64,000 bases of DNA. Origin: an uncultured Acidimicrobiia bacterium (GTDB lineage Bacteria; Actinomycetota; Acidimicrobiia; Spongiisociales; Spongiisociaceae). The stretch lies in the NCBI GenBank assembly GCA_958295745.1, contig OY282370.1, positions 2,330,548 to 2,394,547 of the forward strand. The letters run 5' to 3'. Below the pieces are notes generated by a model, which searched no databases, was not told where the DNA came from, and saw only the letters and a program-made list of their open reading frames with translations. The position numbers and the translations under genes were made by a program. The stretch's first letter is position 1; the number at the start of each line of letters is the position of its first letter. Positions 1-64,000 of the stretch are shown one piece after another.

Positions 1-1789
<1,789 letters not shown>

Positions 1790-1867
1790 CATCTGGATAC
1801 CCGCCCTCCGGGTGGGGTGTCAGTACGAAGAGAGGCCTCGCAGGCCCACGAGAGAGGTGTTACAAGC

Positions 1868-2176
1868 GTGTCGGTGTTCTATCTTGCCCAAACCGAAGGC
1901 GGAGGTATCAATTTTCTGTTGCCGCTCCTGCTCCTCGGTGTCCTCATGTATTTCCTCATCATCCGCCCCCAGCGCAAGCGGTCGCGCCGCCAGCAGGAGC
2001 TGGCCTCGTCTCTCGAGGTGGGAGACCAGGTGAGAACCATCGGCGGCCTGCTGGGAGTGGTGGTCGGGTTAGGCGACGACTGGGTGCTGCTCGGCATCGA
2101 AGACGGTCGTATCAGGGTGCAGCGCTCCGCGGTGGCCGGCCGCATCTCCCCCGATGCGTCCGGTTCCGGGTCGTAA
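1868..2176 (+). CDS. yajC: preprotein translocase subunit YajC
   Basis: A small membrane protein of the SecDF-YajC holocomplex. One transmembrane helix (INFLLPLLLLGVLMYFLII) is followed directly by the basic RPQRKR stop-transfer motif typical of YajC. A cytoplasmic domain with the signature VGDQVRTIGGLLGVV follows. I prefer the GTG at 1868 because AGAGAGGTG sits 8-10 bases upstream and the product begins VSVFYLAQ. An in-frame start at 1817 would add 17 residues of intergenic character. It lies between tgt and secD, the classical position. Confidence 0.9.
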   Translation: MSVFYLAQTEGGGINFLLPLLLLGVLMYFLIIRPQRKRSRRQQELASSLEVGDQVRTIGGLLGVVVGLGDDWVLLGIEDGRIRVQRSAVAGRISPDASGSGS

Positions 2177-2185
2177 TCCAGGAGC

Positions 2186-3676
2186 GTGTCTCGCCGGTGG
2201 ATCGCCGTCACCGTCATGGTGGGTTTGGCATGGGGCGGGTTGGCCGCGGTGCTGGCGGTTGGTTGGGCGCCCCGGCTGGGCCTCGATCTGCAGGGCGGGA
2301 CCTCGGTCATCCTCGAAGCCCCTGAAGGCACCGACGAGGACGTAGTCGAGACGGCCGTCGAGGTGATGCGCAGCCGCATCGAGGACTTCGGAAGCGTCCA
2401 AGAGCCGGAGATATCCATCAGCGGAGGCACTTCGATCCTCGTTCAGCTTCCCGGCGTCACCGATCAGGACCGGGCGCTGGATGCGGTGGGGAGGACCGGT
2501 CTGCTCTCCTTCCGTCCGGTGTTTTCCGTCTACCCGCCCGGCGTGGATCCGGAGACAGGCCTCACGGTCGAAGACGATATGACGGCGGCCCGCTCCTATC
2601 TGCCGGAGTACGACGAAGACGGGAACATCGCCGCCGTATACGAGGTGGGCCCTGCCGATCTCTCCGCTCATCTAGACGGGATGTGTTTCGAGGCGCCGCT
2701 CGACTGCAGCCGGATTCCGGCGGGGTTCTCTCCGCTGACCGGCGCCGAAGTCGAATCGGCTTTGGCCTTGTTCGGCCAGCAGGCCGCCGGGGGTTGGGTG
2801 GTGCAGCTGCGCCTGACCCCGGACGGGGCGGACCGGTTCGCGGCCCTGACCGGGCTGCTGGCCCAGTTTCCGTACGAGACCGCCAACCGCCGGCTGGCCA
2901 TCGTGCTGGACGGGGCGGTCATGTCGGCGCCCAGCGTGGCGCCCGAGGTGGGGTCGGAGGGAATAGCGGGAGGAACCGCCATCATCAGCATCGGGGCCGA
3001 CGAGAACGCTCAGCAGGAGGCCGAGGACCTGACCACCGTGCTGCGCTACGGATCGCTGCCTGTGGCCTTCGAGCGTTCCGCCGTCCAGAAGGTCTCCGCC
3101 ACCCTGGGTGAGGATTCCCTGCAGGCGGGGTTGGTGGCCGGCGTCGGCGGGTTGGTCCTGGTGGTGTTGTTCCTGTTGCTCTACTACCGGGCGATGGGGC
3201 TGATCACCTTGCTGGGCCTGACCGTGTTCGGCAGCCTGTTGGTGCTGATCTTCGGGCTCTTGGGGGTGTGGCAGGGATTGACCCTGACCCTATCGGGGGT
3301 GGCGGGGATAATCGTGGCGGTCGGCATCACCTCCGACTCCTACATAGTGTTCTTCGAACGGGTCAAGGAAGAGGTCCGCAGCGGACGCACCGTGGCCGAC
3401 GCCGCCAACGAGGCCTATCGCCGGGCCTTTCGCACCATCCTCACGGCCGATTTCGTGTCGTTCGTGGGGGCGGTGCTGCTCTGGGCCCTGGCCATCGGGC
3501 CGGTCAAGGGATTCGCCCAGGCGCTGGGGATCGCCACCCTGCTGGATGTGGTCGTGTTCTACTTCTTCACTCGCAATGCCTCAGCCATCATGGCGAGGAG
3601 CCGGCTGGGGGAGAAAGGCCGGTGGTTCGGCATACGGGGGGCAGCGGCCCGGCTTCCGGCGCGGGGAGGGAGCTGA
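2186..3676 (+). CDS. secD: protein translocase subunit SecD
   Basis: SecD, with SecF, uses the proton-motive force to help late steps of Sec export. The 496-aa protein has an N-terminal membrane helix, then the signature LGLDLQGGTSVIL, a periplasmic domain, and a C-terminal SecD/SecF membrane block from about residue 310 (AGLVAGVGGLVLVVLFLLL onwards). GITSDSYIVFFERVKEE falls in the fourth helix region. GTG at 2186 is preceded by AGGAG only one base away, so initiation at ATG 2216 cannot be excluded. Its stop overlaps secF (ATGA). Confidence 0.95.
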   Translation: MSRRWIAVTVMVGLAWGGLAAVLAVGWAPRLGLDLQGGTSVILEAPEGTDEDVVETAVEVMRSRIEDFGSVQEPEISISGGTSILVQLPGVTDQDRALDAVGRTGLLSFRPVFSVYPPGVDPETGLTVEDDMTAARSYLPEYDEDGNIAAVYEVGPADLSAHLDGMCFEAPLDCSRIPAGFSPLTGAEVESALALFGQQAAGGWVVQLRLTPDGADRFAALTGLLAQFPYETANRRLAIVLDGAVMSAPSVAPEVGSEGIAGGTAIISIGADENAQQEAEDLTTVLRYGSLPVAFERSAVQKVSATLGEDSLQAGLVAGVGGLVLVVLFLLLYYRAMGLITLLGLTVFGSLLVLIFGLLGVWQGLTLTLSGVAGIIVAVGITSDSYIVFFERVKEEVRSGRTVADAANEAYRRAFRTILTADFVSFVGAVLLWALAIGPVKGFAQALGIATLLDVVVFYFFTRNASAIMARSRLGEKGRWFGIRGAAARLPARGGS

Positions 3677-4719
3677 TGAGCACTCTGGCCAGGCTCTATC
3701 GCGGCGAGACCTCGTTCGATTTCGTGGGTAAGGCCCGGCGGTGGTTCATAGTGTCCGGGGCGGTACTGGTGATCTGTCTGGGGAGCCTGGCCATCCGCAA
3801 CTTCAATCTCAGCCTCGACTTCACCGGCGGCTCGGCCATAACCGCCCCCAACCCGGCCGGCGCGGGGGTGGGTGAGATACGCTCGGCGCTGGGGTCGGCC
3901 GGGGAGGCGGCCCGCATCCAGATCATCGATGACGGCGCGGCGGTGCGGGTGCAGACCGAGGCAATCGATCCGGACGCCGAGCGCCTGCTGGTTACCGCTT
4001 TGGTGGAGGCGGCCGGCACCGAGATCGATCTGACCGATGTGGAGTCGGTCGGCCCCACCTTCGGACGCCAGATCGCCCGGCGGGCCCTGCAGGCCTTGGG
4101 GGTGTTCCTAGGGGCTGTGGTGATATTCATAAGCATCCGTTTCGAGTGGAAGATGGCGCTGGGCGCCATAGCCGCGCTGGTGCACGATCTGCTGTTGACC
4201 TCGGGCATCTATTCCCTCCTGGGGTTCGAGGTGACCCCGGCCACCGTGGTGGCGGTCCTCACCATCCTCGGCTACTCCCTCTACGACACGGTGGTCGTAT
4301 ACGACAAGATCAGGGAGAACGTGACCGAGGATCAGGACCGGCGCACCTACTCCGATCTCGTGAACCGTGCCATGAACCAGGTGCTCATGCGTTCGATCAA
4401 CACCTCTTTGACCAGCCTGCTGCCGGTGGGGTCGCTGCTGTTCATCGGATCCATCCTGCTCGGCGCCGGCACCCTGCGGGAGTTCGCCCTCGCCCTGTTC
4501 GTGGGGATAGCCGCCGGGACCTACTCGTCGATCTTCATAGCGGCGCCCCTGCTGGCGCTCTGGAAGGAACGGGAGACGGAGTGGTCCAGACGACGGCACC
4601 GGGTGGAGCGGAAGGCGTCCGGACGGACCCCGTCCGGCGGGCCGAAGCATCCGCCTGTCCGGCTCAGCTCGCGCGGCCGGCGGGCCTCAGCGCAACGAGA
4701 CAGGGGCCGGAAACGATGA
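3676..4719 (+). CDS. secF: protein translocase subunit SecF
   Basis: Partner of SecD in the inner-membrane SecDF complex. The 347-aa protein shows the SecF signature LSLDFTGGSAIT after the first membrane helix and an extracytoplasmic domain. Five further helices follow, with FGRQIARRALQALGVFLGA, GYSLYDTVVVYDKIRE and RSINTSLTSLLPV. The ATG overlaps the secD stop. The basic, Ser/Arg-rich tail of about 45 residues is common in actinobacterial SecF. The reading frame is open far upstream because of high GC, but the conserved protein starts MSTLARLYRGETSF. Confidence 0.95.
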   Translation: MSTLARLYRGETSFDFVGKARRWFIVSGAVLVICLGSLAIRNFNLSLDFTGGSAITAPNPAGAGVGEIRSALGSAGEAARIQIIDDGAAVRVQTEAIDPDAERLLVTALVEAAGTEIDLTDVESVGPTFGRQIARRALQALGVFLGAVVIFISIRFEWKMALGAIAALVHDLLLTSGIYSLLGFEVTPATVVAVLTILGYSLYDTVVVYDKIRENVTEDQDRRTYSDLVNRAMNQVLMRSINTSLTSLLPVGSLLFIGSILLGAGTLREFALALFVGIAAGTYSSIFIAAPLLALWKERETEWSRRRHRVERKASGRTPSGGPKHPPVRLSSRGRRASAQRDRGRKR

Positions 4720-5297
4720 GCCGCCCGCTGTCCGAGGATCCCGGTTCCGGCGTACGATACGATGGCGCCGTGGATGCCGAACAGCTGCGGCGCTTGATCC
4801 GGGACGTTCCCGGATTTCCGACGCCGGAGGTGGTGTTCAAGGACATCACTCCGGTGCTGAGGAACGGCGGCGCCCTGCGCGCCGCGGTGGATCTGATCGG
4901 AGCGCCATTCCGGAAGTCCGGCGTGACGATGGTGGCCGGTATCGAGGCGCGGGGCTTCGTTTTGGCCCCCCCGGTGGCGCTGGCGCTCGGTGCCGGGTTC
5001 GTACCGCTCCGCAAGCAGGGCAAGCTTCCCTACCGCACTCGGAGGGAGGAGTACCTTCTCGAATACGGATCCGACACGCTGGAGATACACCAGGACGCGG
5101 TCGGTCCCGGTGACCGGGTGCTGCTGGTCGACGACGTGATAGCCACGGGGGGGACGGCGGGCGCCGCGGTTCGATTGATCGAGGGGCTCGGGGCCGATCT
5201 GGCCGGTATGGGGGTGTTGATCGAGCTCGCTTTCCTGGAGGGGCGCAGGGCGCTGGGCGCAGATATCGAGCTGCACGCGGTGGTCACCTATGAGTAA
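4716..5297 (+). CDS. apt: adenine phosphoribosyltransferase
   Basis: Apt condenses adenine with PRPP to AMP (purine salvage). The PRPP-binding motif VLLVDDVIATGGTAGAA is intact, and the N-terminal fold contains DVPGFPTPEVVFKDITPVL, diagnostic of Apt. I take the ATG at 4716, which overlaps the secF stop, giving 193 aa. A GTG at 4770 (VDAEQLRRLIRD) would match the usual family start and remove an 18-residue leader, but no ribosome-binding site is obvious for it. The gene overlaps relA by eight bases. The secDF-apt-relA order is characteristic of actinobacteria. Confidence 0.93.
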   Translation: MSRPLSEDPGSGVRYDGAVDAEQLRRLIRDVPGFPTPEVVFKDITPVLRNGGALRAAVDLIGAPFRKSGVTMVAGIEARGFVLAPPVALALGAGFVPLRKQGKLPYRTRREEYLLEYGSDTLEIHQDAVGPGDRVLLVDDVIATGGTAGAAVRLIEGLGADLAGMGVLIELAFLEGRRALGADIELHAVVTYE

Positions 5298-7482
5298 GGT
5301 GCTGGTTTCTCACCGCCCCCACGACGCCGCCCGGGCCGAGCTGGAGCCGATACTGGCCTCTATGCGGCGTCACTTCCCCGCCGGGCCGGACGAAGACATT
5401 GTGATAAGAGCCTACGAGGTGGCCCATAACACCCACGCGGGGCAGTTCCGTCTTTCGGGCGATCCTTTCATCACCCATCCGATCGCGGTCGCCTTGATCC
5501 TGGCCGACTACGGGCTCGACCCCGAGACGATCGCCGCCGCTCTGCTGCATGACACCATCGAGGACACCGACCTGACCCTGGAGGAGGTGGAGGCCGAGTT
5601 CGGATACAACGTGGCCCGCCTCACCGACGGAGTGACCAAACTGGACCGGGTCAAGTTCGACCTGTCCAGGGAATACGCCCAAGCCGAGACCATTCGCAAG
5701 ATGATCGTGTCGATGGCCCAGGACGTGCGGGTGTTGATCATCAAGCTGGTCGACCGGCTCCACAACCTCCGCACGATCCACCCCCTTCCCGTGGACCGTC
5801 AGAAGGTCAAGGCCCGGGAGACCCTGGAGCTGTATGCCCCGCTGGCCCACCGCCTGGGTTTCCAGGAGCTCAAGCACGAGATGGAGAACCGGTCCTTCGC
5901 CGTTCTCTATCCGGCCCGCCACCAGGAGATCGAAGACCTGATCCAGCAGCGGGCGCCGGAGCGGGAGGCGGTCATCGACCGGGTGATCGGGGAGACGAGG
6001 ACAATGCTGGCCGACGCCGGCATCGAGGCGGACCTGGAAGGGCGCCCCAAGCACCGCTACTCGATCTACCGCAAGATGGTCGACAGCCGCCTGCCGTTCG
6101 AGGACATATACGACCTGATCGGGGTACGGGTGATAGTGAACGAGATAAAGGACTGCTACGCGGTGCTCGGTCTGATCCACGCCCACTGGACCCCCGTGCA
6201 GGGAAGGTTCAAGGATTACGTGGCCGTCCCGAAGTTCAACCTCTACCAGAGCTTGCACACCACCGTGATAGGACCCGACGGCAAGCCGCTGGAGGTGCAG
6301 ATACGCACCCAAGAGATGCATGCCCGGGCCGAGTTCGGCATAGCGGCCCACTGGCGGTACAAGGAGGGGGGTGGGAGCTCCGACCTGGCCTGGATCGCCG
6401 ACCTCCGCAGGCTGCAGGAGGAGTACGACGAGCCCGTCGAGTTCCTCGACAACCTGAAGTTGGATCTCTACGAGGACATGGTGTTCGTGCTGACGCCCCG
6501 CGGCGACGTGCGCGCCCTGCCCCGCGGAGCCACCCCGGTGGACTTCGCCTACACCATCCACACCGAGGTCGGCCATAGATGCGCGGGCGCCAAGATCAAC
6601 GGGCGCCTCATGTCGCTTTCCACCGAGCTCGAATCGGGCGACATCGTGGAGATCATCACCACCAAGGCCGACGACTCGGGCCCCACCCGCGACTGGCTCG
6701 CTTTCGTCCGCACCTCCAAGGCCCGCTCGAAGATCAAACAGTGGTTTACGAGGGCGCGCCGGGAAGCCTCCCTGCAGTCGGGCAAGGAACGGGTCGCCGA
6801 CCTTATCCGGCGGGAGCGGGTGCGCATCCCGAGCGACGACCGGGGCGCGGTCCTCAACGAAGTGGCGCTGGCGCTCGGCTGCCGGGACACGGAGACCATG
6901 TACATCGCGGTGGGCGACGGAAGCCTGTCCCCCCTCACCGTCATCAGCCGGGTCAAACGCACCCTCGCCGTTCCCGCCGGGGAAGACCTGGGGCTGCAGG
7001 ACGCGGTGCGGCGAAGGATCGACCGTCCGGCGGGGGAAGGTGTCATAGTCGAAGGCCTCAACGATGTATGGGTGCGCATAGCCCGTTGCTGCAGCCCTGT
7101 GCCGGGGGACGATCTGATGGGGTTCGTGACCGTGGGCCGGGGCGTCTCGATCCACCGGGCCGGCTGCAGCAACATAGAACAGCTGGGGGACCGTCCGCAG
7201 CGCATGATCGAGGTGCATTGGGCGCCTGAACAGGTTGCCAGCTTCACCGTTTGGTTCCAGGTGGAGGCGTTGGACCGCCCCAACCTGCTCCGGGATGTCA
7301 CCTCGGTGATCTCGGATGCAGGAGGGAACATCGTCGGCGCCTCTTCCCGCACCGACCGGGACCGCGTGGCGGTGCTGCGCTACGAGGTGGAGCTGTCGGA
7401 CCCCGGGCAGCTGAACCGCGTCCTGGCCGCCATGCGCCGGGTGGACAGCGTGTACGAGGCCTACCGCCTCCGCAGCGGGTGA
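5290..7482 (+). CDS. relA: bifunctional (p)ppGpp synthetase/hydrolase (RSH family)
   Basis: A full-length (730 aa) Rel enzyme controlling the stringent response. The N-terminal HD hydrolase domain keeps THP (His63) and HDTIED (His87-Asp88), so hydrolysis is probably active. The synthetase domain includes KHRYSIYRKM and FKDYVAVPKFNLYQSLHTT. It is followed by a TGS domain (VFVLTPRGDVRALPRGATPVDFAY), a zinc-finger/CC region (ARCCSPVPGDDLMGFVT), and a C-terminal ACT domain from about residue 655. The gene overlaps apt. Actinobacteria usually encode this single bifunctional enzyme at this site. Confidence 0.96.
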   Translation: MSKVLVSHRPHDAARAELEPILASMRRHFPAGPDEDIVIRAYEVAHNTHAGQFRLSGDPFITHPIAVALILADYGLDPETIAAALLHDTIEDTDLTLEEVEAEFGYNVARLTDGVTKLDRVKFDLSREYAQAETIRKMIVSMAQDVRVLIIKLVDRLHNLRTIHPLPVDRQKVKARETLELYAPLAHRLGFQELKHEMENRSFAVLYPARHQEIEDLIQQRAPEREAVIDRVIGETRTMLADAGIEADLEGRPKHRYSIYRKMVDSRLPFEDIYDLIGVRVIVNEIKDCYAVLGLIHAHWTPVQGRFKDYVAVPKFNLYQSLHTTVIGPDGKPLEVQIRTQEMHARAEFGIAAHWRYKEGGGSSDLAWIADLRRLQEEYDEPVEFLDNLKLDLYEDMVFVLTPRGDVRALPRGATPVDFAYTIHTEVGHRCAGAKINGRLMSLSTELESGDIVEIITTKADDSGPTRDWLAFVRTSKARSKIKQWFTRARREASLQSGKERVADLIRRERVRIPSDDRGAVLNEVALALGCRDTETMYIAVGDGSLSPLTVISRVKRTLAVPAGEDLGLQDAVRRRIDRPAGEGVIVEGLNDVWVRIARCCSPVPGDDLMGFVTVGRGVSIHRAGCSNIEQLGDRPQRMIEVHWAPEQVASFTVWFQVEALDRPNLLRDVTSVISDAGGNIVGASSRTDRDRVAVLRYEVELSDPGQLNRVLAAMRRVDSVYEAYRLRSG

Positions 7483-7518
7483 GTACGGAGCTCGCCGCCT
7501 TACTCAGGCGCTGTTGCG

Positions 7519-8169
7519 ATGCTGATCGAGCCGCTCGAACTCTGGATGACGGCCACCAACGCCTATGTGTTGGCGCCGGAATCGGACGGTCCTGCGGTGG
7601 TGGTCGACGCTCCTCCGGACCACGAAGGCAGGTTGGCCTCGCTGCTCGAACGGCGCCGGCTCGCTCCGGTCGCGTTGTTGGTCACCCACGGACACGTCGA
7701 CCACATGGGGGGAGCAGGCGCTTTGGTGGAACGCACCGGCGTCACCGCCTACATCCATCCCGACGACGACTACCTGACCCTCCACCCCGAGGAGCAGCTC
7801 CGGCAGCTGTTCGGTTTCACGCCCGACGGCGGCTGCCGGCCCCCCGAGCACTACCGGCCGCTCGATGACGGCCTGCCGCTCGCACTGGCCGGGTTCGACT
7901 TCGAGGTATTGGCCACCCCCGGTCATACGCCGGGGCACTGCTGTTTCTATCTGCGGAAACAGGGAATACTTTTCTCGGGAGACCAGCTGTTCGCCGGTTC
8001 TGTCGGGCGCACCGACCTTCCGGGCGGTAGTTTTGAGGGTCTGATGAAGAGTATGACCGAAAAGGTGCTCGTCCTGGACGACGAAGTCGAGGTGTTGCCC
8101 GGGCATGGGCCGCCCACCACCGTGGGTCGGGAACGCCGCACAAATCCCTTCCTGGCGGCTCTCCGATGA
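7519..8169 (+). CDS. MBL-fold metallo-hydrolase (glyoxalase II-like)
   Basis: A 216-aa metallo-beta-lactamase-fold hydrolase, probably cytoplasmic. Metal ligands are visible: THGHVDHMGG (His57, His59, Asp61, His62), PGHTPGHCCFY, SGDQLFAGSVGRTD and PGHGPPTTVG. The arrangement matches small hydroxyacylglutathione hydrolase-like (GloB) proteins. Because actinobacteria normally use mycothiol, the thioester substrate cannot be named from sequence. It lies between relA and hisS, the common actinobacterial location, and its stop overlaps the hisS start. Confidence 0.88.
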   Translation: MLIEPLELWMTATNAYVLAPESDGPAVVVDAPPDHEGRLASLLERRRLAPVALLVTHGHVDHMGGAGALVERTGVTAYIHPDDDYLTLHPEEQLRQLFGFTPDGGCRPPEHYRPLDDGLPLALAGFDFEVLATPGHTPGHCCFYLRKQGILFSGDQLFAGSVGRTDLPGGSFEGLMKSMTEKVLVLDDEVEVLPGHGPPTTVGRERRTNPFLAALR

Positions 8170-9410
8170 GCCTGCGGGCGCCCAAGGGCACCGACGACTT
8201 ACTGCCTCCCGAGTCGCGGCGCTGGAGGACCCTGCTCCGTTCCTGGGACGTTCTCACCGAGCTGTACGGGTATGAGCTGGTGGCCACGCCGGTGTTCGAG
8301 TCCACCGAGCTCTTCGCGCGGGGGGTGGGGGAGACCACCGAAGTGGTGGAAAAACAGATGTACAACTTCCTCGACAAGGCCGGGCGGCGCTTGACCCTGC
8401 GGCCCGAGATCACCGCCGGGGTGGTGCGGGCCTATATCCAGGCGGGCCGGTGGGGCGAGTTCAAGGGGGCCTACTCGGGTCCGGCTTTCCGGTACGAGCG
8501 GCCCCAGGAGGGGCGCCGCCGGCAGTTCTGGCAGCTGGGGGTGGAATACATGGGCGCGCCCGATGCCGAGGCCGACTTGGAAGTGATCGAGATCGGATAC
8601 CGTTTCCTGCTCGAATGCGGTCTCGGCGACGTGGTGGTGCACATCAACTCGATCGGGGACCCGTCCGACCGGGCGGCCTATCACCGGCTGCTGGCGGATT
8701 GGCTGGAGGAACGGATGGACCTGCTGTCCGCCGACGCCCGGCGGCGGGTGCGCTCCAATCCGCTCCGGGTATTGGACTCCAAGGCCGACCGGGAAGCGAC
8801 GGCGGAGGCGCCGGGTCCGATCGACCACCTCGGTGAGTCGGCGGCCGCCCACCACGAACAGCTGATTGAGGGTTTGACAGAGAGAGGCATCGCCTACGAA
8901 CCGGATCCTCGGCTGGTGCGGGGGCTCGACTACTACAACCGCACCGTGTTCGAGTACATCCCCCCTTCCTACGGGGCCGCCCAGAATGCGGTGGGGGGCG
9001 GCGGGCGGTACGACGGGCTGGCCCGGATCTTGGGCGGCCCCGACGTTCCGGGGGTCGGTCTGTCGCTGGGCCTCGACCGGATCTTGACCGCGGCGGGGAC
9101 CGGTCCTCCGGCCCGGGCCATGGACGCCTTCCTGGTGGTGGCCGATCAGGAGCGGCGCAGCATGGCCCACGCCTTCGCCCGCCGCCTTCGCCTGGCGGGG
9201 ATCCGCTGCGACCTGGTTACCGGCCGGCGCTCGGTGAAGGCGCAGTTCAAGGCGGCCAACCGCCGCGACGCGGCCGTGGCGGTGGTGATCGGCCGTGAAT
9301 GGGACGAAGGGTTGGTGACCGTGAAGGATCTGAGCTCGGGGGACGAGCGGTGCATGCCGGCCGGCGAGGTGGCGGGTTGGCTGGTGGGCAACGGAGGAGG
9401 TGTCAGATGA
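8166..9410 (+). CDS. hisS: histidyl-tRNA synthetase
   Basis: A class II aminoacyl-tRNA synthetase charging tRNA-His. The 414-aa protein starts MSLRAPKGTDDLLPPE, the family N-terminus. Motif 2 is in FRYERPQEGRRRQFWQLGVEY. The histidine-specific signature appears as RGLDYYNRTVFEY and NAVGGGGRYDGL, and motif 3 as GVGLSLGLDRI. The C-terminal anticodon-binding domain begins around residue 325. Its start overlaps the metallo-hydrolase stop and its stop overlaps aspS. Confidence 0.96.
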   Translation: MSLRAPKGTDDLLPPESRRWRTLLRSWDVLTELYGYELVATPVFESTELFARGVGETTEVVEKQMYNFLDKAGRRLTLRPEITAGVVRAYIQAGRWGEFKGAYSGPAFRYERPQEGRRRQFWQLGVEYMGAPDAEADLEVIEIGYRFLLECGLGDVVVHINSIGDPSDRAAYHRLLADWLEERMDLLSADARRRVRSNPLRVLDSKADREATAEAPGPIDHLGESAAAHHEQLIEGLTERGIAYEPDPRLVRGLDYYNRTVFEYIPPSYGAAQNAVGGGGRYDGLARILGGPDVPGVGLSLGLDRILTAAGTGPPARAMDAFLVVADQERRSMAHAFARRLRLAGIRCDLVTGRRSVKAQFKAANRRDAAVAVVIGREWDEGLVTVKDLSSGDERCMPAGEVAGWLVGNGGGVR

Positions 9411-11206
9411 CTTTCCGCTCCGAGTACCGCTCCTGTTTGGCGGCCGATCTCGGGCCGGATCAAGCCGGGCGGCGGGTGCGGCTGGCCGGGTGGGTGGCCA
9501 GGGTCCGGGACCTGGGGGGTATTTCCTTCTTCGATCTACGGGACGGCAGCGGCCTCGTACAGGTGGTGGTCGACCCGGCGGAGGTGCCCGAGTCGTCCGG
9601 GCTGCGGATGGAGTTCTGCGTGGCGGTCGAAGGAACCCTCCGCCCCAGACCGGAGGGGACCGAGAACCCGGATATGGAGACCGGCGCCCTCGAGGTGGCG
9701 GCCGACCGTCTCGAGGTTCTCAGCCGGTCGGCCTCTCTCCCGTTCATGATCGACGACCGGTCCGACGCCGATGAGCAGGTCCGGCTGCGGCACCGCTACC
9801 TCGATCTCCGCCGCCCCCGCATGGCCGCCAACCTGCGGGCCCGCTCCCGGTGTATCCGTGCCATCCGGCAGACGCTCGACGGGTTGGGGTTCCTGGATGT
9901 GGAGACCCCCACCCTGGTCAACTCGACTCCGGAAGGGGCGCGTGACTTCCTGGTGCCGAGCCGCATCCGGCAAGGCCATTTCTACGCCCTCCCGCAGAGC
10001 CCGCAGCTGTTCAAGCAGATGCTGATGATGGCGGGGGTGGAGCGGTACTACCAGATCGCCCGCTGCTACCGGGACGAGGACACCCGCGCCGACCGCCAGG
10101 TGGAGTTCACCCAGCTCGATCTGGAGGGGTCCTTCTGGGGCCGTGACGAAGTGTTCGCCGCGGTCGAGCAAGCGGCGGCGGCGGTGGTGAAGAGCCTCCG
10201 GGGCGCCGACCTGCCCCTACCCCTGCCCCGTCTCACCTACCAGGAGGCCATGGCCCGCTACGGCACCGACAAGCCCGACCTGCGCTTCGGAATGGAGATC
10301 GCCGACCTGGGAGAGGTCTTCGCCGGCACTGGGTTCCGCGGCTTCGCCGGCGTATTGGAGGCGGGCGGAGTGGTCCGGGGCATCAACATCGGCGCCCGTC
10401 ACCTTTCGCGCGCCGATCTGGACGGTCTGGTAGACCGGGCCAAGGCTCTGGGGGCGGCCGGTCTGGTGTGGGCGGTGGTCCAGGAAGGCGGGGGGCTGCG
10501 CTCTCCCGTGGCCAAGTTCTTCTCCGAGGCGGAGACGGACCGCCTGATCCGGTCACTGGACGCCTCACCCGGCGAGGTGCTCCTCGTGGTTGCGGATCGG
10601 GAGGAGACGGCTTCCCATGTGTTGGGCGCCCTCCGCCTGGAGATGGGATGCCCGGATGGGCACGACGAGCTCAGGTTCACCTGGGTCGTCGACTTCCCGA
10701 TGTTCGACCGGACGGAGCAGGGCGGGTTGACGCCTTCCCACCATCCCTTCACCGCCCCGGTCTCGATCGACCAGATGCGGGAGCGCCCGGCGGAGGCGGC
10801 GGCCCAGGCCTACGACCTGGTGTTGAACGGATCGGAGCTGGGATCCGGCTCGGTGCGTATCCACGACTCGGATATACAGAGGGCGGTCTTCGGGATACTC
10901 GGAATATCCGGGGAGGAGGCCGAGTCACGGTTCGGATGGTTCCTCGAAGCCCTCCGCTACGGCACCCCGCCCCACGCCGGTTTTGCGATCGGGATCGACC
11001 GCTTGGTGGCCATCCTCCAGAACGAGTCCAGCATCCGGGAGGTGATCCCGTTTCCCAAGACGCAGAGCGGCGCCGATCCCCTCACCACCGCCCCCACCCG
11101 GGTGGCCGCCGACCAACTGCGAGATCTCGGCATCGACCTCACCGCCGAAACTCGGATCTCTCTTGGCGAGGGGAGCGGCGGGATAGGAACCCCCGGTAAA
11201 GCCTGA
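9407..11206 (+). CDS. aspS: aspartyl-tRNA synthetase
   Basis: A 599-aa bacterial-type AspRS with an N-terminal OB anticodon-binding domain (GWVARVRDLGGISFFDLRD) and a class II catalytic core (motif 2 ARCYRDEDTRADRQVEFTQL; motif 3 GFAIGIDRLVAIL). A GAD insertion domain sits in the middle. The ATG at 9407 overlaps the hisS stop and has a strong ribosome-binding site, GGAGGAGG. The residue after RD in the OB loop is Leu. In better-studied enzymes, as I recall, that correlates with tRNA-Asp-only (discriminating) activity; this is inference. Confidence 0.95.
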   Translation: MTFRSEYRSCLAADLGPDQAGRRVRLAGWVARVRDLGGISFFDLRDGSGLVQVVVDPAEVPESSGLRMEFCVAVEGTLRPRPEGTENPDMETGALEVAADRLEVLSRSASLPFMIDDRSDADEQVRLRHRYLDLRRPRMAANLRARSRCIRAIRQTLDGLGFLDVETPTLVNSTPEGARDFLVPSRIRQGHFYALPQSPQLFKQMLMMAGVERYYQIARCYRDEDTRADRQVEFTQLDLEGSFWGRDEVFAAVEQAAAAVVKSLRGADLPLPLPRLTYQEAMARYGTDKPDLRFGMEIADLGEVFAGTGFRGFAGVLEAGGVVRGINIGARHLSRADLDGLVDRAKALGAAGLVWAVVQEGGGLRSPVAKFFSEAETDRLIRSLDASPGEVLLVVADREETASHVLGALRLEMGCPDGHDELRFTWVVDFPMFDRTEQGGLTPSHHPFTAPVSIDQMRERPAEAAAQAYDLVLNGSELGSGSVRIHDSDIQRAVFGILGISGEEAESRFGWFLEALRYGTPPHAGFAIGIDRLVAILQNESSIREVIPFPKTQSGADPLTTAPTRVAADQLRDLGIDLTAETRISLGEGSGGIGTPGKA

Positions 11207-11213
11207 GAGTCCG

Positions 11214-12569
11214 ATGTCCGACCCGCTCGACCTGTTCGCCGCCGACCGGGAACGGCGCCGCCGCCGGGCCGCCCCCCTGGCCGACCGCATGCGGCCCCGG
11301 TCGCTGGACGAGGTGGCGGGTCAGACCGAGCTGCTGGACGAGGGGGCTGCCTTCCGGTCGATGGTCGAGGCGGGCCGCCTGGTGTCGATCCTGCTGTTCG
11401 GGCCGCCCGGAACCGGCAAGACCACCCTGGCGCGGCTGACGGCGTCGGAGACCGAAGCCGTCTTCGAGCAGCTCTCGGCGGCCGCACACGGGGTCCGGGA
11501 CGTGCGCCGCGTGCTGGATGAGGCCGGGCGGCGCTTGGGGGACGAGGGCAGGCGGACTGTGCTGTTCCTCGACGAGATCCATCGTTTCAACAAGGCCCAG
11601 CAGGACGCCCTGCTGCCCGGGGTCGAGAACGGAACCGTGATCCTGGTGGGGGCCACCACCGAGAACCCCTTCTTCGAGGTGAACTCCCCTCTGGTCAGCC
11701 GCTGCACGCTGTTCCGGTTGGCCCCCATCTCCGCCGGGGCGCTGAGCGGGCTGCTGGACGCCGCCCTGTCCGACCGGGAGCGGGGTCTGGGCGGAACGGG
11801 CATGACCATCGACCCGGATGCGAGGGCGGCCCTCGCCGAGCGGGCCGGGGGAGACGCCCGTCTGGCCCTCAACGTGCTGGAGGTGGCGGCCATCGTCGCC
11901 GGAGGCCGGGGGCGCAGCGACATCACCTTCGAGGACGTCGAGGAAGCCCTGCAGCGGCGGATCGTCCGGTACGACAAGAAGGGCGACCGCCACTACGACG
12001 TCATCTCGGCGTTCATCAAATCGCTGCGGGGTTCGGATCCCGACGCCGCCCTCTACTGGCTCCACACCATGCTGGAGGCGGGGGAGGACCCGGAGTTCAT
12101 CGCCCGCCGGATGGTGATTTTCGCCTCCGAGGACGTAGGCCTCGCAGACCCCGAGGCATTGTCCCAAGCGGTGGCGGCCGCCCATGCCTTGGCCTTCGTG
12201 GGCCTGCCCGAAGCCGCCTACAACCTGTCCCAGGCGGTGGTTTACCTGGCAGCGGCCCCCAAGTCGGATTCGGTGAAGGCCTCGATGGGGGAGGCCCGCC
12301 GGATGGTGCAGGAAACGCCGGGGGCTACGGTGCCCCTCCATCTCCACTCGACCGGGGGCCGGTTGGTGTCCGCCGAGGTGGACGGCCGCCCGCCCGGTTA
12401 CCTGAATCCGCACGCAGGACCGGATCACCTGATAGACCAGCAGTACCTGCCCGACGAGGCGCTCGGCAACACCCTCTACCGACCCACCCGCCAGGGAAAG
12501 GAGGCCGAGATCGCCGACCGGCTAGAAGAGTGGGACCGCCGCCTGGGACGACCCCGACAGCACAACTGA
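11214..12569 (+). CDS. rarA: replication-associated recombination protein A (MgsA/RarA AAA+ ATPase)
   Basis: A clamp-loader-like AAA+ ATPase acting at stalled replication forks. The 451-aa protein has Walker A (GPPGTGKTT, about residue 64), Walker B (LFLDEIHRFNKAQQDALLP), sensor GATTENPFFEVNSPLVSRC, and the C-terminal MgsA tetramerisation region (AFIKSLRGSDPDAALYWL). It begins seven bases after aspS and completes the conserved aspS-rarA pair. It is the last core gene before the accessory island; the alaS-ruvX block resumes 14.6 kb downstream. Confidence 0.95.
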   Translation: MSDPLDLFAADRERRRRRAAPLADRMRPRSLDEVAGQTELLDEGAAFRSMVEAGRLVSILLFGPPGTGKTTLARLTASETEAVFEQLSAAAHGVRDVRRVLDEAGRRLGDEGRRTVLFLDEIHRFNKAQQDALLPGVENGTVILVGATTENPFFEVNSPLVSRCTLFRLAPISAGALSGLLDAALSDRERGLGGTGMTIDPDARAALAERAGGDARLALNVLEVAAIVAGGRGRSDITFEDVEEALQRRIVRYDKKGDRHYDVISAFIKSLRGSDPDAALYWLHTMLEAGEDPEFIARRMVIFASEDVGLADPEALSQAVAAAHALAFVGLPEAAYNLSQAVVYLAAAPKSDSVKASMGEARRMVQETPGATVPLHLHSTGGRLVSAEVDGRPPGYLNPHAGPDHLIDQQYLPDEALGNTLYRPTRQGKEAEIADRLEEWDRRLGRPRQHN

Positions 12570-12581
12570 TGCTACGTTCTC

Positions 12582-14132
12582 ATGGTAATGCTAAAGCGTC
12601 TTATGGGGCTGTGCCGCCGAGGCCGTCACCCGTTGGCGGCTGCGGCGCTCTCCGCGGTATGGCCTGGGTTAGGGCATTTCGGATACAGCAACCGTCGCGC
12701 GCTGGCGCTGAGCATGGGGACATTCGGCGCCGCCGTCGTTGTAATCATGTACATCGCCACGCGCAGCGGAACGACCCTGCTCACTTGGAGCGTGGCCCGG
12801 TCATGGCTCTGGATCGCCACCGTTTTTGCAGTGGGCACCCTCGTCTTTCGCATGGCGGTTGCTGTCGATGCTTACAGAACCGCGGCGCGTCGGCGCCGAC
12901 CACAGCGCAACACCCACCCTTTCGTATCAGCGGTCACGCTCTTCGTGCTGGCCGGTATCATCGCTGTGCCGCACCTCGTCGTCATCCGTTACACCACGGC
13001 TCAGATCGGCCTCTTGTCGAAGGTCTTCAGTGCAACCGACACCCGGACCGCCATTCCGACTCCGGTTCGCCCTACCTCGGTTGCGGCGGTCACGGTTCCG
13101 GTTGCTGCCGTTGCTTCTTCGACTGCGGCTTCTTCGACCACGACGCTTTCGCAGGCTGGGGACGGTGCCGGTGGTACTACCTCGGTTACGGCGGTCACGG
13201 TTCCGGTTGCTGCGGCTGTTTCTTCGACTGCGGCTTCTTCCACCACATCACTTCCGCGGACCTGGGACGGCGCCGGTCGCCTCACCATCGCCATGCTCGG
13301 CAGCGACGGTGGATTCGATCGCCGCGGTGTACGAACCGACACGATCATCGTGCTTACGATCGATGTGGCCACCGGCGAAGCCGCAGCACTCAACATTCCG
13401 CGTAACTGGCGAAGTATCACCTTTCCCGAAGGAACACCCGCAGCCGGACGATGGCCCGACGGCTACTCGGGTATCGCCAACGAGATATACAGTCTAGGTC
13501 TGAGGTTCCCTGATGTCTTCCCGGACGTCGAGGATCCGGCCGGCCACGCGATCAAATCGGCGCTTGCTCAGCTGACCGGCCTACCCATCCAATACTACGT
13601 ACTTGTCGACATGGAGGGCTTCGTCGACACGATCGACTTGTTCGGCGGTATCGATGTGCATGTCACCGAATGGATAAACGACCGGATCAAGCCTATCGTG
13701 TCCGGTGGACCACACATCGACATCATTGTCCAGCCCGGCGACTACCACTTCGACGGTCTGACCTCCCTCGGTTATGTACGGGCCCGAGCCGAGAGCTCGG
13801 ACTACCACCGCATGACCCGGCAACGATGCGTGGTCGAAGCTTTGATCGATCAGAGTTCGCCCGCCGAGGTGCTCAGCAACTACTCGGCGCTTACCGATAT
13901 CATCTCCGACCATATCACCACCGACATTCCCCTCGACCGCCTCGACGAGCTCATCGTCCTCGGACGCGATCTCGACACAGCGAGAATCGTTACCGTCAAT
14001 TTCATTCCTCCCGAGTTCCCGAGGGGTCGCGCACCGGTAGCTCAAGTACGCGAGGCCATTGTCAAGGCGCTCGAAGGCGTCGCGAACGAGGCGAATACTT
14101 CCCTCGCCGACAGCTGCCGAGGACCGGGGTAG
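12582..14132 (+). CDS. LytR-CpsA-Psr (LCP) family protein with duplicated Thr/Ser/Val linker
   Basis: LCP enzymes transfer undecaprenyl-linked glycopolymers to peptidoglycan at the outer face of the membrane. About three membrane helices occupy residues 15-160. A low-complexity linker (Val/Ala/Ser/Thr-rich) follows, then the LCP domain from about residue 245: MLGSDGG, RTDTIIVLTID, ALNIPRNW, DLFGGIDVHV and YVRARAESSDYHRMTRQR, with the Arg/Asp residues expected for pyrophosphate binding. The linker contains an imperfect 105-bp (35-codon) tandem duplication starting at 13072 and 13177. No clear ribosome-binding site precedes the ATG. The N-terminal helices look unlike the single anchor of typical LCP proteins. 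Confidence 0.85.
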   Translation: MVMLKRLMGLCRRGRHPLAAAALSAVWPGLGHFGYSNRRALALSMGTFGAAVVVIMYIATRSGTTLLTWSVARSWLWIATVFAVGTLVFRMAVAVDAYRTAARRRRPQRNTHPFVSAVTLFVLAGIIAVPHLVVIRYTTAQIGLLSKVFSATDTRTAIPTPVRPTSVAAVTVPVAAVASSTAASSTTTLSQAGDGAGGTTSVTAVTVPVAAAVSSTAASSTTSLPRTWDGAGRLTIAMLGSDGGFDRRGVRTDTIIVLTIDVATGEAAALNIPRNWRSITFPEGTPAAGRWPDGYSGIANEIYSLGLRFPDVFPDVEDPAGHAIKSALAQLTGLPIQYYVLVDMEGFVDTIDLFGGIDVHVTEWINDRIKPIVSGGPHIDIIVQPGDYHFDGLTSLGYVRARAESSDYHRMTRQRCVVEALIDQSSPAEVLSNYSALTDIISDHITTDIPLDRLDELIVLGRDLDTARIVTVNFIPPEFPRGRAPVAQVREAIVKALEGVANEANTSLADSCRGPG

Positions 14133-14270
14133 CGGTTAGTTCCACGTCGCCCAAGGTGGTACTCATAATCGGATGCTTGTCATTTACCCCCGAGTCAGGA
14201 GAACCTCTGTAGAATATGAATCGCCCCCCCAGGCTTTTTGGAGGCTCCGACCTTTTGGGAGAATGGAGCT

Positions 14271-14470
14271 ATGCGAAGAACTAACAGCTTGTATGCGCCG
14301 GAGGTGCCGGTGGCGTGCGGTGCGGATGGTGTTCGACCAGCAGGGGGAAGCATCGTTCGCTGGGGGCGGCTGTCTGTTCTATGGCCGAGATGATTGGTTG
14401 TGTGTCGGAGACGTTGCGGCGTTGGGTGCGCCAGGCTGAAACTTGATCAGGGTCTGGGGGATGGGTTGAA
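14271..14470 (+). pseudogene. decayed IS3-family transposase OrfA remnant
   Basis: The region 14133-14875 has no intact gene. Within it, an ORF opens MRRTNSLYAPEV. Joining reading frames across several indels gives RAVRMVFDQQG, then SMAEMIGCVSETLRRWVRQ and DQGLGDGL. This is the helix-turn-helix OrfA pattern of IS3-family elements (ETLRRWVRQAE-x-DQG). It is too damaged to function. I see no clear terminal inverted repeats. The remaining ~400 bases before the next gene show nothing I recognise. Confidence 0.6.
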
Positions 14471-14875
14471 GTTGAGTTCTGGGTGCGGCGGCGTACCTGA
14501 CCGGTGGCGGTCGTTGGCCAACCTAACGACGTGGAACGGGTCGCGCTGTCTGTTGGTCGCCCACCGGACCGCCCGGGAGGTTCAACCCCCCGGCTCGGGG
14601 GCATCCGAGGGTCCTGTTCGGTGAAGAACCAGCCTCACAGCTGTCGTCGGGGCATACCCCCCGGCGTTTGCGCCCCCCGAGCCTCACCGGCCGTCCGAAC
14701 GCCGGGGGTACACCAACCTGACCAGCCTCTCGCCCTTCGACCACACCCCACCCCCACTCCCCGGACACGGCGGACGAGCCGCCCCTCGGGGCGATTCAAC
14801 TTGCCGCGGTGGTCATCTGATGGTTATGGTTGTGATTCGGTAGTGCCGTATCTTGCCGCAGGGAGGCCGTTTGTT

Positions 14876-17215
14876 GTGGTTGCCGTCAAAACACGGGGGA
14901 GGGGGTGGCTTGTTGGTTTGCGGGTAGTTGTTGTTTGTCTGTCTGCGGTGGTTTTGGTGTTGGCGGCCGGTGCGGCCGCGAGAGCGGCGGGGTCGTTCGG
15001 GGACGACGACGGCGGGAGTCACGAACCGGCTATCGATGCTCTGGCAGAGAAAGGAATCCTGGCAGACACCGAATGCGGTGACGACAGTATCTGCCCCGAC
15101 GATCCTTTCCTGCGTCAGGTTATGGGGGTGTGGGTTATCAGAGCCTTGGATGAAGCCCCTTCGACCTCGCCCACCAGTTTCACAGACGTGGACGCCGACG
15201 AGTGGTGGGCGCCGTATGTGGAGCGCCTGGCCGAGTTGGAAATCAGCCGGGGTTGTGCCACCGGCCCGCTCCGGTACTGCCCCGACCGGCCCGTAACCCG
15301 GGGGCAGATGGCAACCTTTCTGGTCCGTGCCTTCGACCTCGAACGGGGACCCTCAGCCGGGTTCACGGACAGCGCCGCCAGCAGCCACGCCGACAGTATC
15401 GATGCTCTAGCTGCGGCCGGTGTCACCGCGGGCTGTGCCACCGACCCGCTTCGGTATTGTCCTGGCAGGCCTGTAACCCGGGGGCAGATGGCAACCTTTC
15501 TGGCCCGTGCCCTCGACCTACTTCCCCGAAACAAACCCCAACCAACCCCATCCTCCGAGTTCACCGCCATCGCAACCGGCGGCGGCGGCTCTTATTCGTG
15601 TGGGATACGCACCGACCACACCGTGGCCTGCTGGGGCAACAAATACTATCGGACGACGGACGCACCGGCTGGGGAGTTCACCGCCATCGCAGCCGGCGGG
15701 GGTCATTCGTGTGGGATACGCACCGACCGTACCGTGGTCTGCTGGGGCGACAACAACGAAGGGCAGACGGATGCACCGGACGGGGAATTCACCTCCCTCG
15801 CCCTCGCCCTCGGCGGCGGGGGTCATTCGTGTGGGATACGCACCGACCGCACCGTGGTCTGCTGGGGCAAAAACGACTCTGGGCAGACGGATGCACCGGA
15901 CGGGGAATTCACCGCCATCGCCCTCGGCGAGGATCATTCGTGTGCCATAAGCACCGACCACACCGTGGTCTGCTGGGGCAACAACGACTCTGGGCAGACG
16001 GATGCACCGGACGGGGAATTCACTACCATCGCAACCGGCAGGTATCATTCGTGTGGGATACGCACCGACCGTACCGTGGTCTGCTGGGGCAACAACTTCG
16101 ATGGGCAGGCGGATGCACCGGACGGGGAATTCACCTCCCTCGCCCTCGGCTACTCCCATTCGTGTGGGATACGCACCGACCGTACCGTGGTCTGCTGGGG
16201 CAACAACAGATCTGGGCGGACGGATGCACCGGACGGGGAATTCACCTCCCTCGCCCTCGGCTGGGCTCATTCGTGTGGGATACGCACCGACCGTACCGTG
16301 GTCTGCTGGGGCGACAACAACGAAGGGCAGACGGATGCACCGGACGGGGAATTCACCATCCTCGCCCTCAGCGGGAGTCATTCGTGTGGGATACGCACCG
16401 ACCACACTGTGGTCTGCTGGGGCAACAACTACCGGGGGCAGGCGGACGCGCCGGCCGGAACCTTCACCGCTGTCGCAGCTGGCATTTATCATTCGTGTGG
16501 GATACGCACCGACCGCACCGTGGTCTGCTGGGGGGGCGACAGCTCTGGGCAGGCGGATGCGCCGGCCGGGGAGTTCACCGCCATCGCAACCAGCGGGCGG
16601 TATTCGTGTGGGATACGCACCGACCGTACCGTGGTCTGCTGGGGCGACAACGGCTGGGGGCAGGCGGACGCGCCGGCCGGGGAATTCACCGCTGTCGCGG
16701 CTGGCTATAGGCATTCGTGTGGGATACGCACCAACCGCACTGTGGCCTGCTGGGGCGACGATGGGCAGGCGGTGGCACCGGCCGGGGAGTTCACCGCCAT
16801 CGCGGCCGGGGCTCATTCGTGTGGGATACGCACCGACCGCACTGTGGCCTGCTGGGGCAACAACTACTATGGGCAGGCGGATGCGCCGGCCGGGGAATTT
16901 ACCGCTGTCGCAGCCGGCAACATTCATTCGTGTGGGATACGCACCGACCACACTGTGGTCTGCTGGGGTTACAACGACGATGGGCGGGCGGTGGCACCGG
17001 CCGGGGAATTTACCGCTGTCGCAGCCGGCAACATTCATTCGTGTGGGATACGCACCGACCACACTGTGGTCTGCTGGGGCCACAACGGCTGGGGGCAGGC
17101 GGATGCGCCGGCCGGGGAATTTACCGCTGTCGCAGCCGGCAACATTCATTCGTGTGGGATACGCACCGACCGCACAGCGGTCTGCTGGGGACCTAAGCGA
17201 GTTATAGCAGTTTAA
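14876..17215 (+). CDS. exported SLH-domain protein with 15 RCC1-like Cys-pair repeats (copy A)
   Basis: I start this at GTG 14876, 9 bases after AGGGAGG; the same start context is conserved in copy B. The product (779 aa) has a signal peptide (basic KTRGRG, then VVVVCLSAVVLVLAAGAAA). Three SLH-like modules follow (to about residue 215), two ending in PVTRGQMATFLVRAF or a variant and carrying a Cys pair (GCATG...YCPD). Then come 15 tandem ~37-aa repeats of the type EFTAIAAG-x-HSCGIRTDRTVVCWG, each with two cysteines. The repeat resembles RCC1/BLIP-II-type beta-propeller blades. Fifteen repeats suggest about two seven-bladed propellers; that is inference. Probably anchored to the cell surface; function unknown. 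Confidence 0.85.
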   Translation: MVAVKTRGRGWLVGLRVVVVCLSAVVLVLAAGAAARAAGSFGDDDGGSHEPAIDALAEKGILADTECGDDSICPDDPFLRQVMGVWVIRALDEAPSTSPTSFTDVDADEWWAPYVERLAELEISRGCATGPLRYCPDRPVTRGQMATFLVRAFDLERGPSAGFTDSAASSHADSIDALAAAGVTAGCATDPLRYCPGRPVTRGQMATFLARALDLLPRNKPQPTPSSEFTAIATGGGGSYSCGIRTDHTVACWGNKYYRTTDAPAGEFTAIAAGGGHSCGIRTDRTVVCWGDNNEGQTDAPDGEFTSLALALGGGGHSCGIRTDRTVVCWGKNDSGQTDAPDGEFTAIALGEDHSCAISTDHTVVCWGNNDSGQTDAPDGEFTTIATGRYHSCGIRTDRTVVCWGNNFDGQADAPDGEFTSLALGYSHSCGIRTDRTVVCWGNNRSGRTDAPDGEFTSLALGWAHSCGIRTDRTVVCWGDNNEGQTDAPDGEFTILALSGSHSCGIRTDHTVVCWGNNYRGQADAPAGTFTAVAAGIYHSCGIRTDRTVVCWGGDSSGQADAPAGEFTAIATSGRYSCGIRTDRTVVCWGDNGWGQADAPAGEFTAVAAGYRHSCGIRTNRTVACWGDDGQAVAPAGEFTAIAAGAHSCGIRTDRTVACWGNNYYGQADAPAGEFTAVAAGNIHSCGIRTDHTVVCWGYNDDGRAVAPAGEFTAVAAGNIHSCGIRTDHTVVCWGHNGWGQADAPAGEFTAVAAGNIHSCGIRTDRTAVCWGPKRVIAV
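15560..17190 (+). repeat. RCC1-like coding repeats, 15 units of ~111 bp
   Basis: Degenerate tandem coding repeats inside copy A. The most conserved core on DNA is CATTCGTGTGGGATACGCAC followed by a variable base pattern and CTGCTGGGGC. Units vary from about 105 to 120 bp by indels of whole codons near the loop between HSCG and the preceding AxG. The last three units share near-identical DNA (from about 16885), so the 3' end expanded most recently. Confidence 0.9.
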
Positions 17216-17410
17216 AGGGATGCGCGGATAGGTGCTATTGATGGGGCTCTACCAAGTTTCCCCAGTTGATGAGTCGAAGGTGATGGCGAGGCGGAGCTGA
17301 CGGCGGGGAGGTTGATGGCCCGCCTCAGGAAGGAAGGTTTGGTGGATTCGATATCGCCTGGAGTTCAGTGTTACGGTCGCGGTCGGAGTGCCGCAGGGAG
17401 GTTGTTTGTT

Positions 17411-20400
17411 GTGGTTGCTGTCAAAAACGCCGGAGGTGTTGGTTTGCGGATAGTTGTTGTATGGCTGTCGGCGGTGGTTCTGGTGTTGGCGGCCGGTGCG
17501 GCCGCGAGAGCGGCGGGGTCGTTCGGGGACGACGACGGCGGAAGCCACGAACCAGCTATCGATGCTCTAGCAGAAAAAGGAATCCTGGCAGACACCGAAT
17601 GCGATGACAACAGTATCTGCCCCGACGATCCTTTCCTGCGTTCGGTCATGGGAGTATGGGTTATCAGAGCCCTGGACGAAGCCCCTTCGACCTCTCCCAC
17701 CAGTTTCACAGACGTGAACGCCGACGAGTGGTGGGCGCCCTATGTGGAACGCCTCGCCGAGTTGGAAATCAGCCGAGGCTGCTCCACCAGCCCCCTCCGA
17801 TACTGCCCCGACCAGCCCGTAACCCGAGGGCAGATGGCAACCTTCCTTGTCCGGGCCTTCGACCTCGAACCGGGACCCTCAGCCGGGTTCACAGACAGCG
17901 CCGCCAGCAGCCACGCCAACAACATCGATGCTCTAGCCGCGGCCGGGATCACCGCAGGCTGCTCCACCGACCCGCTCCGGTACTGCCCTGGCAGGCCTGT
18001 AACCCGGGGGCAGATGGCAACCTTCCTGGCCCGTGCCCTCGACCTCCTTCCCCGCAACAAACCCCAACCAACCCCAACCCCATCCTTCGGGTTCACCACC
18101 ATCGCAGCCGGCGGGTCTCATTCGTGTGGGATACGCACCGACCGCACCATTGTCTGTTGGGGCGACAACTACTATGGGCAGGCTGACGCGCCGGCCGGGG
18201 AATTCACCGCCCTCGCCGTCGGCAGTTATCATTCGTGTGGGATACGCACCGACCGCACCATTGTCTGTTGGGGCGACAACGAGGATGGGCAGGCGGTGGC
18301 GCCGGCCGGGGAATTCACTGCCCTCGCCGTCGGCAGTTATCATTCGTGTGGGATACGCACCGACCGCACCATTGTCTGTTGGGGCGACGACGAGGATGGG
18401 CAGGCGGTGGCGCCGGGTGGTGCGTTTACTGCTGTCGCGGCTGGCGGGTCTCATTCGTGTGGGGTTCGTACTGATGGTGCTGTGGTCTGCTGGGGTTACA
18501 ACGAGGATGGGCAGGCGGTTGCACCGGCCGGGGAATTTACCGCTGTCGCGGCCGGCGGGTCTCATTCGTGTGGGATACGCACCGACCGCACCATTGTCTG
18601 TTGGGGTTACAACGAGGATGGGCGGGCGGACGCGCCGGCCGGGGAATTTACCGCTGTCGCCGTCGGCAGTTATCATTCGTGTGGGATACGCACCGACCGC
18701 ACCATTGTCTGTTGGGGCGACGACGAGGATGGGCGGGCGGTGGCGCCGGGTGGTGCGTTTACTGCTGTCGCGGCCGGCAGTTATCATTCGTGTGGGATAC
18801 GCACCGACCGCACCATTGTCTGTTGGGGCGACAACTACTCTGGGCAGGCGGTGGCGCCGGGTGGTGCATTTACTGCTGTCGCGGTTGGCGAGCGGCATTC
18901 GTGTGGGGTTCGTACTGATGGTGCTGTGGTTTGCTGGGGCGACAACCACTCTGGGCAGGCGGTGGCGCCGGGTGGTGCGTTTACTGCTGTCGCGGTTGGC
19001 GAGCGGCATTCGTGTGGGATACGCACGGACCGCACTGTGGTCTGTTGGGGTTACAACGAGGATGGGCGGGCTGACGCGCCGGCCGGGGAATTCACTGCCC
19101 TCGCGGTCGGCGGGGATCATTCGTGTGGGATACGCACGGACCGCACTGTGGTCTGTTGGGGTTACAACGAGGATGGGCGGGCGGACGCGCCGGCCGGGGA
19201 ATTTACTGCTGTCGCGGCTGGCGGGGGTCATTCGTGTGGGATACGCACGGACCGCACTGTGGTCTGTTGGGGTTACAACTACTCTGGGCAGGCGGTGGCG
19301 CCGGATGGTGCGTTTACTGCTGTCGCGGCTGGCGGGGATCATTCGTGTGGGATACGCACCGACCATACCGTGGTCTGTTGGGGTTATAACGAGGATGGGC
19401 AGGCGGTGGCGCCGGATGGTGCGTTTACTGCTGTCGCGGCTGGCGGGGGTCATTCGTGTGGGGTTCGCACCGACCGCACCGTGGTCTGTTGGGGCGACAA
19501 CGGCTCTGGGCAGGCGGTGGCGCCGGGTGGTGCGTTTACTGCTGTCGCGGTTGGCGGGTCTCATTCGTGTGGGGTTCGTACTGATGGTGCTGTGGTTTGC
19601 TGGGGTAGCAGACAATATGGGCTGGGGGTGGCGCTGGATGGTGCGTTTACTGCTGTCGCGGTTGGCGGGTCTCATTCGTGTGGGGTTCGTACTGATGGTG
19701 CTGTGGTTTGCTGGGGTAGCAGACAATATGGGCTGGGGGTGGCGCCGGGTGGTGCGTTTACTGCTGTCGCGGCCGGCAGTGAGCATTCGTGTGGGATACG
19801 CACCGACCGCACCATTGTCTGTTGGGGCGACAACTACTCTGGGCAGGCGGTTGCACCGGCCGGGGAATTTACCGCTGTCGCAGCCGGCTGGCGGCATTCG
19901 TGTGGGATACGCACCGACCGCACCGTGGTCTGTTGGGGTTACAACGACGATGGGCGGGCGGATGCGCCGGCCGGGGAATTCACCGCCATCGCCCTCGGCG
20001 AGGATCATTCGTGTGCCATAAGCACCGACCGCACCATTGTCTGTTGGGGCGACAACTACGCGGGGCGGGCGGATGCGCCGGCCGGGGAATTCACTGCCCT
20101 CGCTGTCGGCAGTTATCATTCGTGTGGGATACGCACCGACCGCACCATTGTCTGTTGGGGTTACAACGACGATGGGCGGGCGGATGCGCCGGCCGGGGAA
20201 TTCACCGCCATCGCCCTCGGCGAGGATCATTCGTGTGCCATAAGCACCGACCGCACCGCGGTCTGTTGGGGTTACAACGACGATGGGCAGGCGGACGCAC
20301 CGGCCGGTGCGTTTACTGCTGTCGCGGTCGGCAGGTCGTATTCGTGTGGGGTTCGTACTGATGGTGCTGTGGTTTGTTGGGGTTACAACGCCCAGGGGCA

Positions 20401-20524
20401 GGCGGTGGCGCCGGATGGTGCGTTTACTGCTGTCGCGGCTGGCTGGTCTCGTTCGTGTGGGGTTCGTGCTGATGGTGCTGTGGTTTGCTGGGGACCCTGG
20501 GGTTTGTCGCGTCAAGTCAGGTGA
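17411..20524 (+). CDS. exported SLH-domain protein with 22 RCC1-like Cys-pair repeats (copy B)
   Basis: A paralogue of the preceding gene (1037 aa). Its leader, signal peptide and SLH block are almost identical, as is the GTG start 10 bases after AGGGAGG. After three SLH-like modules (to about residue 215) come 22 repeats of 37 aa, alternating between a GEFTA...CGIRTDRT type and a GAFTAVA...CGVRTDGAVVCWG type. The alternation and near-identical neighbours suggest unequal crossing-over within and between copies A and B. The C-terminus (CWGPWGLSRQVR) runs straight into an IS3 fragment, so the original 3' end may be lost. Confidence 0.85.
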   Translation: MVAVKNAGGVGLRIVVVWLSAVVLVLAAGAAARAAGSFGDDDGGSHEPAIDALAEKGILADTECDDNSICPDDPFLRSVMGVWVIRALDEAPSTSPTSFTDVNADEWWAPYVERLAELEISRGCSTSPLRYCPDQPVTRGQMATFLVRAFDLEPGPSAGFTDSAASSHANNIDALAAAGITAGCSTDPLRYCPGRPVTRGQMATFLARALDLLPRNKPQPTPTPSFGFTTIAAGGSHSCGIRTDRTIVCWGDNYYGQADAPAGEFTALAVGSYHSCGIRTDRTIVCWGDNEDGQAVAPAGEFTALAVGSYHSCGIRTDRTIVCWGDDEDGQAVAPGGAFTAVAAGGSHSCGVRTDGAVVCWGYNEDGQAVAPAGEFTAVAAGGSHSCGIRTDRTIVCWGYNEDGRADAPAGEFTAVAVGSYHSCGIRTDRTIVCWGDDEDGRAVAPGGAFTAVAAGSYHSCGIRTDRTIVCWGDNYSGQAVAPGGAFTAVAVGERHSCGVRTDGAVVCWGDNHSGQAVAPGGAFTAVAVGERHSCGIRTDRTVVCWGYNEDGRADAPAGEFTALAVGGDHSCGIRTDRTVVCWGYNEDGRADAPAGEFTAVAAGGGHSCGIRTDRTVVCWGYNYSGQAVAPDGAFTAVAAGGDHSCGIRTDHTVVCWGYNEDGQAVAPDGAFTAVAAGGGHSCGVRTDRTVVCWGDNGSGQAVAPGGAFTAVAVGGSHSCGVRTDGAVVCWGSRQYGLGVALDGAFTAVAVGGSHSCGVRTDGAVVCWGSRQYGLGVAPGGAFTAVAAGSEHSCGIRTDRTIVCWGDNYSGQAVAPAGEFTAVAAGWRHSCGIRTDRTVVCWGYNDDGRADAPAGEFTAIALGEDHSCAISTDRTIVCWGDNYAGRADAPAGEFTALAVGSYHSCGIRTDRTIVCWGYNDDGRADAPAGEFTAIALGEDHSCAISTDRTAVCWGYNDDGQADAPAGAFTAVAVGRSYSCGVRTDGAVVCWGYNAQGQAVAPDGAFTAVAAGWSRSCGVRADGAVVCWGPWGLSRQVR
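18090..20502 (+). repeat. RCC1-like coding repeats, 22 units of 111 bp
   Basis: Tandem 111-bp coding repeats in copy B. Two sub-types are recognisable on DNA. One uses GGGATACGCACCGACCGCAC, the other GGGGTTCGTACTGATGGTGC; the second is T-richer than surrounding sequence. Units 14 and 15 (SRQYGLGVA type, about 19600-19750) are almost identical to each other, a recent duplication. Confidence 0.9.
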
Positions 20525-20525
20525 T

Positions 20526-20702
20526 GTGTGGCCTTTCGTGATGGATTGTTTTCTGATCGGTTCATTGTCGGGGCTGGCGAGGTCGCGGAGTAACCTTGGT
20601 GGCGGGTCGGCTATTGACGCTATGGAACAGGCCATCTGGGCTCGGCAACCCGGCCGAGGGCTGGTTCACCACTCCGATAAAGGGGATCCTAAGTACCTGC
20701 TT
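20526..20702 (+). pseudogene. decayed IS3-family transposase OrfB (DDE domain) fragment
   Basis: Starting just after the copy B stop, translation with one or more frame changes gives VAFRDGLFSDRFIVG, then LDAMEQAIWARQPGRG-LVHHSDKG. This matches the C-terminal DDE integrase core of IS3 OrfB (typically VAF...FSRRIVGW...DALEQA...GLVHHSDRG). It is the same orientation as the OrfA relic at 14271, so the two could be ends of one element split by the RCC1-like genes. That last point is speculative. Confidence 0.6.
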
Positions 20703-20707
20703 GCTCC

Positions 20708-21316
20708 GTGGGCTCCGTGGATTTCGTAATAGCACTTCACGGGGTGGCGCTGTTGTTGCTCATCTTGGCGGGAGCAATGAAGTTGGCGGTCCCGCATTCC
20801 GCGGCTGATCTTATGGGAGCGCTAGGTGTCCCGGCCAGAGCCTGGGTCCTGCGACTCGTCGGTGGGGCGGAGTTGGCGATCGGCACCGTCGCCCTTGCCG
20901 TGGGCGGGCCGGTCGCGGCCGGACTAGTGGGGGTGATCTACGTGGTGTTAGCCTTGGTCATGTTGCGGGCGTTGATGGTTGGTTCCCCGTCTTGTGGGTG
21001 TTTCGGACGGATCGATTCGCCGCCCTCTTGGATACATGTCAACGGTAATCTTTTTTTCGCTGGTGTGTCCTTTGTTACCGCCGGTGCCGGTAAGGCACCC
21101 GTTGATATGGTCGTCGATATAGCAGGTAATCAGCCAACGGGAGCTATTTCCTTGGTTCTTGTCATCGGCGTGTTGGCGGGGCTCTTTGTCGTGTCTTTCA
21201 CGGCATTGCCCGAACTCATCCACGCTTGCTCGGGAGGGAGGAGTGTATCTGATACGTTCTGGATCAAGACCGATACACTCCGACGGGTCGCAACCCTCGC
21301 TAGGAGACGGCTGTGA
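20708..21316 (+). CDS. MauE/DoxX-like membrane protein
   Basis: A 202-aa integral membrane protein with four or five predicted helices. It contains the motif SCGCFGR after the third helix, a hallmark of MauE/DoxX-type proteins that pass electrons or disulfides across the membrane. In methylamine dehydrogenase clusters MauE works with MauD to form disulfides in the small subunit MauA. Here the next two genes encode a MauA-like and a MauD-like protein, so a similar maturation role is inferred. GTG 20708 or 20717 are both possible; neither has a clear ribosome-binding site. The stop overlaps the next gene. Confidence 0.75.
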   Translation: MGSVDFVIALHGVALLLLILAGAMKLAVPHSAADLMGALGVPARAWVLRLVGGAELAIGTVALAVGGPVAAGLVGVIYVVLALVMLRALMVGSPSCGCFGRIDSPPSWIHVNGNLFFAGVSFVTAGAGKAPVDMVVDIAGNQPTGAISLVLVIGVLAGLFVVSFTALPELIHACSGGRSVSDTFWIKTDTLRRVATLARRRL

Positions 21317-22455
21317 GCCGCAGGCTCGTCAAAAAAATATCTCATCTAGGGGAACGTTACTCGTCGCGCCGCAGGTTTCTGCGTTCGTTGGTGATGTCGG
21401 CCACGGCTATTGCCTTCGCTCCCGCCTATATCGTTCGCCCTATTTCAGCGGAGGCTGCCATCATCACATGCCTCGGGTTGCAATGTACTGCCGGATCGCA
21501 CTGCTGTGACGGATGGACCGAATTCTGTTGCCGAATCACCGGAGAGAATACGTGTCCCCCCGGAACGGTTGTAGCAGGCTGGTGGAAGGTCGATAATTCG
21601 GATTTCTGTTCCTATGAAAAGGAAAAGCCGCGCCCCCGTTATTACCTTGATTGTAACGTCGTGTGTGGACATCCGGCTTTGTGTCAATGTCCTGAGGGCT
21701 GTGATACCAAAAGGGTGGATTGTGTTTCGTTTCGCTATGGCCAGTGCAACCAGGACACCTGTGTCGGGCCTATCCGATGTCGCGTCGTCACTTGTGTGCC
21801 GCCATGGCGATGGGATCCGGCGTGCCATCCTGCACCGGTACTTACCGAGGAAAGAACTCGCCACCATGATCGCTCCTGTCTACACGACGGGTTCACCGAT
21901 ATACCTCCTTATGCCTTCTATGCCGATGCGGTGAAGTGGGTGAGTGACCGAGGTATCATTACCGGCTTGACCGATGATCTGTTCGGTCCGGACGAATCGG
22001 TTAGGTGGGCGGAGTTCGCTACTTTCCTGTGGCGTTATGCGGGCAAGCCTACCCGGGCACTATCAAGCGAAATATCGAGGAACTTCTCCGATTCGTACTT
22101 CGAAAGAGCCGTAGCCTGGATGGTGGAGGAGCAGATCATAATCAACGGGTTGCCGAGTGACTTCGATTCCACCAGACAGGTGTCACGGGCTGAGGTAATC
22201 ACTTATCTACATCGTATGGCCGGGTCACCGCCGGCATTGCCACACAAGGAGCTGTTCCCCGATATAGTCGATGGGGCTTGGTACGCCGATGAACTGGACT
22301 GGGCTGTGAGTTACGGGATAGTATGGTGGTCTCTTCCTTTGTCTTTCGATCCGAATCGATCCATCAACCGAGCCGAAGCGGCTGTCTTCCTTCATCGCTT
22401 CGGCTTGAGTGACCTTCCTCCGAGCGGCAACCCGAAGCCCGACCAAGGAGTGTGA
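21313..22455 (+). CDS. Tat-exported cysteine-rich MauA-like domain fused to SLH domains
   Basis: A 380-aa exported protein. GTG 21313 follows AGGAGA by about five bases. Residues 15-50 form a twin-arginine signal (SSRRRFLRSL, then a hydrophobic stretch). Residues ~54-195 contain about 20 cysteines. The spacing resembles methylamine dehydrogenase light chain: CPPGT...GWW...FC, then YLDC...CG...CQC. In MauA, the Trp after CPPGS is half of the TTQ cofactor; a Trp is present here. The partner Trp before a later Cys appears replaced (YGQC). Three SLH-like modules (FTDIPPYAFYADAV, ISRNFSDSYFERAV, LFPDIVDGAWYADEL) end the protein. No gene for a large subunit (MauB) or MauG is adjacent. The MauA relation is by eye. 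Confidence 0.7.
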   Translation: MSRRLVKKISHLGERYSSRRRFLRSLVMSATAIAFAPAYIVRPISAEAAIITCLGLQCTAGSHCCDGWTEFCCRITGENTCPPGTVVAGWWKVDNSDFCSYEKEKPRPRYYLDCNVVCGHPALCQCPEGCDTKRVDCVSFRYGQCNQDTCVGPIRCRVVTCVPPWRWDPACHPAPVLTEERTRHHDRSCLHDGFTDIPPYAFYADAVKWVSDRGIITGLTDDLFGPDESVRWAEFATFLWRYAGKPTRALSSEISRNFSDSYFERAVAWMVEEQIIINGLPSDFDSTRQVSRAEVITYLHRMAGSPPALPHKELFPDIVDGAWYADELDWAVSYGIVWWSLPLSFDPNRSINRAEAAVFLHRFGLSDLPPSGNPKPDQGV

Positions 22456-22458
22456 AAC

Positions 22459-23220
22459 GTGACCGTCGCCGTCATTCTGCTTGCCTTCGCCGTCGGTTTC
22501 CTGACACTGCTGGTGTTTGGTCTGCTTCGAACCTATGCCGAGATCATTCGAGCTCTCAACCGTGCCGGGATCCGCCTCGACGACAGTGTCGACTCCGCTA
22601 CGCAATCCGATAATAGGACTGATGCCGGACGAGGAGATCACCTCCCCGGCGTCGTCCGAGACATAGTCGGCATATCGCCCGCCGGCGGGCTCACCAAAGT
22701 GAGTGTATCTGATGTCGGCCATCTGACACTTCTGGCTTTCCTCTCGTCGGGTTGCCGGACGTGCGAGAAGTTCTGGGGGGCGTTGGCCGATCCCGATCTA
22801 AAGCTTCCGGATCCCGACACCCGGCTGGTGATAGTTGGTCAGGATCCGGCCTACGAATCGCAGTCGGACTTCGCCGAACTCGTGCCGACGGGTGTAAAGG
22901 CGGTGATGTCCAGCGCTGCTTGGCAGGCTTACGATGTGCCCGGATCGCCGTACTTCGCGCTCGTCGACGGTGCCGCCGACCGGCTGGTCGGGGCTGGCAC
23001 GGCCGCCAGTTGGGAGCAGATGCGGACCTTGCTCCGACAAGCGCTGAGCGACGACGCTCGAATACCCCATGGACGCGGTCGTCGTTTCTCGAGCCGAAAC
23101 CGTGAGCAACGCGCCGATGACGCTCTGCGCTCTGCCGGGATCGGTCCGGATCACCCGAGCGTGGACCTCGCAAGGGATGAGAACGGATTCCCGGATCGCC
23201 GGTTACCGCCCGAACCATGA
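22459..23220 (+). CDS. MauD-like membrane-anchored thioredoxin-fold protein
   Basis: A 253-aa protein with an N-terminal membrane anchor (VILLAFAVGFLTLLVFGLL) followed by a thioredoxin fold. The active site is SSGCRTCEKFW (CxxC), and the cis-Pro segment YDVPGSPYFALVDG is present. This is the architecture of MauD/TlpA-like oxidoreductases, facing outside the membrane. It follows the MauA-like gene by three bases and overlaps the next ORF by four. It is therefore the likely thiol-disulfide partner of the cysteine-rich protein. The last ~50 residues are charged and poorly conserved-looking. Confidence 0.8.
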   Translation: MTVAVILLAFAVGFLTLLVFGLLRTYAEIIRALNRAGIRLDDSVDSATQSDNRTDAGRGDHLPGVVRDIVGISPAGGLTKVSVSDVGHLTLLAFLSSGCRTCEKFWGALADPDLKLPDPDTRLVIVGQDPAYESQSDFAELVPTGVKAVMSSAAWQAYDVPGSPYFALVDGAADRLVGAGTAASWEQMRTLLRQALSDDARIPHGRGRRFSSRNREQRADDALRSAGIGPDHPSVDLARDENGFPDRRLPPEP

Positions 23221-23879
23221 CAACTGTGTTCATCCTCGGCACGGTGGCGGCGATCGCCGCCGCGGTTCGCTCCACTTGGTCTCCTTGAGGCCTTTCGATG
23301 CTTACCAGCATCAGCCCGCTCGGCGAGCGGGCCAGGGGCAATCGTTGGTGGGTGACCGTGGGTTGGCTCACGGCGGGTGCAATGGTAGGCGGAGCGGCCC
23401 TCGGCGTTGTTCTGGGCAAACTGGGACAGGCTCTCCCCGGTACCGCCGACGATGACTGGCGGCTCATGGTGCTGGCCGCAGCCGGGGTCGGTGGCGCAGT
23501 CTGGGATCTGGCGGGGTACCGGTTTCCCGGCCGCCAAGTGAACGAAGACTGGCTGTCGGCCTTCCGGTCATGGGTGTACGGGATGGGCTTCGGGCTGCAA
23601 CTCGGCGCTCCGCCGGCGACGGTGGTAAACACGGCCCTAGTACCGATATTCATTCTGGCCGCGTTGCTGGTGGACGACACCGTAAATGGGCTGGTGATCG
23701 GAGCCGCGTTTGGTGCGGTTCGAGGGCTGAGCGCGACCATGAGTAGAGGAGTTAGGACGACAGACGAGCTTCGTCGGCTGCATCGTCGACTCGACGGTTT
23801 TGCTGATCGGGTTAGACGGCTGGGCGCCGCCGTAGCCGCGGTGCTCGCCGGGGCCGCCATCGTGAACCTGGTAGTGTGA
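23217..23879 (+). CDS. conserved membrane protein with one in-frame TGA (candidate selenocysteine or nonsense mutation)
   Basis: ATG 23217 overlaps the MauD-like stop and opens MTTVFILGTVAAIAAAVRST. It is followed by WSP, a TGA at 23286-23288, then GLSMLTSISPLGERARGN in the same frame, running to 23879 (about 220 residues in all). From memory, homologues in actinobacterial Mau-like clusters read STWSPCGLSML, so the TGA replaces a Cys. Two hairpins follow within 45 bases. Either UGA encodes selenocysteine, or the gene is cut and translation restarts at ATG 23298 (193 aa). About six membrane helices follow. The gene belongs to the Mau-like operon; a redox role is inferred. Confidence 0.65.
23297..23332 (+). 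promoter_or_regulatory. two consecutive hairpins just after the in-frame TGA (SECIS-like candidate)
   Basis: Hairpin 1 (23297-23312) is GATGCT, loop TACC, AGCATC. Hairpin 2 (23314-23332) is GCCCGCTC, loop GGC, GAGCGGGC, a perfect 8-bp stem whose loop begins 34 bases after the TGA with GG. Bacterial SECIS elements lie directly 3' of the UGA with a G-containing apical loop roughly 16-37 nt away, as I recall, so the position fits. In GC-rich coding DNA, chance hairpins are common. Confidence 0.4.
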
Positions 23880-23883
23880 CGAT

Positions 23884-24360
23884 ATGGATCGGCTTGTGGC
23901 ATACGGGGTAGGTATCGATGTTCCGGCTGGCTGGGAGGTGGAATTGTCGGTGCAAGAGGATCCGGCGACCATTGACCTGGAACTGGCGTTCTCGGAGTCG
24001 CCGCTGGTAGTGATGCACGTAGGCAACTTCTGGATGCCCGCCGATCATCGGAGCGACTATGGAGTGGAGACAACGGAGAGAATGGGGCCGAACGGTATAT
24101 TCATATCCCTCATTGAGTTCGATACCGCCTCGGCCGGGTCGCGGCTTTTTTCTTCCGTGGGTATCCCGGTGCCTCTGTACCCCGATGACTTTACCTCCGA
24201 TCAGCTTCAACGGCCTATGCGAGATCAGGCAGGGTTGCAACGCTTCTTTCGCTCAGGTTCTCGGGCATTCTGTCTCCACACGGTGATCGGTTCGCACAGC
24301 CTGCGCGGAGTGCTTACCCCCGAGGTCAACCGTATTCTGTCGGGGCTGACCATCGAGTAG
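23884..24360 (+). CDS. conserved hypothetical protein of the Mau-like cluster
   Basis: A 158-aa protein with no signal peptide or membrane helix, four bases after the membrane protein. Notable segments are VAYGVGIDVPAGWEVEL, MGPNGIFISLIEFD and DQAGLQRFFRSGSRAFCLHTV, a pattern I recall from small conserved actinobacterial proteins of unknown function (QAG-x-Q-x-FF...R-x-FCL). Its constant company with the MauD/MauE-like genes here suggests a part in the same process, but I cannot name a function. It is the last gene of the operon; the next gene is convergent. Confidence 0.7.
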   Translation: MDRLVAYGVGIDVPAGWEVELSVQEDPATIDLELAFSESPLVVMHVGNFWMPADHRSDYGVETTERMGPNGIFISLIEFDTASAGSRLFSSVGIPVPLYPDDFTSDQLQRPMRDQAGLQRFFRSGSRAFCLHTVIGSHSLRGVLTPEVNRILSGLTIE

Positions 24361-24429
24361 CATCCGGAATCGGAACTCAACTGCACAAACCGGTTCCGCT
24401 AGGTACCGGTGGCCTTCTCTGACCTGGGA

Positions 24430-26682
24430 TCACACGTAGATCAACAGGGCTAGTGCTCTTCTTATGTATGAGGCCATCTGGGCCCAGGTAATGGGATCAT
24501 CGGGACAATATCGGGCCGGTGAGTCATCGCATCCCAAGGTGATCCCGGCAGCATATATAGTCGCTATAGCAGGGGCCGCGTGATGGTGCTCAATGTCGAC
24601 GAATCCCGCGCTGTTCGCGGGGGCTTCCGTCAGATTGAAGGCCCGAACAAGCAATATAGCCATTTGGGCCCGGGTAATGGGATCATCGGGACAATATAGC
24701 GCCGGGGCATTATCAACGTCATCTTGGCACCCCTTGATTATACCGCGGTCGGCGAGATGTTCCACATAGCTTAGATATGTCGCGTCAGGAGGAATGTCGC
24801 TAAAACGGCTGGTAGACGGCTTGTCAGGTATACTGCCAATCGCCTGGGATATGAACACCGCTATCTGGGCTCTGGTCACCGGCTCATTCGGAAGGGCTAG
24901 TGCTTTTCTTATGTATGAGGCCATCTGGGCCCGGGTAATGGGATCATCGGGACAATATCGGGCCGGTGAGTCATCGCATCCCAAGGTGATCCCGGCAGCA
25001 TGTATAGTCGCTATAGCAGGGGCCGCGTGATGGTGCTCAATGTCGACGAATCCCGCGCTGTTCGCGGGGGCTTCCGTCAGATTGAAGGCCCGAACAAGCA
25101 ATATAGCCATTTGGGCCCGGGTAATGGGATCATCGGGACAATATAGCGCCGGGGCATTATCAACGTCATCTTGGCACCCCTTGATTATACCGCGGTCGGC
25201 GAGATGTTCCACATAGCTTAGATATGTCGCGTCAGGAGGAATGTCGCTAAAACGGCTGGTAGACGGCTTGTCAGGTATACTGCCAATCGCCTGGGATATG
25301 AACACCGCTATCTGGGCTCTGGTCACCGGCTCATTCGGACAGTATAGGTTGATGTTACAACCGGTGACGATTCTATTCGCAACTAGTTCCTCGATGGCTG
25401 CTTCATGGATGTTGTCATCATCATCTCTAAAAACCCCTTTCCATATCCCATAACGTGCCACAAACAAGTTGGTGTTAGTTGTTCCGGTGATGATGATTTT
25501 GCCGTTGGGTTGTAGTGTTATTGCGTTTGCGGTGTCCCATCCTCCGAGGTCGGTGGTGATGGTGCCTTGTGTGCCGAAGGTTGTGTCGAGGGTGCCGTTT
25601 GGGTTGTAGCGTACTGTTGCGATGCTTCGGTCGTTGTTGGTGATGGTTGTTCCGGTGATGATGATTTTGCCGTTGGGTTGTAGTGTTATTGCGTTTGCGG
25701 TGTCCCATCCTCCGAGGTCGGTGGTGATGGTGCCTTGTGTGCCGAAGGTTGTGTCGAGGGTGCCGTTTGGGTTGTAGCGTACTGTTGCGATGCTTCGGTC
25801 GTTGTTGGTGATGGTTGTTCCGGTGATGATGATTTTGCCGTTGGGTTGTAGTGTTATTGCGTTTGCGGTGTCCCATCCTCCGAGGTCGGTGGTGATGGTG
25901 CCTTGTGTGCCGAAGGTTGTGTCGAGGGTGCCGTTTGGGTTGTAGCGTACTGTTGCGATGCTTCGGTCGTTGTTGGTGATGGTTGTTCCGGTGATGATGA
26001 TTTTGCCGTTGGGTTGTAGTGTTATTGCGTTTGCGGTGTCCCATCCTCCGAGGTCGGTGGTGATGGTGCCTTGTGTGCCGAAGGTTGTGTCGAGGGTGCC
26101 GTTTGGGTTGTAGCGTACTGTTGCGATGCTTCGGTCGTTGTTGGTGATGGTTGTTCCGGTGATGATGATTTTGCCGTTGGGTTGTAGTGTTATTGCGTTT
26201 GCGGTGTCCCATCCTCCGAGGTCGGTGGTGATGGTGCCTTGTGTGCCGAAGGTTGTGTCGAGGGTGCCGTTTGGGTTGTAGCGTACTGTTGCGATGCTTC
26301 GGTCGTTGTTGGTGATGGTTGTTCCGGTGATGATGATTTTGCCGTTGGGTTGTAGTGTTATTGCGTTTGCGGTGTCCCATCCTCCGAGGTCGGTGGTGAT
26401 GGTGCCTTGTGTGCCGAAGGTTGTGTCGAGGGTGCCGTTTGGGTTGTAGCGTACTGTTGCGATGCTTCGGTCGTTGTTGGTGATGGTTGTTCCGGTGATG
26501 ATGATTTTGCCGTTGGGTTGTAGTGTTATTGCGTTTGCGGTGTCCCATCCTCCGAGGTCGGTGGTGGTTATACCTTCTATACCGAAACTATATCCAAAGT
26601 TATTGTTGTCGTCGGCTAGGGTGGTCTTGGGGACTATTACAGTAAGGACTAGAGCGACGGTTAGTCTTGCTATAGTCTTCAT
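24430..26682 (-). CDS. exported protein with six identical 56-aa delta-60 repeats and duplicated SLH blocks
   Basis: A 750-aa secreted protein. A signal peptide (MKTIARLTVALVLTVIVP) is followed by six consecutive identical 56-aa units (WDTANAITLQPNGKIIITGT ... FGTQGTITTDLGG) and a partial seventh. The units resemble the delta-60/DUF5122 repeat that builds beta-propellers (LQPNGKI and YNPNGTLDTTFG). The C-terminal half has SLH-like modules with Cys pairs (GCNINLYCPN, GCQDDVDN...YCPDDPITRAQMA), present twice because of a 149-codon tandem duplication. Codon usage is AT-richer than the chromosome core. Probably a cell-surface protein; no enzymatic motif is visible. Confidence 0.85.
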   Translation of the reverse strand: MKTIARLTVALVLTVIVPKTTLADDNNNFGYSFGIEGITTTDLGGWDTANAITLQPNGKIIITGTTITNNDRSIATVRYNPNGTLDTTFGTQGTITTDLGGWDTANAITLQPNGKIIITGTTITNNDRSIATVRYNPNGTLDTTFGTQGTITTDLGGWDTANAITLQPNGKIIITGTTITNNDRSIATVRYNPNGTLDTTFGTQGTITTDLGGWDTANAITLQPNGKIIITGTTITNNDRSIATVRYNPNGTLDTTFGTQGTITTDLGGWDTANAITLQPNGKIIITGTTITNNDRSIATVRYNPNGTLDTTFGTQGTITTDLGGWDTANAITLQPNGKIIITGTTITNNDRSIATVRYNPNGTLDTTFGTQGTITTDLGGWDTANAITLQPNGKIIITGTTNTNLFVARYGIWKGVFRDDDDNIHEAAIEELVANRIVTGCNINLYCPNEPVTRAQIAVFISQAIGSIPDKPSTSRFSDIPPDATYLSYVEHLADRGIIKGCQDDVDNAPALYCPDDPITRAQMAILLVRAFNLTEAPANSAGFVDIEHHHAAPAIATIHAAGITLGCDDSPARYCPDDPITRAQMASYIRKALALPNEPVTRAQIAVFISQAIGSIPDKPSTSRFSDIPPDATYLSYVEHLADRGIIKGCQDDVDNAPALYCPDDPITRAQMAILLVRAFNLTEAPANSAGFVDIEHHHAAPAIATIYAAGITLGCDDSPARYCPDDPITWAQMASYIRRALALLIYV
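24449..25342 (-). repeat. tandem duplication, 2 x 447 bp, coding SLH block
   Basis: Positions 24449-24895 and 24896-25342 are near-identical direct repeats of 447 bp (149 codons, in frame). Only a few substitutions separate them (for example CTCTTCTT versus CTTTTCTT near the start). They duplicate the Cys-pair SLH modules of the delta-60 protein. Confidence 0.92.
25540..26547 (-). repeat. six tandem 168-bp coding repeats, apparently identical
   Basis: Six head-to-tail copies of a 168-bp unit (56 codons), with a partial copy at 25479-25539. I saw no base differences between full copies when reading line by line. That points to very recent expansion or continuing gene conversion. An assembly collapse or over-expansion here is possible, so copy number is uncertain. 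Confidence 0.93.
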
Positions 26683-26789
26683 GGAGTTTCCCCGGTTTTG
26701 TGGATGGTTTTAGGCTTGGGCTTCATAGGGTTCTCGGCGGTTGATAGTACTTTTGACGCTGACTGGCGGCGTACCAGTCCGGCGGCCCG

Positions 26790-27085
26790 GCATTCAGTCC
26801 TTCGGGTCGTAGGAACCTTCCGGCGGTGGTGAACCACTGTGGATGCGGGCTTGGCGCATCAGACGGGCGACCTGTTTGCGGCCCCCCGCATTCCTGCGTA
26901 GACCTCACGCGGCTCGACGTGTATGCGGGGGAACACCGCAACTATCCCGCGACCGCCGATGGATCTCCACAACCCGGTCCCGCAGTTTCCTGCTGGCACT
27001 CTGGCGGGTCGAGGACGGACGGGCAAGCCACGCGTAGTAGCTGCCGGGGACACCAACAGTTCGCACGTGTGCCGCACCGAATAGT
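26790..27085 (-). pseudogene. decayed IS3-family transposase OrfB N-terminal fragment
   Basis: Between 26683 and 27218 there is no intact gene. Reading the minus strand across frames gives SYYAWLARPSSTRQ, LRDRVVEIHRRSR, then RIHVE and ARLMRQARIHS. This is the HTH_21/N-terminal part of IS3 OrfB (typically GYYAWR-x-R...I-x-x-IH-x-x-SR-x-x-YG-x-PR-x-H...ARLMR). It is interrupted by frameshifts. It lies just upstream of alaS, at the right edge of the accessory island. Confidence 0.6.
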
Positions 27086-27218
27086 CCTACCATCGTATTA
27101 TAATGGCTTTGATCTGTCTCGTTGAGTGCCTGTGGTGTCTTGAGATCAGGGTGTAGGTGCTGAGCGGTCTGCCGCCGACGTTAAGGAAGAGGATAGATCC
27201 GGCTAACCTGGCGCCATC

Positions 27219-29840
27219 ATGCAAGCCAACGAGATCCGGCGCGCCTTCATCGACTTCTTCGCCGAGCGCGATCACACGGTGAGGCCGTCGGCGTCCCTGA
27301 TACCCACCGATCCCACCCTGTTGCTCACCAACGCCGGCATGGTGCCCTTCAAGCCCTACTTCCTGGGTGAGGAAACCCCGCCCTGGCCGCGGGCGGCCAG
27401 CATCCAGAAGTGCGTGCGCACGGTGGACATCGACCTCATCGGCACCACCGCCCGGCACCTGACGATGTTTGAGATGCTGGGGAACTTCTCCTTCGGTGAC
27501 TACTTCAAGGAACAGGCCATCCGCTACGCCTACGACCTGGTTACCGGACCGCTGGGGCTGGACCCCGAGCTGCTCTGGTACACCGTCCATGAGACCGACG
27601 ACGAGGCGGCGGATATCTGGACGGACGGGATCGGGGCGCCCCCGGAGCGGGTCCAGCGGGGCGGCAAGGACAACTTCTGGCAGATGGGCGTGCCGGGTCC
27701 GTGCGGACCGGCCTCGGAGATATTCATAGACCGGGGCCCGCGGTACGGGAGCGAGGGCGGTCCGATCGGCGGGGGAGAGGACCGCTACGTAGAGCTGTGG
27801 AACCTGGTCTTCATGCAGAACATCCAGGACGAGCCCTACCGCGTCATCGGCGACCTGCCCGCCAAGAGCATCGACACCGGCACCGGGCTGGAGCGGCTGG
27901 CGATGGTCCTCCAAGGGGTGGACACGCTGTTCGAGGTGGACTGCGTCCAGGATGTGCTCCTCGCCGCCGCCGGTTCGCTGCGCCGCTCCTACGGGGAGTC
28001 GGAGGAGGTGGACGTGGCCCTGCGCCTGCTGGCCGACCATGCCCGGTCCGCCGCCTTCCTGATCGGAGACCGGGTGATGCCCGGCAACGAAGGCCGCGGC
28101 TACGTGGTGCGGCGCCTGATCCGCCGGGCGGTCCGCCATGCCTGGCAGCTGGGCAGCCGGGACATGATCATGCCGCGGTTGGCGGCGGTGACCGCCGAGG
28201 TGATGGCCGACGCCTACCCCGAGCTGGCCGCCAACCTCGACTTCGTCCTGCATGTGTTCGAGCGCGAGGAGTCGCAGTTCCGCCGCACCCTGGATACGGG
28301 AATGCGGATGCTGGACGACGCGTTGGAAGACGCCGGGCCCGGGGTCGTCCTGGCCGGTTCCCTGGCCTTCCGGCTGCACGACACCTACGGGTTCCCGATC
28401 CACCTCACCAGGGAGATAGCGGAGGAGAGGGGCCGCAAGGTGGACGTCGAGGGATTCGAGGCGGAGATGGACGCCCAGCGCACCCGGGCCAAGGCCGCTT
28501 GGAAGGGCGGCGCCGAGACCGCCCGCCTCGAATCCTACAAGCAGGTCCTGGACACCATCGGCCCCACCGAGTTCCTCGGTTACCGGGTCGATGCGGCGCC
28601 CGCCTTGGTGCTGGCCATGCTTCGGGAAGGGGAAGCGGTGGAGAGGGCCGAGGCCGGCCAGACGGTCGAGGTGTTCCTGGACAGATCGCCCTTCTACGCC
28701 GAGGCGGGCGGCCAGGTGGGCGACATCGGGGTGGTCGAGTCCCGGTCGGGCCGCCTCGAGGTGGACGACACCCAGGCGCCGATGACCGGACTGTACGGTC
28801 ACAGGGGGCGGGTGGTCGATGGGTTCCTCCAGACCGGTCAGGAGGTGGACGCCCGGATCGACAGCCCCCGGCGGGACCGCATACGCAAGTCTCATACGGG
28901 CACCCACGTGCTCCATTGGGCCCTGCGGGAGGTGATCGGCGATCACGCCAACCAGGCCGGGTCGCTGGTGGAGGACGGGCGCCTGCGCTTCGACTTCAGC
29001 CACTTCAGGCCGGTCGCCCCCGAAGAGGCGGCCGAGGTGGAGGAGCTGGTCAACCGCAAGGTGGCCGACAACCATGGGGTGGCGACGCTGGAGACCAGCA
29101 AGGACGAGGCCGAGGCCATGGGGGCCCTGGCGTTCTTCGGCGACAAGTACGGCGAGCAGGTGCGGGTGGTCTCGGTGGGCGATTTCTCGGTGGAGTTCTG
29201 CGGGGGCACCCATGTGGGCGCCTCGGCGGAGGTCGGGCCGCTTTTGATCACATCCGAGTCCTCGATCGGCGCCAACCTGCGCCGGGTGGAGGCCCTGACC
29301 GGAATGGCCGCCTACCGCCACGCCAGGCAGGTGCGCGACGGCTTGGCCGACGTGGGGCGGTTCTTGGGGGTGCCGTTCGACGAGGTTCCGGCCCGGGTCA
29401 GGCGCTTGGCGGAGAAGGCCGACGAGCTGGCGGCCGAGCTGGACCGCCGGATGCGGCAGGCCCGGTCGTCGCTGGCGGCCGATCTCGCCGGGGAGGCGCA
29501 GCGCGGCGGCGCCGTTCCATGGCTGGTAGCCGAGCTGGAAGATCACCCTCAGGGCGCCCTCAGGGAGGTGGGGGTGCAGGTGCGCGACCGGCTCGGGTCC
29601 GGGGTGGTGGTGCTGGGAAGCATGGTGGCCGGCAAGGGCGCGTTGGTGGGGGTGGTCTCCCCCGACCTGGTGAGCCGGGGTTTTTCGGCCTCGGATCTGG
29701 TGATGGCGGGCGCCAGGGTGCTGGGCGGCGGCGGGAGCCGGGATCCGGAGCTGGCGCAGGCGGGCGGGCCCAGGGGGGAAAAGGTGGGAGAGGCCCTCGA
29801 CGCCGTCCGGGAGGCGGTGGTCCGCCGCCTGGCTACCTGA
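27219..29840 (+). CDS. alaS: alanyl-tRNA synthetase
   Basis: A full-length (873 aa) AlaRS charging tRNA-Ala. The class II core begins IRRAFIDFFAERDH, with GNFSFGDYFKEQAI, and motif 3 around GTGLERLAMVLQG. The editing domain carries SHTGTHVLHW (HxxxH type) and the zinc/editing signature FCGGTHVGASAEVG. A C-terminal C-Ala/DHHA1 domain (about residues 750-870) contains LVGVVSPDLVSRGFSASDLV and GGGGSRDPELAQAGG. The stop overlaps ruvX. It begins the second core block after the accessory island. Confidence 0.97.
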   Translation: MQANEIRRAFIDFFAERDHTVRPSASLIPTDPTLLLTNAGMVPFKPYFLGEETPPWPRAASIQKCVRTVDIDLIGTTARHLTMFEMLGNFSFGDYFKEQAIRYAYDLVTGPLGLDPELLWYTVHETDDEAADIWTDGIGAPPERVQRGGKDNFWQMGVPGPCGPASEIFIDRGPRYGSEGGPIGGGEDRYVELWNLVFMQNIQDEPYRVIGDLPAKSIDTGTGLERLAMVLQGVDTLFEVDCVQDVLLAAAGSLRRSYGESEEVDVALRLLADHARSAAFLIGDRVMPGNEGRGYVVRRLIRRAVRHAWQLGSRDMIMPRLAAVTAEVMADAYPELAANLDFVLHVFEREESQFRRTLDTGMRMLDDALEDAGPGVVLAGSLAFRLHDTYGFPIHLTREIAEERGRKVDVEGFEAEMDAQRTRAKAAWKGGAETARLESYKQVLDTIGPTEFLGYRVDAAPALVLAMLREGEAVERAEAGQTVEVFLDRSPFYAEAGGQVGDIGVVESRSGRLEVDDTQAPMTGLYGHRGRVVDGFLQTGQEVDARIDSPRRDRIRKSHTGTHVLHWALREVIGDHANQAGSLVEDGRLRFDFSHFRPVAPEEAAEVEELVNRKVADNHGVATLETSKDEAEAMGALAFFGDKYGEQVRVVSVGDFSVEFCGGTHVGASAEVGPLLITSESSIGANLRRVEALTGMAAYRHARQVRDGLADVGRFLGVPFDEVPARVRRLAEKADELAAELDRRMRQARSSLAADLAGEAQRGGAVPWLVAELEDHPQGALREVGVQVRDRLGSGVVVLGSMVAGKGALVGVVSPDLVSRGFSASDLVMAGARVLGGGGSRDPELAQAGGPRGEKVGEALDAVREAVVRRLAT

Positions 29841-30316
29841 TGGGCGGCCGCCCGGTTCCAGGCAACCGTCCGGGCGGCGGTGCGGCGGGGCGGACATTGG
29901 GGGTCGATCACGGGCGCAGACGGGTGGGCGTAGCCCTCTCGGACGGCCTCGGCATCTCGGCCCATCCCCTCGAGGTGATCGATATGGGCCCCGGCGTCGA
30001 AGAAAGGCTGGCCGACCTGGTGCGGGAGAACGGGGTTGCCAGGGTGGTGGTCGGGCTTCCCGTCTCCCTGGACGGGGTGGAGCGGGCTTCTGCCCGGGAA
30101 GCCCGAGGCTTCGCCGAGCGGGTTCGATCTCGACTGGAGGTCGAGGTGGTGATGTACGACGAGCGTTTCACCTCCAAGATCGCCGAGCGTATCCTGGTGG
30201 GGGAAGGCGTATCCCGTTCGGAGCGGCGGGCCAGGGTGGACGGGGCGGCGGCGGCGGTGATGCTTCAGGGATACCTCGACCGCCGAGTCAACGAGGCCGG
30301 GGGGCTGATGCCGTGA
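29840..30316 (+). CDS. ruvX: Holliday-junction resolvase-like RuvX/YqgF
   Basis: A 158-aa RNase H-fold nuclease of the YqgF family, implicated in pre-16S rRNA 5' processing and recombination. Conserved motifs are LGVDHGRRRVGVALSD (first acidic residue), VVVGLPVSLDG and YDERFTS. The ATG overlaps the alaS stop, which fixes the start; the first ~20 residues (Gly/Pro/Arg-rich) precede the conserved fold. The alaS-ruvX-mltG-aroE order matches that of many actinobacteria. Confidence 0.92.
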   Translation: MGGRPVPGNRPGGGAAGRTLGVDHGRRRVGVALSDGLGISAHPLEVIDMGPGVEERLADLVRENGVARVVVGLPVSLDGVERASAREARGFAERVRSRLEVEVVMYDERFTSKIAERILVGEGVSRSERRARVDGAAAAVMLQGYLDRRVNEAGGLMP

Positions 30317-31449
30317 GCGGTCCTTACGACTACGAAAACGACTATTTCCCGGAGGGGCCGGATTCTCCGGAAGAGCGCCCCATCGCCAGGCTGAGGGGAA
30401 CGGTCACGGCCTTGGTGGTGGGGGCGTTGGTGGTTCTGGGCCTGGTTGTGATAGGGGGCCGGGCAGCCGACTGGGTGAACGGGCTGGGCAGGTTCGGCGC
30501 CGAGGAGGAGGTTGCCGAGATACAGGCGGGGCGCACCGTGAGGGTGGAGGTGCCGGCGGGTTCGAGCGCCCGGGGCATTGCCGGAATCCTGTTCGACAAC
30601 GGCGTCGTCAGCTCGGCCACGTCTTTCGAGTCGGTGGTCCGGGCGCGCCAGGCCGGCAGCCTGCTCAAGGCGGGCAGGTACGATCTGGTGACCGGCGCCG
30701 ACCTCGACGAGCTGGTGGACATCCTGGTGGCGGGGCCGACCATCGAGGTATTCCGGTTGACGGTGGTGGAAGGGCGCCGGATCGAAGAGGTGCTGGGAGA
30801 CGTGGCCCGACAGACCGCCCATACGGAGGAGGACCTGGCCGCCGTCCTCCTGGAAGGAGTGGTCAGCTCGATCTACCTTCCCGACGATGCGGAGGGCATA
30901 GCGGCGTGGGAAGGCCTGCTGTTCCCGGCCACCTACGACTTCTACAGCGGCGCCGCTCCGGAGGAGATACTGCAGCGTTTGGCCGACGAGACCGAGATCC
31001 GTATGGAGAGGATCGATTGGTCGTTCGCCCGCCGCAAAGGTATATCGGAGTACCAGGCTCTGGTGATAGCCTCGCTCATCGAGTCCGAGGCGGGTATAGA
31101 CGCCGACCGTCCGCTGATCGCCGACGTGATATACAACCGGCTGGACGGCAACACCCCGCTGCAGCTGGACGCCACCGTCCTCTACTCCATGGGGGAGCGG
31201 GGCCGGGCCCTCTCGCTCGACGACCTCGAGTTCGACTCGCCCTACAACACCTACCGGGTGGCCGGGCTTCCCCCCACGCCCATCGGTACTCCCGGCTTCA
31301 AGTCGCTGCAGGCCGCGGCGGAACCCGCCGGAACCGATTTCCTGTACTACGTACTCACCTCGGAGGACGGCGCCCATTCCTTCTTCGTCGACTACCAGGA
31401 CTTCCTGGCGGCCAAGCAACGGGCCGATGAACAGGGCATCGGTCTGTGA
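30313..31449 (+). CDS. mltG: endolytic murein transglycosylase MltG (YceG-like)
   Basis: A membrane-anchored lytic transglycosylase that cleaves nascent glycan strands. The 378-aa protein has one membrane helix (VTALVVGALVVLGLVVIGG, about residues 36-55), a LysM-like region, and the YceG catalytic domain: ALVIASLIESEAGIDADR with the conserved Glu, VIYNRLDGNTPLQLDATVLY, and YNTYRVAGLPPTPIGTPG. The GTG start overlaps the ruvX stop, and the stop overlaps aroE. Confidence 0.95.
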   Translation: MSGPYDYENDYFPEGPDSPEERPIARLRGTVTALVVGALVVLGLVVIGGRAADWVNGLGRFGAEEEVAEIQAGRTVRVEVPAGSSARGIAGILFDNGVVSSATSFESVVRARQAGSLLKAGRYDLVTGADLDELVDILVAGPTIEVFRLTVVEGRRIEEVLGDVARQTAHTEEDLAAVLLEGVVSSIYLPDDAEGIAAWEGLLFPATYDFYSGAAPEEILQRLADETEIRMERIDWSFARRKGISEYQALVIASLIESEAGIDADRPLIADVIYNRLDGNTPLQLDATVLYSMGERGRALSLDDLEFDSPYNTYRVAGLPPTPIGTPGFKSLQAAAEPAGTDFLYYVLTSEDGAHSFFVDYQDFLAAKQRADEQGIGL

Positions 31450-32285
31450 CATCCCCCCTCCGCCTAGCGGTCTTGGGAAATCCGGTGGCCCACTCTCTCT
31501 CGCCCGTGATCCAGCGGGCCGCCCTGGAGCACGCCGGGATAGAAGGAACGTACCTTCACCGTGAAGTGGACGATGAAGGTATGAGGCGGGCTGCGGCGGA
31601 GATCAGGGAGGGCAATCTGGACGGCGCCAACGTGACGATGCCCCACAAAGGGCTGGCCGCCCGGCTGGCCGATTCTTTGTCTCCGGCGGCCGAGCGGTGC
31701 GGCGGCGCCAACACGCTGTGGCGCGAGGGCCGCCGCCTGTGCGCCCACACCACGGATCCGGAAGGGGTGCGGTTCGCGTGGGGCCATGCCGGTCTACCCG
31801 AAGATGCGCCGGTTCTGGTGCTGGGCGCCGGAGGCGCGGCGGCGGCCGCCCTGGACGCCCTGGACGGACGCGAGCGCCTGGTCTCGGCGCGGCGGGAGGA
31901 GGCCGCCCGGACCTTGGCGGAGCGGGCGGCTGCGGACGTGAGGGCGGTCGGCTGGGGGGCCGCCGTGTCCGGGGCGGTGGTGGTCAACGCCACCCCGCTG
32001 GGCAGGGCCGGAGAGAGCCTTCCCGGCGGGGTGATCGACGAGGCGGCCGGCCTGCTGGAGATGAACTACGGCCCGGGCGAGACCCCGGCCGAGGCCCTGC
32101 TCCGATCCCTGGGCCGGCCGGTGGCGCCGGGCGAGCTGATGCTGGTGGGGCAGGGGGCGGCTTCTTTTGCCATATGGACCGGGGTGGAGGCGCCGCACGC
32201 GGTGATGCTGGCAGCTCTCGACTCGCTGCGCGACGCGCCCGCCGTCCTGGCCGACGACCGGAGCGGCAACCCTGATTGTTCATGA
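31446..32285 (+). CDS. aroE: shikimate dehydrogenase
   Basis: AroE reduces 3-dehydroshikimate with NADPH in aromatic amino acid synthesis. The 279-aa protein starts at GTG 31446 inside the mltG stop. Motifs are LGNPVAHSLSPVIQRAAL (substrate binding), ANVTMPHKGLAARL with the catalytic Lys, ANTLW, and LVLGAGGAAAAAL (nucleotide binding). The C-terminal segment LMLVGQGAASFAIWTG is also typical. Its 3' end carries one arm of the inverted repeat described at 32268-32442. Confidence 0.94.
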   Translation: MTSPLRLAVLGNPVAHSLSPVIQRAALEHAGIEGTYLHREVDDEGMRRAAAEIREGNLDGANVTMPHKGLAARLADSLSPAAERCGGANTLWREGRRLCAHTTDPEGVRFAWGHAGLPEDAPVLVLGAGGAAAAALDALDGRERLVSARREEAARTLAERAAADVRAVGWGAAVSGAVVVNATPLGRAGESLPGGVIDEAAGLLEMNYGPGETPAEALLRSLGRPVAPGELMLVGQGAASFAIWTGVEAPHAVMLAALDSLRDAPAVLADDRSGNPDCS

Positions 32286-32442
32286 GGTTTCGCACGGGTG
32301 TTGTCCGTTCACCCCTTGGGCGGCGCTTCCGGCCGAGGACAGGCGTGTCGTTGCGACTGGGTAATCCCGGGTCATGAGGTTGCTCGGCGCCTTTGCCGCC
32401 CGCCTCGGCTCCCCGGCGCCCCGGCCATGAACGATCAGGGTT
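32268..32442. repeat. 17-bp inverted repeat flanking the aroE-prepilin peptidase intergenic region
   Basis: AACCCTGATTGTTCATG at 32268-32284 and CATGAACGATCAGGGTT at 32426-32442 are inverted copies differing at one base. Relatives of the same motif occur at 40268-40296 and 41147-41163. The ~140 bases between the arms contain no gene. Function unknown: an operator pair, a promoter element shared by several genes, or the ends of a small non-autonomous element. Confidence 0.5.
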
Positions 32443-32450
32443 AGAAGGGT

Positions 32451-33212
32451 ATGGGCGCCTACCTGGCCGCCGGAGTGCTCGGGCTGGCGGTGGGCCGTTT
32501 TCTGTCCGGGCTGATCCATGCGGCGCTCCAAGAGGCGCCTCTGGGAGGGGCGATGCGCCGACTCCCGGGTTGCGGCTGCCGGGCCGGCCTTTGGGATCGC
32601 CTGCCGTTGGTGTGGTGGATACGGAACCGGGGCGGCTGCCGGCGAGGCGGCCACACGGTAGACGCCGTGTATCCGGTCGTGGAGCTGCTGACCGGAGGCT
32701 TGTTCGCAGCCGCGGTGTTCTTCGTAGGGCTGGTGTGGTCGCTTCCCGCTTATCTGTGGTTCGTTTCGGTGACCGCATCGCTGGGGTTCATCGACTTCCG
32801 GCGGCGGCTCATACCGAACCGGATACTGTTGCCGGGGACCGCGGCGGGAATCGTACTGCTGGCCGCCGGCGCGGTGCTCGATGACCGTCTCGGGGACCTC
32901 CCCGAAGCCTTGTCGTCCGGTTTGGGATACTTCCTGGTGCTGCTGGCGATGAATGTCCTGGCCCGGGGCGCCATCGGCATGGGTGATGTCAAGCTGGCCT
33001 TCATGCTGGGCGTCTTCGCCGGTTATGACCGTTGGGAGACAGCCGTGACGGCCGGGATCGGCGCCTTCGCGCTGGCCGGAGCGGCGTCGGTCCTGCTGCT
33101 GGTTTTCCGCCTGCGGTCCCGCACCGACTTCATCCCCTTCGGCCCCTTCATGGTCGCCGCCGCCTGGACCGCCGCCGCCTGGTCCCTCGCCTCCGGAACC
33201 GGCCTCCCCTGA
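32451..33212 (+). CDS. type IV prepilin peptidase / leader peptidase (A24 family)
   Basis: A membrane aspartic protease that processes type IV prepilins or related pseudopilins. The 253-aa protein has a Cys-rich N-terminal domain (LPGCGCRAG, NRGGCRRGG), as in bifunctional PilD with its zinc-binding loop. About seven helices follow. Catalytic aspartates lie in FIDFRRRLIPN and GMGDVKLA. No pilin or pilus-assembly genes are in the window. In actinobacteria this gene commonly follows aroE. Confidence 0.88.
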   Translation: MGAYLAAGVLGLAVGRFLSGLIHAALQEAPLGGAMRRLPGCGCRAGLWDRLPLVWWIRNRGGCRRGGHTVDAVYPVVELLTGGLFAAAVFFVGLVWSLPAYLWFVSVTASLGFIDFRRRLIPNRILLPGTAAGIVLLAAGAVLDDRLGDLPEALSSGLGYFLVLLAMNVLARGAIGMGDVKLAFMLGVFAGYDRWETAVTAGIGAFALAGAASVLLLVFRLRSRTDFIPFGPFMVAAAWTAAAWSLASGTGLP

Positions 33213-33764
33213 CCGCCGTTCCGAATCGGGCTTCCGGATTTTTCCATGAAACACATCCCTCGAGCCGCCGTTCCGATCATTCGCGACCGAGGTGTCGCGG
33301 CGGGGGCGATAGGCACAGGCATGACGCAAAGCCAAGCCGTCTGCCGGAGGGGAAACGGCTGGACGGCGGCCCCGTTTGTATACTCCCCGAGACCGGCCGC
33401 AGACCTGCCGAGAACGCGAAATCCCGCCGCCGCCTATCCACCCTACCGGGCCCTACCCCCACCGCCGCCACTCGGTATCGGGCCTCCTTGCCGGCGCGGG
33501 GCCGGGCCTCGGCCTAAGGAGCAGGCCATAGGAAGCTCCGATATGATCACCGCCCCATCTAGAACTCAGCAGTGATGTTTGTGCTTCGGTATCCAACATT
33601 ATACATCATACATAGGACAAATCCAAGACCCTTGTTCGCTATTTCGCTCAGTTGAGTCCACGGACGTGGTGTACGGGGATGAGGATCCTTGTTTTCGGGT
33701 GACCACCGGATACGGCAATGCCTACGTCATCTGCGGCGGTGAGTACCAGACGGGGCCTGGTACT
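33213..33764. other. 552-bp region without a recognised gene
   Basis: The region between the prepilin peptidase and the convergent suf operon has several open frames, but none has family motifs or a good ribosome-binding site. From about 33560 the composition turns AT-rich (GTATCCAACATTATACATCA), unlike its neighbours. An ACGCAAAGCC string at 33324 recalls c-di-GMP-I riboswitches, but the other conserved halves are absent. Confidence 0.5.
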
Positions 33765-34223
33765 TCATCCCGATTCGTAGATGCCGAGCGCCTCCTCCAA
33801 TGTGGTCCAGGGAAGATCGGCGCACTTGATGCGCACCGGGAACTTGCGGACCCCTTGCAGGGCTTCGAGATCTCCCAGCACCGCACCCGGGCGCTCCGGA
33901 TCGAGTCCGGGATCGGCGGCGCCTTCGATGCTCATCATGCCCTTGAACCGGTCGGTGAGGCGGCATACCTCGTCGAGGGCCTTGGCCTTTACCGCATCGC
34001 CCATCATCGACCCCGAGGCCTGGGAGATCGAACATCCGTGTCCGGTGACTCCGATATCGGTGATCACCCCCGCCTCGATCAGCAGGTCGACACGAACCTC
34101 GTCGCCGCAGAGGGGGTTGCTGCCGTCGGCGCCGGCGTTGGAGCGCTCGAGCACCCGGCGATTCCGGGGGCTTCGGTAGTGATCGAGGATCACCTCGCGG
34201 TACAGCTCTTCAAGAGACGCCAT
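33765..34223 (-). CDS. sufU: SufU-like Fe-S cluster assembly / sulfur-transfer protein
   Basis: SufU accepts persulfide sulfur from SufS in the Suf pathway. I start at residue 9 of the open frame, giving MASLEELYREVILDHYRSPRN, the family N-terminus (152 aa). Zinc ligands are in PLCGDEV, GHGCSISQASGSM and KCADLPW (Cys, Asp, Cys, Cys). It is the last gene of the operon sufC-sufS-sufU. An earlier start at 34247 would add eight residues. A truncated second copy of its 5' end lies at 36462-36530. Confidence 0.93.
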   Translation of the reverse strand: MASLEELYREVILDHYRSPRNRRVLERSNAGADGSNPLCGDEVRVDLLIEAGVITDIGVTGHGCSISQASGSMMGDAVKAKALDEVCRLTDRFKGMMSIEGAADPGLDPERPGAVLGDLEALQGVRKFPVRIKCADLPWTTLEEALGIYESG

Positions 34224-34307
34224 AGACAGTTCCAGTTCCGGCCGCAACGATAGAGCCCGAGGCCCGCCCCGGACGAATGCATGCCGGACGAATGCATGCC
34301 ATAGGCT

Positions 34308-35555
34308 TCACCGAACGGTCACGGCCTCGGTCGAGGCCAACAAACGCCGGGCCACACCCAGAGCGTCGACCAGCGCATCTATGTCCGCCTCACTGGTGTA
34401 AACATGGAAGGAGGCGCGGGTGGCGGCGGCCAAGCCCAGGCGGCGCATCAGCGGCTGGGCGCAATGGTGCCCGGCCCGCACCGCCACACCGTGCTGGTCG
34501 AGGATGGTTGCTATGTCGTGGGCGTGTATTCCCGGGATGTCGAAGCTGACCACCCCGCCCCGGTCTATGGTGTTTGCCGGTCCTTGGATCGACAGGCCCG
34601 GCACTTCTTCCAGACGCCGCAGGGCGTAGGAGGTCAGCTTGCGGTCGTGTTCCAGAATCTGGTCCATTCCTATCTCCGACAGGTAGTCGACCGCTACCCC
34701 CAGCCCGATGGCTTCCACGAAGGGTGGGGTGCCCGCTTCGAATTTCTGGGGGACCGGGGCCCAGGTGGATTCGAACAGCCGCACCTCGCGGATCATCTCA
34801 TCCCCCCCTTCCATCGGTTCCATTTTCTCCAGGAGTTCCCTCCGGCCCCACAGCACTCCGATCCCGGTGGGGCCGAGCATCTTGTGTCCCGAGAAGGCCA
34901 GGAAGTCGGTGCCCATCTCCTGTACGTCCACCGGGGAGTGGGGGACCATCTGGGCTCCGTCTACCAACATCACCGCCCCCACCTCCCGGGCCAGCCGGGC
35001 GATCTCGCCGATGGGGGGCATGGTCCCCAACACGTTGGACATGCCCGACAGGGACACGATCTTCACCCGCTCGTCGAAGTAGTCTTCGGGTTTTTCCAAG
35101 TCGATGCGATAGTCGCCGGTGATGTCCAGGAAGGACAGTTCGGCGCCGGTGTGCCGGGCGATGATATGCCACGGCACGATGTTGGAGTGGTGTTCCATCA
35201 CGCTGATGAGCACCCGGTCGCCGGGTTTCAGGTTGCCGAGGCCCCACCCGTAGGCGAACAGGTTGATCGCCGCGGTGGTGCTGCGGGTGAAGACCACCTC
35301 CTCGGGGGCGGCGGCGTTGAGGAACCGGGCCACCTTGCGGCGGGCGCCTTCGTAGGCCTCTGTGGCTTCTTGGGAGAGGGTGTAGGCGCCCCGATGCACG
35401 TTGGCGTACGAGTCGCGCAACGCGTCCATCATGGCGTCGATCACCTGGGCCGGTTTCTGTGAGCTGCAGGCCGAGTCGAGGAAAGCCATCGGGCGGCCGT
35501 CGATCTCCCAGTCGAGGATCGGGAAATCGGAGCGGATGCGGGCCTGGTCGATCAT
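34308..35555 (-). CDS. sufS: cysteine desulfurase SufS (copy 1)
   Basis: A PLP-dependent enzyme releasing sulfur from cysteine as an enzyme persulfide. The 415-aa protein has the PLP lysine in FLAFSGHKMLGPTGIG and the catalytic Cys in RAGHHCAQPLM, as in group II (SufS/CsdA) enzymes. It begins MIDQARIRSDFPILDWEIDG and overlaps the end of sufC. It is nearly identical to copy 2 (36545-37774). Differences cluster at the two ends and near residues 130-140, a pattern expected from gene conversion. Confidence 0.95.
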   Translation of the reverse strand: MIDQARIRSDFPILDWEIDGRPMAFLDSACSSQKPAQVIDAMMDALRDSYANVHRGAYTLSQEATEAYEGARRKVARFLNAAAPEEVVFTRSTTAAINLFAYGWGLGNLKPGDRVLISVMEHHSNIVPWHIIARHTGAELSFLDITGDYRIDLEKPEDYFDERVKIVSLSGMSNVLGTMPPIGEIARLAREVGAVMLVDGAQMVPHSPVDVQEMGTDFLAFSGHKMLGPTGIGVLWGRRELLEKMEPMEGGDEMIREVRLFESTWAPVPQKFEAGTPPFVEAIGLGVAVDYLSEIGMDQILEHDRKLTSYALRRLEEVPGLSIQGPANTIDRGGVVSFDIPGIHAHDIATILDQHGVAVRAGHHCAQPLMRRLGLAAATRASFHVYTSEADIDALVDALGVARRLLASTEAVTVR

Positions 35556-36310
35556 ACGGCCCCGATCCTGCGGAAGGCTTCATAACCCTCGGCTTCCAGC
35601 CGCCGGGCCAGGTCGATGTCCCCCGACTCCACGATCCGCCCGTCTACCAGCACATGAACCCGGTCGGGGGTGATGTGGTCCAGCAGCCGCTGGTAATGGG
35701 TGATGATCAGAAAACCCCGTTCCGGTCCGGCCAGCCGGTTGACCCCTTCGGCCACGGTGCGCAGGGCGTCGATGTCGAGACCCGAGTCGGTCTCGTCCAT
35801 GATGGCCAGCTCGGGCTCGAGCACCGCCATCTGCAGCACCTCGTTCCGCTTGCGCTCCCCGCCCGAGAAACCCTGGTTCACGTATCGGTCGGCGAAGGTC
35901 GAGTCCATACCCAGCGACGACATGGCATCCATCACCCGCAGGCGCAGCTCCAACACCGTGTAGTTGATTCCGGTCCGGTTGCTCAGCGCCGTGCGGAGAA
36001 AGTTGACCACCGACACCCCGGGTATCGCTTCGGGGTGCTGGAAGGCCAGGAACATACCCATCCTGGCCCGGGACGGAGGATCGGCCTCTGTGATGTCCTT
36101 CCCGTCGAAGTACACCCTCCCGGAGGTGATCTCATAGGCCGGATGCCCCATCAGCACCTTGGCCAGCGTCGATTTCCCGGATCCGTTGGGGCCCATGATG
36201 GTGTGGACCTCGCCCCGATGCGTGGTCAGCTCGACCCCGCGCAGGATCGGTTGGCCGTCCACGGTGGCATGCAGGTCTTCGATCGCGAGCAACGGGTTCG
36301 TATCGATCAA
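35552..36310 (-). CDS. sufC: Fe-S cluster assembly ATPase SufC
   Basis: The ABC-type ATPase of the SufBCD scaffold. The 252-aa protein has Walker A (MGPNGSGKSTLAKVLMGHP), the signature FSGGERKRNEVLQM and Walker B LAIMDETDSGLDID. The start is TTG 36310, with GGGAGG six bases upstream; this decides it because no ATG lies nearby. It overlaps sufS copy 1. SufB and SufD, usually directly upstream, are absent from the window, so they must be elsewhere or replaced. Confidence 0.95.
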   Translation of the reverse strand: MIDTNPLLAIEDLHATVDGQPILRGVELTTHRGEVHTIMGPNGSGKSTLAKVLMGHPAYEITSGRVYFDGKDITEADPPSRARMGMFLAFQHPEAIPGVSVVNFLRTALSNRTGINYTVLELRLRVMDAMSSLGMDSTFADRYVNQGFSGGERKRNEVLQMAVLEPELAIMDETDSGLDIDALRTVAEGVNRLAGPERGFLIITHYQRLLDHITPDRVHVLVDGRIVESGDIDLARRLEAEGYEAFRRIGAV

Positions 36311-36461
36311 AGGGGTCCCTCCCCGGTAGACGAGGCTCCGGTCTCCCCGGGCCGAGTATATAAGTCCGCCGTCGGTATGTTAGAACCGAATTGAACCCGG
36401 CCGGTGGACGACCGGGTCGTCCTAGTGTTGCCCTCGACGCCCTTGGGTCGGCTCGATCACC

Positions 36462-36530
36462 CCGGCCATTCCGGGGGCTTCGGCGGTGATCGAGGATCAC
36501 CTCGCGGTGCAGATCTTCAAGAGACGGCAT
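36462..36530 (-). pseudogene. truncated 5' end of a second sufU
   Basis: Directly after sufS copy 2, the minus strand encodes MPSLEDLHREVILDHRRSPR, which matches the first ~20 residues of sufU (MASLEELYREVILDHYRSPR). It then runs into unrelated sequence upstream of sufC. The DNA identity continues 5' into the sufS-sufU spacer (AGACAGTTCC). It is the stub of the duplicated operon's third gene. Confidence 0.85.
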
Positions 36531-36544
36531 AGACAGTTCCGGTC

Positions 36545-37774
36545 TCAGTCGAGGCCGAACAACCGCCGGGCCACACCCAGAGCGTCGACCAGCGCATCTA
36601 TGTCGTCCTCGCTGTTGTACAAATAGAAGGAGGCGCGGGTGGTGGCGGCCAAGCCCAGATGCCGCATCAGCGGCTGGGCGCAATGGTGCCCGGCCCGCAC
36701 CGCCACACCGTGCTGGTCGAGGATGGTTGCTATGTCGTGGGCGTGTATTCCCGGGATGTCGAAGCTGACCACCCCGCCCCGGTCTATGGTGTTTGCCGGT
36801 CCTTGGATCGACAGGCCCGGCACTTCTTCCAGCCGATCCAGGGCGTAGGAGGTCAGCTGACGGTCGTGTTCCAGAATCTGGTCCATTCCTATCTCCGACA
36901 GGTAATCGACCGCCGCTCCGAGCCCGATGGCTTCCACGAAGGGTGGGGTGCCCGCTTCGAATTTCTGGGGGACCGGGGCCCAGGTGGATTCGAACAGCTG
37001 CACCTCGCGGATCATCTCGCCTCCGCCTTCCATCGGTTCCATTTTCTCCAGGAGTTCCCTCCGGCCCCATAGCACTCCGATCCCGGTGGGGCCGAGCATC
37101 TTGTGTCCCGAGAAGGCCAGGAAGTCGGCGCCCATCTCCTGTACGTCCACCGGGGAGTGGGGGACCATCTGGGCTCCGTCTACCAACATCACCGCCCCCA
37201 CCTCCCGGGCCAGTCGGGCGATCTCGCCGATGGGGGGCATGATTCCCAACACGTTGGACATGCCCGACAGGGACACGATCTTCACCCGCTCGTCGAAGCG
37301 GTCTTGGGCTTTCTGTAGATCGATGCGGAAGTCGCCGGTGATGTCCAGGAAGGACAGTTCGGCGCCGGTGTGCCGGGCGATGATATGCCAGGGCACGATG
37401 TTGGAGTGGTGTTCCATCACGCTGGTGAGCACTCGGTCGCCGGGTTTCAGGTTGCCGAGGCCCCACCCGTAGGCGAACTGGTTGATCGCCGCGGTGGTGT
37501 TGCGGGTGAAGACCACCTCCTCGGGGGCGGCGGCGTTGAGGAACCGGGCCACCTTGCGGCGGGCGCCTTCGTAGGCTTCCGTGGCTTCTTGGGAGAGGGT
37601 GTAGGCGCCCCGATGTACGTTGGCGTACGAGTTTCGGTACACGTCCATCATGGCGTCGATCACCTGGGCCGGTTTCTGGGAGCTGGCGGCCGAGTCGAGG
37701 AAAGCCATCGGGCGGCCGTTGATCTCCCGGCCGAGGATCGGGAAGTCGGAGCGGAAGCGGGCCGGGTCGATCAT
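36545..37774 (-). CDS. sufS: cysteine desulfurase SufS (copy 2)
   Basis: A second intact SufS (409 aa) with the same PLP lysine (SGHKMLGPTG) and catalytic Cys (RAGHHCAQPLM). It starts MIDPARFRSDFPILGREING. Its ATG overlaps the stop of a 19-codon remnant of sufC, so translational coupling from the old sufC TTG start is preserved. Downstream, only a stub of sufU remains. Both copies look functional; the redundancy is unusual and suggests recent tandem duplication followed by deletion of the other two genes. Confidence 0.95.
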   Translation of the reverse strand: MIDPARFRSDFPILGREINGRPMAFLDSAASSQKPAQVIDAMMDVYRNSYANVHRGAYTLSQEATEAYEGARRKVARFLNAAAPEEVVFTRNTTAAINQFAYGWGLGNLKPGDRVLTSVMEHHSNIVPWHIIARHTGAELSFLDITGDFRIDLQKAQDRFDERVKIVSLSGMSNVLGIMPPIGEIARLAREVGAVMLVDGAQMVPHSPVDVQEMGADFLAFSGHKMLGPTGIGVLWGRRELLEKMEPMEGGGEMIREVQLFESTWAPVPQKFEAGTPPFVEAIGLGAAVDYLSEIGMDQILEHDRQLTSYALDRLEEVPGLSIQGPANTIDRGGVVSFDIPGIHAHDIATILDQHGVAVRAGHHCAQPLMRHLGLAATTRASFYLYNSEDDIDALVDALGVARRLFGLD

Positions 37775-37830
37775 ACGGCCCCGATCCTTCGGAAGTCTTC
37801 GCCGGCGGGCGGCGGGTTCGTATCGATCAA
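37771..37830 (-). pseudogene. 19-codon in-frame deletion scar of sufC
   Basis: The mini-ORF reads (TTG)IDTNPPPAGEDFRRIGAV-stop. It keeps the first codons of sufC (TTG, IDTNP) and the last codons (FRRIGAV), with about 230 codons missing between them. Upstream, 37831 to about 37940 duplicates the sufC 5' region at 36311-36420, including GGGTCCCT(C)CCCGGTAGACG. The scar still has the TTG start, ribosome-binding site and ATGA overlap with sufS copy 2, and so may serve as a leader peptide. Confidence 0.85.
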
Positions 37831-38046
37831 AGGGGTCCCTCTCCGGTAGACGAGGCTCGGGTCTCCCCGGGCCAAGGGTAATGGCCGCAGTCGGTATGTG
37901 GAACCGAGTTGGACGAGGCCGGTGGGCCGCCTTGGGCTGTATCGTCCCGATCGAGCGCTTGCGGCGGCGGGCGGGAACCGATCGGACACCCCGGGCGTCA
38001 TAATGCCGAAGTGTTTCGACGAGGCGTCGCTCTGGAGGTGACGAGC

Positions 38047-40272
38047 ATGAAGAGGCTGACGAGTTGGTTGGTGGGAATGGCGTTGTTGGCAGGCGCCTGC
38101 GCCGCCGACCCTACCGTATCGGGGACCGACCCTTCCGCAGAGCCGGATACTTCCGGCGCCGGGACGGGTTCTGCCGGGACCGTTGCCGACACCGTAGAAA
38201 CCGGCCCTACGGGCGCCGGGTCGGGTTCGGTCGGTACCGTCACCGGGGATACCGACGGGGCGGTCACCGGGGATACCGCCCCAGGAACTGTAACGGTCGC
38301 CGGGACAACCATTCCGGGAGGGCCGGCGGGGTTGTTCGCTTCGCAGCTGGTGGAGTTCAACTCGTGCGACGCGTTTCTCGACCGTCTGAAGGCGGAGGCG
38401 CTCGAGCGGGTGGGACCCTACGGATTCAATGACGGGGGCGGGATCTTCAGGGCGGAGATCGCGGTTGAAGCGGAGGTCATGCTCGACGACGCGGCCGATT
38501 CCTCGGCGGAGCAAGCAGGGGGGCCAGGTTCCGCCGCCGGAGTCGATTACTCGACCACCAACGTTCAGGAGGCGGGGGTGGACGAACCGGACCTGGTCAA
38601 AACCGACGGCCGCCGCATTCTGGCGCTCGCCCGAGGCGTCCTCCACTACATCGATGTCACATCGGGCGCCCCGGCGCTGGTCTCCTCGATCGATCTGGGA
38701 TCGCAGGAAGGCCGGTACGCGGGGAATCATCAGATGTTCCTGAGCGGCGACACCGCCCTGCTGATGTCGTCCGGCTACTCCGACGAGGCGGGCGAGATCA
38801 CCCTGGTGCACCAGATCGACCTCTCGGAACCCGAGGCGATGCAGGCAACCAGGACCCTCACGGCGGAGGGGCGGTTCGTATCGGCCCGGTTGATAGGGGA
38901 GCAGGCCAACCTGGTGCTGTCCTCCGACCCCGCAATCAGTTTCGAGTTCGTCTACCCCTCGGGCAATTCCGAAGGTTCCAAGAGGCGGGCGGAGCAGGTA
39001 AACCGCCTGGTCATCCAGGAATCGACCCTGGAAGATTGGATGCCCCGCTACGAGCTGACCGGCGATACAGGCTCGGCGCCCCCGGAAGGGATGCTGGTCG
39101 ACTGCTCCAAGGCCTACGCCCCCCAGGAGTTCTCCGGATTCTCGTTCCTCTCGGTCATGGCCGTCGACCTGTCGGAAGGGATCGAGGTCGGGGCGGTGGC
39201 CACCGTGGTCTCGGGAGGAGACACCGTGTACGCGTCGCAGGACAACCTGTACGTGGCCACCCAGAGGTGGATCGATTGGGGAATCTTCGACGACGAGCGG
39301 CTGGCCCGCGAAGAAGCCGAGGCGTTCACCACCCACATCCACCGTTTCGCCATCGGCGGCCCCGGCGGTCCGGAGTACACGGCGAGCGGGTCCGTCGACG
39401 GCTTCCTGCTCAACCAGTTCGCCATGTCCGAACACAACGGTTACCTGCGGGTGGCCTCCACCGACAGACCAGGCTGGGGTTGGTGGGGCGAAGACACCGA
39501 GAGCCGGGTGGACGTGCTGGAGCAGGACGGAAGGGAGCTGCGGGTCGCGGGGTCGGTGGGCGGCCTCGGGGAAGGCGAGACGATCTTCGCCGTGCGGTTC
39601 ATAGGAGATGTCGGTTATGTGGTGACCTTCCGCCAGACCGATCCTCTCTACACGATCGACCTGTCCGATCCCGCGAACCCGCAGGTGATAGGGGAGCTCA
39701 AGATCCTGGGTTACTCCGCCTACCTGCACCCGATCGGAGACGGGTTGCTGCTCGGCGTGGGCCAGGACGCCGACGAGCAGGGCGTGGTCAGCGGCACCCA
39801 GGTGTCCGTCTTCGACGTTTCCGATCTGGCCGACCCGGTCCGCATCCACCAGTACACGCTGGCGGAGTCATCGCGTTCCGAGGTCGAGTTCGACCACCGG
39901 GCTTTTCTCTACTGGCCGCGGACCGGGACGGTGGTGCTGCCGGTCTCATGGTGGGAACACGACGAGGACGGAGACTTCTGGCGGTCCTTCTACGGGGCGA
40001 AAGTACTCGAGATAGGGGATACAGGCATCGAAGACAAGGGCTTCATCGAGCATCGGCCTTCATGGGCCCGGGAGGATGGGGAAGGCGCCGAGGAGGACGC
40101 CCCCTACTTCGAAGAGACGGTCCCGATCCGGCGGTCCCTCGTGATAGGTCAGAACCTGTTCACCTTGTCGGAAGGAGGTCTGAAGGCCTCTGACATCGGG
40201 ACGCTTTCCGAGCTCTCCTGGGTCGAGTTTCCCTTCGAGGGCTACCCTCCGGTGCCGGAGCCCCTGTCATGA
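38047..40272 (+). CDS. secreted lipoprotein with C-terminal beta-propeller domain
   Basis: A 741-aa lipoprotein. The start ATG 38047 is preceded by GGAGGTGA. The signal peptide ends in a lipobox (MALLAGACAADP, lipidated Cys at about residue 18). A Thr/Gly/Pro-rich linker of ~75 residues follows, then the beta-propeller domain found in many bacterial and archaeal secreted proteins (NVQEAGVDEPDLVKTDGRRI is its signature start; later blocks include GYVVTFRQTDPLYTIDLSDP and SWWEHDEDG). Catalytic function unknown. It is divergent from the suf cluster and convergent with the next gene. Confidence 0.88.
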   Translation: MKRLTSWLVGMALLAGACAADPTVSGTDPSAEPDTSGAGTGSAGTVADTVETGPTGAGSGSVGTVTGDTDGAVTGDTAPGTVTVAGTTIPGGPAGLFASQLVEFNSCDAFLDRLKAEALERVGPYGFNDGGGIFRAEIAVEAEVMLDDAADSSAEQAGGPGSAAGVDYSTTNVQEAGVDEPDLVKTDGRRILALARGVLHYIDVTSGAPALVSSIDLGSQEGRYAGNHQMFLSGDTALLMSSGYSDEAGEITLVHQIDLSEPEAMQATRTLTAEGRFVSARLIGEQANLVLSSDPAISFEFVYPSGNSEGSKRRAEQVNRLVIQESTLEDWMPRYELTGDTGSAPPEGMLVDCSKAYAPQEFSGFSFLSVMAVDLSEGIEVGAVATVVSGGDTVYASQDNLYVATQRWIDWGIFDDERLAREEAEAFTTHIHRFAIGGPGGPEYTASGSVDGFLLNQFAMSEHNGYLRVASTDRPGWGWWGEDTESRVDVLEQDGRELRVAGSVGGLGEGETIFAVRFIGDVGYVVTFRQTDPLYTIDLSDPANPQVIGELKILGYSAYLHPIGDGLLLGVGQDADEQGVVSGTQVSVFDVSDLADPVRIHQYTLAESSRSEVEFDHRAFLYWPRTGTVVLPVSWWEHDEDGDFWRSFYGAKVLEIGDTGIEDKGFIEHRPSWAREDGEGAEEDAPYFEETVPIRRSLVIGQNLFTLSEGGLKASDIGTLSELSWVEFPFEGYPPVPEPLS

Positions 40273-40321
40273 ACGATCAGGATGAACGGTCAGGGTTCGA
40301 GAGAGGTCGGTTGCTCTTCGC

Positions 40322-41098
40322 TCACTCGGGGGTCAGGTAGGCCGCGGTGATGCCGCCGTCGACCATGAACTCGGCGCCTGTCGTGTAGGAGGACTCGTCC
40401 GACGCCAGCCACACCGCCGCTTCGGCGATCTCCTCGACCAGCCCGAAGCGGCCCATCGGTATATGGGTGAGGCGCCGTTCCCGCTTGGCGTCCGTGTCGA
40501 GAACGGACGCCAGCATCTCGGTCTGGAGCGGCCCCGGGCACAGGGCGTTGACCCGGATCCCCTCCCGGGCGTGAAACACCGCCAGCTCCCTCGTCAGCGC
40601 CAGCACGGCGCCCTTCGATGCGGTGTATGCGATCTGGGGTACCGCCGCCCCCATCCTGGCGACGAAAGAAGCCGTGTTGATGATGGCGCCGCCGCCCGCC
40701 CGCCGCAGCGCCGGGATGCCGTATTTGCATCCCAGAAAGACGCCCAGCGCGTTCACCGCCATCGTCTCCTGCCATACCGCCGCCGTTGTTTCCACCGCGT
40801 CCCCGTCGTCGGGGTGGAAGACGCCGGCGTTGTTGAACAGGACATGCAACGATCCGAACTCTGCCTCGGCGGTTGTGACCATGCGGGCGCAGTCTGCCTC
40901 TACGGACACGTCTGCGGCGATGCAGAGCGCCGCTCCGCCCCCGGCCTCGACCCTGCGCACCGTGGCGGCGCAGGCGTCGGGATTCACGTCGACCGCCGCC
41001 ACCGCCGCGCCTTCGTCCGCGAAGCGCAGCGCCGCGGCCCGACCGACCCCGCCGCCCGCTCCGGTGATAATCGCAACCTTTTTGGCGAGCCGCGCCAC
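40322..41098 (-). CDS. short-chain dehydrogenase/reductase (SDR)
   Basis: A classical SDR of 258 aa, probably an NAD(P)-dependent alcohol/3-ketoacyl oxidoreductase; substrate unknown. I start at GTG 41098 because AGGAGG sits six bases upstream; the open frame extends 17 residues further without a signal. Motifs: cofactor loop ITGAGGGVGRA, NNAG in LFNNAGV, the catalytic Ser in NTASF, and the catalytic YTASKGA (Tyr-x3-Lys). The acidic VDVNPD after beta2 favours NAD over NADP. It ends convergently with the beta-propeller gene. Confidence 0.92.
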   Translation of the reverse strand: MARLAKKVAIITGAGGGVGRAAALRFADEGAAVAAVDVNPDACAATVRRVEAGGGAALCIAADVSVEADCARMVTTAEAEFGSLHVLFNNAGVFHPDDGDAVETTAAVWQETMAVNALGVFLGCKYGIPALRRAGGGAIINTASFVARMGAAVPQIAYTASKGAVLALTRELAVFHAREGIRVNALCPGPLQTEMLASVLDTDAKRERRLTHIPMGRFGLVEEIAEAAVWLASDESSYTTGAEFMVDGGITAAYLTPE

Positions 41099-41181
41099 GG
41101 TTTCCTCCTCGCACCGACCGGTCCATTGTCGCACCCGGCGCCCGGCCATGAGCTGTCAGGGTTCGGGGTAGGCTACAGGTC

Positions 41182-41622
41182 ATGCCCCCAGGTGTTGCGG
41201 CGGCGCTCGGCGCCCTGCTGTTCGTTCTCATCTTGGCCGCCTTGACGGCGGCGGTGATGGAGGCCCGCGGCCGGCGGTCCGAGCCGATTCCGGTCTATGC
41301 CGTCAACGACGCAGTATCCTTCGCGATGAAAGCCCTCGACCCCGAGGTGATCGAACGGCTCGGCCCGGCCGGGGTGCGCAGGATCATCGAGTGGTCGGCC
41401 CACTACCTGCAGGGTCTGGCCGTACCGGCCCGCCGGCGGAAAGGCCTGTGCGTGGTGGCCGGCGGGGAGGAAAACGCCATCGCATACATACACGGTGAGC
41501 TGTCGAGGCGCGGACGCGATTACTCGCCGGCCGATATCGCGGCGGTGCTGGCCGGAGAAGCCGGTTACCTGGCCGATATCGGCGCGCTGGGCGAACAGGT
41601 AGACGAAAAGGAGCTGGTATGA
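41182..41622 (+). CDS. conserved hypothetical membrane-anchored protein
   Basis: A 146-aa protein with one N-terminal membrane helix (AAALGALLFVLILAALTAA) followed by a soluble domain (FAMKALDPEVIERLGPAGVRRI and HYLQGLAVPARRR). I do not recognise a named family, though the pattern resembles small actinobacterial proteins with a single anchor. The stop overlaps the next gene, a zinc-ribbon protein, so the two are co-expressed. A copy of the CATGA...CAGGGTT motif (41147) ends about 20 bases upstream of the start. Confidence 0.7.
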   Translation: MPPGVAAALGALLFVLILAALTAAVMEARGRRSEPIPVYAVNDAVSFAMKALDPEVIERLGPAGVRRIIEWSAHYLQGLAVPARRRKGLCVVAGGEENAIAYIHGELSRRGRDYSPADIAAVLAGEAGYLADIGALGEQVDEKELV

Positions 41623-41921
41623 GGGCGCGTTGCGGACGCTGCGGGGCAGGATTCGAGGTTGTCGGGCCTGGTCGTTATGCCTGTCCCGCCTGCGGGGTTA
41701 CCAACGAGGTCCGGGGCGGCGCCGCGCCCCCCGGTCCGGCCGGGATGGGTCCGATGGAACCGGCGCCCCCGCCGCTTCCGCCGGAGCGGCCTTCCCGGAG
41801 GGTGGTCTGCCCGGATCCCGAATGCAGGTTCAGCTTCATCGTCGGGGACGTCGCGGCGGCGCCCTGTCCGATGTGCGGTACCGAGGTCGATATAGGAAGC
41901 GGCGCCGGCGGCCGTCCGTGA
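41619..41921 (+). CDS. double zinc-ribbon small protein
   Basis: A 100-aa protein with two zinc ribbons: CGRCGAGFEV...CPACG near the N-terminus and CPDPECRFSF...CPMCG near the C-terminus, separated by a Pro/Gly linker. No catalytic domain. It overlaps the upstream membrane-anchored protein by four bases. The role could be structural or regulatory; nothing more specific can be said. Confidence 0.75.
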   Translation: MRARCGRCGAGFEVVGPGRYACPACGVTNEVRGGAAPPGPAGMGPMEPAPPPLPPERPSRRVVCPDPECRFSFIVGDVAAAPCPMCGTEVDIGSGAGGRP

Positions 41922-42038
41922 TGGAAGCACCTGAGCCGGTCGGGTTGGAGGAGCGGCCGGAGCCTTCTCATCGTTCCGGGGTCGGACGGCTCGATCAGCC
42001 CGGACCGATGCCCGCAATTACCTGAGGAGCACTCTGCC

Positions 42039-42242
42039 ATGCCGCGCCTGCCGCGTTTCGACAAGTCCCGATTCGTCGGTGTTCGGGACACGATGGCCGT
42101 CTACGACTGCGACGATCCCGAACAGTTCGAGCAGGTCCGGCAGCGGATCGAGGACGACGACCTGGCAGGCCGCAAGCTGATACAGACCTTCGGGCCGGAC
42201 ACCCTCCCGGAGGCCAGGAACCGCGGCTTCCGGCCCGCGTAG
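42039..42242 (+). CDS. small hypothetical protein
   Basis: A 67-aa, highly charged cytoplasmic protein (MPRLPRFDKSRFVGVRDTM, later DPEQFEQVRQRIEDDDL). The start has GAGGAG nine bases upstream, and the codon composition looks coding. No known family recognised. It stands alone between the zinc-ribbon gene and a small membrane-protein gene on the other strand. Confidence 0.6.
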   Translation: MPRLPRFDKSRFVGVRDTMAVYDCDDPEQFEQVRQRIEDDDLAGRKLIQTFGPDTLPEARNRGFRPA

Positions 42243-42293
42243 CCGGGTACACCTCCGCCCGCCCGCTTTGGCGCCGTCCCCTACGGGGGGTGC

Positions 42294-42440
42294 TTACAGC
42301 AGACCGAGCAGGAACCAGGCGCCCACACCCGCCAGGATCACGAGTGCGGTCGCCAAGGCGCCGATGATGAGATAACGGGTCGGCACGGGGGCCAGGGTAG
42401 CGGCCCTGACCTCGTCCTCGTGAGGGGCCTTCTTTCTCAT
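42294..42440 (-). CDS. 48-aa single-pass membrane protein
   Basis: A short minus-strand ORF: a charged N-terminus (MRKKAPHEDEVRAATLAP) followed by one transmembrane helix (YLIIGALATALVILAGVGAW) and FLLGLL. The layout (polar 20 residues, then helix to the end) is that of a real small membrane protein. No family recognised. No strong ribosome-binding site (GGATGAG region upstream), so confidence is moderate. Confidence 0.5.
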   Translation of the reverse strand: MRKKAPHEDEVRAATLAPVPTRYLIIGALATALVILAGVGAWFLLGLL

Positions 42441-42537
42441 CCGTTGCTTAGCTTCCTCTCAGGTTCCTCGAACTTTGGCGGCGGATTCTGAGGGCGCGAT
42501 CGAAATCCGATCGTCGAAAGCGAAGAAAGGAAGAGCA

Positions 42538-43971
42538 GTGAAAAAGACACTGACCATCGTGGTTGGCCTCCTGACCGCTGTCGCCTTGTTTGCTGTCATA
42601 GCCGTCGCCAGCGACGACGGCGGAAGCGCCACCGACACCCGAGCGGAGACGACGACCACGACCGTGGCCGCGTCCGAGCCGGCGGAGGCGCCGAGGGATG
42701 ACAGCGACCGGGGCGGCCATGGACGGGAAGGCCTCGATTGGGACCGGGAAGAACATGAGTCGGATTGGTTGTTGGGGAAGCTGGTTTCTGAGGGTGTGAT
42801 CTCGGAGGATCAGGTTTCGGCGATCGAGGCTTGGTTCGTGTCGCAGGGTTCTGGGTTGAAGGATCGGGTGGATGGTCCGGAGGATGTGTTGGCGGCTTTG
42901 GTGTCTGATGGGGTGATTTCTCAGGCTGTGGCTGACGATATTTCGGAGCGGATGGCTCGGTTCGAGGCGATGGAAGGCGGCGAGGACAAGGACGAGTTGG
43001 GTTGGTTGTTGGGGAAGCTGGTTTCTGAGGGTGTGATCTCGGAGGATCAGGTTTCGGCGGTCAAGGCTTGGTTCGTGTCGCAGGGTTCTGGGTTGAAGGA
43101 TCGGGTGGATGGTCCGGAGGATGTGTTGGCGGCTTTGGTGTCTGATGGGGTGATTTCTCAGGCTGTGGCTGACGATATTTCGGAGCGGATGGCTCGGTTC
43201 GAGGCGATGGAAGGCGGCGAGGACAAGGACGAGTTGGGTTGGTTGTTGGGGAAGCTGGTTTCTGAGGGTGTGATCTCGGAGGATCAGGTTTCGGCGATCG
43301 AGGCTTGGTTCGTGTCGCAGGGTTCTGGGTTGAAGGATCGGGTGGATGGTCCGGAGGATGTGTTGGCGGCTTTGGTGTCTGATGGGGTGATTTCTCAGGC
43401 TGTGGCTGACGATATTTCGGAGCGGATGGCTCGGTTCGAGGCGATGGAAGGCGGCGAGGACAAGGACGAGTTGGGTTGGTTGTTGGGGAAGCTGGTTTCT
43501 GAGGGTGTGATCTCGGAGGATCAGGTTTCGGCGATCGAGGCTTGGTTCGTGTCGCAGGGTTCTGGGTTGAAGGATCGGGTGGATGGTCCGGAGGATGTGT
43601 TGGCGGCTTTGGTGTCTGATGGGGTGATTTCTCAGGCTGTGGCTGACGATATTTCGGAGCGGATGGCTCGGTTCGAGGCGATGGAAGGCGGCGAGGACAA
43701 GGACGAGTTGGGTTGGTTGTTGGGGAAGCTGGTTTCTGAGGGTGTGATCTCGGAGGATCAGGTTTCGGCGGTCAAGGCTTGGTTCGTGTCGCAGGGTTCT
43801 GGGTTGAAGGATCGGGTGGATGGTCCGGAGGATGTGTTGGCGGCTTTGGTGTCTGATGGGGTGATTTCTCAGGCTGTGGCTGACGATATTTCGGAGCGGG
43901 TGGCCCGGTTCGAGGCGATGGAAGGCAAAGGCCACGGGGACGGCCTGCCCCACGACATCGGCGGCGGCTGA
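42538..43971 (+). CDS. exported protein with five 79-aa helical repeats
   Basis: A 477-aa secreted protein starting at GTG 42538 after an AAAGGAAG ribosome-binding site. The signal sequence is MKKTLTIVVGLLTAVALFAV (the open frame extends further upstream but without a start signal). A Thr-rich linker and acidic stretch follow, then five near-identical 79-aa units (LLGKLVSEGVISEDQVSAIE, WFVSQGSGLKDRVDGPEDVL, AALVSDGVISQAVADDISER). Each unit contains two 'GVIS-x-x-x' helical hairpins like those of short actinobacterial secreted proteins. The gene is followed by a strong terminator. Function unknown. Confidence 0.85.
   Translation: MKKTLTIVVGLLTAVALFAVIAVASDDGGSATDTRAETTTTTVAASEPAEAPRDDSDRGGHGREGLDWDREEHESDWLLGKLVSEGVISEDQVSAIEAWFVSQGSGLKDRVDGPEDVLAALVSDGVISQAVADDISERMARFEAMEGGEDKDELGWLLGKLVSEGVISEDQVSAVKAWFVSQGSGLKDRVDGPEDVLAALVSDGVISQAVADDISERMARFEAMEGGEDKDELGWLLGKLVSEGVISEDQVSAIEAWFVSQGSGLKDRVDGPEDVLAALVSDGVISQAVADDISERMARFEAMEGGEDKDELGWLLGKLVSEGVISEDQVSAIEAWFVSQGSGLKDRVDGPEDVLAALVSDGVISQAVADDISERMARFEAMEGGEDKDELGWLLGKLVSEGVISEDQVSAVKAWFVSQGSGLKDRVDGPEDVLAALVSDGVISQAVADDISERVARFEAMEGKGHGDGLPHDIGGG
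42766..43926 (+). repeat. five tandem 237-bp coding repeats
   Basis: Five copies of a 237-bp unit, almost identical on DNA. The main difference is GCGATCGAGGCT (AIEA) in units 1, 3 and 4 versus GCGGTCAAGGCT (AVKA) in units 2 and 5. The repeats use T-rich codons (TTGGTTGTTGGGGAAG) unlike the flanks of the same gene, so they behave as a separately evolving block. Confidence 0.93.
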
Positions 43972-43994
43972 GACGTATAACCTCCCTCCCCCCG

Positions 43995-44030
43995 AAGGGG
44001 TGCCCGCAGGAAACTGCGGGCACCCCTTTT
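43995..44030 (+). terminator. rho-independent terminator
   Basis: A perfect 15-bp stem (AAGGGGTGCCCGCAG / CTGCGGGCACCCCTT) with a GAAA tetraloop, ending in a short T run. It lies 23 bases after the stop of the 79-aa repeat gene and could also serve the decayed gene arriving from the other strand. Confidence 0.88.
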
Positions 44031-44034
44031 CATA

Positions 44035-44775
44035 TCCACACCGGGGTCAAGAGCAACCAAACCCTCACGCAGGCATTCCAGAGGCGTTTTAGCTTCGAGG
44101 CCGGTAGATCATAATTCCAGCAGGCCCCGATACCGTTGGTGCGGATCCCGCACGCAACCTCCAAGCCGGCCGTCACCGAGATGAAACCGCCGTTTGGTTC
44201 GTACAGATACCAGGAGGATCTGTCCCCCCAACAGACCACCGTCGCGTCGGTGCGGATCCCGCACGAATAAACCCCCCGGCGGCGACGGCGGTGAACACAT
44301 CCTCCGGAGCGTCCATCTGACCGGGCTCGTTCAAACCCCGGCAGGCGATCCCGCCGTCGGCGCGTAGACCGCAGGATTGCCGCTCCCTCGGCCCCCCGGC
44401 ACTCGATGCGGCCGCCCGTGCGGCGACCGCAAGTATGTCATCAAGCCGGTGGATACCGCGGTGAACCGCCCGGCGGGCGCGTCCGACTGCCCTAGGACGT
44501 TGCTGCCCCAGCAAACGATCCTGCCGTTGGTGCGCAGGCCGCAGGAATGCACCCGTCCGGCGCCAACGGCCGTGAACCTGCCGGCGGGCGCGTTCGATTC
44601 CCCGGCCCGGTTGTCGCCCCAGCAGACCATTGTCGCGTCGGTGCGTATTCCGTATGTATTGCCCCATCCGGCGGCGGATATAGCAGTGAATGTACCTTCC
44701 GGTGCGTCCACCTGACCGAATTCGTTGTCGCCCCTACACGCAGCACTGCCGCTTGCGTCGATCTCGCACAAGTGA
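44035..44775 (-). pseudogene. decayed RCC1-like repeat protein gene
   Basis: The minus strand carries five or six RCC1-like units spread over three frames. One frame gives GTFTAISAAG...TDATMVCWGDN and RFTAVGAGRVHSCGLRTNGR. A second gives RQSCGLRADGGIACRG and DVFTAVAAGG. A third gives MVCWGDRSSWYL and ACGIRTNGIGACWNY. At least two frameshifts separate them, and no signal peptide or start remains. It is a third, dead relative of the 14.9-20.5 kb genes, 24 kb away. Confidence 0.7.
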
Positions 44776-44968
44776 TTTCGCCGGCGGAAGGGCAGTCAAG
44801 CCGCCCCGCAGCCGCCCCGGCCGTGCATCAGACGCTGCCGGGCCGATGCCGACCCATCCCCGCATCGTGCTTCGAACCCAATGTTTCCTCTTGTGGTGAA
44901 GCCCTCGAAGGTTGGAGGCCCGCCTATTGTCATAGGTTCCCGTGCGGGGCGCCCCCCGAAAGAGAGGT

Positions 44969-46366
44969 TCAGACAGGGAGGGTGAATCCGACCCGGGCGC
45001 CACCGTCCGGGTGGTTGGCGGCGTGCACCCGCCCGCCGTGGCTGTCGACTATCTCCTTGACGATGGACAGGCCCAGCCCCGATCCCGGCCTCGAGCGGGC
45101 CTCGGTAGCCCGGTAGAACCGGTCGAAGACGTAGGGCAGGTCGTCGTCGGGGATGCCGGGTCCGCGATCCCGAACCTCCACCTCCCCGCCCGCCAGGACG
45201 ATCTCCACCGGTTGGTCCTGCGGCCCCCATTTCAGGGCGTTGTCCACCAGGTTGTCGACCGCCCGCTGGATCGCCCCCGGCCTGGCCTCCAAGGACGCGC
45301 CTTCCCCGGTCACCCGGATCGTCCGCTGGGAGCGGCGGGAGGCCCGCTCCGCCGCCGCCCGGGCGACCTCCCCCAGGTCCACGGTTCGGAGCGGTTCGTC
45401 CGATGTCTGCCTGGATTGTTCGGAAGCCAGATCCACCAGCTCGATCACGAGGGTGGTCAGCTCCTTGAACTCGTGGTGGACGTCGGACAGCAATCGGCGC
45501 CGCTCCTCCGGTTCCAGCTCCTCGGCTCGCTCCAGCACCTCGATATTGGTGCGCAGGCTGGCCAGAGGGGTTCTCAGCTCGTGGCTGGCATTCTGGATCA
45601 GGCGGCGCTGCTGGTCGCGCGAGTCGCGCAGGGCCGAGATCATGCTGTTGAAGCTGTCGGCGAGGCGGCCCACTTCCCCCGCCGCTCCCGTGTCGATCGG
45701 TTCGAGCAGCTCCCGGGTCTTGGCCACCTCGGCGGCCGCCTCGGTGAGGATCTCCACCGGCCGGGTCACCCGGCGGGCCGCTAACCACCCCCCGCCGCCC
45801 GCCGCAACCGCCGCCAGCACGCCGATCAGGAGGAAGCGGATGCCGAGGACCGCAAGGACCTCCTCCTGCTCGTCGACGTTCCGGGCGATCTGGACCACCG
45901 AGTTCTTGGTAACCCAGACGGTCAGCATCCGGTAGGAGACATCGTCGATGAAGACCGTGTCGAAACGCTCCTTGCGCGGGAAGCCGTCGGGGTCGAGAAC
46001 GGGCAGGTGCGGCGACCTGCCCATGAACAGCAGAGGCCGCCCCGAGCCGAGGTCCGACCATTGGAACACAGAGTCGGTCTTGAACAGGGCCTCCCAATGA
46101 TCCCCATGCCGCATGAGCTTCTCCGCCGCCTCCTGGTTCACCTTCGTTCCCCGTACCCCGAACTCCACCGGCTCTCCGGTCTCGATGAGCTCCAGCACCT
46201 CCCCGAACGGGAAGGAGAGGGCGGTCACGGCCCGTTCTGCGAGGAAGGAATCGACTTCGGAGTAGAGCGCCCGGTTAGCGGTCACGAAGGCGGCCGAGGA
46301 CACCAGAAGGGTTGCCAGGATGGCGCCGCCGGCGAACAGGAGGGCGAAGCGCCACCGCAGGCTCAT
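44969..46366 (-). CDS. sensor histidine kinase
   Basis: A 465-aa membrane histidine kinase. Helix 1 ([20 protein letters not shown]), an extracytoplasmic sensor of about 120 residues, helix 2 ([20 protein letters not shown]), HAMP, HisKA ([13 protein letters not shown], phospho-His), then HATPase_c with N-box [13 protein letters not shown]1 [13 protein letters not shown]-box DRFYR and G2 GSGLGLSIV. It overlaps the response-regulator stop (ATGA), so the pair is co-translated. The layout resembles the MprB/TrcS type of actinobacteria; the signal is unknown. Confidence 0.94.
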
Positions 46367-47049
46367 CGGTCTCTCAGAACGTAGCCCACCCCCCGGACGG
46401 TGTGGATGAGGCGGGGTTCTCCCTCGCCCTCGATCTTTCGGCGCAGGTATCCGATGTACACGTCCAGGGAGTTGGAGGACGTCTCGAAGTAGATATCCCA
46501 GATCCGTTCGTAGATGAGGTCGCGTTCCAGAACGACCCCGGCGTTGGTCATCAGCAGCTCCAGCAGGTCGTATTCGGTCTTGGTCAGGTCGATCAACCGA
46601 TCGCCCCGGCGGGCCCGGCGGCTCTTGATGTCCAGTTCCAGATCCTGGTAACGCAGCACGTCGGCTAGTGCGGAGGGGTCGCTCCGCCGCAGCAGCGCCC
46701 GGATGCGGGCCAGCAGCTCGTCCAAGGCGAACGGTTTGGTGAGGTAGTCGTCGGCGCCCGCGTCCAGGCCGGCCACCCGGTCGCCCACCTCGTGGCGGGC
46801 GGTGAGCATCAGGATCGGGGTGCGGTCACCCCGGGAACGGAGGGCCCGGCAGACGTCGAGCCCGTTCACATAGGGCATGAGTATGTCGAGGACGATCACG
46901 TCGACCGGGCCCGCCCTGTCGAGGGCGCCGAGGGCCTCGGAACCGTCGGCGGCCAGGCTGGTCTCATAACCTTCCAGCCGCAGCGCCCGGTCGAGCGCCT
47001 CCCGCACCGCCCGGTCGTCTTCGGCTATCAGTATCCGTGTGCTCGGCAT
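46363..47049 (-). CDS. OmpR-family response regulator
   Basis: A 228-aa DNA-binding response regulator. The receiver domain has acidic residues EDD, the phospho-Asp in VIVLDILMP, the Thr in LMLTARHEV and the Lys in [12 protein letters not shown]. The winged-helix domain runs from about residue 135 ([41 protein letters not shown]). ATG 47049 is preceded by AGGAGGGG. It is first in the operon with the kinase; the regulon cannot be inferred from the window. Confidence 0.95.
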
Positions 47050-48010
47050 GATCCCCCTCCTAGGGCGGGTTCTCCGGCACCAGGTTATAGAACCCGGCTA
47101 AGAACAGGCTAAGAGGTGCGCGGACAGGCCGACCGCGACCGCCCCTGTTCGTAAACGCCGTTCAGGATCCGGTTAGGAACCCCTGGCTACAGATGTGGTC
47201 TCATCAACCGCCGCAAGCAGTGTATCCCCAGGTGAGCACCTATCCGCGCACCTCTCAAAGAACTCGCTTCTCCGGCAAACGGTGCAGCGCGAAGGGTTGC
47301 CCCGCCGGGCCGCCCCGCCTTCTGCCGCGACCTCCTTCGGGAAGGGAAACGCGAAACATAGGGGTTGACTCTTCCTCGGAAATGGGAGATGCTGTTGGGG
47401 TAGGAAGGAATCCACCGCCTCGGTCCGGACGGCGGTGGATGAATGTCGGAAGCCTCGTCCGACGCCCGGCCCTCTGCAGGGGGGGTAACGGAACGGAAGG
47501 CGAGCAGTAGCCCGAATCCGAATGAGAACTTCGGACCGGGGATGGGATTCACGCGCCCGTGCCCCCGGTCTTGGCGCAGAGCGGAGGAGGCGGGGGTGGG
47601 ACCCAATGGGGGCCGGGCCGGGGCGGGCCGTTTTTCGCGTTCTTTCGGCTTTTCGGTGCCCTGTGGACCCTCGATTTTCCATAGCCGGTAGTAGGCCGGG
47701 GGCGGCGGCGATGCGTGCGGTCGGCCTGCCGACATGGGAGACCGGCAACAAAGACGCCGTTGCCCGAGTCGGAGGAGTGTCCCGTCAGGTGAGGAAACAG
47801 CGCCCGCCTCTATGGGGAACAGAAAGTGCAGGCAGAGCGTCGGTCGCTTCCGGCGCACGGCAACCTCGGTATACGCAATCCAAGGCCGAAACCCCTCTGA
47901 GCCGATCAGGGTCGGCCCGCGGGGCGGCTGCAGTTTCGGGTGCTTCCCTGGCTAGGCTGGGCGCTCTGACGACCTGATACAGCTACCCCGATACGGAGCG
48001 TGAGATACCG
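47050..48010. other. ~960-bp gene-poor region with one long hairpin
   Basis: No open frame here has family motifs or a convincing ribosome-binding site; composition varies and several long shadows have opposite-strand bias. A 10-bp stem (ATCCACCGCC / GGCGGTGGAT) with an 11-base loop lies at 47410-47440, without a T tail. The regulator's promoter should be near 47060-47160, where GGTTATAGAACCCGGCTAAG and AACAGGCTAAG occur. A structured RNA cannot be excluded. Confidence 0.4.
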
Positions 48011-49390
48011 GTGTATGACGTGGTAATCATCGGCGGAGGCCCCGGCGGCTACGGCGCCGCCCTCTACGCCGCCAACTTCGATCTCTCGGTTGCCTTGGTG
48101 GAGCGGGACACCGTGGGCGGCACCTGCCTCCTGCGGGGGTGCATCCCCGCCAAGAGCTGGCTCCAGGCCGCCGAGGTGTACTCGACGGTTCGCTCGGCCG
48201 GTGAGTTCGGGGTGGTCACCTCCGATCCGAGCTTCGTATGGCCCACCGCCCTGGCCCGCAAGGATCGGATCGTCAAGGGCCTGGTGCGGGGCCTTTCCGG
48301 GCTCCTGAAGCAGCGCAAGGTCGAGGTGGTGCGGGGTCACGGCCGCCTGTCGGGCCCGGGCAGGGTGGAGGTCGAAGGCCCGGACGGCGCCCGCCTGCTG
48401 AAAGGTCGCAACGTGCTGCTCGCCACCGGATCCGCACCGGCCGGGCTTCCGGGGTTTCCCTACGACGGGGAGCGGATCGTCAGTTCCGACCACGCCCTCG
48501 ATTGGCCCGAGCGCCCCGAGCGGGTGGGGATCATAGGAGGCGGCATAGTCGGATGCGAGTTCGCCAGCCTGCTGGCCGACGTCGGCAGCGAGGTGGTGGT
48601 CTTCGAGATGATGGACCAGATCCTGCCGGGGTTCGAGCCCGGGGCCGCCCGGGATCTCCAAAAACAGCTGGAACGCCGAGGAGTGAGCTTCTTGCTCGGC
48701 GCCGGAGCGAAGATCGGCCGGTGGGGGCGCCGGATCACCCTGGCGGCGTCCGGCGAGTCGGCGGCGGGCGGGGTCGAGGTGGACACCGTCCTGGTGGCGG
48801 TGGGGCGCAGCCCCGCCACCTCCGACCTGGGGCTGGACACCGTACGGGTGGAGACCGACCGGGGCTTCGTCTCGGCCGACCCGGCCACCATGCAGACCGC
48901 CGAGCCCGGGGTGTTCGCGGTGGGGGACATAGTGGCCGGAACTCCCGGCCTGGCCCACGCGGCCTTCGCCGAGGCCATCGCGGCGATGACCTTCATCGCC
49001 TCCGGCCGGCCCGCCCCGGTCGACTACCGGGCCGTACCCAGCGTGGTGTACACCCACCCGGAGGTGGCCTCCGTAGGGTTGACAGAGGCCCGGGCCGCGG
49101 CGGCCGGCCTCGAGGTGGAGATACACGACCATTCCTTCATGGGGGTGGGCCGGGCCCGGATCATCGGCCGCACCCAGGGCTTCGTCAGGATCCTCAACGA
49201 GCCGGGCGGTCCTATCGTGGGCGCTACGGTGGTAGGACCGCAGGCCGGAGAGATGATCCACGAGCTGATGTACATGGTGGGCTGGGAGGCGTTGCCGGAG
49301 GAGGCGGCGGCGTTCGTCCACGCCCATCCCACCTTGAGCGAAGCGGTGGGGGAGGGTTTGATGACCGCGGCCCGCCGCCCCCTCCACTGA
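48011..49390 (+). CDS. lpdA: dihydrolipoyl dehydrogenase (E3)
   Basis: An FAD flavoprotein that reoxidises dihydrolipoamide in 2-oxoacid dehydrogenase complexes and glycine cleavage. The 459-aa protein has FAD binding GGGPGGYGAALYA, the redox disulfide GGTCLLRGCIPAK, NAD binding IGGGIVGCEFASLLAD, FAVGDIVAGTPGLAHAA, and the C-terminal HAHPTLSEAVGEGL with the catalytic His-Glu pair (HPT...E). GTG 48011 encodes MYDVVIIGGGPGG. It starts an E3-E2-LipBA gene set devoted to lipoylated complexes. Confidence 0.94.
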   Translation: MYDVVIIGGGPGGYGAALYAANFDLSVALVERDTVGGTCLLRGCIPAKSWLQAAEVYSTVRSAGEFGVVTSDPSFVWPTALARKDRIVKGLVRGLSGLLKQRKVEVVRGHGRLSGPGRVEVEGPDGARLLKGRNVLLATGSAPAGLPGFPYDGERIVSSDHALDWPERPERVGIIGGGIVGCEFASLLADVGSEVVVFEMMDQILPGFEPGAARDLQKQLERRGVSFLLGAGAKIGRWGRRITLAASGESAAGGVEVDTVLVAVGRSPATSDLGLDTVRVETDRGFVSADPATMQTAEPGVFAVGDIVAGTPGLAHAAFAEAIAAMTFIASGRPAPVDYRAVPSVVYTHPEVASVGLTEARAAAAGLEVEIHDHSFMGVGRARIIGRTQGFVRILNEPGGPIVGATVVGPQAGEMIHELMYMVGWEALPEEAAAFVHAHPTLSEAVGEGLMTAARRPLH

Positions 49391-49436
49391 GCCGGACAAG
49401 ACAGGGATGAGATAGACCTTGGGAGAGGTGTGAACG

Positions 49437-50828
49437 ATGTCGACCACAGTCTCGATGCCGCAGTTGGGTGAGACCGTCACCGAGGGGACCGTGCTCCGCT
49501 GGATGAAGCGGGTGGGGGACTCGATCGCCTTGGACGAGCCGCTCGTCGAGATATCCACCGACAAGGTGGACACGGAGATCCCCTCGCCGATCGCGGGGGT
49601 GGTGGCCGAGATACTGGTGGAGGAAGGCGCCGCGATCGAGGTGGGGACCGCAATGGTGGTCATCGCCGGGGAGGGCGAGGAAACCCCGCGAGCAGGAGGC
49701 GGATCCCCGAAGACAGCACCCGATGCGGTTTCCAAGACCGAGCCGGAGACCGCACCGGAGGCGCCGCCCGCCGCCCTTCCCGCAGAACCCTCCGGCCCGC
49801 CCCCCGCCCCCGCCGCGGCGGCCGGATCGGAGTCCGGCGCCGGTGCCCGACGGTTTCTCTCCCCGGTGGTGCGCCGGTTGGCCCGCGAGCACGGCATCGA
49901 CCCTGCCGCCGTCGAGGGAACCGGACGGGACGGCCGGGTGACCCGCAACGACCTGCTCGCATACATAGACCGCATGGAGGTCCGGCCGCCTGCCGAGGCG
50001 CCCGCCCCCGCCCCGTCTCCGGTGCCCCCGTCTCCGGCGCCTCCGCCTCCCGCCGCGACACCGGTCGTGCGTACCCCGGCCGCCGAACCCCCCGCCGCGA
50101 TCCGCGAGGAGGACGAAACCCGCAAGCTGAGCCGTCTGCGGGTCCGCATCGCCGCCAACATGGTCAAGTCGCTCCAGACCGCCGCCCACGTGTGGACCTC
50201 GATGGAGGTGGACTACCTGGCTGTGGAGCAGGTGCGCCAAGCCCACCGCCGGGCTTTCAAGGAAAGGGAAGGGTTCTCCCTCACCTACCTGCCCTTCATC
50301 GCCCGGGCCGTGATGGACGCCCTCCGGGAGTTCCCGGTGGTCAACAGCACCTTCGACCTCGAAGGGAAGACCGCCACCTACCGGCGGGACATCGACCTGG
50401 GGATCGCCGTCGACCTGAACCAGGACGGCTTGGTGGTGGCCACCGTCAAGAACGCCGACGACTACACCCTGCGGGGTCTGGCCCGCAAGATCCGGGACGT
50501 GGCCGACCGGGCCAGGGCCGCCAAGCTGGGTCCGGACGACGTTTCGGCGAGCACCTTCACGATCACCAACCCCGGACCCTACGGCTCGTTCATGTCCGCC
50601 CCGGTCATCAACGTCCCGAATGTGGCGATCCTCTCCACGGACACCGTGGCCAAGCGGCCCAAGGTGGTAACCACCCCCGACGGCCAGGACGCCATCGCCA
50701 TCCGGCCCCTCGGCTATCTGGGGTTGTCCTGGGACCATCGGGCCTTCGACGGTTCCACCGCGGTTCTGTTCCTCCGCCGGATTAAGGACAACCTGGAGAC
50801 GTGGGATTGGGAACAGCACCTGATCTGA
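49437..50828 (+). CDS. 2-oxoacid dehydrogenase E2 (dihydrolipoyl acyltransferase)
   Basis: A 463-aa E2 with one lipoyl domain (lipoylated Lys in DKVDTEIPSPIAG), an Ala/Pro linker, an E3-binding domain (SPVVRRLAREHGIDPAAVEG, then TGRDGRVTRNDL), a second Pro-rich linker, and the catalytic domain with SWDHRAFDGSTA (His and Asp active site). Family motifs do not securely separate succinyl- from acetyl- or branched-chain specificity. A sucB role is possible because actinobacteria often place sucB next to lipB-lipA. No E1 genes lie in the window. Confidence 0.9.
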   Translation: MSTTVSMPQLGETVTEGTVLRWMKRVGDSIALDEPLVEISTDKVDTEIPSPIAGVVAEILVEEGAAIEVGTAMVVIAGEGEETPRAGGGSPKTAPDAVSKTEPETAPEAPPAALPAEPSGPPPAPAAAAGSESGAGARRFLSPVVRRLAREHGIDPAAVEGTGRDGRVTRNDLLAYIDRMEVRPPAEAPAPAPSPVPPSPAPPPPAATPVVRTPAAEPPAAIREEDETRKLSRLRVRIAANMVKSLQTAAHVWTSMEVDYLAVEQVRQAHRRAFKEREGFSLTYLPFIARAVMDALREFPVVNSTFDLEGKTATYRRDIDLGIAVDLNQDGLVVATVKNADDYTLRGLARKIRDVADRARAAKLGPDDVSASTFTITNPGPYGSFMSAPVINVPNVAILSTDTVAKRPKVVTTPDGQDAIAIRPLGYLGLSWDHRAFDGSTAVLFLRRIKDNLETWDWEQHLI

Positions 50829-50914
50829 ACCATCCCGGCAACCCGAACGGCCCGCGCCGGCCGCCCGGCCTGAACGGTTCCCGCCCCGGCGGAGCGGCCG
50901 GGCCGCACACCGGT

Positions 50915-52579
50915 GTGGCGGCCGAGACCTCCCTGCTCCGCACCAGGTGGCTGGGGCGGCTCGCCTACGAGGAAGCCTGGGACCTCCAGAGGGCTTTCTG
51001 GGAGGGCCGCCGCGACGGCAGGGCGGACGCCGACTACCTCCTGTTGCAGGAACACCCCCACGTCTACACGTTGGGCCGCAACGGCGACCCCGCCAACCTG
51101 TTGGTCTCCGGCGACCGCTTGGCCGAGGTGGGCGCCGGCCTGTTCGACATCGACCGCGGGGGTGACATCACCTATCACGGGCCGGGCCAGCTGGTCGGCT
51201 ACCCGATCCTGCTCCTGGCGGGCATCCGACAGACCCTTCCCTACGTGCGGGCGGTGGAGGAGGTGCTGATCCGCACTCTGGCCGACTTCGGGGCGGCGGC
51301 CTGGCGGGAGGAAGGTTTCACCGGTGTGTGGACCGGGCGGGGCAAGGCGGCGGCCATCGGGGTGCGGGTGTCCCGCCGGGTGACCATGCACGGGTTTGCC
51401 CTGAACGTAGACCCCGACATGTCCTACTTCTCCTATATGAACCCCTGCGGCATCACCGACCGCCCGGTCACCTCGCTGTCCGAGCTGACCGGACGTCCGG
51501 TCTCCATCGAAGAGGCGGTCGAGGCGCTGGCGCCGAGGTTCGAGGAGGTGTTCGGATACGCCCGCAACGAGATGCAGACGGGGGCTTTCACCCGAGGCCA
51601 GGGGAGGCCCCGCTCCTACGAGGTGGACCGGTTGCTCCAGGCCGGAACCTTCTCTCCCCGCGGCCGCTCGGCGGTCCCCGTAACAATCGGAAAGCGGCTG
51701 GAAGGCGAGCCTCCCCGCCCGCCGTGGATGAAGGTCACCGCCCATCTCGGGGACGAGTACCGCCGTCTGGTCTCCCTGATGCGGGAGCTCGATCTGCACA
51801 CGGTGTGCGAGGAGGCGGGGTGCCCCAACATATACGAATGCTGGGGCCAGGGAACCGCCACCATGATGATCCTCGGCGATACCTGCACCCGGGCCTGCGG
51901 CTTCTGCAACGTAACCACCGGCCGGCCCCAAGGCCTCGACCTGCTCGAACCCTTCCGGGTGGCGGAGGCGGTAGCGGCGATGGGGCTGCGCCACGCGGTG
52001 ATCACCTCGGTCAACCGCGACGACCTCGACGACGGCGGCTCCGAAGTATTCGCTCGAACCGTCAGCGAGGTGCGCCGCCGGGTCCCCGACTGCGACGTGG
52101 AGGTGCTCATACCCGACTTCAAAGGGGTGAGGGCCGACCTGGAGCGGGTGCTGGAGGCGGGGCCGTCGGTGCTCAACCACAACACGGAGACCGTGCTGCG
52201 GCTGCAGCGGGAGGTGCGGACCGCGGCCAGTTATGGGCGCTCTTTGACGCTCCTGGCCCGGGCGAAATGGTACGACCCGGAAAGGGCGGTGAAGTCGGGC
52301 CTGATCGCCGGGATGGGGGAGACCCGCGAGGAGATGCTGGGGGCGCTGGCCGACCTACGGGCGGTTGGAGTGGACATAGTCACCATCGGCCAGTACCTGC
52401 GCCCCACCGTCCGCCACCGCCCCGTCCACCGATACGTGACACCCGAAGAGTTCGCCGAGTACGCCGACTACGGGCGCCGCCTAGGTCTGTCCCACGTGGA
52501 GTCCGGCCCCCTGGTGCGCTCCTCGTACCACGCCCGAGACTCCCTCGACGCGGCCACTGTAACTGCCGCCGCCGGGTAG
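50915..52579 (+). CDS. fused octanoyltransferase-lipoyl synthase (LipB-LipA)
   Basis: One continuous frame encodes both lipoate-synthesis enzymes. The LipB part (~residues 5-220) has RGGDITYHGPGQLVGYP, GKAAAIGVRV (Lys), HGFALNV and the acyl-thioester Cys in NPCGITDRPVTSL. The LipA part (from ~230) has the auxiliary cluster CEEAGCPNIYEC, the radical-SAM motif CTRACGFC and the late Ser in VRSSYHA. All catalytic residues of both enzymes are present. No stop or start separates the domains. I favour GTG 50915; an upstream GTG at 50801 overlaps the E2 gene and would add 38 Pro/Gly-rich residues. The enzyme would octanoylate then sulfurate E2, encoded just upstream. Confidence 0.88.
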   Translation: MAAETSLLRTRWLGRLAYEEAWDLQRAFWEGRRDGRADADYLLLQEHPHVYTLGRNGDPANLLVSGDRLAEVGAGLFDIDRGGDITYHGPGQLVGYPILLLAGIRQTLPYVRAVEEVLIRTLADFGAAAWREEGFTGVWTGRGKAAAIGVRVSRRVTMHGFALNVDPDMSYFSYMNPCGITDRPVTSLSELTGRPVSIEEAVEALAPRFEEVFGYARNEMQTGAFTRGQGRPRSYEVDRLLQAGTFSPRGRSAVPVTIGKRLEGEPPRPPWMKVTAHLGDEYRRLVSLMRELDLHTVCEEAGCPNIYECWGQGTATMMILGDTCTRACGFCNVTTGRPQGLDLLEPFRVAEAVAAMGLRHAVITSVNRDDLDDGGSEVFARTVSEVRRRVPDCDVEVLIPDFKGVRADLERVLEAGPSVLNHNTETVLRLQREVRTAASYGRSLTLLARAKWYDPERAVKSGLIAGMGETREEMLGALADLRAVGVDIVTIGQYLRPTVRHRPVHRYVTPEEFAEYADYGRRLGLSHVESGPLVRSSYHARDSLDAATVTAAAG

Positions 52580-52702
52580 TGGTAACAAGCCGCTGACCCG
52601 CGACTCAAGGGCCTATTCTCCTCATATTTTTTTCGTTGCTAAACTATATCTGGACGAGTGTTATTATATGCAAATATCGGGTTTATAATACTCGACAGTA
52701 AG

Positions 52703-52722
52703 AGCCGTATCCATATACGGCT
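52703..52722 (+). other. 8-bp hairpin in AT-rich islet
   Basis: AGCCGTAT, loop CCAT, ATACGGCT: a perfect stem in the ~380-bp AT-rich stretch between lipBA and the CitE-like gene, 55 bases upstream of the small ORF at 52778. It has no T tail. It may be part of an untranslated leader. Confidence 0.5.
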
Positions 52723-52777
52723 AAAGGTATAGATTTTCTTTTGTAGGGTCAGTCTATAAGTTTTAGAAGGAGAAGAC

Positions 52778-52951
52778 ATGATGTTCTTTTACTACAGTGA
52801 AAAAAGAGGTAACCAAAACCCTGAATCCCGTTATAGAAAAACAATTATATTCGTTACAGGGAAAAAGTTCATATATATCATTGGCTTATGTATCTTGGTA
52901 ATTAATTACATAAGAGAAAAGGTGGAGGATATCCATAGAATCTTATTCTAA
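52778..52951 (+). CDS. 57-aa membrane protein in an AT-rich islet
   Basis: MMFFYYSEKRGNQNPESRYR, then KTIIFVTGKK and a transmembrane helix (FIYIIGLCILVINYI) followed by REKVEDIHRILF. A strong ribosome-binding site (AGAAGGAGAAG) stands seven bases upstream. The ORF and its surroundings (about 52615-52960) are far richer in A/T than anything nearby and use codons (ATA, TTA, AGA) rare in the rest of the window, so it was probably acquired from a low-GC source. It overlaps the 3' end of the convergent CitE-like gene by nine bases. No family recognised; small size, helix and charged ends would also fit a type I toxin-like or phage peptide. Confidence 0.55.
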   Translation: MMFFYYSEKRGNQNPESRYRKTIIFVTGKKFIYIIGLCILVINYIREKVEDIHRILF

Positions 52952-53872
52952 AGTATGTGACACCCGGTCGGCGATCCTGAGCATGTTCTCGGCTAGGCGG
53001 GCGGAGGCGGCGTCTATCATCTTTCCCTGGTAGAGCGCCGCACCCCTGCCTTCGGCGGCGGCGGACTCCAAGGCGTCTAGCAGGCCCTTGGCGGCCGCCA
53101 CCTCCTCGGGGGTGGGGGAGAAGACCCGGTTGGCCAGAGGAACCTGGCGGGGATGGATGGCCCACTTGCCCTCATATCCCAAGCCCGCCGCCCGTCGGGC
53201 CGCCGCCAGGTAACCCTCGTCGTCCCCGAAATCGTCGTATGCGGAGTCGATGGGCCGCAGCCCGTAGGCCCGGGCCGCCACCGCGATCATGGTTTGGACG
53301 GTGTGCCAGCGGTCTCCGGTTCCCGCGCTGTCCCCGATGGCGAGGGTGCGGGCGCCCATGCTCGCCCCGAAGTCCCCGGCGCCGAAGTGGAGCGCCTCCA
53401 GGCGGGGATGGGCGGAGGCGATGTCGTTGACGCAGGCCAGCCCTCTGGCGGTCTCGATCAGCACTTCCAGGCCGATGGGGGCCGATATCCCGTGGGCCGC
53501 CTCGAGTTCGTCGAGCATCCCGGCGATGCGGATCACGTCCTGTGGGCCGTCCACCTTGGGGATCATCAGGGTGTCCACGCAGCTTCCGGCGCCGGCCACC
53601 ACCTCCCGGACGTCCCCCTCCATCCATGGGGTGTCCACGGCGTTGATCCGCACCGTGACCGACTGGCCGGCCCCCTTCCAGTCCACGCCCCGCAGCCCCT
53701 CCGCCACCAACGACCGAGCCGCCTCCTTTTCCTCGGGCGCCACCGCGTCCTCGAGGTCGAGCATCACGCGGTCGGCCCCGGAGCGGGCCGCCTTGGGGTA
53801 CATGTCGGGCCTGGATCCGGGAACCGACAACAACGATCTGTGTATGCCGCCGGGGGCGGACAAGTCATTCAT
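52943..53872 (-). CDS. HpcH/HpaI-type citrate lyase beta-like protein (malyl/citramalyl-CoA lyase family)
   Basis: A 309-aa TIM-barrel lyase probably cleaving a (hydroxy)acyl-CoA such as malyl- or citramalyl-CoA. Motifs: RSLLSVPGSRPDM, MLDLEDAVAPEEKEAAR (metal-binding Asp/Glu), TLMIPKVDGPQDV, VLIETARGLACVNDIA and KWAIHPRQVPLAN. I start at ATG 53872 (MNDLSAPGGIHRS); the frame is open to 54076 but the extra segment looks non-coding. The exact acyl-CoA cannot be told. Its last codons enter the AT-rich islet, so its C-terminus may have been replaced. Confidence 0.85.
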   Translation of the reverse strand: MNDLSAPGGIHRSLLSVPGSRPDMYPKAARSGADRVMLDLEDAVAPEEKEAARSLVAEGLRGVDWKGAGQSVTVRINAVDTPWMEGDVREVVAGAGSCVDTLMIPKVDGPQDVIRIAGMLDELEAAHGISAPIGLEVLIETARGLACVNDIASAHPRLEALHFGAGDFGASMGARTLAIGDSAGTGDRWHTVQTMIAVAARAYGLRPIDSAYDDFGDDEGYLAAARRAAGLGYEGKWAIHPRQVPLANRVFSPTPEEVAAAKGLLDALESAAAEGRGAALYQGKMIDAASARLAENMLRIADRVSHTLE

Positions 53873-54047
53873 CCACCCCAACATAGCCTGCGCCGCCGAC
53901 AGCCGCCTCCTTCCGCTTCCGCCCTCCCGCCCCTGCGGTTCCGAGTACGGGGGCCGAGCCGGGAAACCGGGCGCCGAATGGATAAATCGGCGGAGTGACA
54001 AATAAATCCTCACGCCTTCCTTGATGATCCAGGAGGGCGGCCGTAGA

Positions 54048-54389
54048 ATGGTGTGCATGGATACAACGACAATCACCTGGCTCGTGACAATCGGCCTCTT
54101 GGAGGCCTTCGCCCTCTCCTACCTGTGGATCACCAACCGACGGTTGGAAGCCATCGTCGAAGAGATGAGGGAAGGGTTCGCAGACGCCGACCGGCGCATC
54201 GAGGAGCTGAGCGCCGAAGTGGACGAGCGCCTCGAGGAATTGCAGGAGAAGCTCCGCGCCGCCAACCTCAGGCTCGACGAATCCATCATGGTCAACAGCA
54301 TCTTCGAGGACATCGACGCCCAGATCACCTGCCTCAGGACACCGGGGGGCACCCCCAGGAGGCGCCGCCGCAGCGATCACCGGCAGTAG
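54048..54389 (+). CDS. hypothetical membrane-anchored coiled-coil protein
   Basis: A ~113-aa protein: one N-terminal helix (TITWLVTIGLLEAFALSYLW) followed by a long heptad-rich, charged coiled coil (VEEMREGFADADRRIEELSA and EVDERLEELQEKLRAAN) and a basic tail. ATG 54048 is about 11 bases after GGAGGG; ATG 54057 is an alternative. It is divergent from the CitE-like gene and upstream of acs. No family name is justified. Confidence 0.65.
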   Translation: MVCMDTTTITWLVTIGLLEAFALSYLWITNRRLEAIVEEMREGFADADRRIEELSAEVDERLEELQEKLRAANLRLDESIMVNSIFEDIDAQITCLRTPGGTPRRRRRSDHRQ

Positions 54390-54547
54390 CTCCTCCGCCC
54401 GATCGCGGCGCTGGCCTCCGCCGATCCGGAGCTTTGCCCTTCCCTTCCGAGCCGCACCCGTTGCATGGCAGCCGCATACCGGACGGGGCGCGACCCGGCT
54501 CACGACGCGGTAGCCTCTCCTCTGGAGTCGACCCGAAGCGAGGAGAC

Positions 54548-56506
54548 GTGTCCGAGCGCACCATCGAAAGCCTCTTGCAAGAAGACCGCACCTTCCCCCC
54601 GTCACCGGACTTCACCGCCCAGGCCAACGCCCGACCCGGCCTGCACGAGGAGGCGGCGTCCGATCCGGCCGCCTATTGGGAGGCCCAGGCGAAGAACCGC
54701 GTAACCTGGTTCAAGGACCCCACCGTGGTGCTGGACGATTCGAACCCGCCCTTCTACAAGTGGTTCACCGACGGCGAGCTGAACATCGCCTACAACTGCC
54801 TCGACCGGCACATAGAGGCGGGCCAAGGCGGCAAGGTGGCCTACTACTGGGAGGGTGAACCCGGGGACGAGCGGGTGCTCACCTACCAGGATCTGTACGA
54901 GGAGGTGTGCCGCTTCGCCAACGGGCTCCGCTCCATAGGGGTGGAGAAGGGCGACCGGATCGCCGTTTACATGGGCATGGTCCCGGAGCTCGCCATAGCG
55001 ATGCTGGCCTGCGCCCGCATCGGCGCCGCCCACAGCGTGATCTTCGGGGGGTTCTCCTCCGACGCCATCGTCGACCGGGTGGAGGACGCCGGGGCCCGGG
55101 TGCTCATCACCTGCGACGGAGCCTGGCGGCGGGGGGGCGTGGTCGATCTGAAGGGGGCGGCCGACCGGGCCATGGAGCGCACCGACCTGATCCGGCACTG
55201 CATCGTGCTGCGCCGCACCGAGAACGATGCGGCTATGGAACCGGGGCGGGACATCTGGTGGCACGACCTGGTGGAGGGCCAGGCCGCCGAATGCCCGCCC
55301 GAGGTGATGAACGCCGAGGATCTGCTCTACATCCTGTACACGTCGGGCACCACCGCCAAGCCCAAGGGCATCATGCACACCACCGGCGGATACCTGGTGG
55401 GCGCCGCCGCCACCCACAGCTACGTGTTCGACATCAAGCCCGACCGGGACATCTGGTGGTGCGCCGCCGACATCGGATGGGTGACCGGCCACACCTACAT
55501 CGTCTACGGCCCGCTTGCCAACCGGACCACCTCGGTCATGTACGAGGGGACTCCCGACCACCCCGACCTGGACCGGCTCTGGTCGATAGCCGCCAAATAC
55601 GGGGTGACCCAGCTCTACACCGCCCCCACCGCCATCCGGGCCTTCATGAAATGGGGCGAGCAGTACCCGCAGCGCCACGACCTGTCCTCGCTGCGCCTGC
55701 TGGGGACGGTGGGCGAGCCGATCAACCCCGAGGCGTGGATGTGGTACCAGGAGCACATCGGCGGGGGAACCGCCCCGGTCGTGGACACCTGGTGGCAGAC
55801 CGAGACCGGTTCGATCATGATCTCGCCCCTGCCGGGCATCACCGCCACCAAGCCGGGGAGCGCCACCACCCCCATGCCGGGCATCGAAACCGACGTGGTG
55901 GACGAGCAGGGCGCACCGGTGCCCGGAGGCGGGGGCGGCTACCTGGTGATCCGCAACCCCTGGCCTTCCATGCTCCGCTCCATATGGGGCGACGACCAGC
56001 GGTACGTCGACACCTACTGGTCCCGCTTCGAGGGCCTCTACTTCCCGGGGGACGGCGCCAAGCGGGACGAGGACGGCTACCTGTGGCTGCTGGGCCGGGT
56101 GGACGACGTGATGCTGGTGTCGGGCCACAACATCTCGACCATGGAGGTCGAGTCGGCCCTGGTCTCCCATCCGTCGGTGGCGGAGGCGGCGGTGGTGGGC
56201 CGGAGCGACCCCCTCACCGGCCAGGCCATAGCCGCCTTCGTGAGCCTGCGGGGCGGTTTCGAGGGAGGCGATGACCTGATCGACGCCCTGCGGGACCACG
56301 TGGCCAACTCGATCGGGCCGATCGCCAAGCCCAAGAGCATCGTCTTCACCCCCGACGTTCCCAAGACGCGCTCGGGGAAGATCATGCGGCGGCTGCTGAG
56401 GGACATATCCGAACAGCGCAAGCTGGGTGATGTGACCACCCTCGCCAACGCCGATATCGTGGCCGAGATCGCCGAGAAGGCGGCCGCCGCCCCTTCGGAG
56501 GATTGA
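54548..56506 (+). CDS. acsA: acetyl-CoA synthetase (AMP-forming)
   Basis: Acs activates acetate to acetyl-CoA via acetyl-AMP. The 652-aa protein has the usual length. Motifs: GEPGDERVLTYQDLYEEV, the P-loop-like YTSGTTAKPKGIMHTTGGYL, WWCAADIGWVTGHTYI, DTWWQTETGSIMI, and the C-terminal KTRSGKIMRRLLR, whose Lys is the known acetylation-controlled residue. GTG 54548 is close to GAGGAG and encodes MSERTIESLL; the frame is open upstream but not conserved-looking. fabI follows 23 bases later. Confidence 0.94.
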   Translation: MSERTIESLLQEDRTFPPSPDFTAQANARPGLHEEAASDPAAYWEAQAKNRVTWFKDPTVVLDDSNPPFYKWFTDGELNIAYNCLDRHIEAGQGGKVAYYWEGEPGDERVLTYQDLYEEVCRFANGLRSIGVEKGDRIAVYMGMVPELAIAMLACARIGAAHSVIFGGFSSDAIVDRVEDAGARVLITCDGAWRRGGVVDLKGAADRAMERTDLIRHCIVLRRTENDAAMEPGRDIWWHDLVEGQAAECPPEVMNAEDLLYILYTSGTTAKPKGIMHTTGGYLVGAAATHSYVFDIKPDRDIWWCAADIGWVTGHTYIVYGPLANRTTSVMYEGTPDHPDLDRLWSIAAKYGVTQLYTAPTAIRAFMKWGEQYPQRHDLSSLRLLGTVGEPINPEAWMWYQEHIGGGTAPVVDTWWQTETGSIMISPLPGITATKPGSATTPMPGIETDVVDEQGAPVPGGGGGYLVIRNPWPSMLRSIWGDDQRYVDTYWSRFEGLYFPGDGAKRDEDGYLWLLGRVDDVMLVSGHNISTMEVESALVSHPSVAEAAVVGRSDPLTGQAIAAFVSLRGGFEGGDDLIDALRDHVANSIGPIAKPKSIVFTPDVPKTRSGKIMRRLLRDISEQRKLGDVTTLANADIVAEIAEKAAAAPSED

Positions 56507-56529
56507 CCCGACCGGGGGAGGGAACCCAT

Positions 56530-57321
56530 ATGCTGCTTACCGACAAAAGGTTGCTGATAACCGGCGTGCTCACCCACGGCTCGATCGCCTGGCACACCGC
56601 CCGGGTGGCCCAGGAGCAGGGGGCCGAGCTGGTACTGACCGGTTTCGGGCGGGGGATGCGCCTCACCGAGCGGTCCGCCCGGCGGCTGCCCGACCCCCCC
56701 GACGTGTTCGAGCTCGACATCAACGACCCGGCCCACATGGAGCGGCTGGCGGCCGAGCTGGACGGACGGTGGGGCCGCCTGGACGGGGCGGTCCACGCCA
56801 TCGCCTACGCCCCGGAGGACGCCCTGGGGGGAAATTTCCTGACCACCCCCTCCGAGAGCGCCGCTCTGGCCTTCACCACCTCGGCCTTCTCCTACAAGAC
56901 CCTGGCGGTGGGCCTGCTCCCCCTGTTCGAGAAGGCAGGCGGGGGGGCGCTGGTCACCCTCGACTTCGACAACAGCACCCAGGCCTGGCCCTCCTACGAC
57001 TGGATGGGGGTGTGCAAGGCGGCCCTGGCCTCGGTGACCCGCTACCTGGCCCGCGACCTGGGGTCCTCCAACGTGCGGGTCAACGCGGTGTCGGCCGGGC
57101 CGCTGGCAACCGTGGCGGCCAAGGGCATCGCCGGCTTCTCCCGCTTCCAGGATGTCTGGGACGAGCGCGCCCCCCTCGCCTGGGACGCCGCCGACCCCAC
57201 CCCGGTGGCCAACATGATCTGCGTGATGCTGTCCGACTTCTCCACCAAGGTGACCGGCGAGGTGATCCACGTGGACGGCGGCTTCCACGCCGTAGCCGTC
57301 GGCGACCACCCCTCGGAGTAG
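56530..57321 (+). CDS. fabI: enoyl-[acyl-carrier-protein] reductase (InhA-like FabI)
   Basis: The last reductive step of fatty-acid elongation. The 263-aa protein starts at ATG 56530, after GGGGGAGGG. It has the FabI glycine loop ITGVLTHGSIAWHTARVAQE, VHAIAYAPEDALGG, and the catalytic YDWMGVCKAAL (Tyr-x6-Lys). Segments LDFDNSTQAWPSYDWMG and SAGPLATVAAKGIAGF align by eye better with mycobacterial InhA than with E. coli FabI, including the Phe in LDFD. The frame is open to 56503 but without a ribosome-binding site. Confidence 0.92.
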   Translation: MLLTDKRLLITGVLTHGSIAWHTARVAQEQGAELVLTGFGRGMRLTERSARRLPDPPDVFELDINDPAHMERLAAELDGRWGRLDGAVHAIAYAPEDALGGNFLTTPSESAALAFTTSAFSYKTLAVGLLPLFEKAGGGALVTLDFDNSTQAWPSYDWMGVCKAALASVTRYLARDLGSSNVRVNAVSAGPLATVAAKGIAGFSRFQDVWDERAPLAWDAADPTPVANMICVMLSDFSTKVTGEVIHVDGGFHAVAVGDHPSE

Positions 57322-57610
57322 ACGGCGGAAACCCCTTATCCGCCGATAGAACGAGCATCCTCCGATGAGGGCACGACCCTCTGGTTACCCTCTGCCGTTA
57401 CAGCGTGATCGGATCAGTCGGCGGCCGAGATCCGATTCAACGGGCCCGGCCAGCGGAGTATCTTCCGGTCGGACGTAACCAACTAACCTTGTAATTTCCA
57501 GAAAGTTATAGATGATAATACAGTGCTGGAAGCCCAAGATTGCTCTATGTGATCTCGTATCTGCTTACCAGGTCTTTATCATCGAATCGAAACAAAGCAA
57601 GACATGAATG
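57322..57610. other. 289-bp spacer, partly AT-rich, no gene seen
   Basis: A weak hairpin (CGGCGGA...TCCGCCG, 57323-57345) follows the fabI stop without a T tail. From about 57475 the sequence turns AT-rich (ATTTCCAGAAAGTTATAGAT). No toxin ORF is present next to the antitoxin-like gene on either strand. Confidence 0.5.
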
Positions 57611-57913
57611 TCAAGGAGTTCCGAGCTTTTCATCCCATTTCTTGTCGAACTTGGCTTCCCAATCCTCGTCTATAGGACTGATGATATCGCCATAGGATAT
57701 GAGCAGGTGACTGTCCCTTCCCAAGAAAGACTCCTTGGGCTTTTGCGGCTTTGGTCTGGTTGCTTTAAGGATTAGCAGTGTGTGCCCATTTTCGGTCACT
57801 GCTATTTCAGCGCCGTTGTCGGCTGCTTCTTTCATCAGATCCAGACACTCGTCCTTGAACTCCGATGACTCAATGGTTTGGGTGTTGTCCGTCTGGCTGC
57901 TCACGGCCGCCAT
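57611..57913 (-). CDS. Phd/YefM-like antitoxin (orphan)
   Basis: A 100-aa protein with the Phd/YefM-type N-terminal fold: SSEFKDECLDLMKEAADNGA followed by EIAVTENGHTLLILKATRP, the strand where such antitoxins bind operator DNA and their toxin. The C-terminal half (SFLGRDSHLLISYGDIISPI) is longer than the usual toxin-wrapping tail and has a DEDWEAKFDKKWDE end. ATG 57913 has AGGAG eight bases upstream; the frame continues six residues earlier. No PIN or Doc/RelE-type toxin is adjacent, so it is an orphan or its partner was lost. Confidence 0.7.
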   Translation of the reverse strand: MAAVSSQTDNTQTIESSEFKDECLDLMKEAADNGAEIAVTENGHTLLILKATRPKPQKPKESFLGRDSHLLISYGDIISPIDEDWEAKFDKKWDEKLGTP

Positions 57914-58099
57914 GATTCTGCTCCTGTGCACCTGGCGGCCATTCTAAGCACGGCGGTTTCCAACCGTGAACGCCGTCCGCCTGACCGGATCCGCTCCGAG
58001 CGCCTCGGCAGACGGCTCGTTGGGTAACCTCGCGGGGTCGGCGTCGGTATGCCCGTCGTCGGGTGGATGAAGGCAACCGGAGGACAGGGAGGACGGATC

Positions 58100-59298
58100 T
58101 TGCCCCTTGGGAGCGAGCAGGCCAAGCCGCAGAGCGGCGGCGACCTCTTCATTGTCGACAACAGTCTCTCCGGATGGACGGGTCTGGAGTACCTGCGCCA
58201 GTGGACGGACCTGGCCAAGTCCTTCGACATAGCCACCGGGTTCTTCGAGATCGGCGCCCTGCTCGCCCTCGACGGCAGATGGCAGCAGCTGGACAAGATG
58301 CGCATCCTCATGGGGGATCAGGTGTCGTTGAAGACCAAGGCGGCCTTCGCCGATGCCCTGCAAAGCCGGATGGGCCGCCTCGACCTCAGCCTCGAAGGCG
58401 AGAAAGATCCCAATCCCTTCCTCAACGGGGTGGATGCCGTTGTGGAGGCCATTCGAAGCGGGAAGATCGAATGCCGCGTCTACCGGAAGAAGAAGTTCCA
58501 CGCCAAGGCCTATATCACCCACGCCAAGTTCGATGTCATAGGCGCCCAGGCGCTGGTCGGGTCCAGCAACTTCACCCGGCCGGGCCTCACGCAGAACATC
58601 GAGCTGAACATCCAGATACAGAGCGGTCAAGAGGTGGCCCAGCTGCAGAATTGGTTCGAGGCGCACTGGGTCGCTGCCGAGCCGGTCGAAGAAGAGGTGC
58701 TGAGAGTTGTCACCCGGCACACCCGGCCCTACACCCCGTTCGAGGTATATGCCAAGGCCCTGCACGAGTATTTCCGAGGCCACGAGCTGACCGCCGGTGA
58801 ATGGGACGAGAACAGGTCACGGATGTTCCCGGCCCTCGACCGCTACCAGCAGGAGGGTTACTGGTCGCTGATGAAGATCGCCCGCCGGTACGGGGGCGCC
58901 TTCCTCTGCGACGGGGTCGGCCTCGGCAAGACCTTCGTGGGGCTGATGCTCATCGAGCGGCTGGTGCTGCACGAGAACAAGCGGGTGGTGGTGTTCGCAC
59001 CCAAGGCCGCCAAGGAAGGCGTATGGGAACCGCACCTGCGTCAATGGCTGCCCCACCTGGGCGGGTTCGGCGGCTCGGGCGACTTCTCCGATCTGGTCCT
59101 GTTCAGCCACACCGACCTGCACCGCAAGGGTGACTTCCCCGCACGGTTCCAGCGCATCACCGAGCTGGCAGACGCTGTGATCGTCGACGAGGCCCACCAT
59201 TTCCGCAACCGGGGCAGCCGCGGCGACCCCGACGAAGAGGAGGACCGCCGCTCCCGTTACTGGCGGCTCTACGACCTGCTCGACCACGCGGACCGCTT
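58100..59298 (+). pseudogene. truncated PLD-domain SNF2-like helicase
   Basis: I start at TTG 58100, seven bases after AGGGAGG. The N-terminal domain resembles phospholipase D-like nucleases (FHAKAYITHAKF, HxK motif; GSSNFTRPGLTQN). A helicase domain follows: motif I in CDGVGLGKTFVGLML, VVFAPKAAKEGVWEPHL, and DEAHHFRNRG (DEAH). The gene stops resembling a helicase at LYDLLDHADR, just where motif III (TATP) is expected; the frame then runs through non-conserved sequence to 59515. Intact family members are around 1,000 aa. A second frame (59299-59505, ending FDIEYIHVQDASWGVTSF) looks like a genuine C-terminal tail, so an internal deletion is as likely as an insertion. Confidence 0.8.
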
Positions 59299-59317
59299 GA
59301 CCTCTTCGAAGAGGTCA
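59298..59317. repeat. 20-bp perfect palindrome at the helicase break
   Basis: TGACCTCTTCGAAGAGGTCA reads identically on both strands and sits exactly where helicase similarity ends. It could be the footprint of the rearrangement, a recombination or regulator site, or coincidence. Confidence 0.75.
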
Positions 59318-59525
59318 TCGCTGGCCCCTCATCCTCCCCCAACCCACCGAGCCGACCGCAAACCCCTGAGATCCCGAGGTATCGGTGGTGGTGGCCTGCC
59401 TGCGTATCCCGATTTTTTGGCGATCTGCGTTTATACGGCCCCCTGGGGTTTGATATCGAGTATATTCACGTTCAGGACGCTTCTTGGGGTGTTACTAGCT
59501 TCTGAGAAGGTATAGGAGGGTAGGC

Positions 59526-60551
59526 ATGGCGCGTAGCGATCTTCTTATCTCGTTGATAAGAGCAGTGACGGGTGAAGACAAGACTGGTGTCCGTGCAGCG
59601 ATGGAGGCCATCATCGCCGATGAGCGGGCCAAGCGGCACAATGTTCTGGCGGATCGCCTAACCGAAGCGATGAGTGTCAATGGCGATCAGCCTGTCGCGG
59701 CTAAGTTCATCGGCCAGAACAGCCTACGACATCGCGAGTTTCTGCTTGAGATGACGCCTCGTCGCCGGATTGAGGACTTGGTCCTGTCCGATCTCAACAG
59801 GCAGGCTTGTAACGAGCTGATCGAAGAGCAACATCGGAGTGGGCTATTGCGAGCCAACTCGTTGGAGCCGCGGCATCGCGTACTTTTGGTTGGGCCTCCT
59901 GGCAACGGCAAGACATCATTGGCAGAAGCTATAGCGGAAGCACTAGCAGTATCCTTCTTTATTGTTCGCTATGAAACAATTATTGGCAGTTTTTTAGGAG
60001 AGACAGCTTCGCGACTAAAGCGGGTTTTTGACTACGCCCGCACGACTCCCTGTGTCCTCTTCTTTGATGAATTTGACGCGGTGGGTAAGGAGCGCGGAGA
60101 CGTTCATGAGACCGGTGAGATTAAGCGTGTAGTCTCATCACTGCTGATGCAAGTGGACGATCTGCCTAGTTACACGGTGGTGGTGGCAGCCACGAATCAT
60201 CCTGAGCTGTTGGATCGGGCTACCTGGCGGCGGTTTCAGTTGCGCTTAACTCTCAACCCGCCCACCCGGCGGGAGCTCACCGCCTATATAACCCGGTTCG
60301 CAGAATCCTTTGAAGAACCACTGGGCCGAACCGCCGAGACAATAGCCAAAAGGCTAGGGTATATCAGCTTTGCCGAAGCCGAGGAATTTTGTCGTGATGT
60401 GCGACGGCAGCATATACTCTCCTTAGGAGAAGAGAAGTTGAAGGCTATAGTAGCCGAACGCTTGACACATTGGACTAAGCGGTCGCAGGCTCTCAAGGAG
60501 GTATCGAATGGTGGAGTTCCCAATACTCAAAATCCCGATCCCCGAGGATAA
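59526..60551 (+). CDS. AAA+ ATPase, IetA-like (partner of subtilisin-like protease)
   Basis: A 341-aa AAA+ ATPase. Walker A is VGPPGNGKTSLAEA (residues 122-135), Walker B VLFFDEFDAVGKE, sensor 1 AATNH, and the arginine finger region TWRRFQLRL. ATG 59526 has AGGAGGG upstream. Its 3' end overlaps the protease gene by 44 bases, so the two are co-translated. A small AAA ATPase beside a subtilisin-like protease is the hallmark of IetAS modules, first known for plasmid incompatibility (toxin/antitoxin-like) and later listed as an antiphage system. Base composition is clearly lower in GC than the chromosome, indicating transfer. IetAS naming is by context and motifs. Confidence 0.8.
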   Translation: MARSDLLISLIRAVTGEDKTGVRAAMEAIIADERAKRHNVLADRLTEAMSVNGDQPVAAKFIGQNSLRHREFLLEMTPRRRIEDLVLSDLNRQACNELIEEQHRSGLLRANSLEPRHRVLLVGPPGNGKTSLAEAIAEALAVSFFIVRYETIIGSFLGETASRLKRVFDYARTTPCVLFFDEFDAVGKERGDVHETGEIKRVVSSLLMQVDDLPSYTVVVAATNHPELLDRATWRRFQLRLTLNPPTRRELTAYITRFAESFEEPLGRTAETIAKRLGYISFAEAEEFCRDVRRQHILSLGEEKLKAIVAERLTHWTKRSQALKEVSNGGVPNTQNPDPRG

Positions 60552-63112
60552 GCAACGTCCTCGTGGTTACGGCGGATCTTCTAAACCCAGGTTTCCCGAT
60601 CGCCGGAATCAGATTCAACGGATCGGTCCTACTTTTCAACGTCTCCAGGATGTTCTGGCGCGTGATCCGTTGATCCTGCGACAAGATCCGGCTGGCATCG
60701 CCCCCGAACGCGCTCTTGTGTTAGAGATCGCAGGATCAGTTGATAAGTTTTATGAGGCGGTTGACCGTGTCCATGGACTGGAATTTCTTGGAGAAGAAGA
60801 TAGGGAGTTCAACGCGAACGAAGATTTTTATGTACCTGATACACGAAAAGGTCGAGAGGGAAAAATCCGATACGATAAACAGGTCAGTGGCCAGCTGTAT
60901 TTAGCCATGCCTGATACACAAGCCCTCCAACAGATGGTTAGTCTTTGGGTTCGCTACCAGAAGGGAGAGCCTTTTGATAGAGGCTTTGCTCCGTGGCTTA
61001 ATGCATTCAAACAACTCTATGATATTCGGGCGTGGGGACCGAAAGATAGAATCCCCGAAGAGATTATTGACTATCTGAACAGTGAACTTGCCGCTCGACC
61101 ACATACTAACTTACGACTGGAGGTTGAACTCTGGAGTTATCAAAGTACCAATAAGAGACAACAGGCCTTCGAAAGATTTGAAGAAGCTGTTCGTATCTCC
61201 GGTGGTGAGATCATTCACCATACCTCAATCCCACAAATTGCTTATGAAGCAGTCCTAATTGACCTGCCATCCTCCAAGGTACGCTCTCTGGTACAAAGGG
61301 AGGAGGTAGATCTTGTTATTTGTGATGATGTGATGCTTATACGACCCCAGTCTACTATATCCTTTCCTACAGAAGTGAACGAGATTGATATAAGTACTCA
61401 ACCAGTTGAGCCACCCTTTCCTGAGGATAATTCACCGATTGTAGGGCTGTTTGATGGTGTTCCTGTACAAGGTCACCGACTGCTGGATGGTCGCATTGTC
61501 TTAGACGACCCCGACGATCTAAATGATCTTAGTGTTGTATCGGAACGCCATCACGGTACTGAAATGGCATCCTTGATACTTCATGGCGATCGAAATCTCA
61601 GAGAATTTTCCGTTGCAACGCTCAATTTATTTCCGACCAGTACTCTATGCTCCTGGCAACGGAAAAAGAGAACAATTCCAACCGGATCGTCTGCTGATTG
61701 ACACCATATATCGTGCCATTATTCGTATGAAGATTGGAGACAAAGAAGGTGAGGCAACAGGACCAGATGTCTTTATTATCAATCTATCCCTTGGGGATCC
61801 CAGGCGACCCTTTACTAAGTCAATAAGTCCATGGGGACGATTACTTGATTACTTGGCTTATAAATTTGGAATTATATTCATAGTAAGTGCAGGTAATATT
61901 TCTGGATCTTTGCAGATCTCGAGTTTCAGTGGAATTACGGATTGGGAGGAAGCTACACAGGGGGAACGTGAACGTGGGATTCTTGAAGCTCTACACCAGC
62001 AACGATCGCAACGAACTTTACTATCACCGGCGGAGGCGCTGAATGTTATAACTGTTGGATCTTGGCATGAGGATGCTCACACCAACACCCAACAGTCATA
62101 TGATGAAGTTTCATATGATGTTTTCCCTTCCTACACAAAAGAAGGCCCAAACATTACTTCAGCCTTGGGTTTAGGATACCGTAAGATAATCAAACCAGAT
62201 ATTTATATGCCAGGAGGTAAGGAAAATATACGGGTAATGGGCGGCGGAAGTCAACTAATAATGCGGCCCGTGCCTCCAGGCCGTTTCTACGGAATAAAAG
62301 TTGCCATTCCAGATCCGCATGGGCAACTTGACCGAGAAGGGCTTATATCAGGATCAAGCGTGGCTGCTGCCCTTGCCACACGAGCAGTACATCGGTTGTT
62401 TGATGCTCTGATGGATAAAGACAGTGAGGGGACTTTAATTGATGCAGATCCATCGTACTATGGTGTAGTCCTTAAAGCCCTACTTGTTCACCGCTCTCGT
62501 TGGAGTAATCTAGGAGTCATACTTGACGATATATTCAGGCCTATTGGTCAAGGCAGGTATGTAGAACATCGAGACAACATCACAAGTTTTATTGGCTATG
62601 GAAGGCCTGTTATTGAAGAAGCTATGAGTTGTGCTCCTAATCGGGCAACACTAGTGGGATATGGCAATATCACCGCCGGTGGACCTTCCCACTTGTTCAG
62701 GGTTCCTTTACCTTTAAGTCTGGATCGGGTTGTTGAACAGCGCTCTATTACATTGACCCTTGCCTGGTTTTCACCAGTTAATGTCCGACGTCAGATTTAT
62801 AGGAGGGCAAAACTGGAGATCAAGCCGGATAATTTCAAAGATAAAGTAGGTGTTGAGCGTCTTCGTTTCCAGCCGTCCGACAAGTCCGTGCCTCGCGGAA
62901 CCATTTCTCACACACATTATAAGGGTAAACGATCCGTAAAATTTGTTGACGACGGTAATCTGGCCTTCCAGGTTTTTTGTCGTGCTCAGGGCGGACATCT
63001 TGATCAGCCGATCAAATACGGCTTGGCTGTTACCGTTGAAGCGGGTGAACATATCCCTGTATATCAGGAAATACGAAGCCGTCTCGCGGTACAACCTAGA
63101 ATATCTGGATAG
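60508..63112 (+). pseudogene. subtilisin-like (S8) serine protease, IetS-like, split by a one-base frameshift
   Basis: Two overlapping frames form one protease of about 867 aa. The first (60508-61701) has an N-terminal region without known domain, then the S8 Asp motif VGLFDGVP and His motif HHGTEMASL. The second (61583-63112) continues RPVLYAPGNGK, NLSLGD, the Asn block FIVSAGN and the Ser motif GLISGSSVAAALA. Removing one T from the TTTT at 61606-61609 joins EF directly to PLQRSIYFRPV, restoring a continuous reading. As assembled the catalytic triad is split between two products. It could be a real mutation, a homopolymer sequencing error, or +1 frameshifting. AT-rich relative to neighbours; ends overlapping the convergent MOSC-like gene. 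Confidence 0.8.
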
Positions 63113-63686
63113 GAGAACGGATGGCTACCTCAGTGCCCGGTAGTATGTCGTAGGGTTCTATTCGGTCGTATGCTAGGAGGTATCCGCGCAGGCCTTGGCT
63201 TAGCTCGCGGCGGGTGTCGGCGGCTTCTTCGGCGGACAGGTCGGGTCGGTTCAGGACGTAGCGGGCGAACGGGGCGCAGGCCACTGCCGGCATGGCAGGG
63301 TACAGCTCTATCGCATCCTCGCCGTGGCCGATTCGCACGCCTCCGGCTATCTCCTCGGGGGTGATCACTCGGTCGGAGGAGACGATCAGGTTCTCGCCCG
63401 CCGCACCCAGAGGGATCGGGCGGTGGGCGTTCCATACCCGCCGGTAGTTGCCCTCGAAGCCGATCAGCAAGGCTCGGTGGAGCGCGACCGGCCTGCGGTC
63501 CGGGAAGGTCTGGTGGTGGCTGTCGAGCATCCAGGCGTTCCCGTCGAACCCGATCACCCCCTCGGCGCTGACGCGGGCTCGGCTCACTTCCCGCAGGGGA
63601 GCGGGGTCGAACACGGGGCCCAAGCGGATCCTGGTGCAGCTGACCTGCATCTTCACCACCGACCCGATCGTTACCCACTCGCTCAT
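63096..63686 (-). CDS. MOSC-domain-like protein
   Basis: A 196-aa cytoplasmic protein starting at ATG 63686 after AAGGAAGG. The order of motifs fits MOSC sulfur-carrier domains: WVTIGSVVKMQVS at the N-terminus, DSHHQTFPDR in the middle, GAAGENLIVSSD, and ACAPFARYVL with a possible active Cys. The family binds or transfers sulfur (as with molybdenum cofactor sulfurase C-termini); the substrate here is unknown. The last ~6 codons lie in the AT-rich end of the protease gene, so its original C-terminus may have been altered by the insertion. Confidence 0.6.
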   Translation of the reverse strand: MSEWVTIGSVVKMQVSCTRIRLGPVFDPAPLREVSRARVSAEGVIGFDGNAWMLDSHHQTFPDRRPVALHRALLIGFEGNYRRVWNAHRPIPLGAAGENLIVSSDRVITPEEIAGGVRIGHGEDAIELYPAMPAVACAPFARYVLNRPDLSAEEAADTRRELSQGLRGYLLAYDRIEPYDILPGTEVAIRSPIQIF

Positions 63687-63848
63687 CGCCGCCTTCCTTG
63701 GACGGGCAACAGGATAGATGAGAAGGAGGCCTCGCCGAAGCGGGGAAGCAGGGAAGGGAACAGGCCTCTCCCAAGTGGATGGCGGCGGGGTGCGGGGCGT
63801 ACCATGGCCGGGACGGATGATGGACGCCGATGGACAGGGAGGACGTGT

Positions 63849-64000
63849 TTGCCCCTGAAGAGCTTTCTCGACGGACGGCTGTTCGGGGAACGGTACGGGT
63901 CGGGGAAGCCGCGGGTGGCGGCGTTCCACGGGTGGGGGAGGGACCGGCGCGACTTCTCCGGGGTGCTCGAAGGCCTCGACGCCGTCGCCTTCGACCTGCC
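63849..64000 (+). CDS. alpha/beta-hydrolase fold protein (5' part)
   Basis: Only the first ~50 residues are in the window. TTG 63849 follows GGGAGG by five to six bases; an in-frame ATG at 63804 lacks such a site. The product (LPLKSFLDGRLFGERYGSGK, then VAAFHGWGRDRRDFS) shows the HGWGRD oxyanion-loop motif that opens alpha/beta hydrolases. The catalytic Ser and His lie beyond the right edge. Confidence 0.7.
   Translation, partial: MPLKSFLDGRLFGERYGSGKPRVAAFHGWGRDRRDFSGVLEGLDAVAFDL

Follow-up and report, generated by a model that had tools for sequence, protein, structure and literature searches.

Reading of an in-frame UGA codon

The question raised by this locus is whether the UGA codon at position 23286, which lies inside a gene for a membrane protein, terminates translation or is read as selenocysteine (Sec). 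The codon was found in a window of 64,000 nucleotides from an uncultured Acidimicrobiia bacterium, the window being the whole stretch of DNA that was analysed. The gene is very likely a selenocysteine-containing homologue of MauF (probability about 0.9), a reading that lacks selenium or protein data, and the insertion of Sec at this UGA has strong support and is held with high confidence, again without direct selenium evidence. The features of the locus are as follows.

20708..21316, + strand: mauE-type gene (MauE/DoxX redox membrane protein), matching PF07291 MauE with E 2.6e-10, which exceeds Pfam's cut-off
21313..22455, + strand: gene of a TAT-exported Cys-rich protein; S-layer homology domains at the C-terminal end (E 2.7e-16), conserved RR leader and Cys-rich pattern
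22459..23220, + strand: mauD-type gene, encoding a membrane-anchored thioredoxin-like protein with the motif SSGCRTC and an invariant CxxC; hhalign to Paracoccus/Methylobacterium MauD 98.1%, E 1.1e-13
23217..23879, + strand: mauF-type gene with the TGA read through, giving a 220-residue membrane protein with Sec24 and zero Cys; the stop codon at 23877-23879 is counted in
23286..23288, + strand: UGA codon in its Sec reading (RSTWSP-U-GLSML); 86 TGA vs 41 TGC/TGT among distinct homologues
23884..24360, + strand: fifth cassette gene (158 aa), a conserved partner present in 48 of the 49 TGA loci with flanks

These five genes follow each other almost abutting on the same strand between 20708 and 24360, in the order mauE-type, exported Cys-rich, mauD-type, mauF-type and 158-codon gene. 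The start codon ATG 23217 of the mauF-type gene overlaps the mauD stop (ATGA), the in-frame TGA is codon 24, and no further stop appears until 23877-23879. The fifth gene matched no Pfam and no NCBIfam model.

Directly upstream of mauE, a 1070-aa open reading frame (17312-20524) with S-layer-homology-like and RCC1-like repeats contains 21 copies of a 111-bp unit, and a transposase-like remnant (MEQAIWARQPGRGLVHHSDKGD) lies between it and mauE at about 20530-20690. A minus-strand frame at 24430-26682 holds near-perfect tandem repeats that are 99% identical, at 24446-25339 (2 x 447 bp) and 25468-26566 (6.5 x 168 bp).

Kinship with MauF

Paracoccus denitrificans and Methylobacterium served as references for the mau operon, and the MauF proteins of both contain STWSPCGYSS. 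Profile alignment of the window family with MauF by hhalign gave a probability of 99.1% (E 1.1e-18, 169 columns), which shows that the window protein is a MauF homologue. The original prediction, made from the sequence alone, had proposed that the frame from 23217 to 23879 stays open past the TGA, that UGA replaces a Cys in a motif STWSPCG, and that this Mau-type maturation membrane protein is co-encoded with MauD-like and MauE-like proteins. All of these claims held: the first by reading of the frame, the second because homologues have Cys at the site, and the last by the profile matches of both neighbours, while the designation as a Mau-type maturation protein is correct since the proposed motif is that of MauF.

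Other searches placed the protein less precisely. DsbD_2 (PF13386) matched 10 of 27 family members with a best E-value of 5.9e-7, the window protein itself matched neither PF13386 nor PF02683, and a PF13386 search of the window's own genome did not pick up the gene. The structure of the selenoprotein is predicted to be helical with good confidence (pLDDT 92.6). Foldseek/VIA searches with this model returned generic transporter-like helical matches only (Z < 7), so the fold search is uninformative on kinship with DsbD, and a PDB sequence search with the selenoprotein returned nothing.

Conservation of the UGA codon

In total, 127 distinct homologues were compared at the site, which is TGA in 86 and Cys (TGC/TGT) in 41, with no third residue. 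Within the class the protein is present in 46 of 198 genomes, and the site reads TGA or Cys only. GTDB contigs yielded 225 relatives on scanning, and the 76 fetched loci with a readable motif comprised 46 with TGA and 30 with TGC/TGT. Extension to the phylum uncovered further TGA genes, the protein being present in 63 of 396 sampled genomes and mostly bearing one internal TGA; the site itself was read in only part of these distant members, and as the two genome collections overlap, some species may have been counted twice.

In a tree of the 127 proteins the Sec/Cys state switches only twice, with 40 of the Cys proteins in a single clade within the Sec lineages and the remaining one as a lone row. 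This placement shows that the TGA state is ancient and stable within the family. As the two switches and the shared ancestry leave few independent events, p-values for comparisons of TGA with Cys genes are inflated. Three cultured strains, Piscicoccus intestinalis, Pedococcus bigeumensis and Kineosphaera limosa, have both the TGA and tRNA-Sec.

It could be argued that the gene is a pseudogene or that a Cys codon was turned into TGA by a sequencing error in the window genome alone, for which the estimated contamination of the assembly (4%) might be invoked. The frame is intact and the operon is conserved, and TGA occupies the same codon in all 86 of these homologues, cultured strains among them; this conservation already refutes the reading, which is all but excluded. 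The original prediction had named a TGA confined to this strain among TGC/TGT relatives as one refutation and conservation of the TGA in relatives as a check; the former is not the case, and the latter was passed.

A highly diverged MauF-like gene with an in-frame TGA (ALWSP-U-GYSM, at 7744-7746 of locus L131) was also observed on the megaplasmid of Thermomicrobium roseum DSM 5159 (NC_011961.1), after genes for MauE, thioredoxin-like, light-chain-like and propeller-like proteins. Its deposited coding sequence starts downstream of the TGA. No tRNA-Sec was found on the megaplasmid, which was the only replicon searched.

A SECIS-type hairpin largely confined to TGA genes

Downstream of the UGA lie two hairpins.

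23297..23312, + strand: first hairpin GATGCT-TACC-AGCATC (arms 23297-23302/23307-23312), almost invariant in sequence among TGA genes
23314..23332, + strand: second hairpin, of bacterial-SECIS type, with an 8-bp stem GCCCGCTC/GAGCGGGC (23314-23321/23325-23332) and the loop GGC at 23322-23324

The pair of hairpins, the 8-bp stem and the GGC loop had all been predicted correctly; the loop begins 33 nt past the UGA, not 34 nt as had been stated. Taken alone, the window hairpin is an unexceptional fold (shuffle z = -1.66), and the SECIS signal therefore rests on comparison across homologues. A scan based on the bSECIS rules of PMC13188914, with a G[G/U] loop 16-37 nt after the UGA and an energy <= -7.5, was passed by 79 of the 86 TGA homologues, by 1 of the 41 Cys homologues and, among 1409 arbitrary TGA triplets in the window, by 6.2%. 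Seven TGA genes failed, three of which (L097, L104 and L109) would by eye need a bulged stem. An Rfam scan of the operon gave no match.

The consensus of 35 TGA genes consists of GATGCT/AGCATC for the first hairpin and CCGCTC-GGN-GAGCGG for the second. At three pairs of the second hairpin, double changes that keep the pairing were observed (C-G to U-A, G-C to C-G), amounting to 10 cells vs 2.1 in shuffles. In another lineage, where PLGER is replaced by PVGEA, the stem is re-registered as CUCCCC-GGUC-GGGGAG with retention of a GGU loop. The hairpin codons of TGA genes are frozen, with Ser +21 as AGC in 58/58, Leu +33 as CTC in 52/54 and Arg +42 as CGG in 53/53, and this freezing is restricted to TGA genes; Cys genes do not keep the Ser AGC. 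Before the UGA, the Arg at -18 is invariant as a residue and uses all six codons. The check by bacterial SECIS prediction that had been suggested for the locus was thus passed with a co-varying hairpin of this type.

These data bear on a second alternative, in which the UGA is a genuine stop and a truncated 193-aa protein is made from ATG 23298, as automatic annotation would have it. Such an ATG exists in frame, and the deposited T. roseum coding sequence likewise begins after its TGA. Against this, the 23 codons upstream of the UGA show the evolution of a coding sequence, in which R18, W21, S22 and P23 are invariant in TGA genes while their synonymous codons vary freely, and the truncated product would lose the first helix together with the WSP motif. 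Every homologue without TGA has Cys at the site, and the SECIS signal is a specific feature of genes with TGA. Since the Met encoded by ATG 23298 is equally invariant in Cys genes, it does not mark a special start. Termination at the UGA is accordingly very unlikely.

Selenocysteine machinery of the genome

The window's genome encodes tRNA-Sec (78.9 bits, called tRNA-SeC by ARAGORN), SelB (332 bits) and SelA (424 bits, its gene 11 nt upstream of selB), and both SelD, within GGGUAC, and the formate dehydrogenase alpha subunit FdhA have in-frame TGA codons of their own. From these components it follows that the Sec trait of this genome is complete and serves other known selenoproteins. The original prediction had asked for selA, selB, selD and tRNA-Sec in the same genome, and all were found. 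Across the class, tRNA-Sec occurs in 16/16 sampled TGA genomes vs 7/14 Cys genomes, without correction for kinship. In Pedococcus bigeumensis S9.3A (locus L112, 7300-14652) the Mau-type cassette adjoins selB, selA, tRNA-Sec and a Cys-type selD. The same genome has another tRNA-Sec close to a TGA-containing fdhA.

Decoding of the UGA as another amino acid, Trp or a near-cognate residue, can be all but ruled out. No support for it was found, the residue of homologues at the site is Cys and never Trp, mauD and the mauF-type gene both end in ordinary TGA stops within the same operon, and the genome has the full Sec system.

The cassette and its exported Cys-rich protein

In each of the 49 TGA loci with flanks, mauD immediately precedes the TGA gene; the fifth gene follows in 48, and the gene of the exported Cys-rich protein is nearby in 43. 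At the Cys loci, mauD is near in 18/30 and the gene stands alone in 12/30, and the gene order differs in most of the others. Neither MauB nor MauG was recognised among the open reading frames of the sampled loci, a result at the level of loci that is not genome-wide for MauG.

The exported protein is the likely substrate of the MauD/MauE/MauF-type system, an inference made without certainty about its identity. A relationship of its N-terminal part to the methylamine dehydrogenase light chain is possible and relies on a weak resemblance: all 16 listed structure matches are MADH/AADH light chains, with Z of only 2.1-2.6 and a model pLDDT of 56. In sequence, the TAT leader alone aligns with MauA, the profile match of the mature domain to MauA is not significant, no PF02975 match was obtained, and a PDB sequence search returned nothing. 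As the mature-domain match is insignificant and MauB and MauG were unrecognised in the loci read, the label of methylamine dehydrogenase is withheld, and the operon is probably not of that type.

Proposed function of Sec24

Sec24 is the sole conserved redox residue of the protein, standing in a WSP-U-G motif and aligned with the Cys of MauF. No Cys besides Sec is found in the window protein, and the same is true of 49 of the 86 Sec members. Decoding of UGA 23286 as Sec by SelB and tRNA-Sec, with the hairpin 33 nt further on as the guide, is strongly supported. In the proposed mechanism, Sec24 may then move electrons between the membrane or cytoplasm side and the neighbouring thioredoxin-like MauD. 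As a single chalcogen residue cannot form an internal bond, this transfer would proceed via a mixed selenenylsulfide with a partner, for which MauD with its invariant CxxC is the obvious candidate. MauD and MauE would in turn reduce, isomerise or oxidise disulfides of the Cys-rich TAT-exported protein during its maturation. MauD, MauE and MauF are believed to act in this way on the disulfides of the methylamine dehydrogenase light chain. The maturation role of Sec24 together with MauD and MauE is inferred, has not been shown experimentally, and could as well prove wrong as right.

A competing view accepts Sec insertion and regards the protein as a reductase, an antioxidant or a handler of metal or selenium unrelated to maturation of the neighbour. 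It is favoured by the orphan Cys members, 12/30 without MauD or MauE nearby, which indicate that a MauF-like protein can act outside the cassette, and by the match to DsbD_2 in merely 10 of 27 members. The position of all 49 flanked Sec members directly behind mauD, with 43 of them near the exported protein, speaks against it, and this view is considered unlikely.

The maturation role can also be extended to a bolder reading, which is offered tentatively, the odds being against it. The cassette would represent a selenoprotein branch of Mau maturation, in which a Sec-only transmembrane carrier is dedicated to an uncharacterised family of light-chain-like, TAT-exported Cys-rich proteins, possibly with a new protein-derived cofactor; this branch would be old in much of Actinomycetota and present in Thermomicrobium as well.

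Novelty and significance

A 2026 catalogue lists 119 prokaryotic selenoprotein families (PMC13188914), and its Table 1 contains no family with WSPUG, MauF or a Mau context. None of the NCBIfam selenoprotein models matches the family, and in the literature searched, which left most subscription papers and bioRxiv preprints outside its scope, no selenoprotein was linked to MauE or MauF and the family was unreported. Within these sources the predicted novelty of Sec in a Mau-type maturation protein held, and by its absence from them the Sec form of MauF is likely to be an uncatalogued selenoprotein family found in much of Actinomycetota.

Such a family, wide and stable in its distribution, would be added to those known, and would give selenium a part in maturing secreted proteins, a role that is inferred. 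In existing annotations many of these genes probably appear as hypothetical proteins in truncated form, although this too is inference. As cultured hosts exist, the selenoprotein claim is directly testable.

Comparison with known systems

Membrane or DsbD-like selenoproteins are already catalogued, for example the rhodanese/DsbD fusion TsoB and the YeeE/YedE transporter (PMC13188914). TsoB touches only one member of the window family, with E 0.26.

Among the closest counterparts is MauF, with which the family shares the STWSPCG motif, the later motif R-Q-V...W..G..YG.SLG..T and co-encoding with MauE and MauD. It differs from MauF in a shorter N-terminus, in the lack of any recognised mauB, mauG or amicyanin gene beside the window-type genes at the loci inspected, and in the presence of Sec in place of Cys in 86/127 sampled relatives of the window protein. 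The carriers DsbD and CcdA share with the family an SPC motif near the start of the membrane domain. They contain two membrane-embedded redox Cys, in contrast to the one conserved redox position of the family and the Cys-free window protein, in which one chalcogen residue would take the place of the two Cys that DsbD-like electron carriers use.
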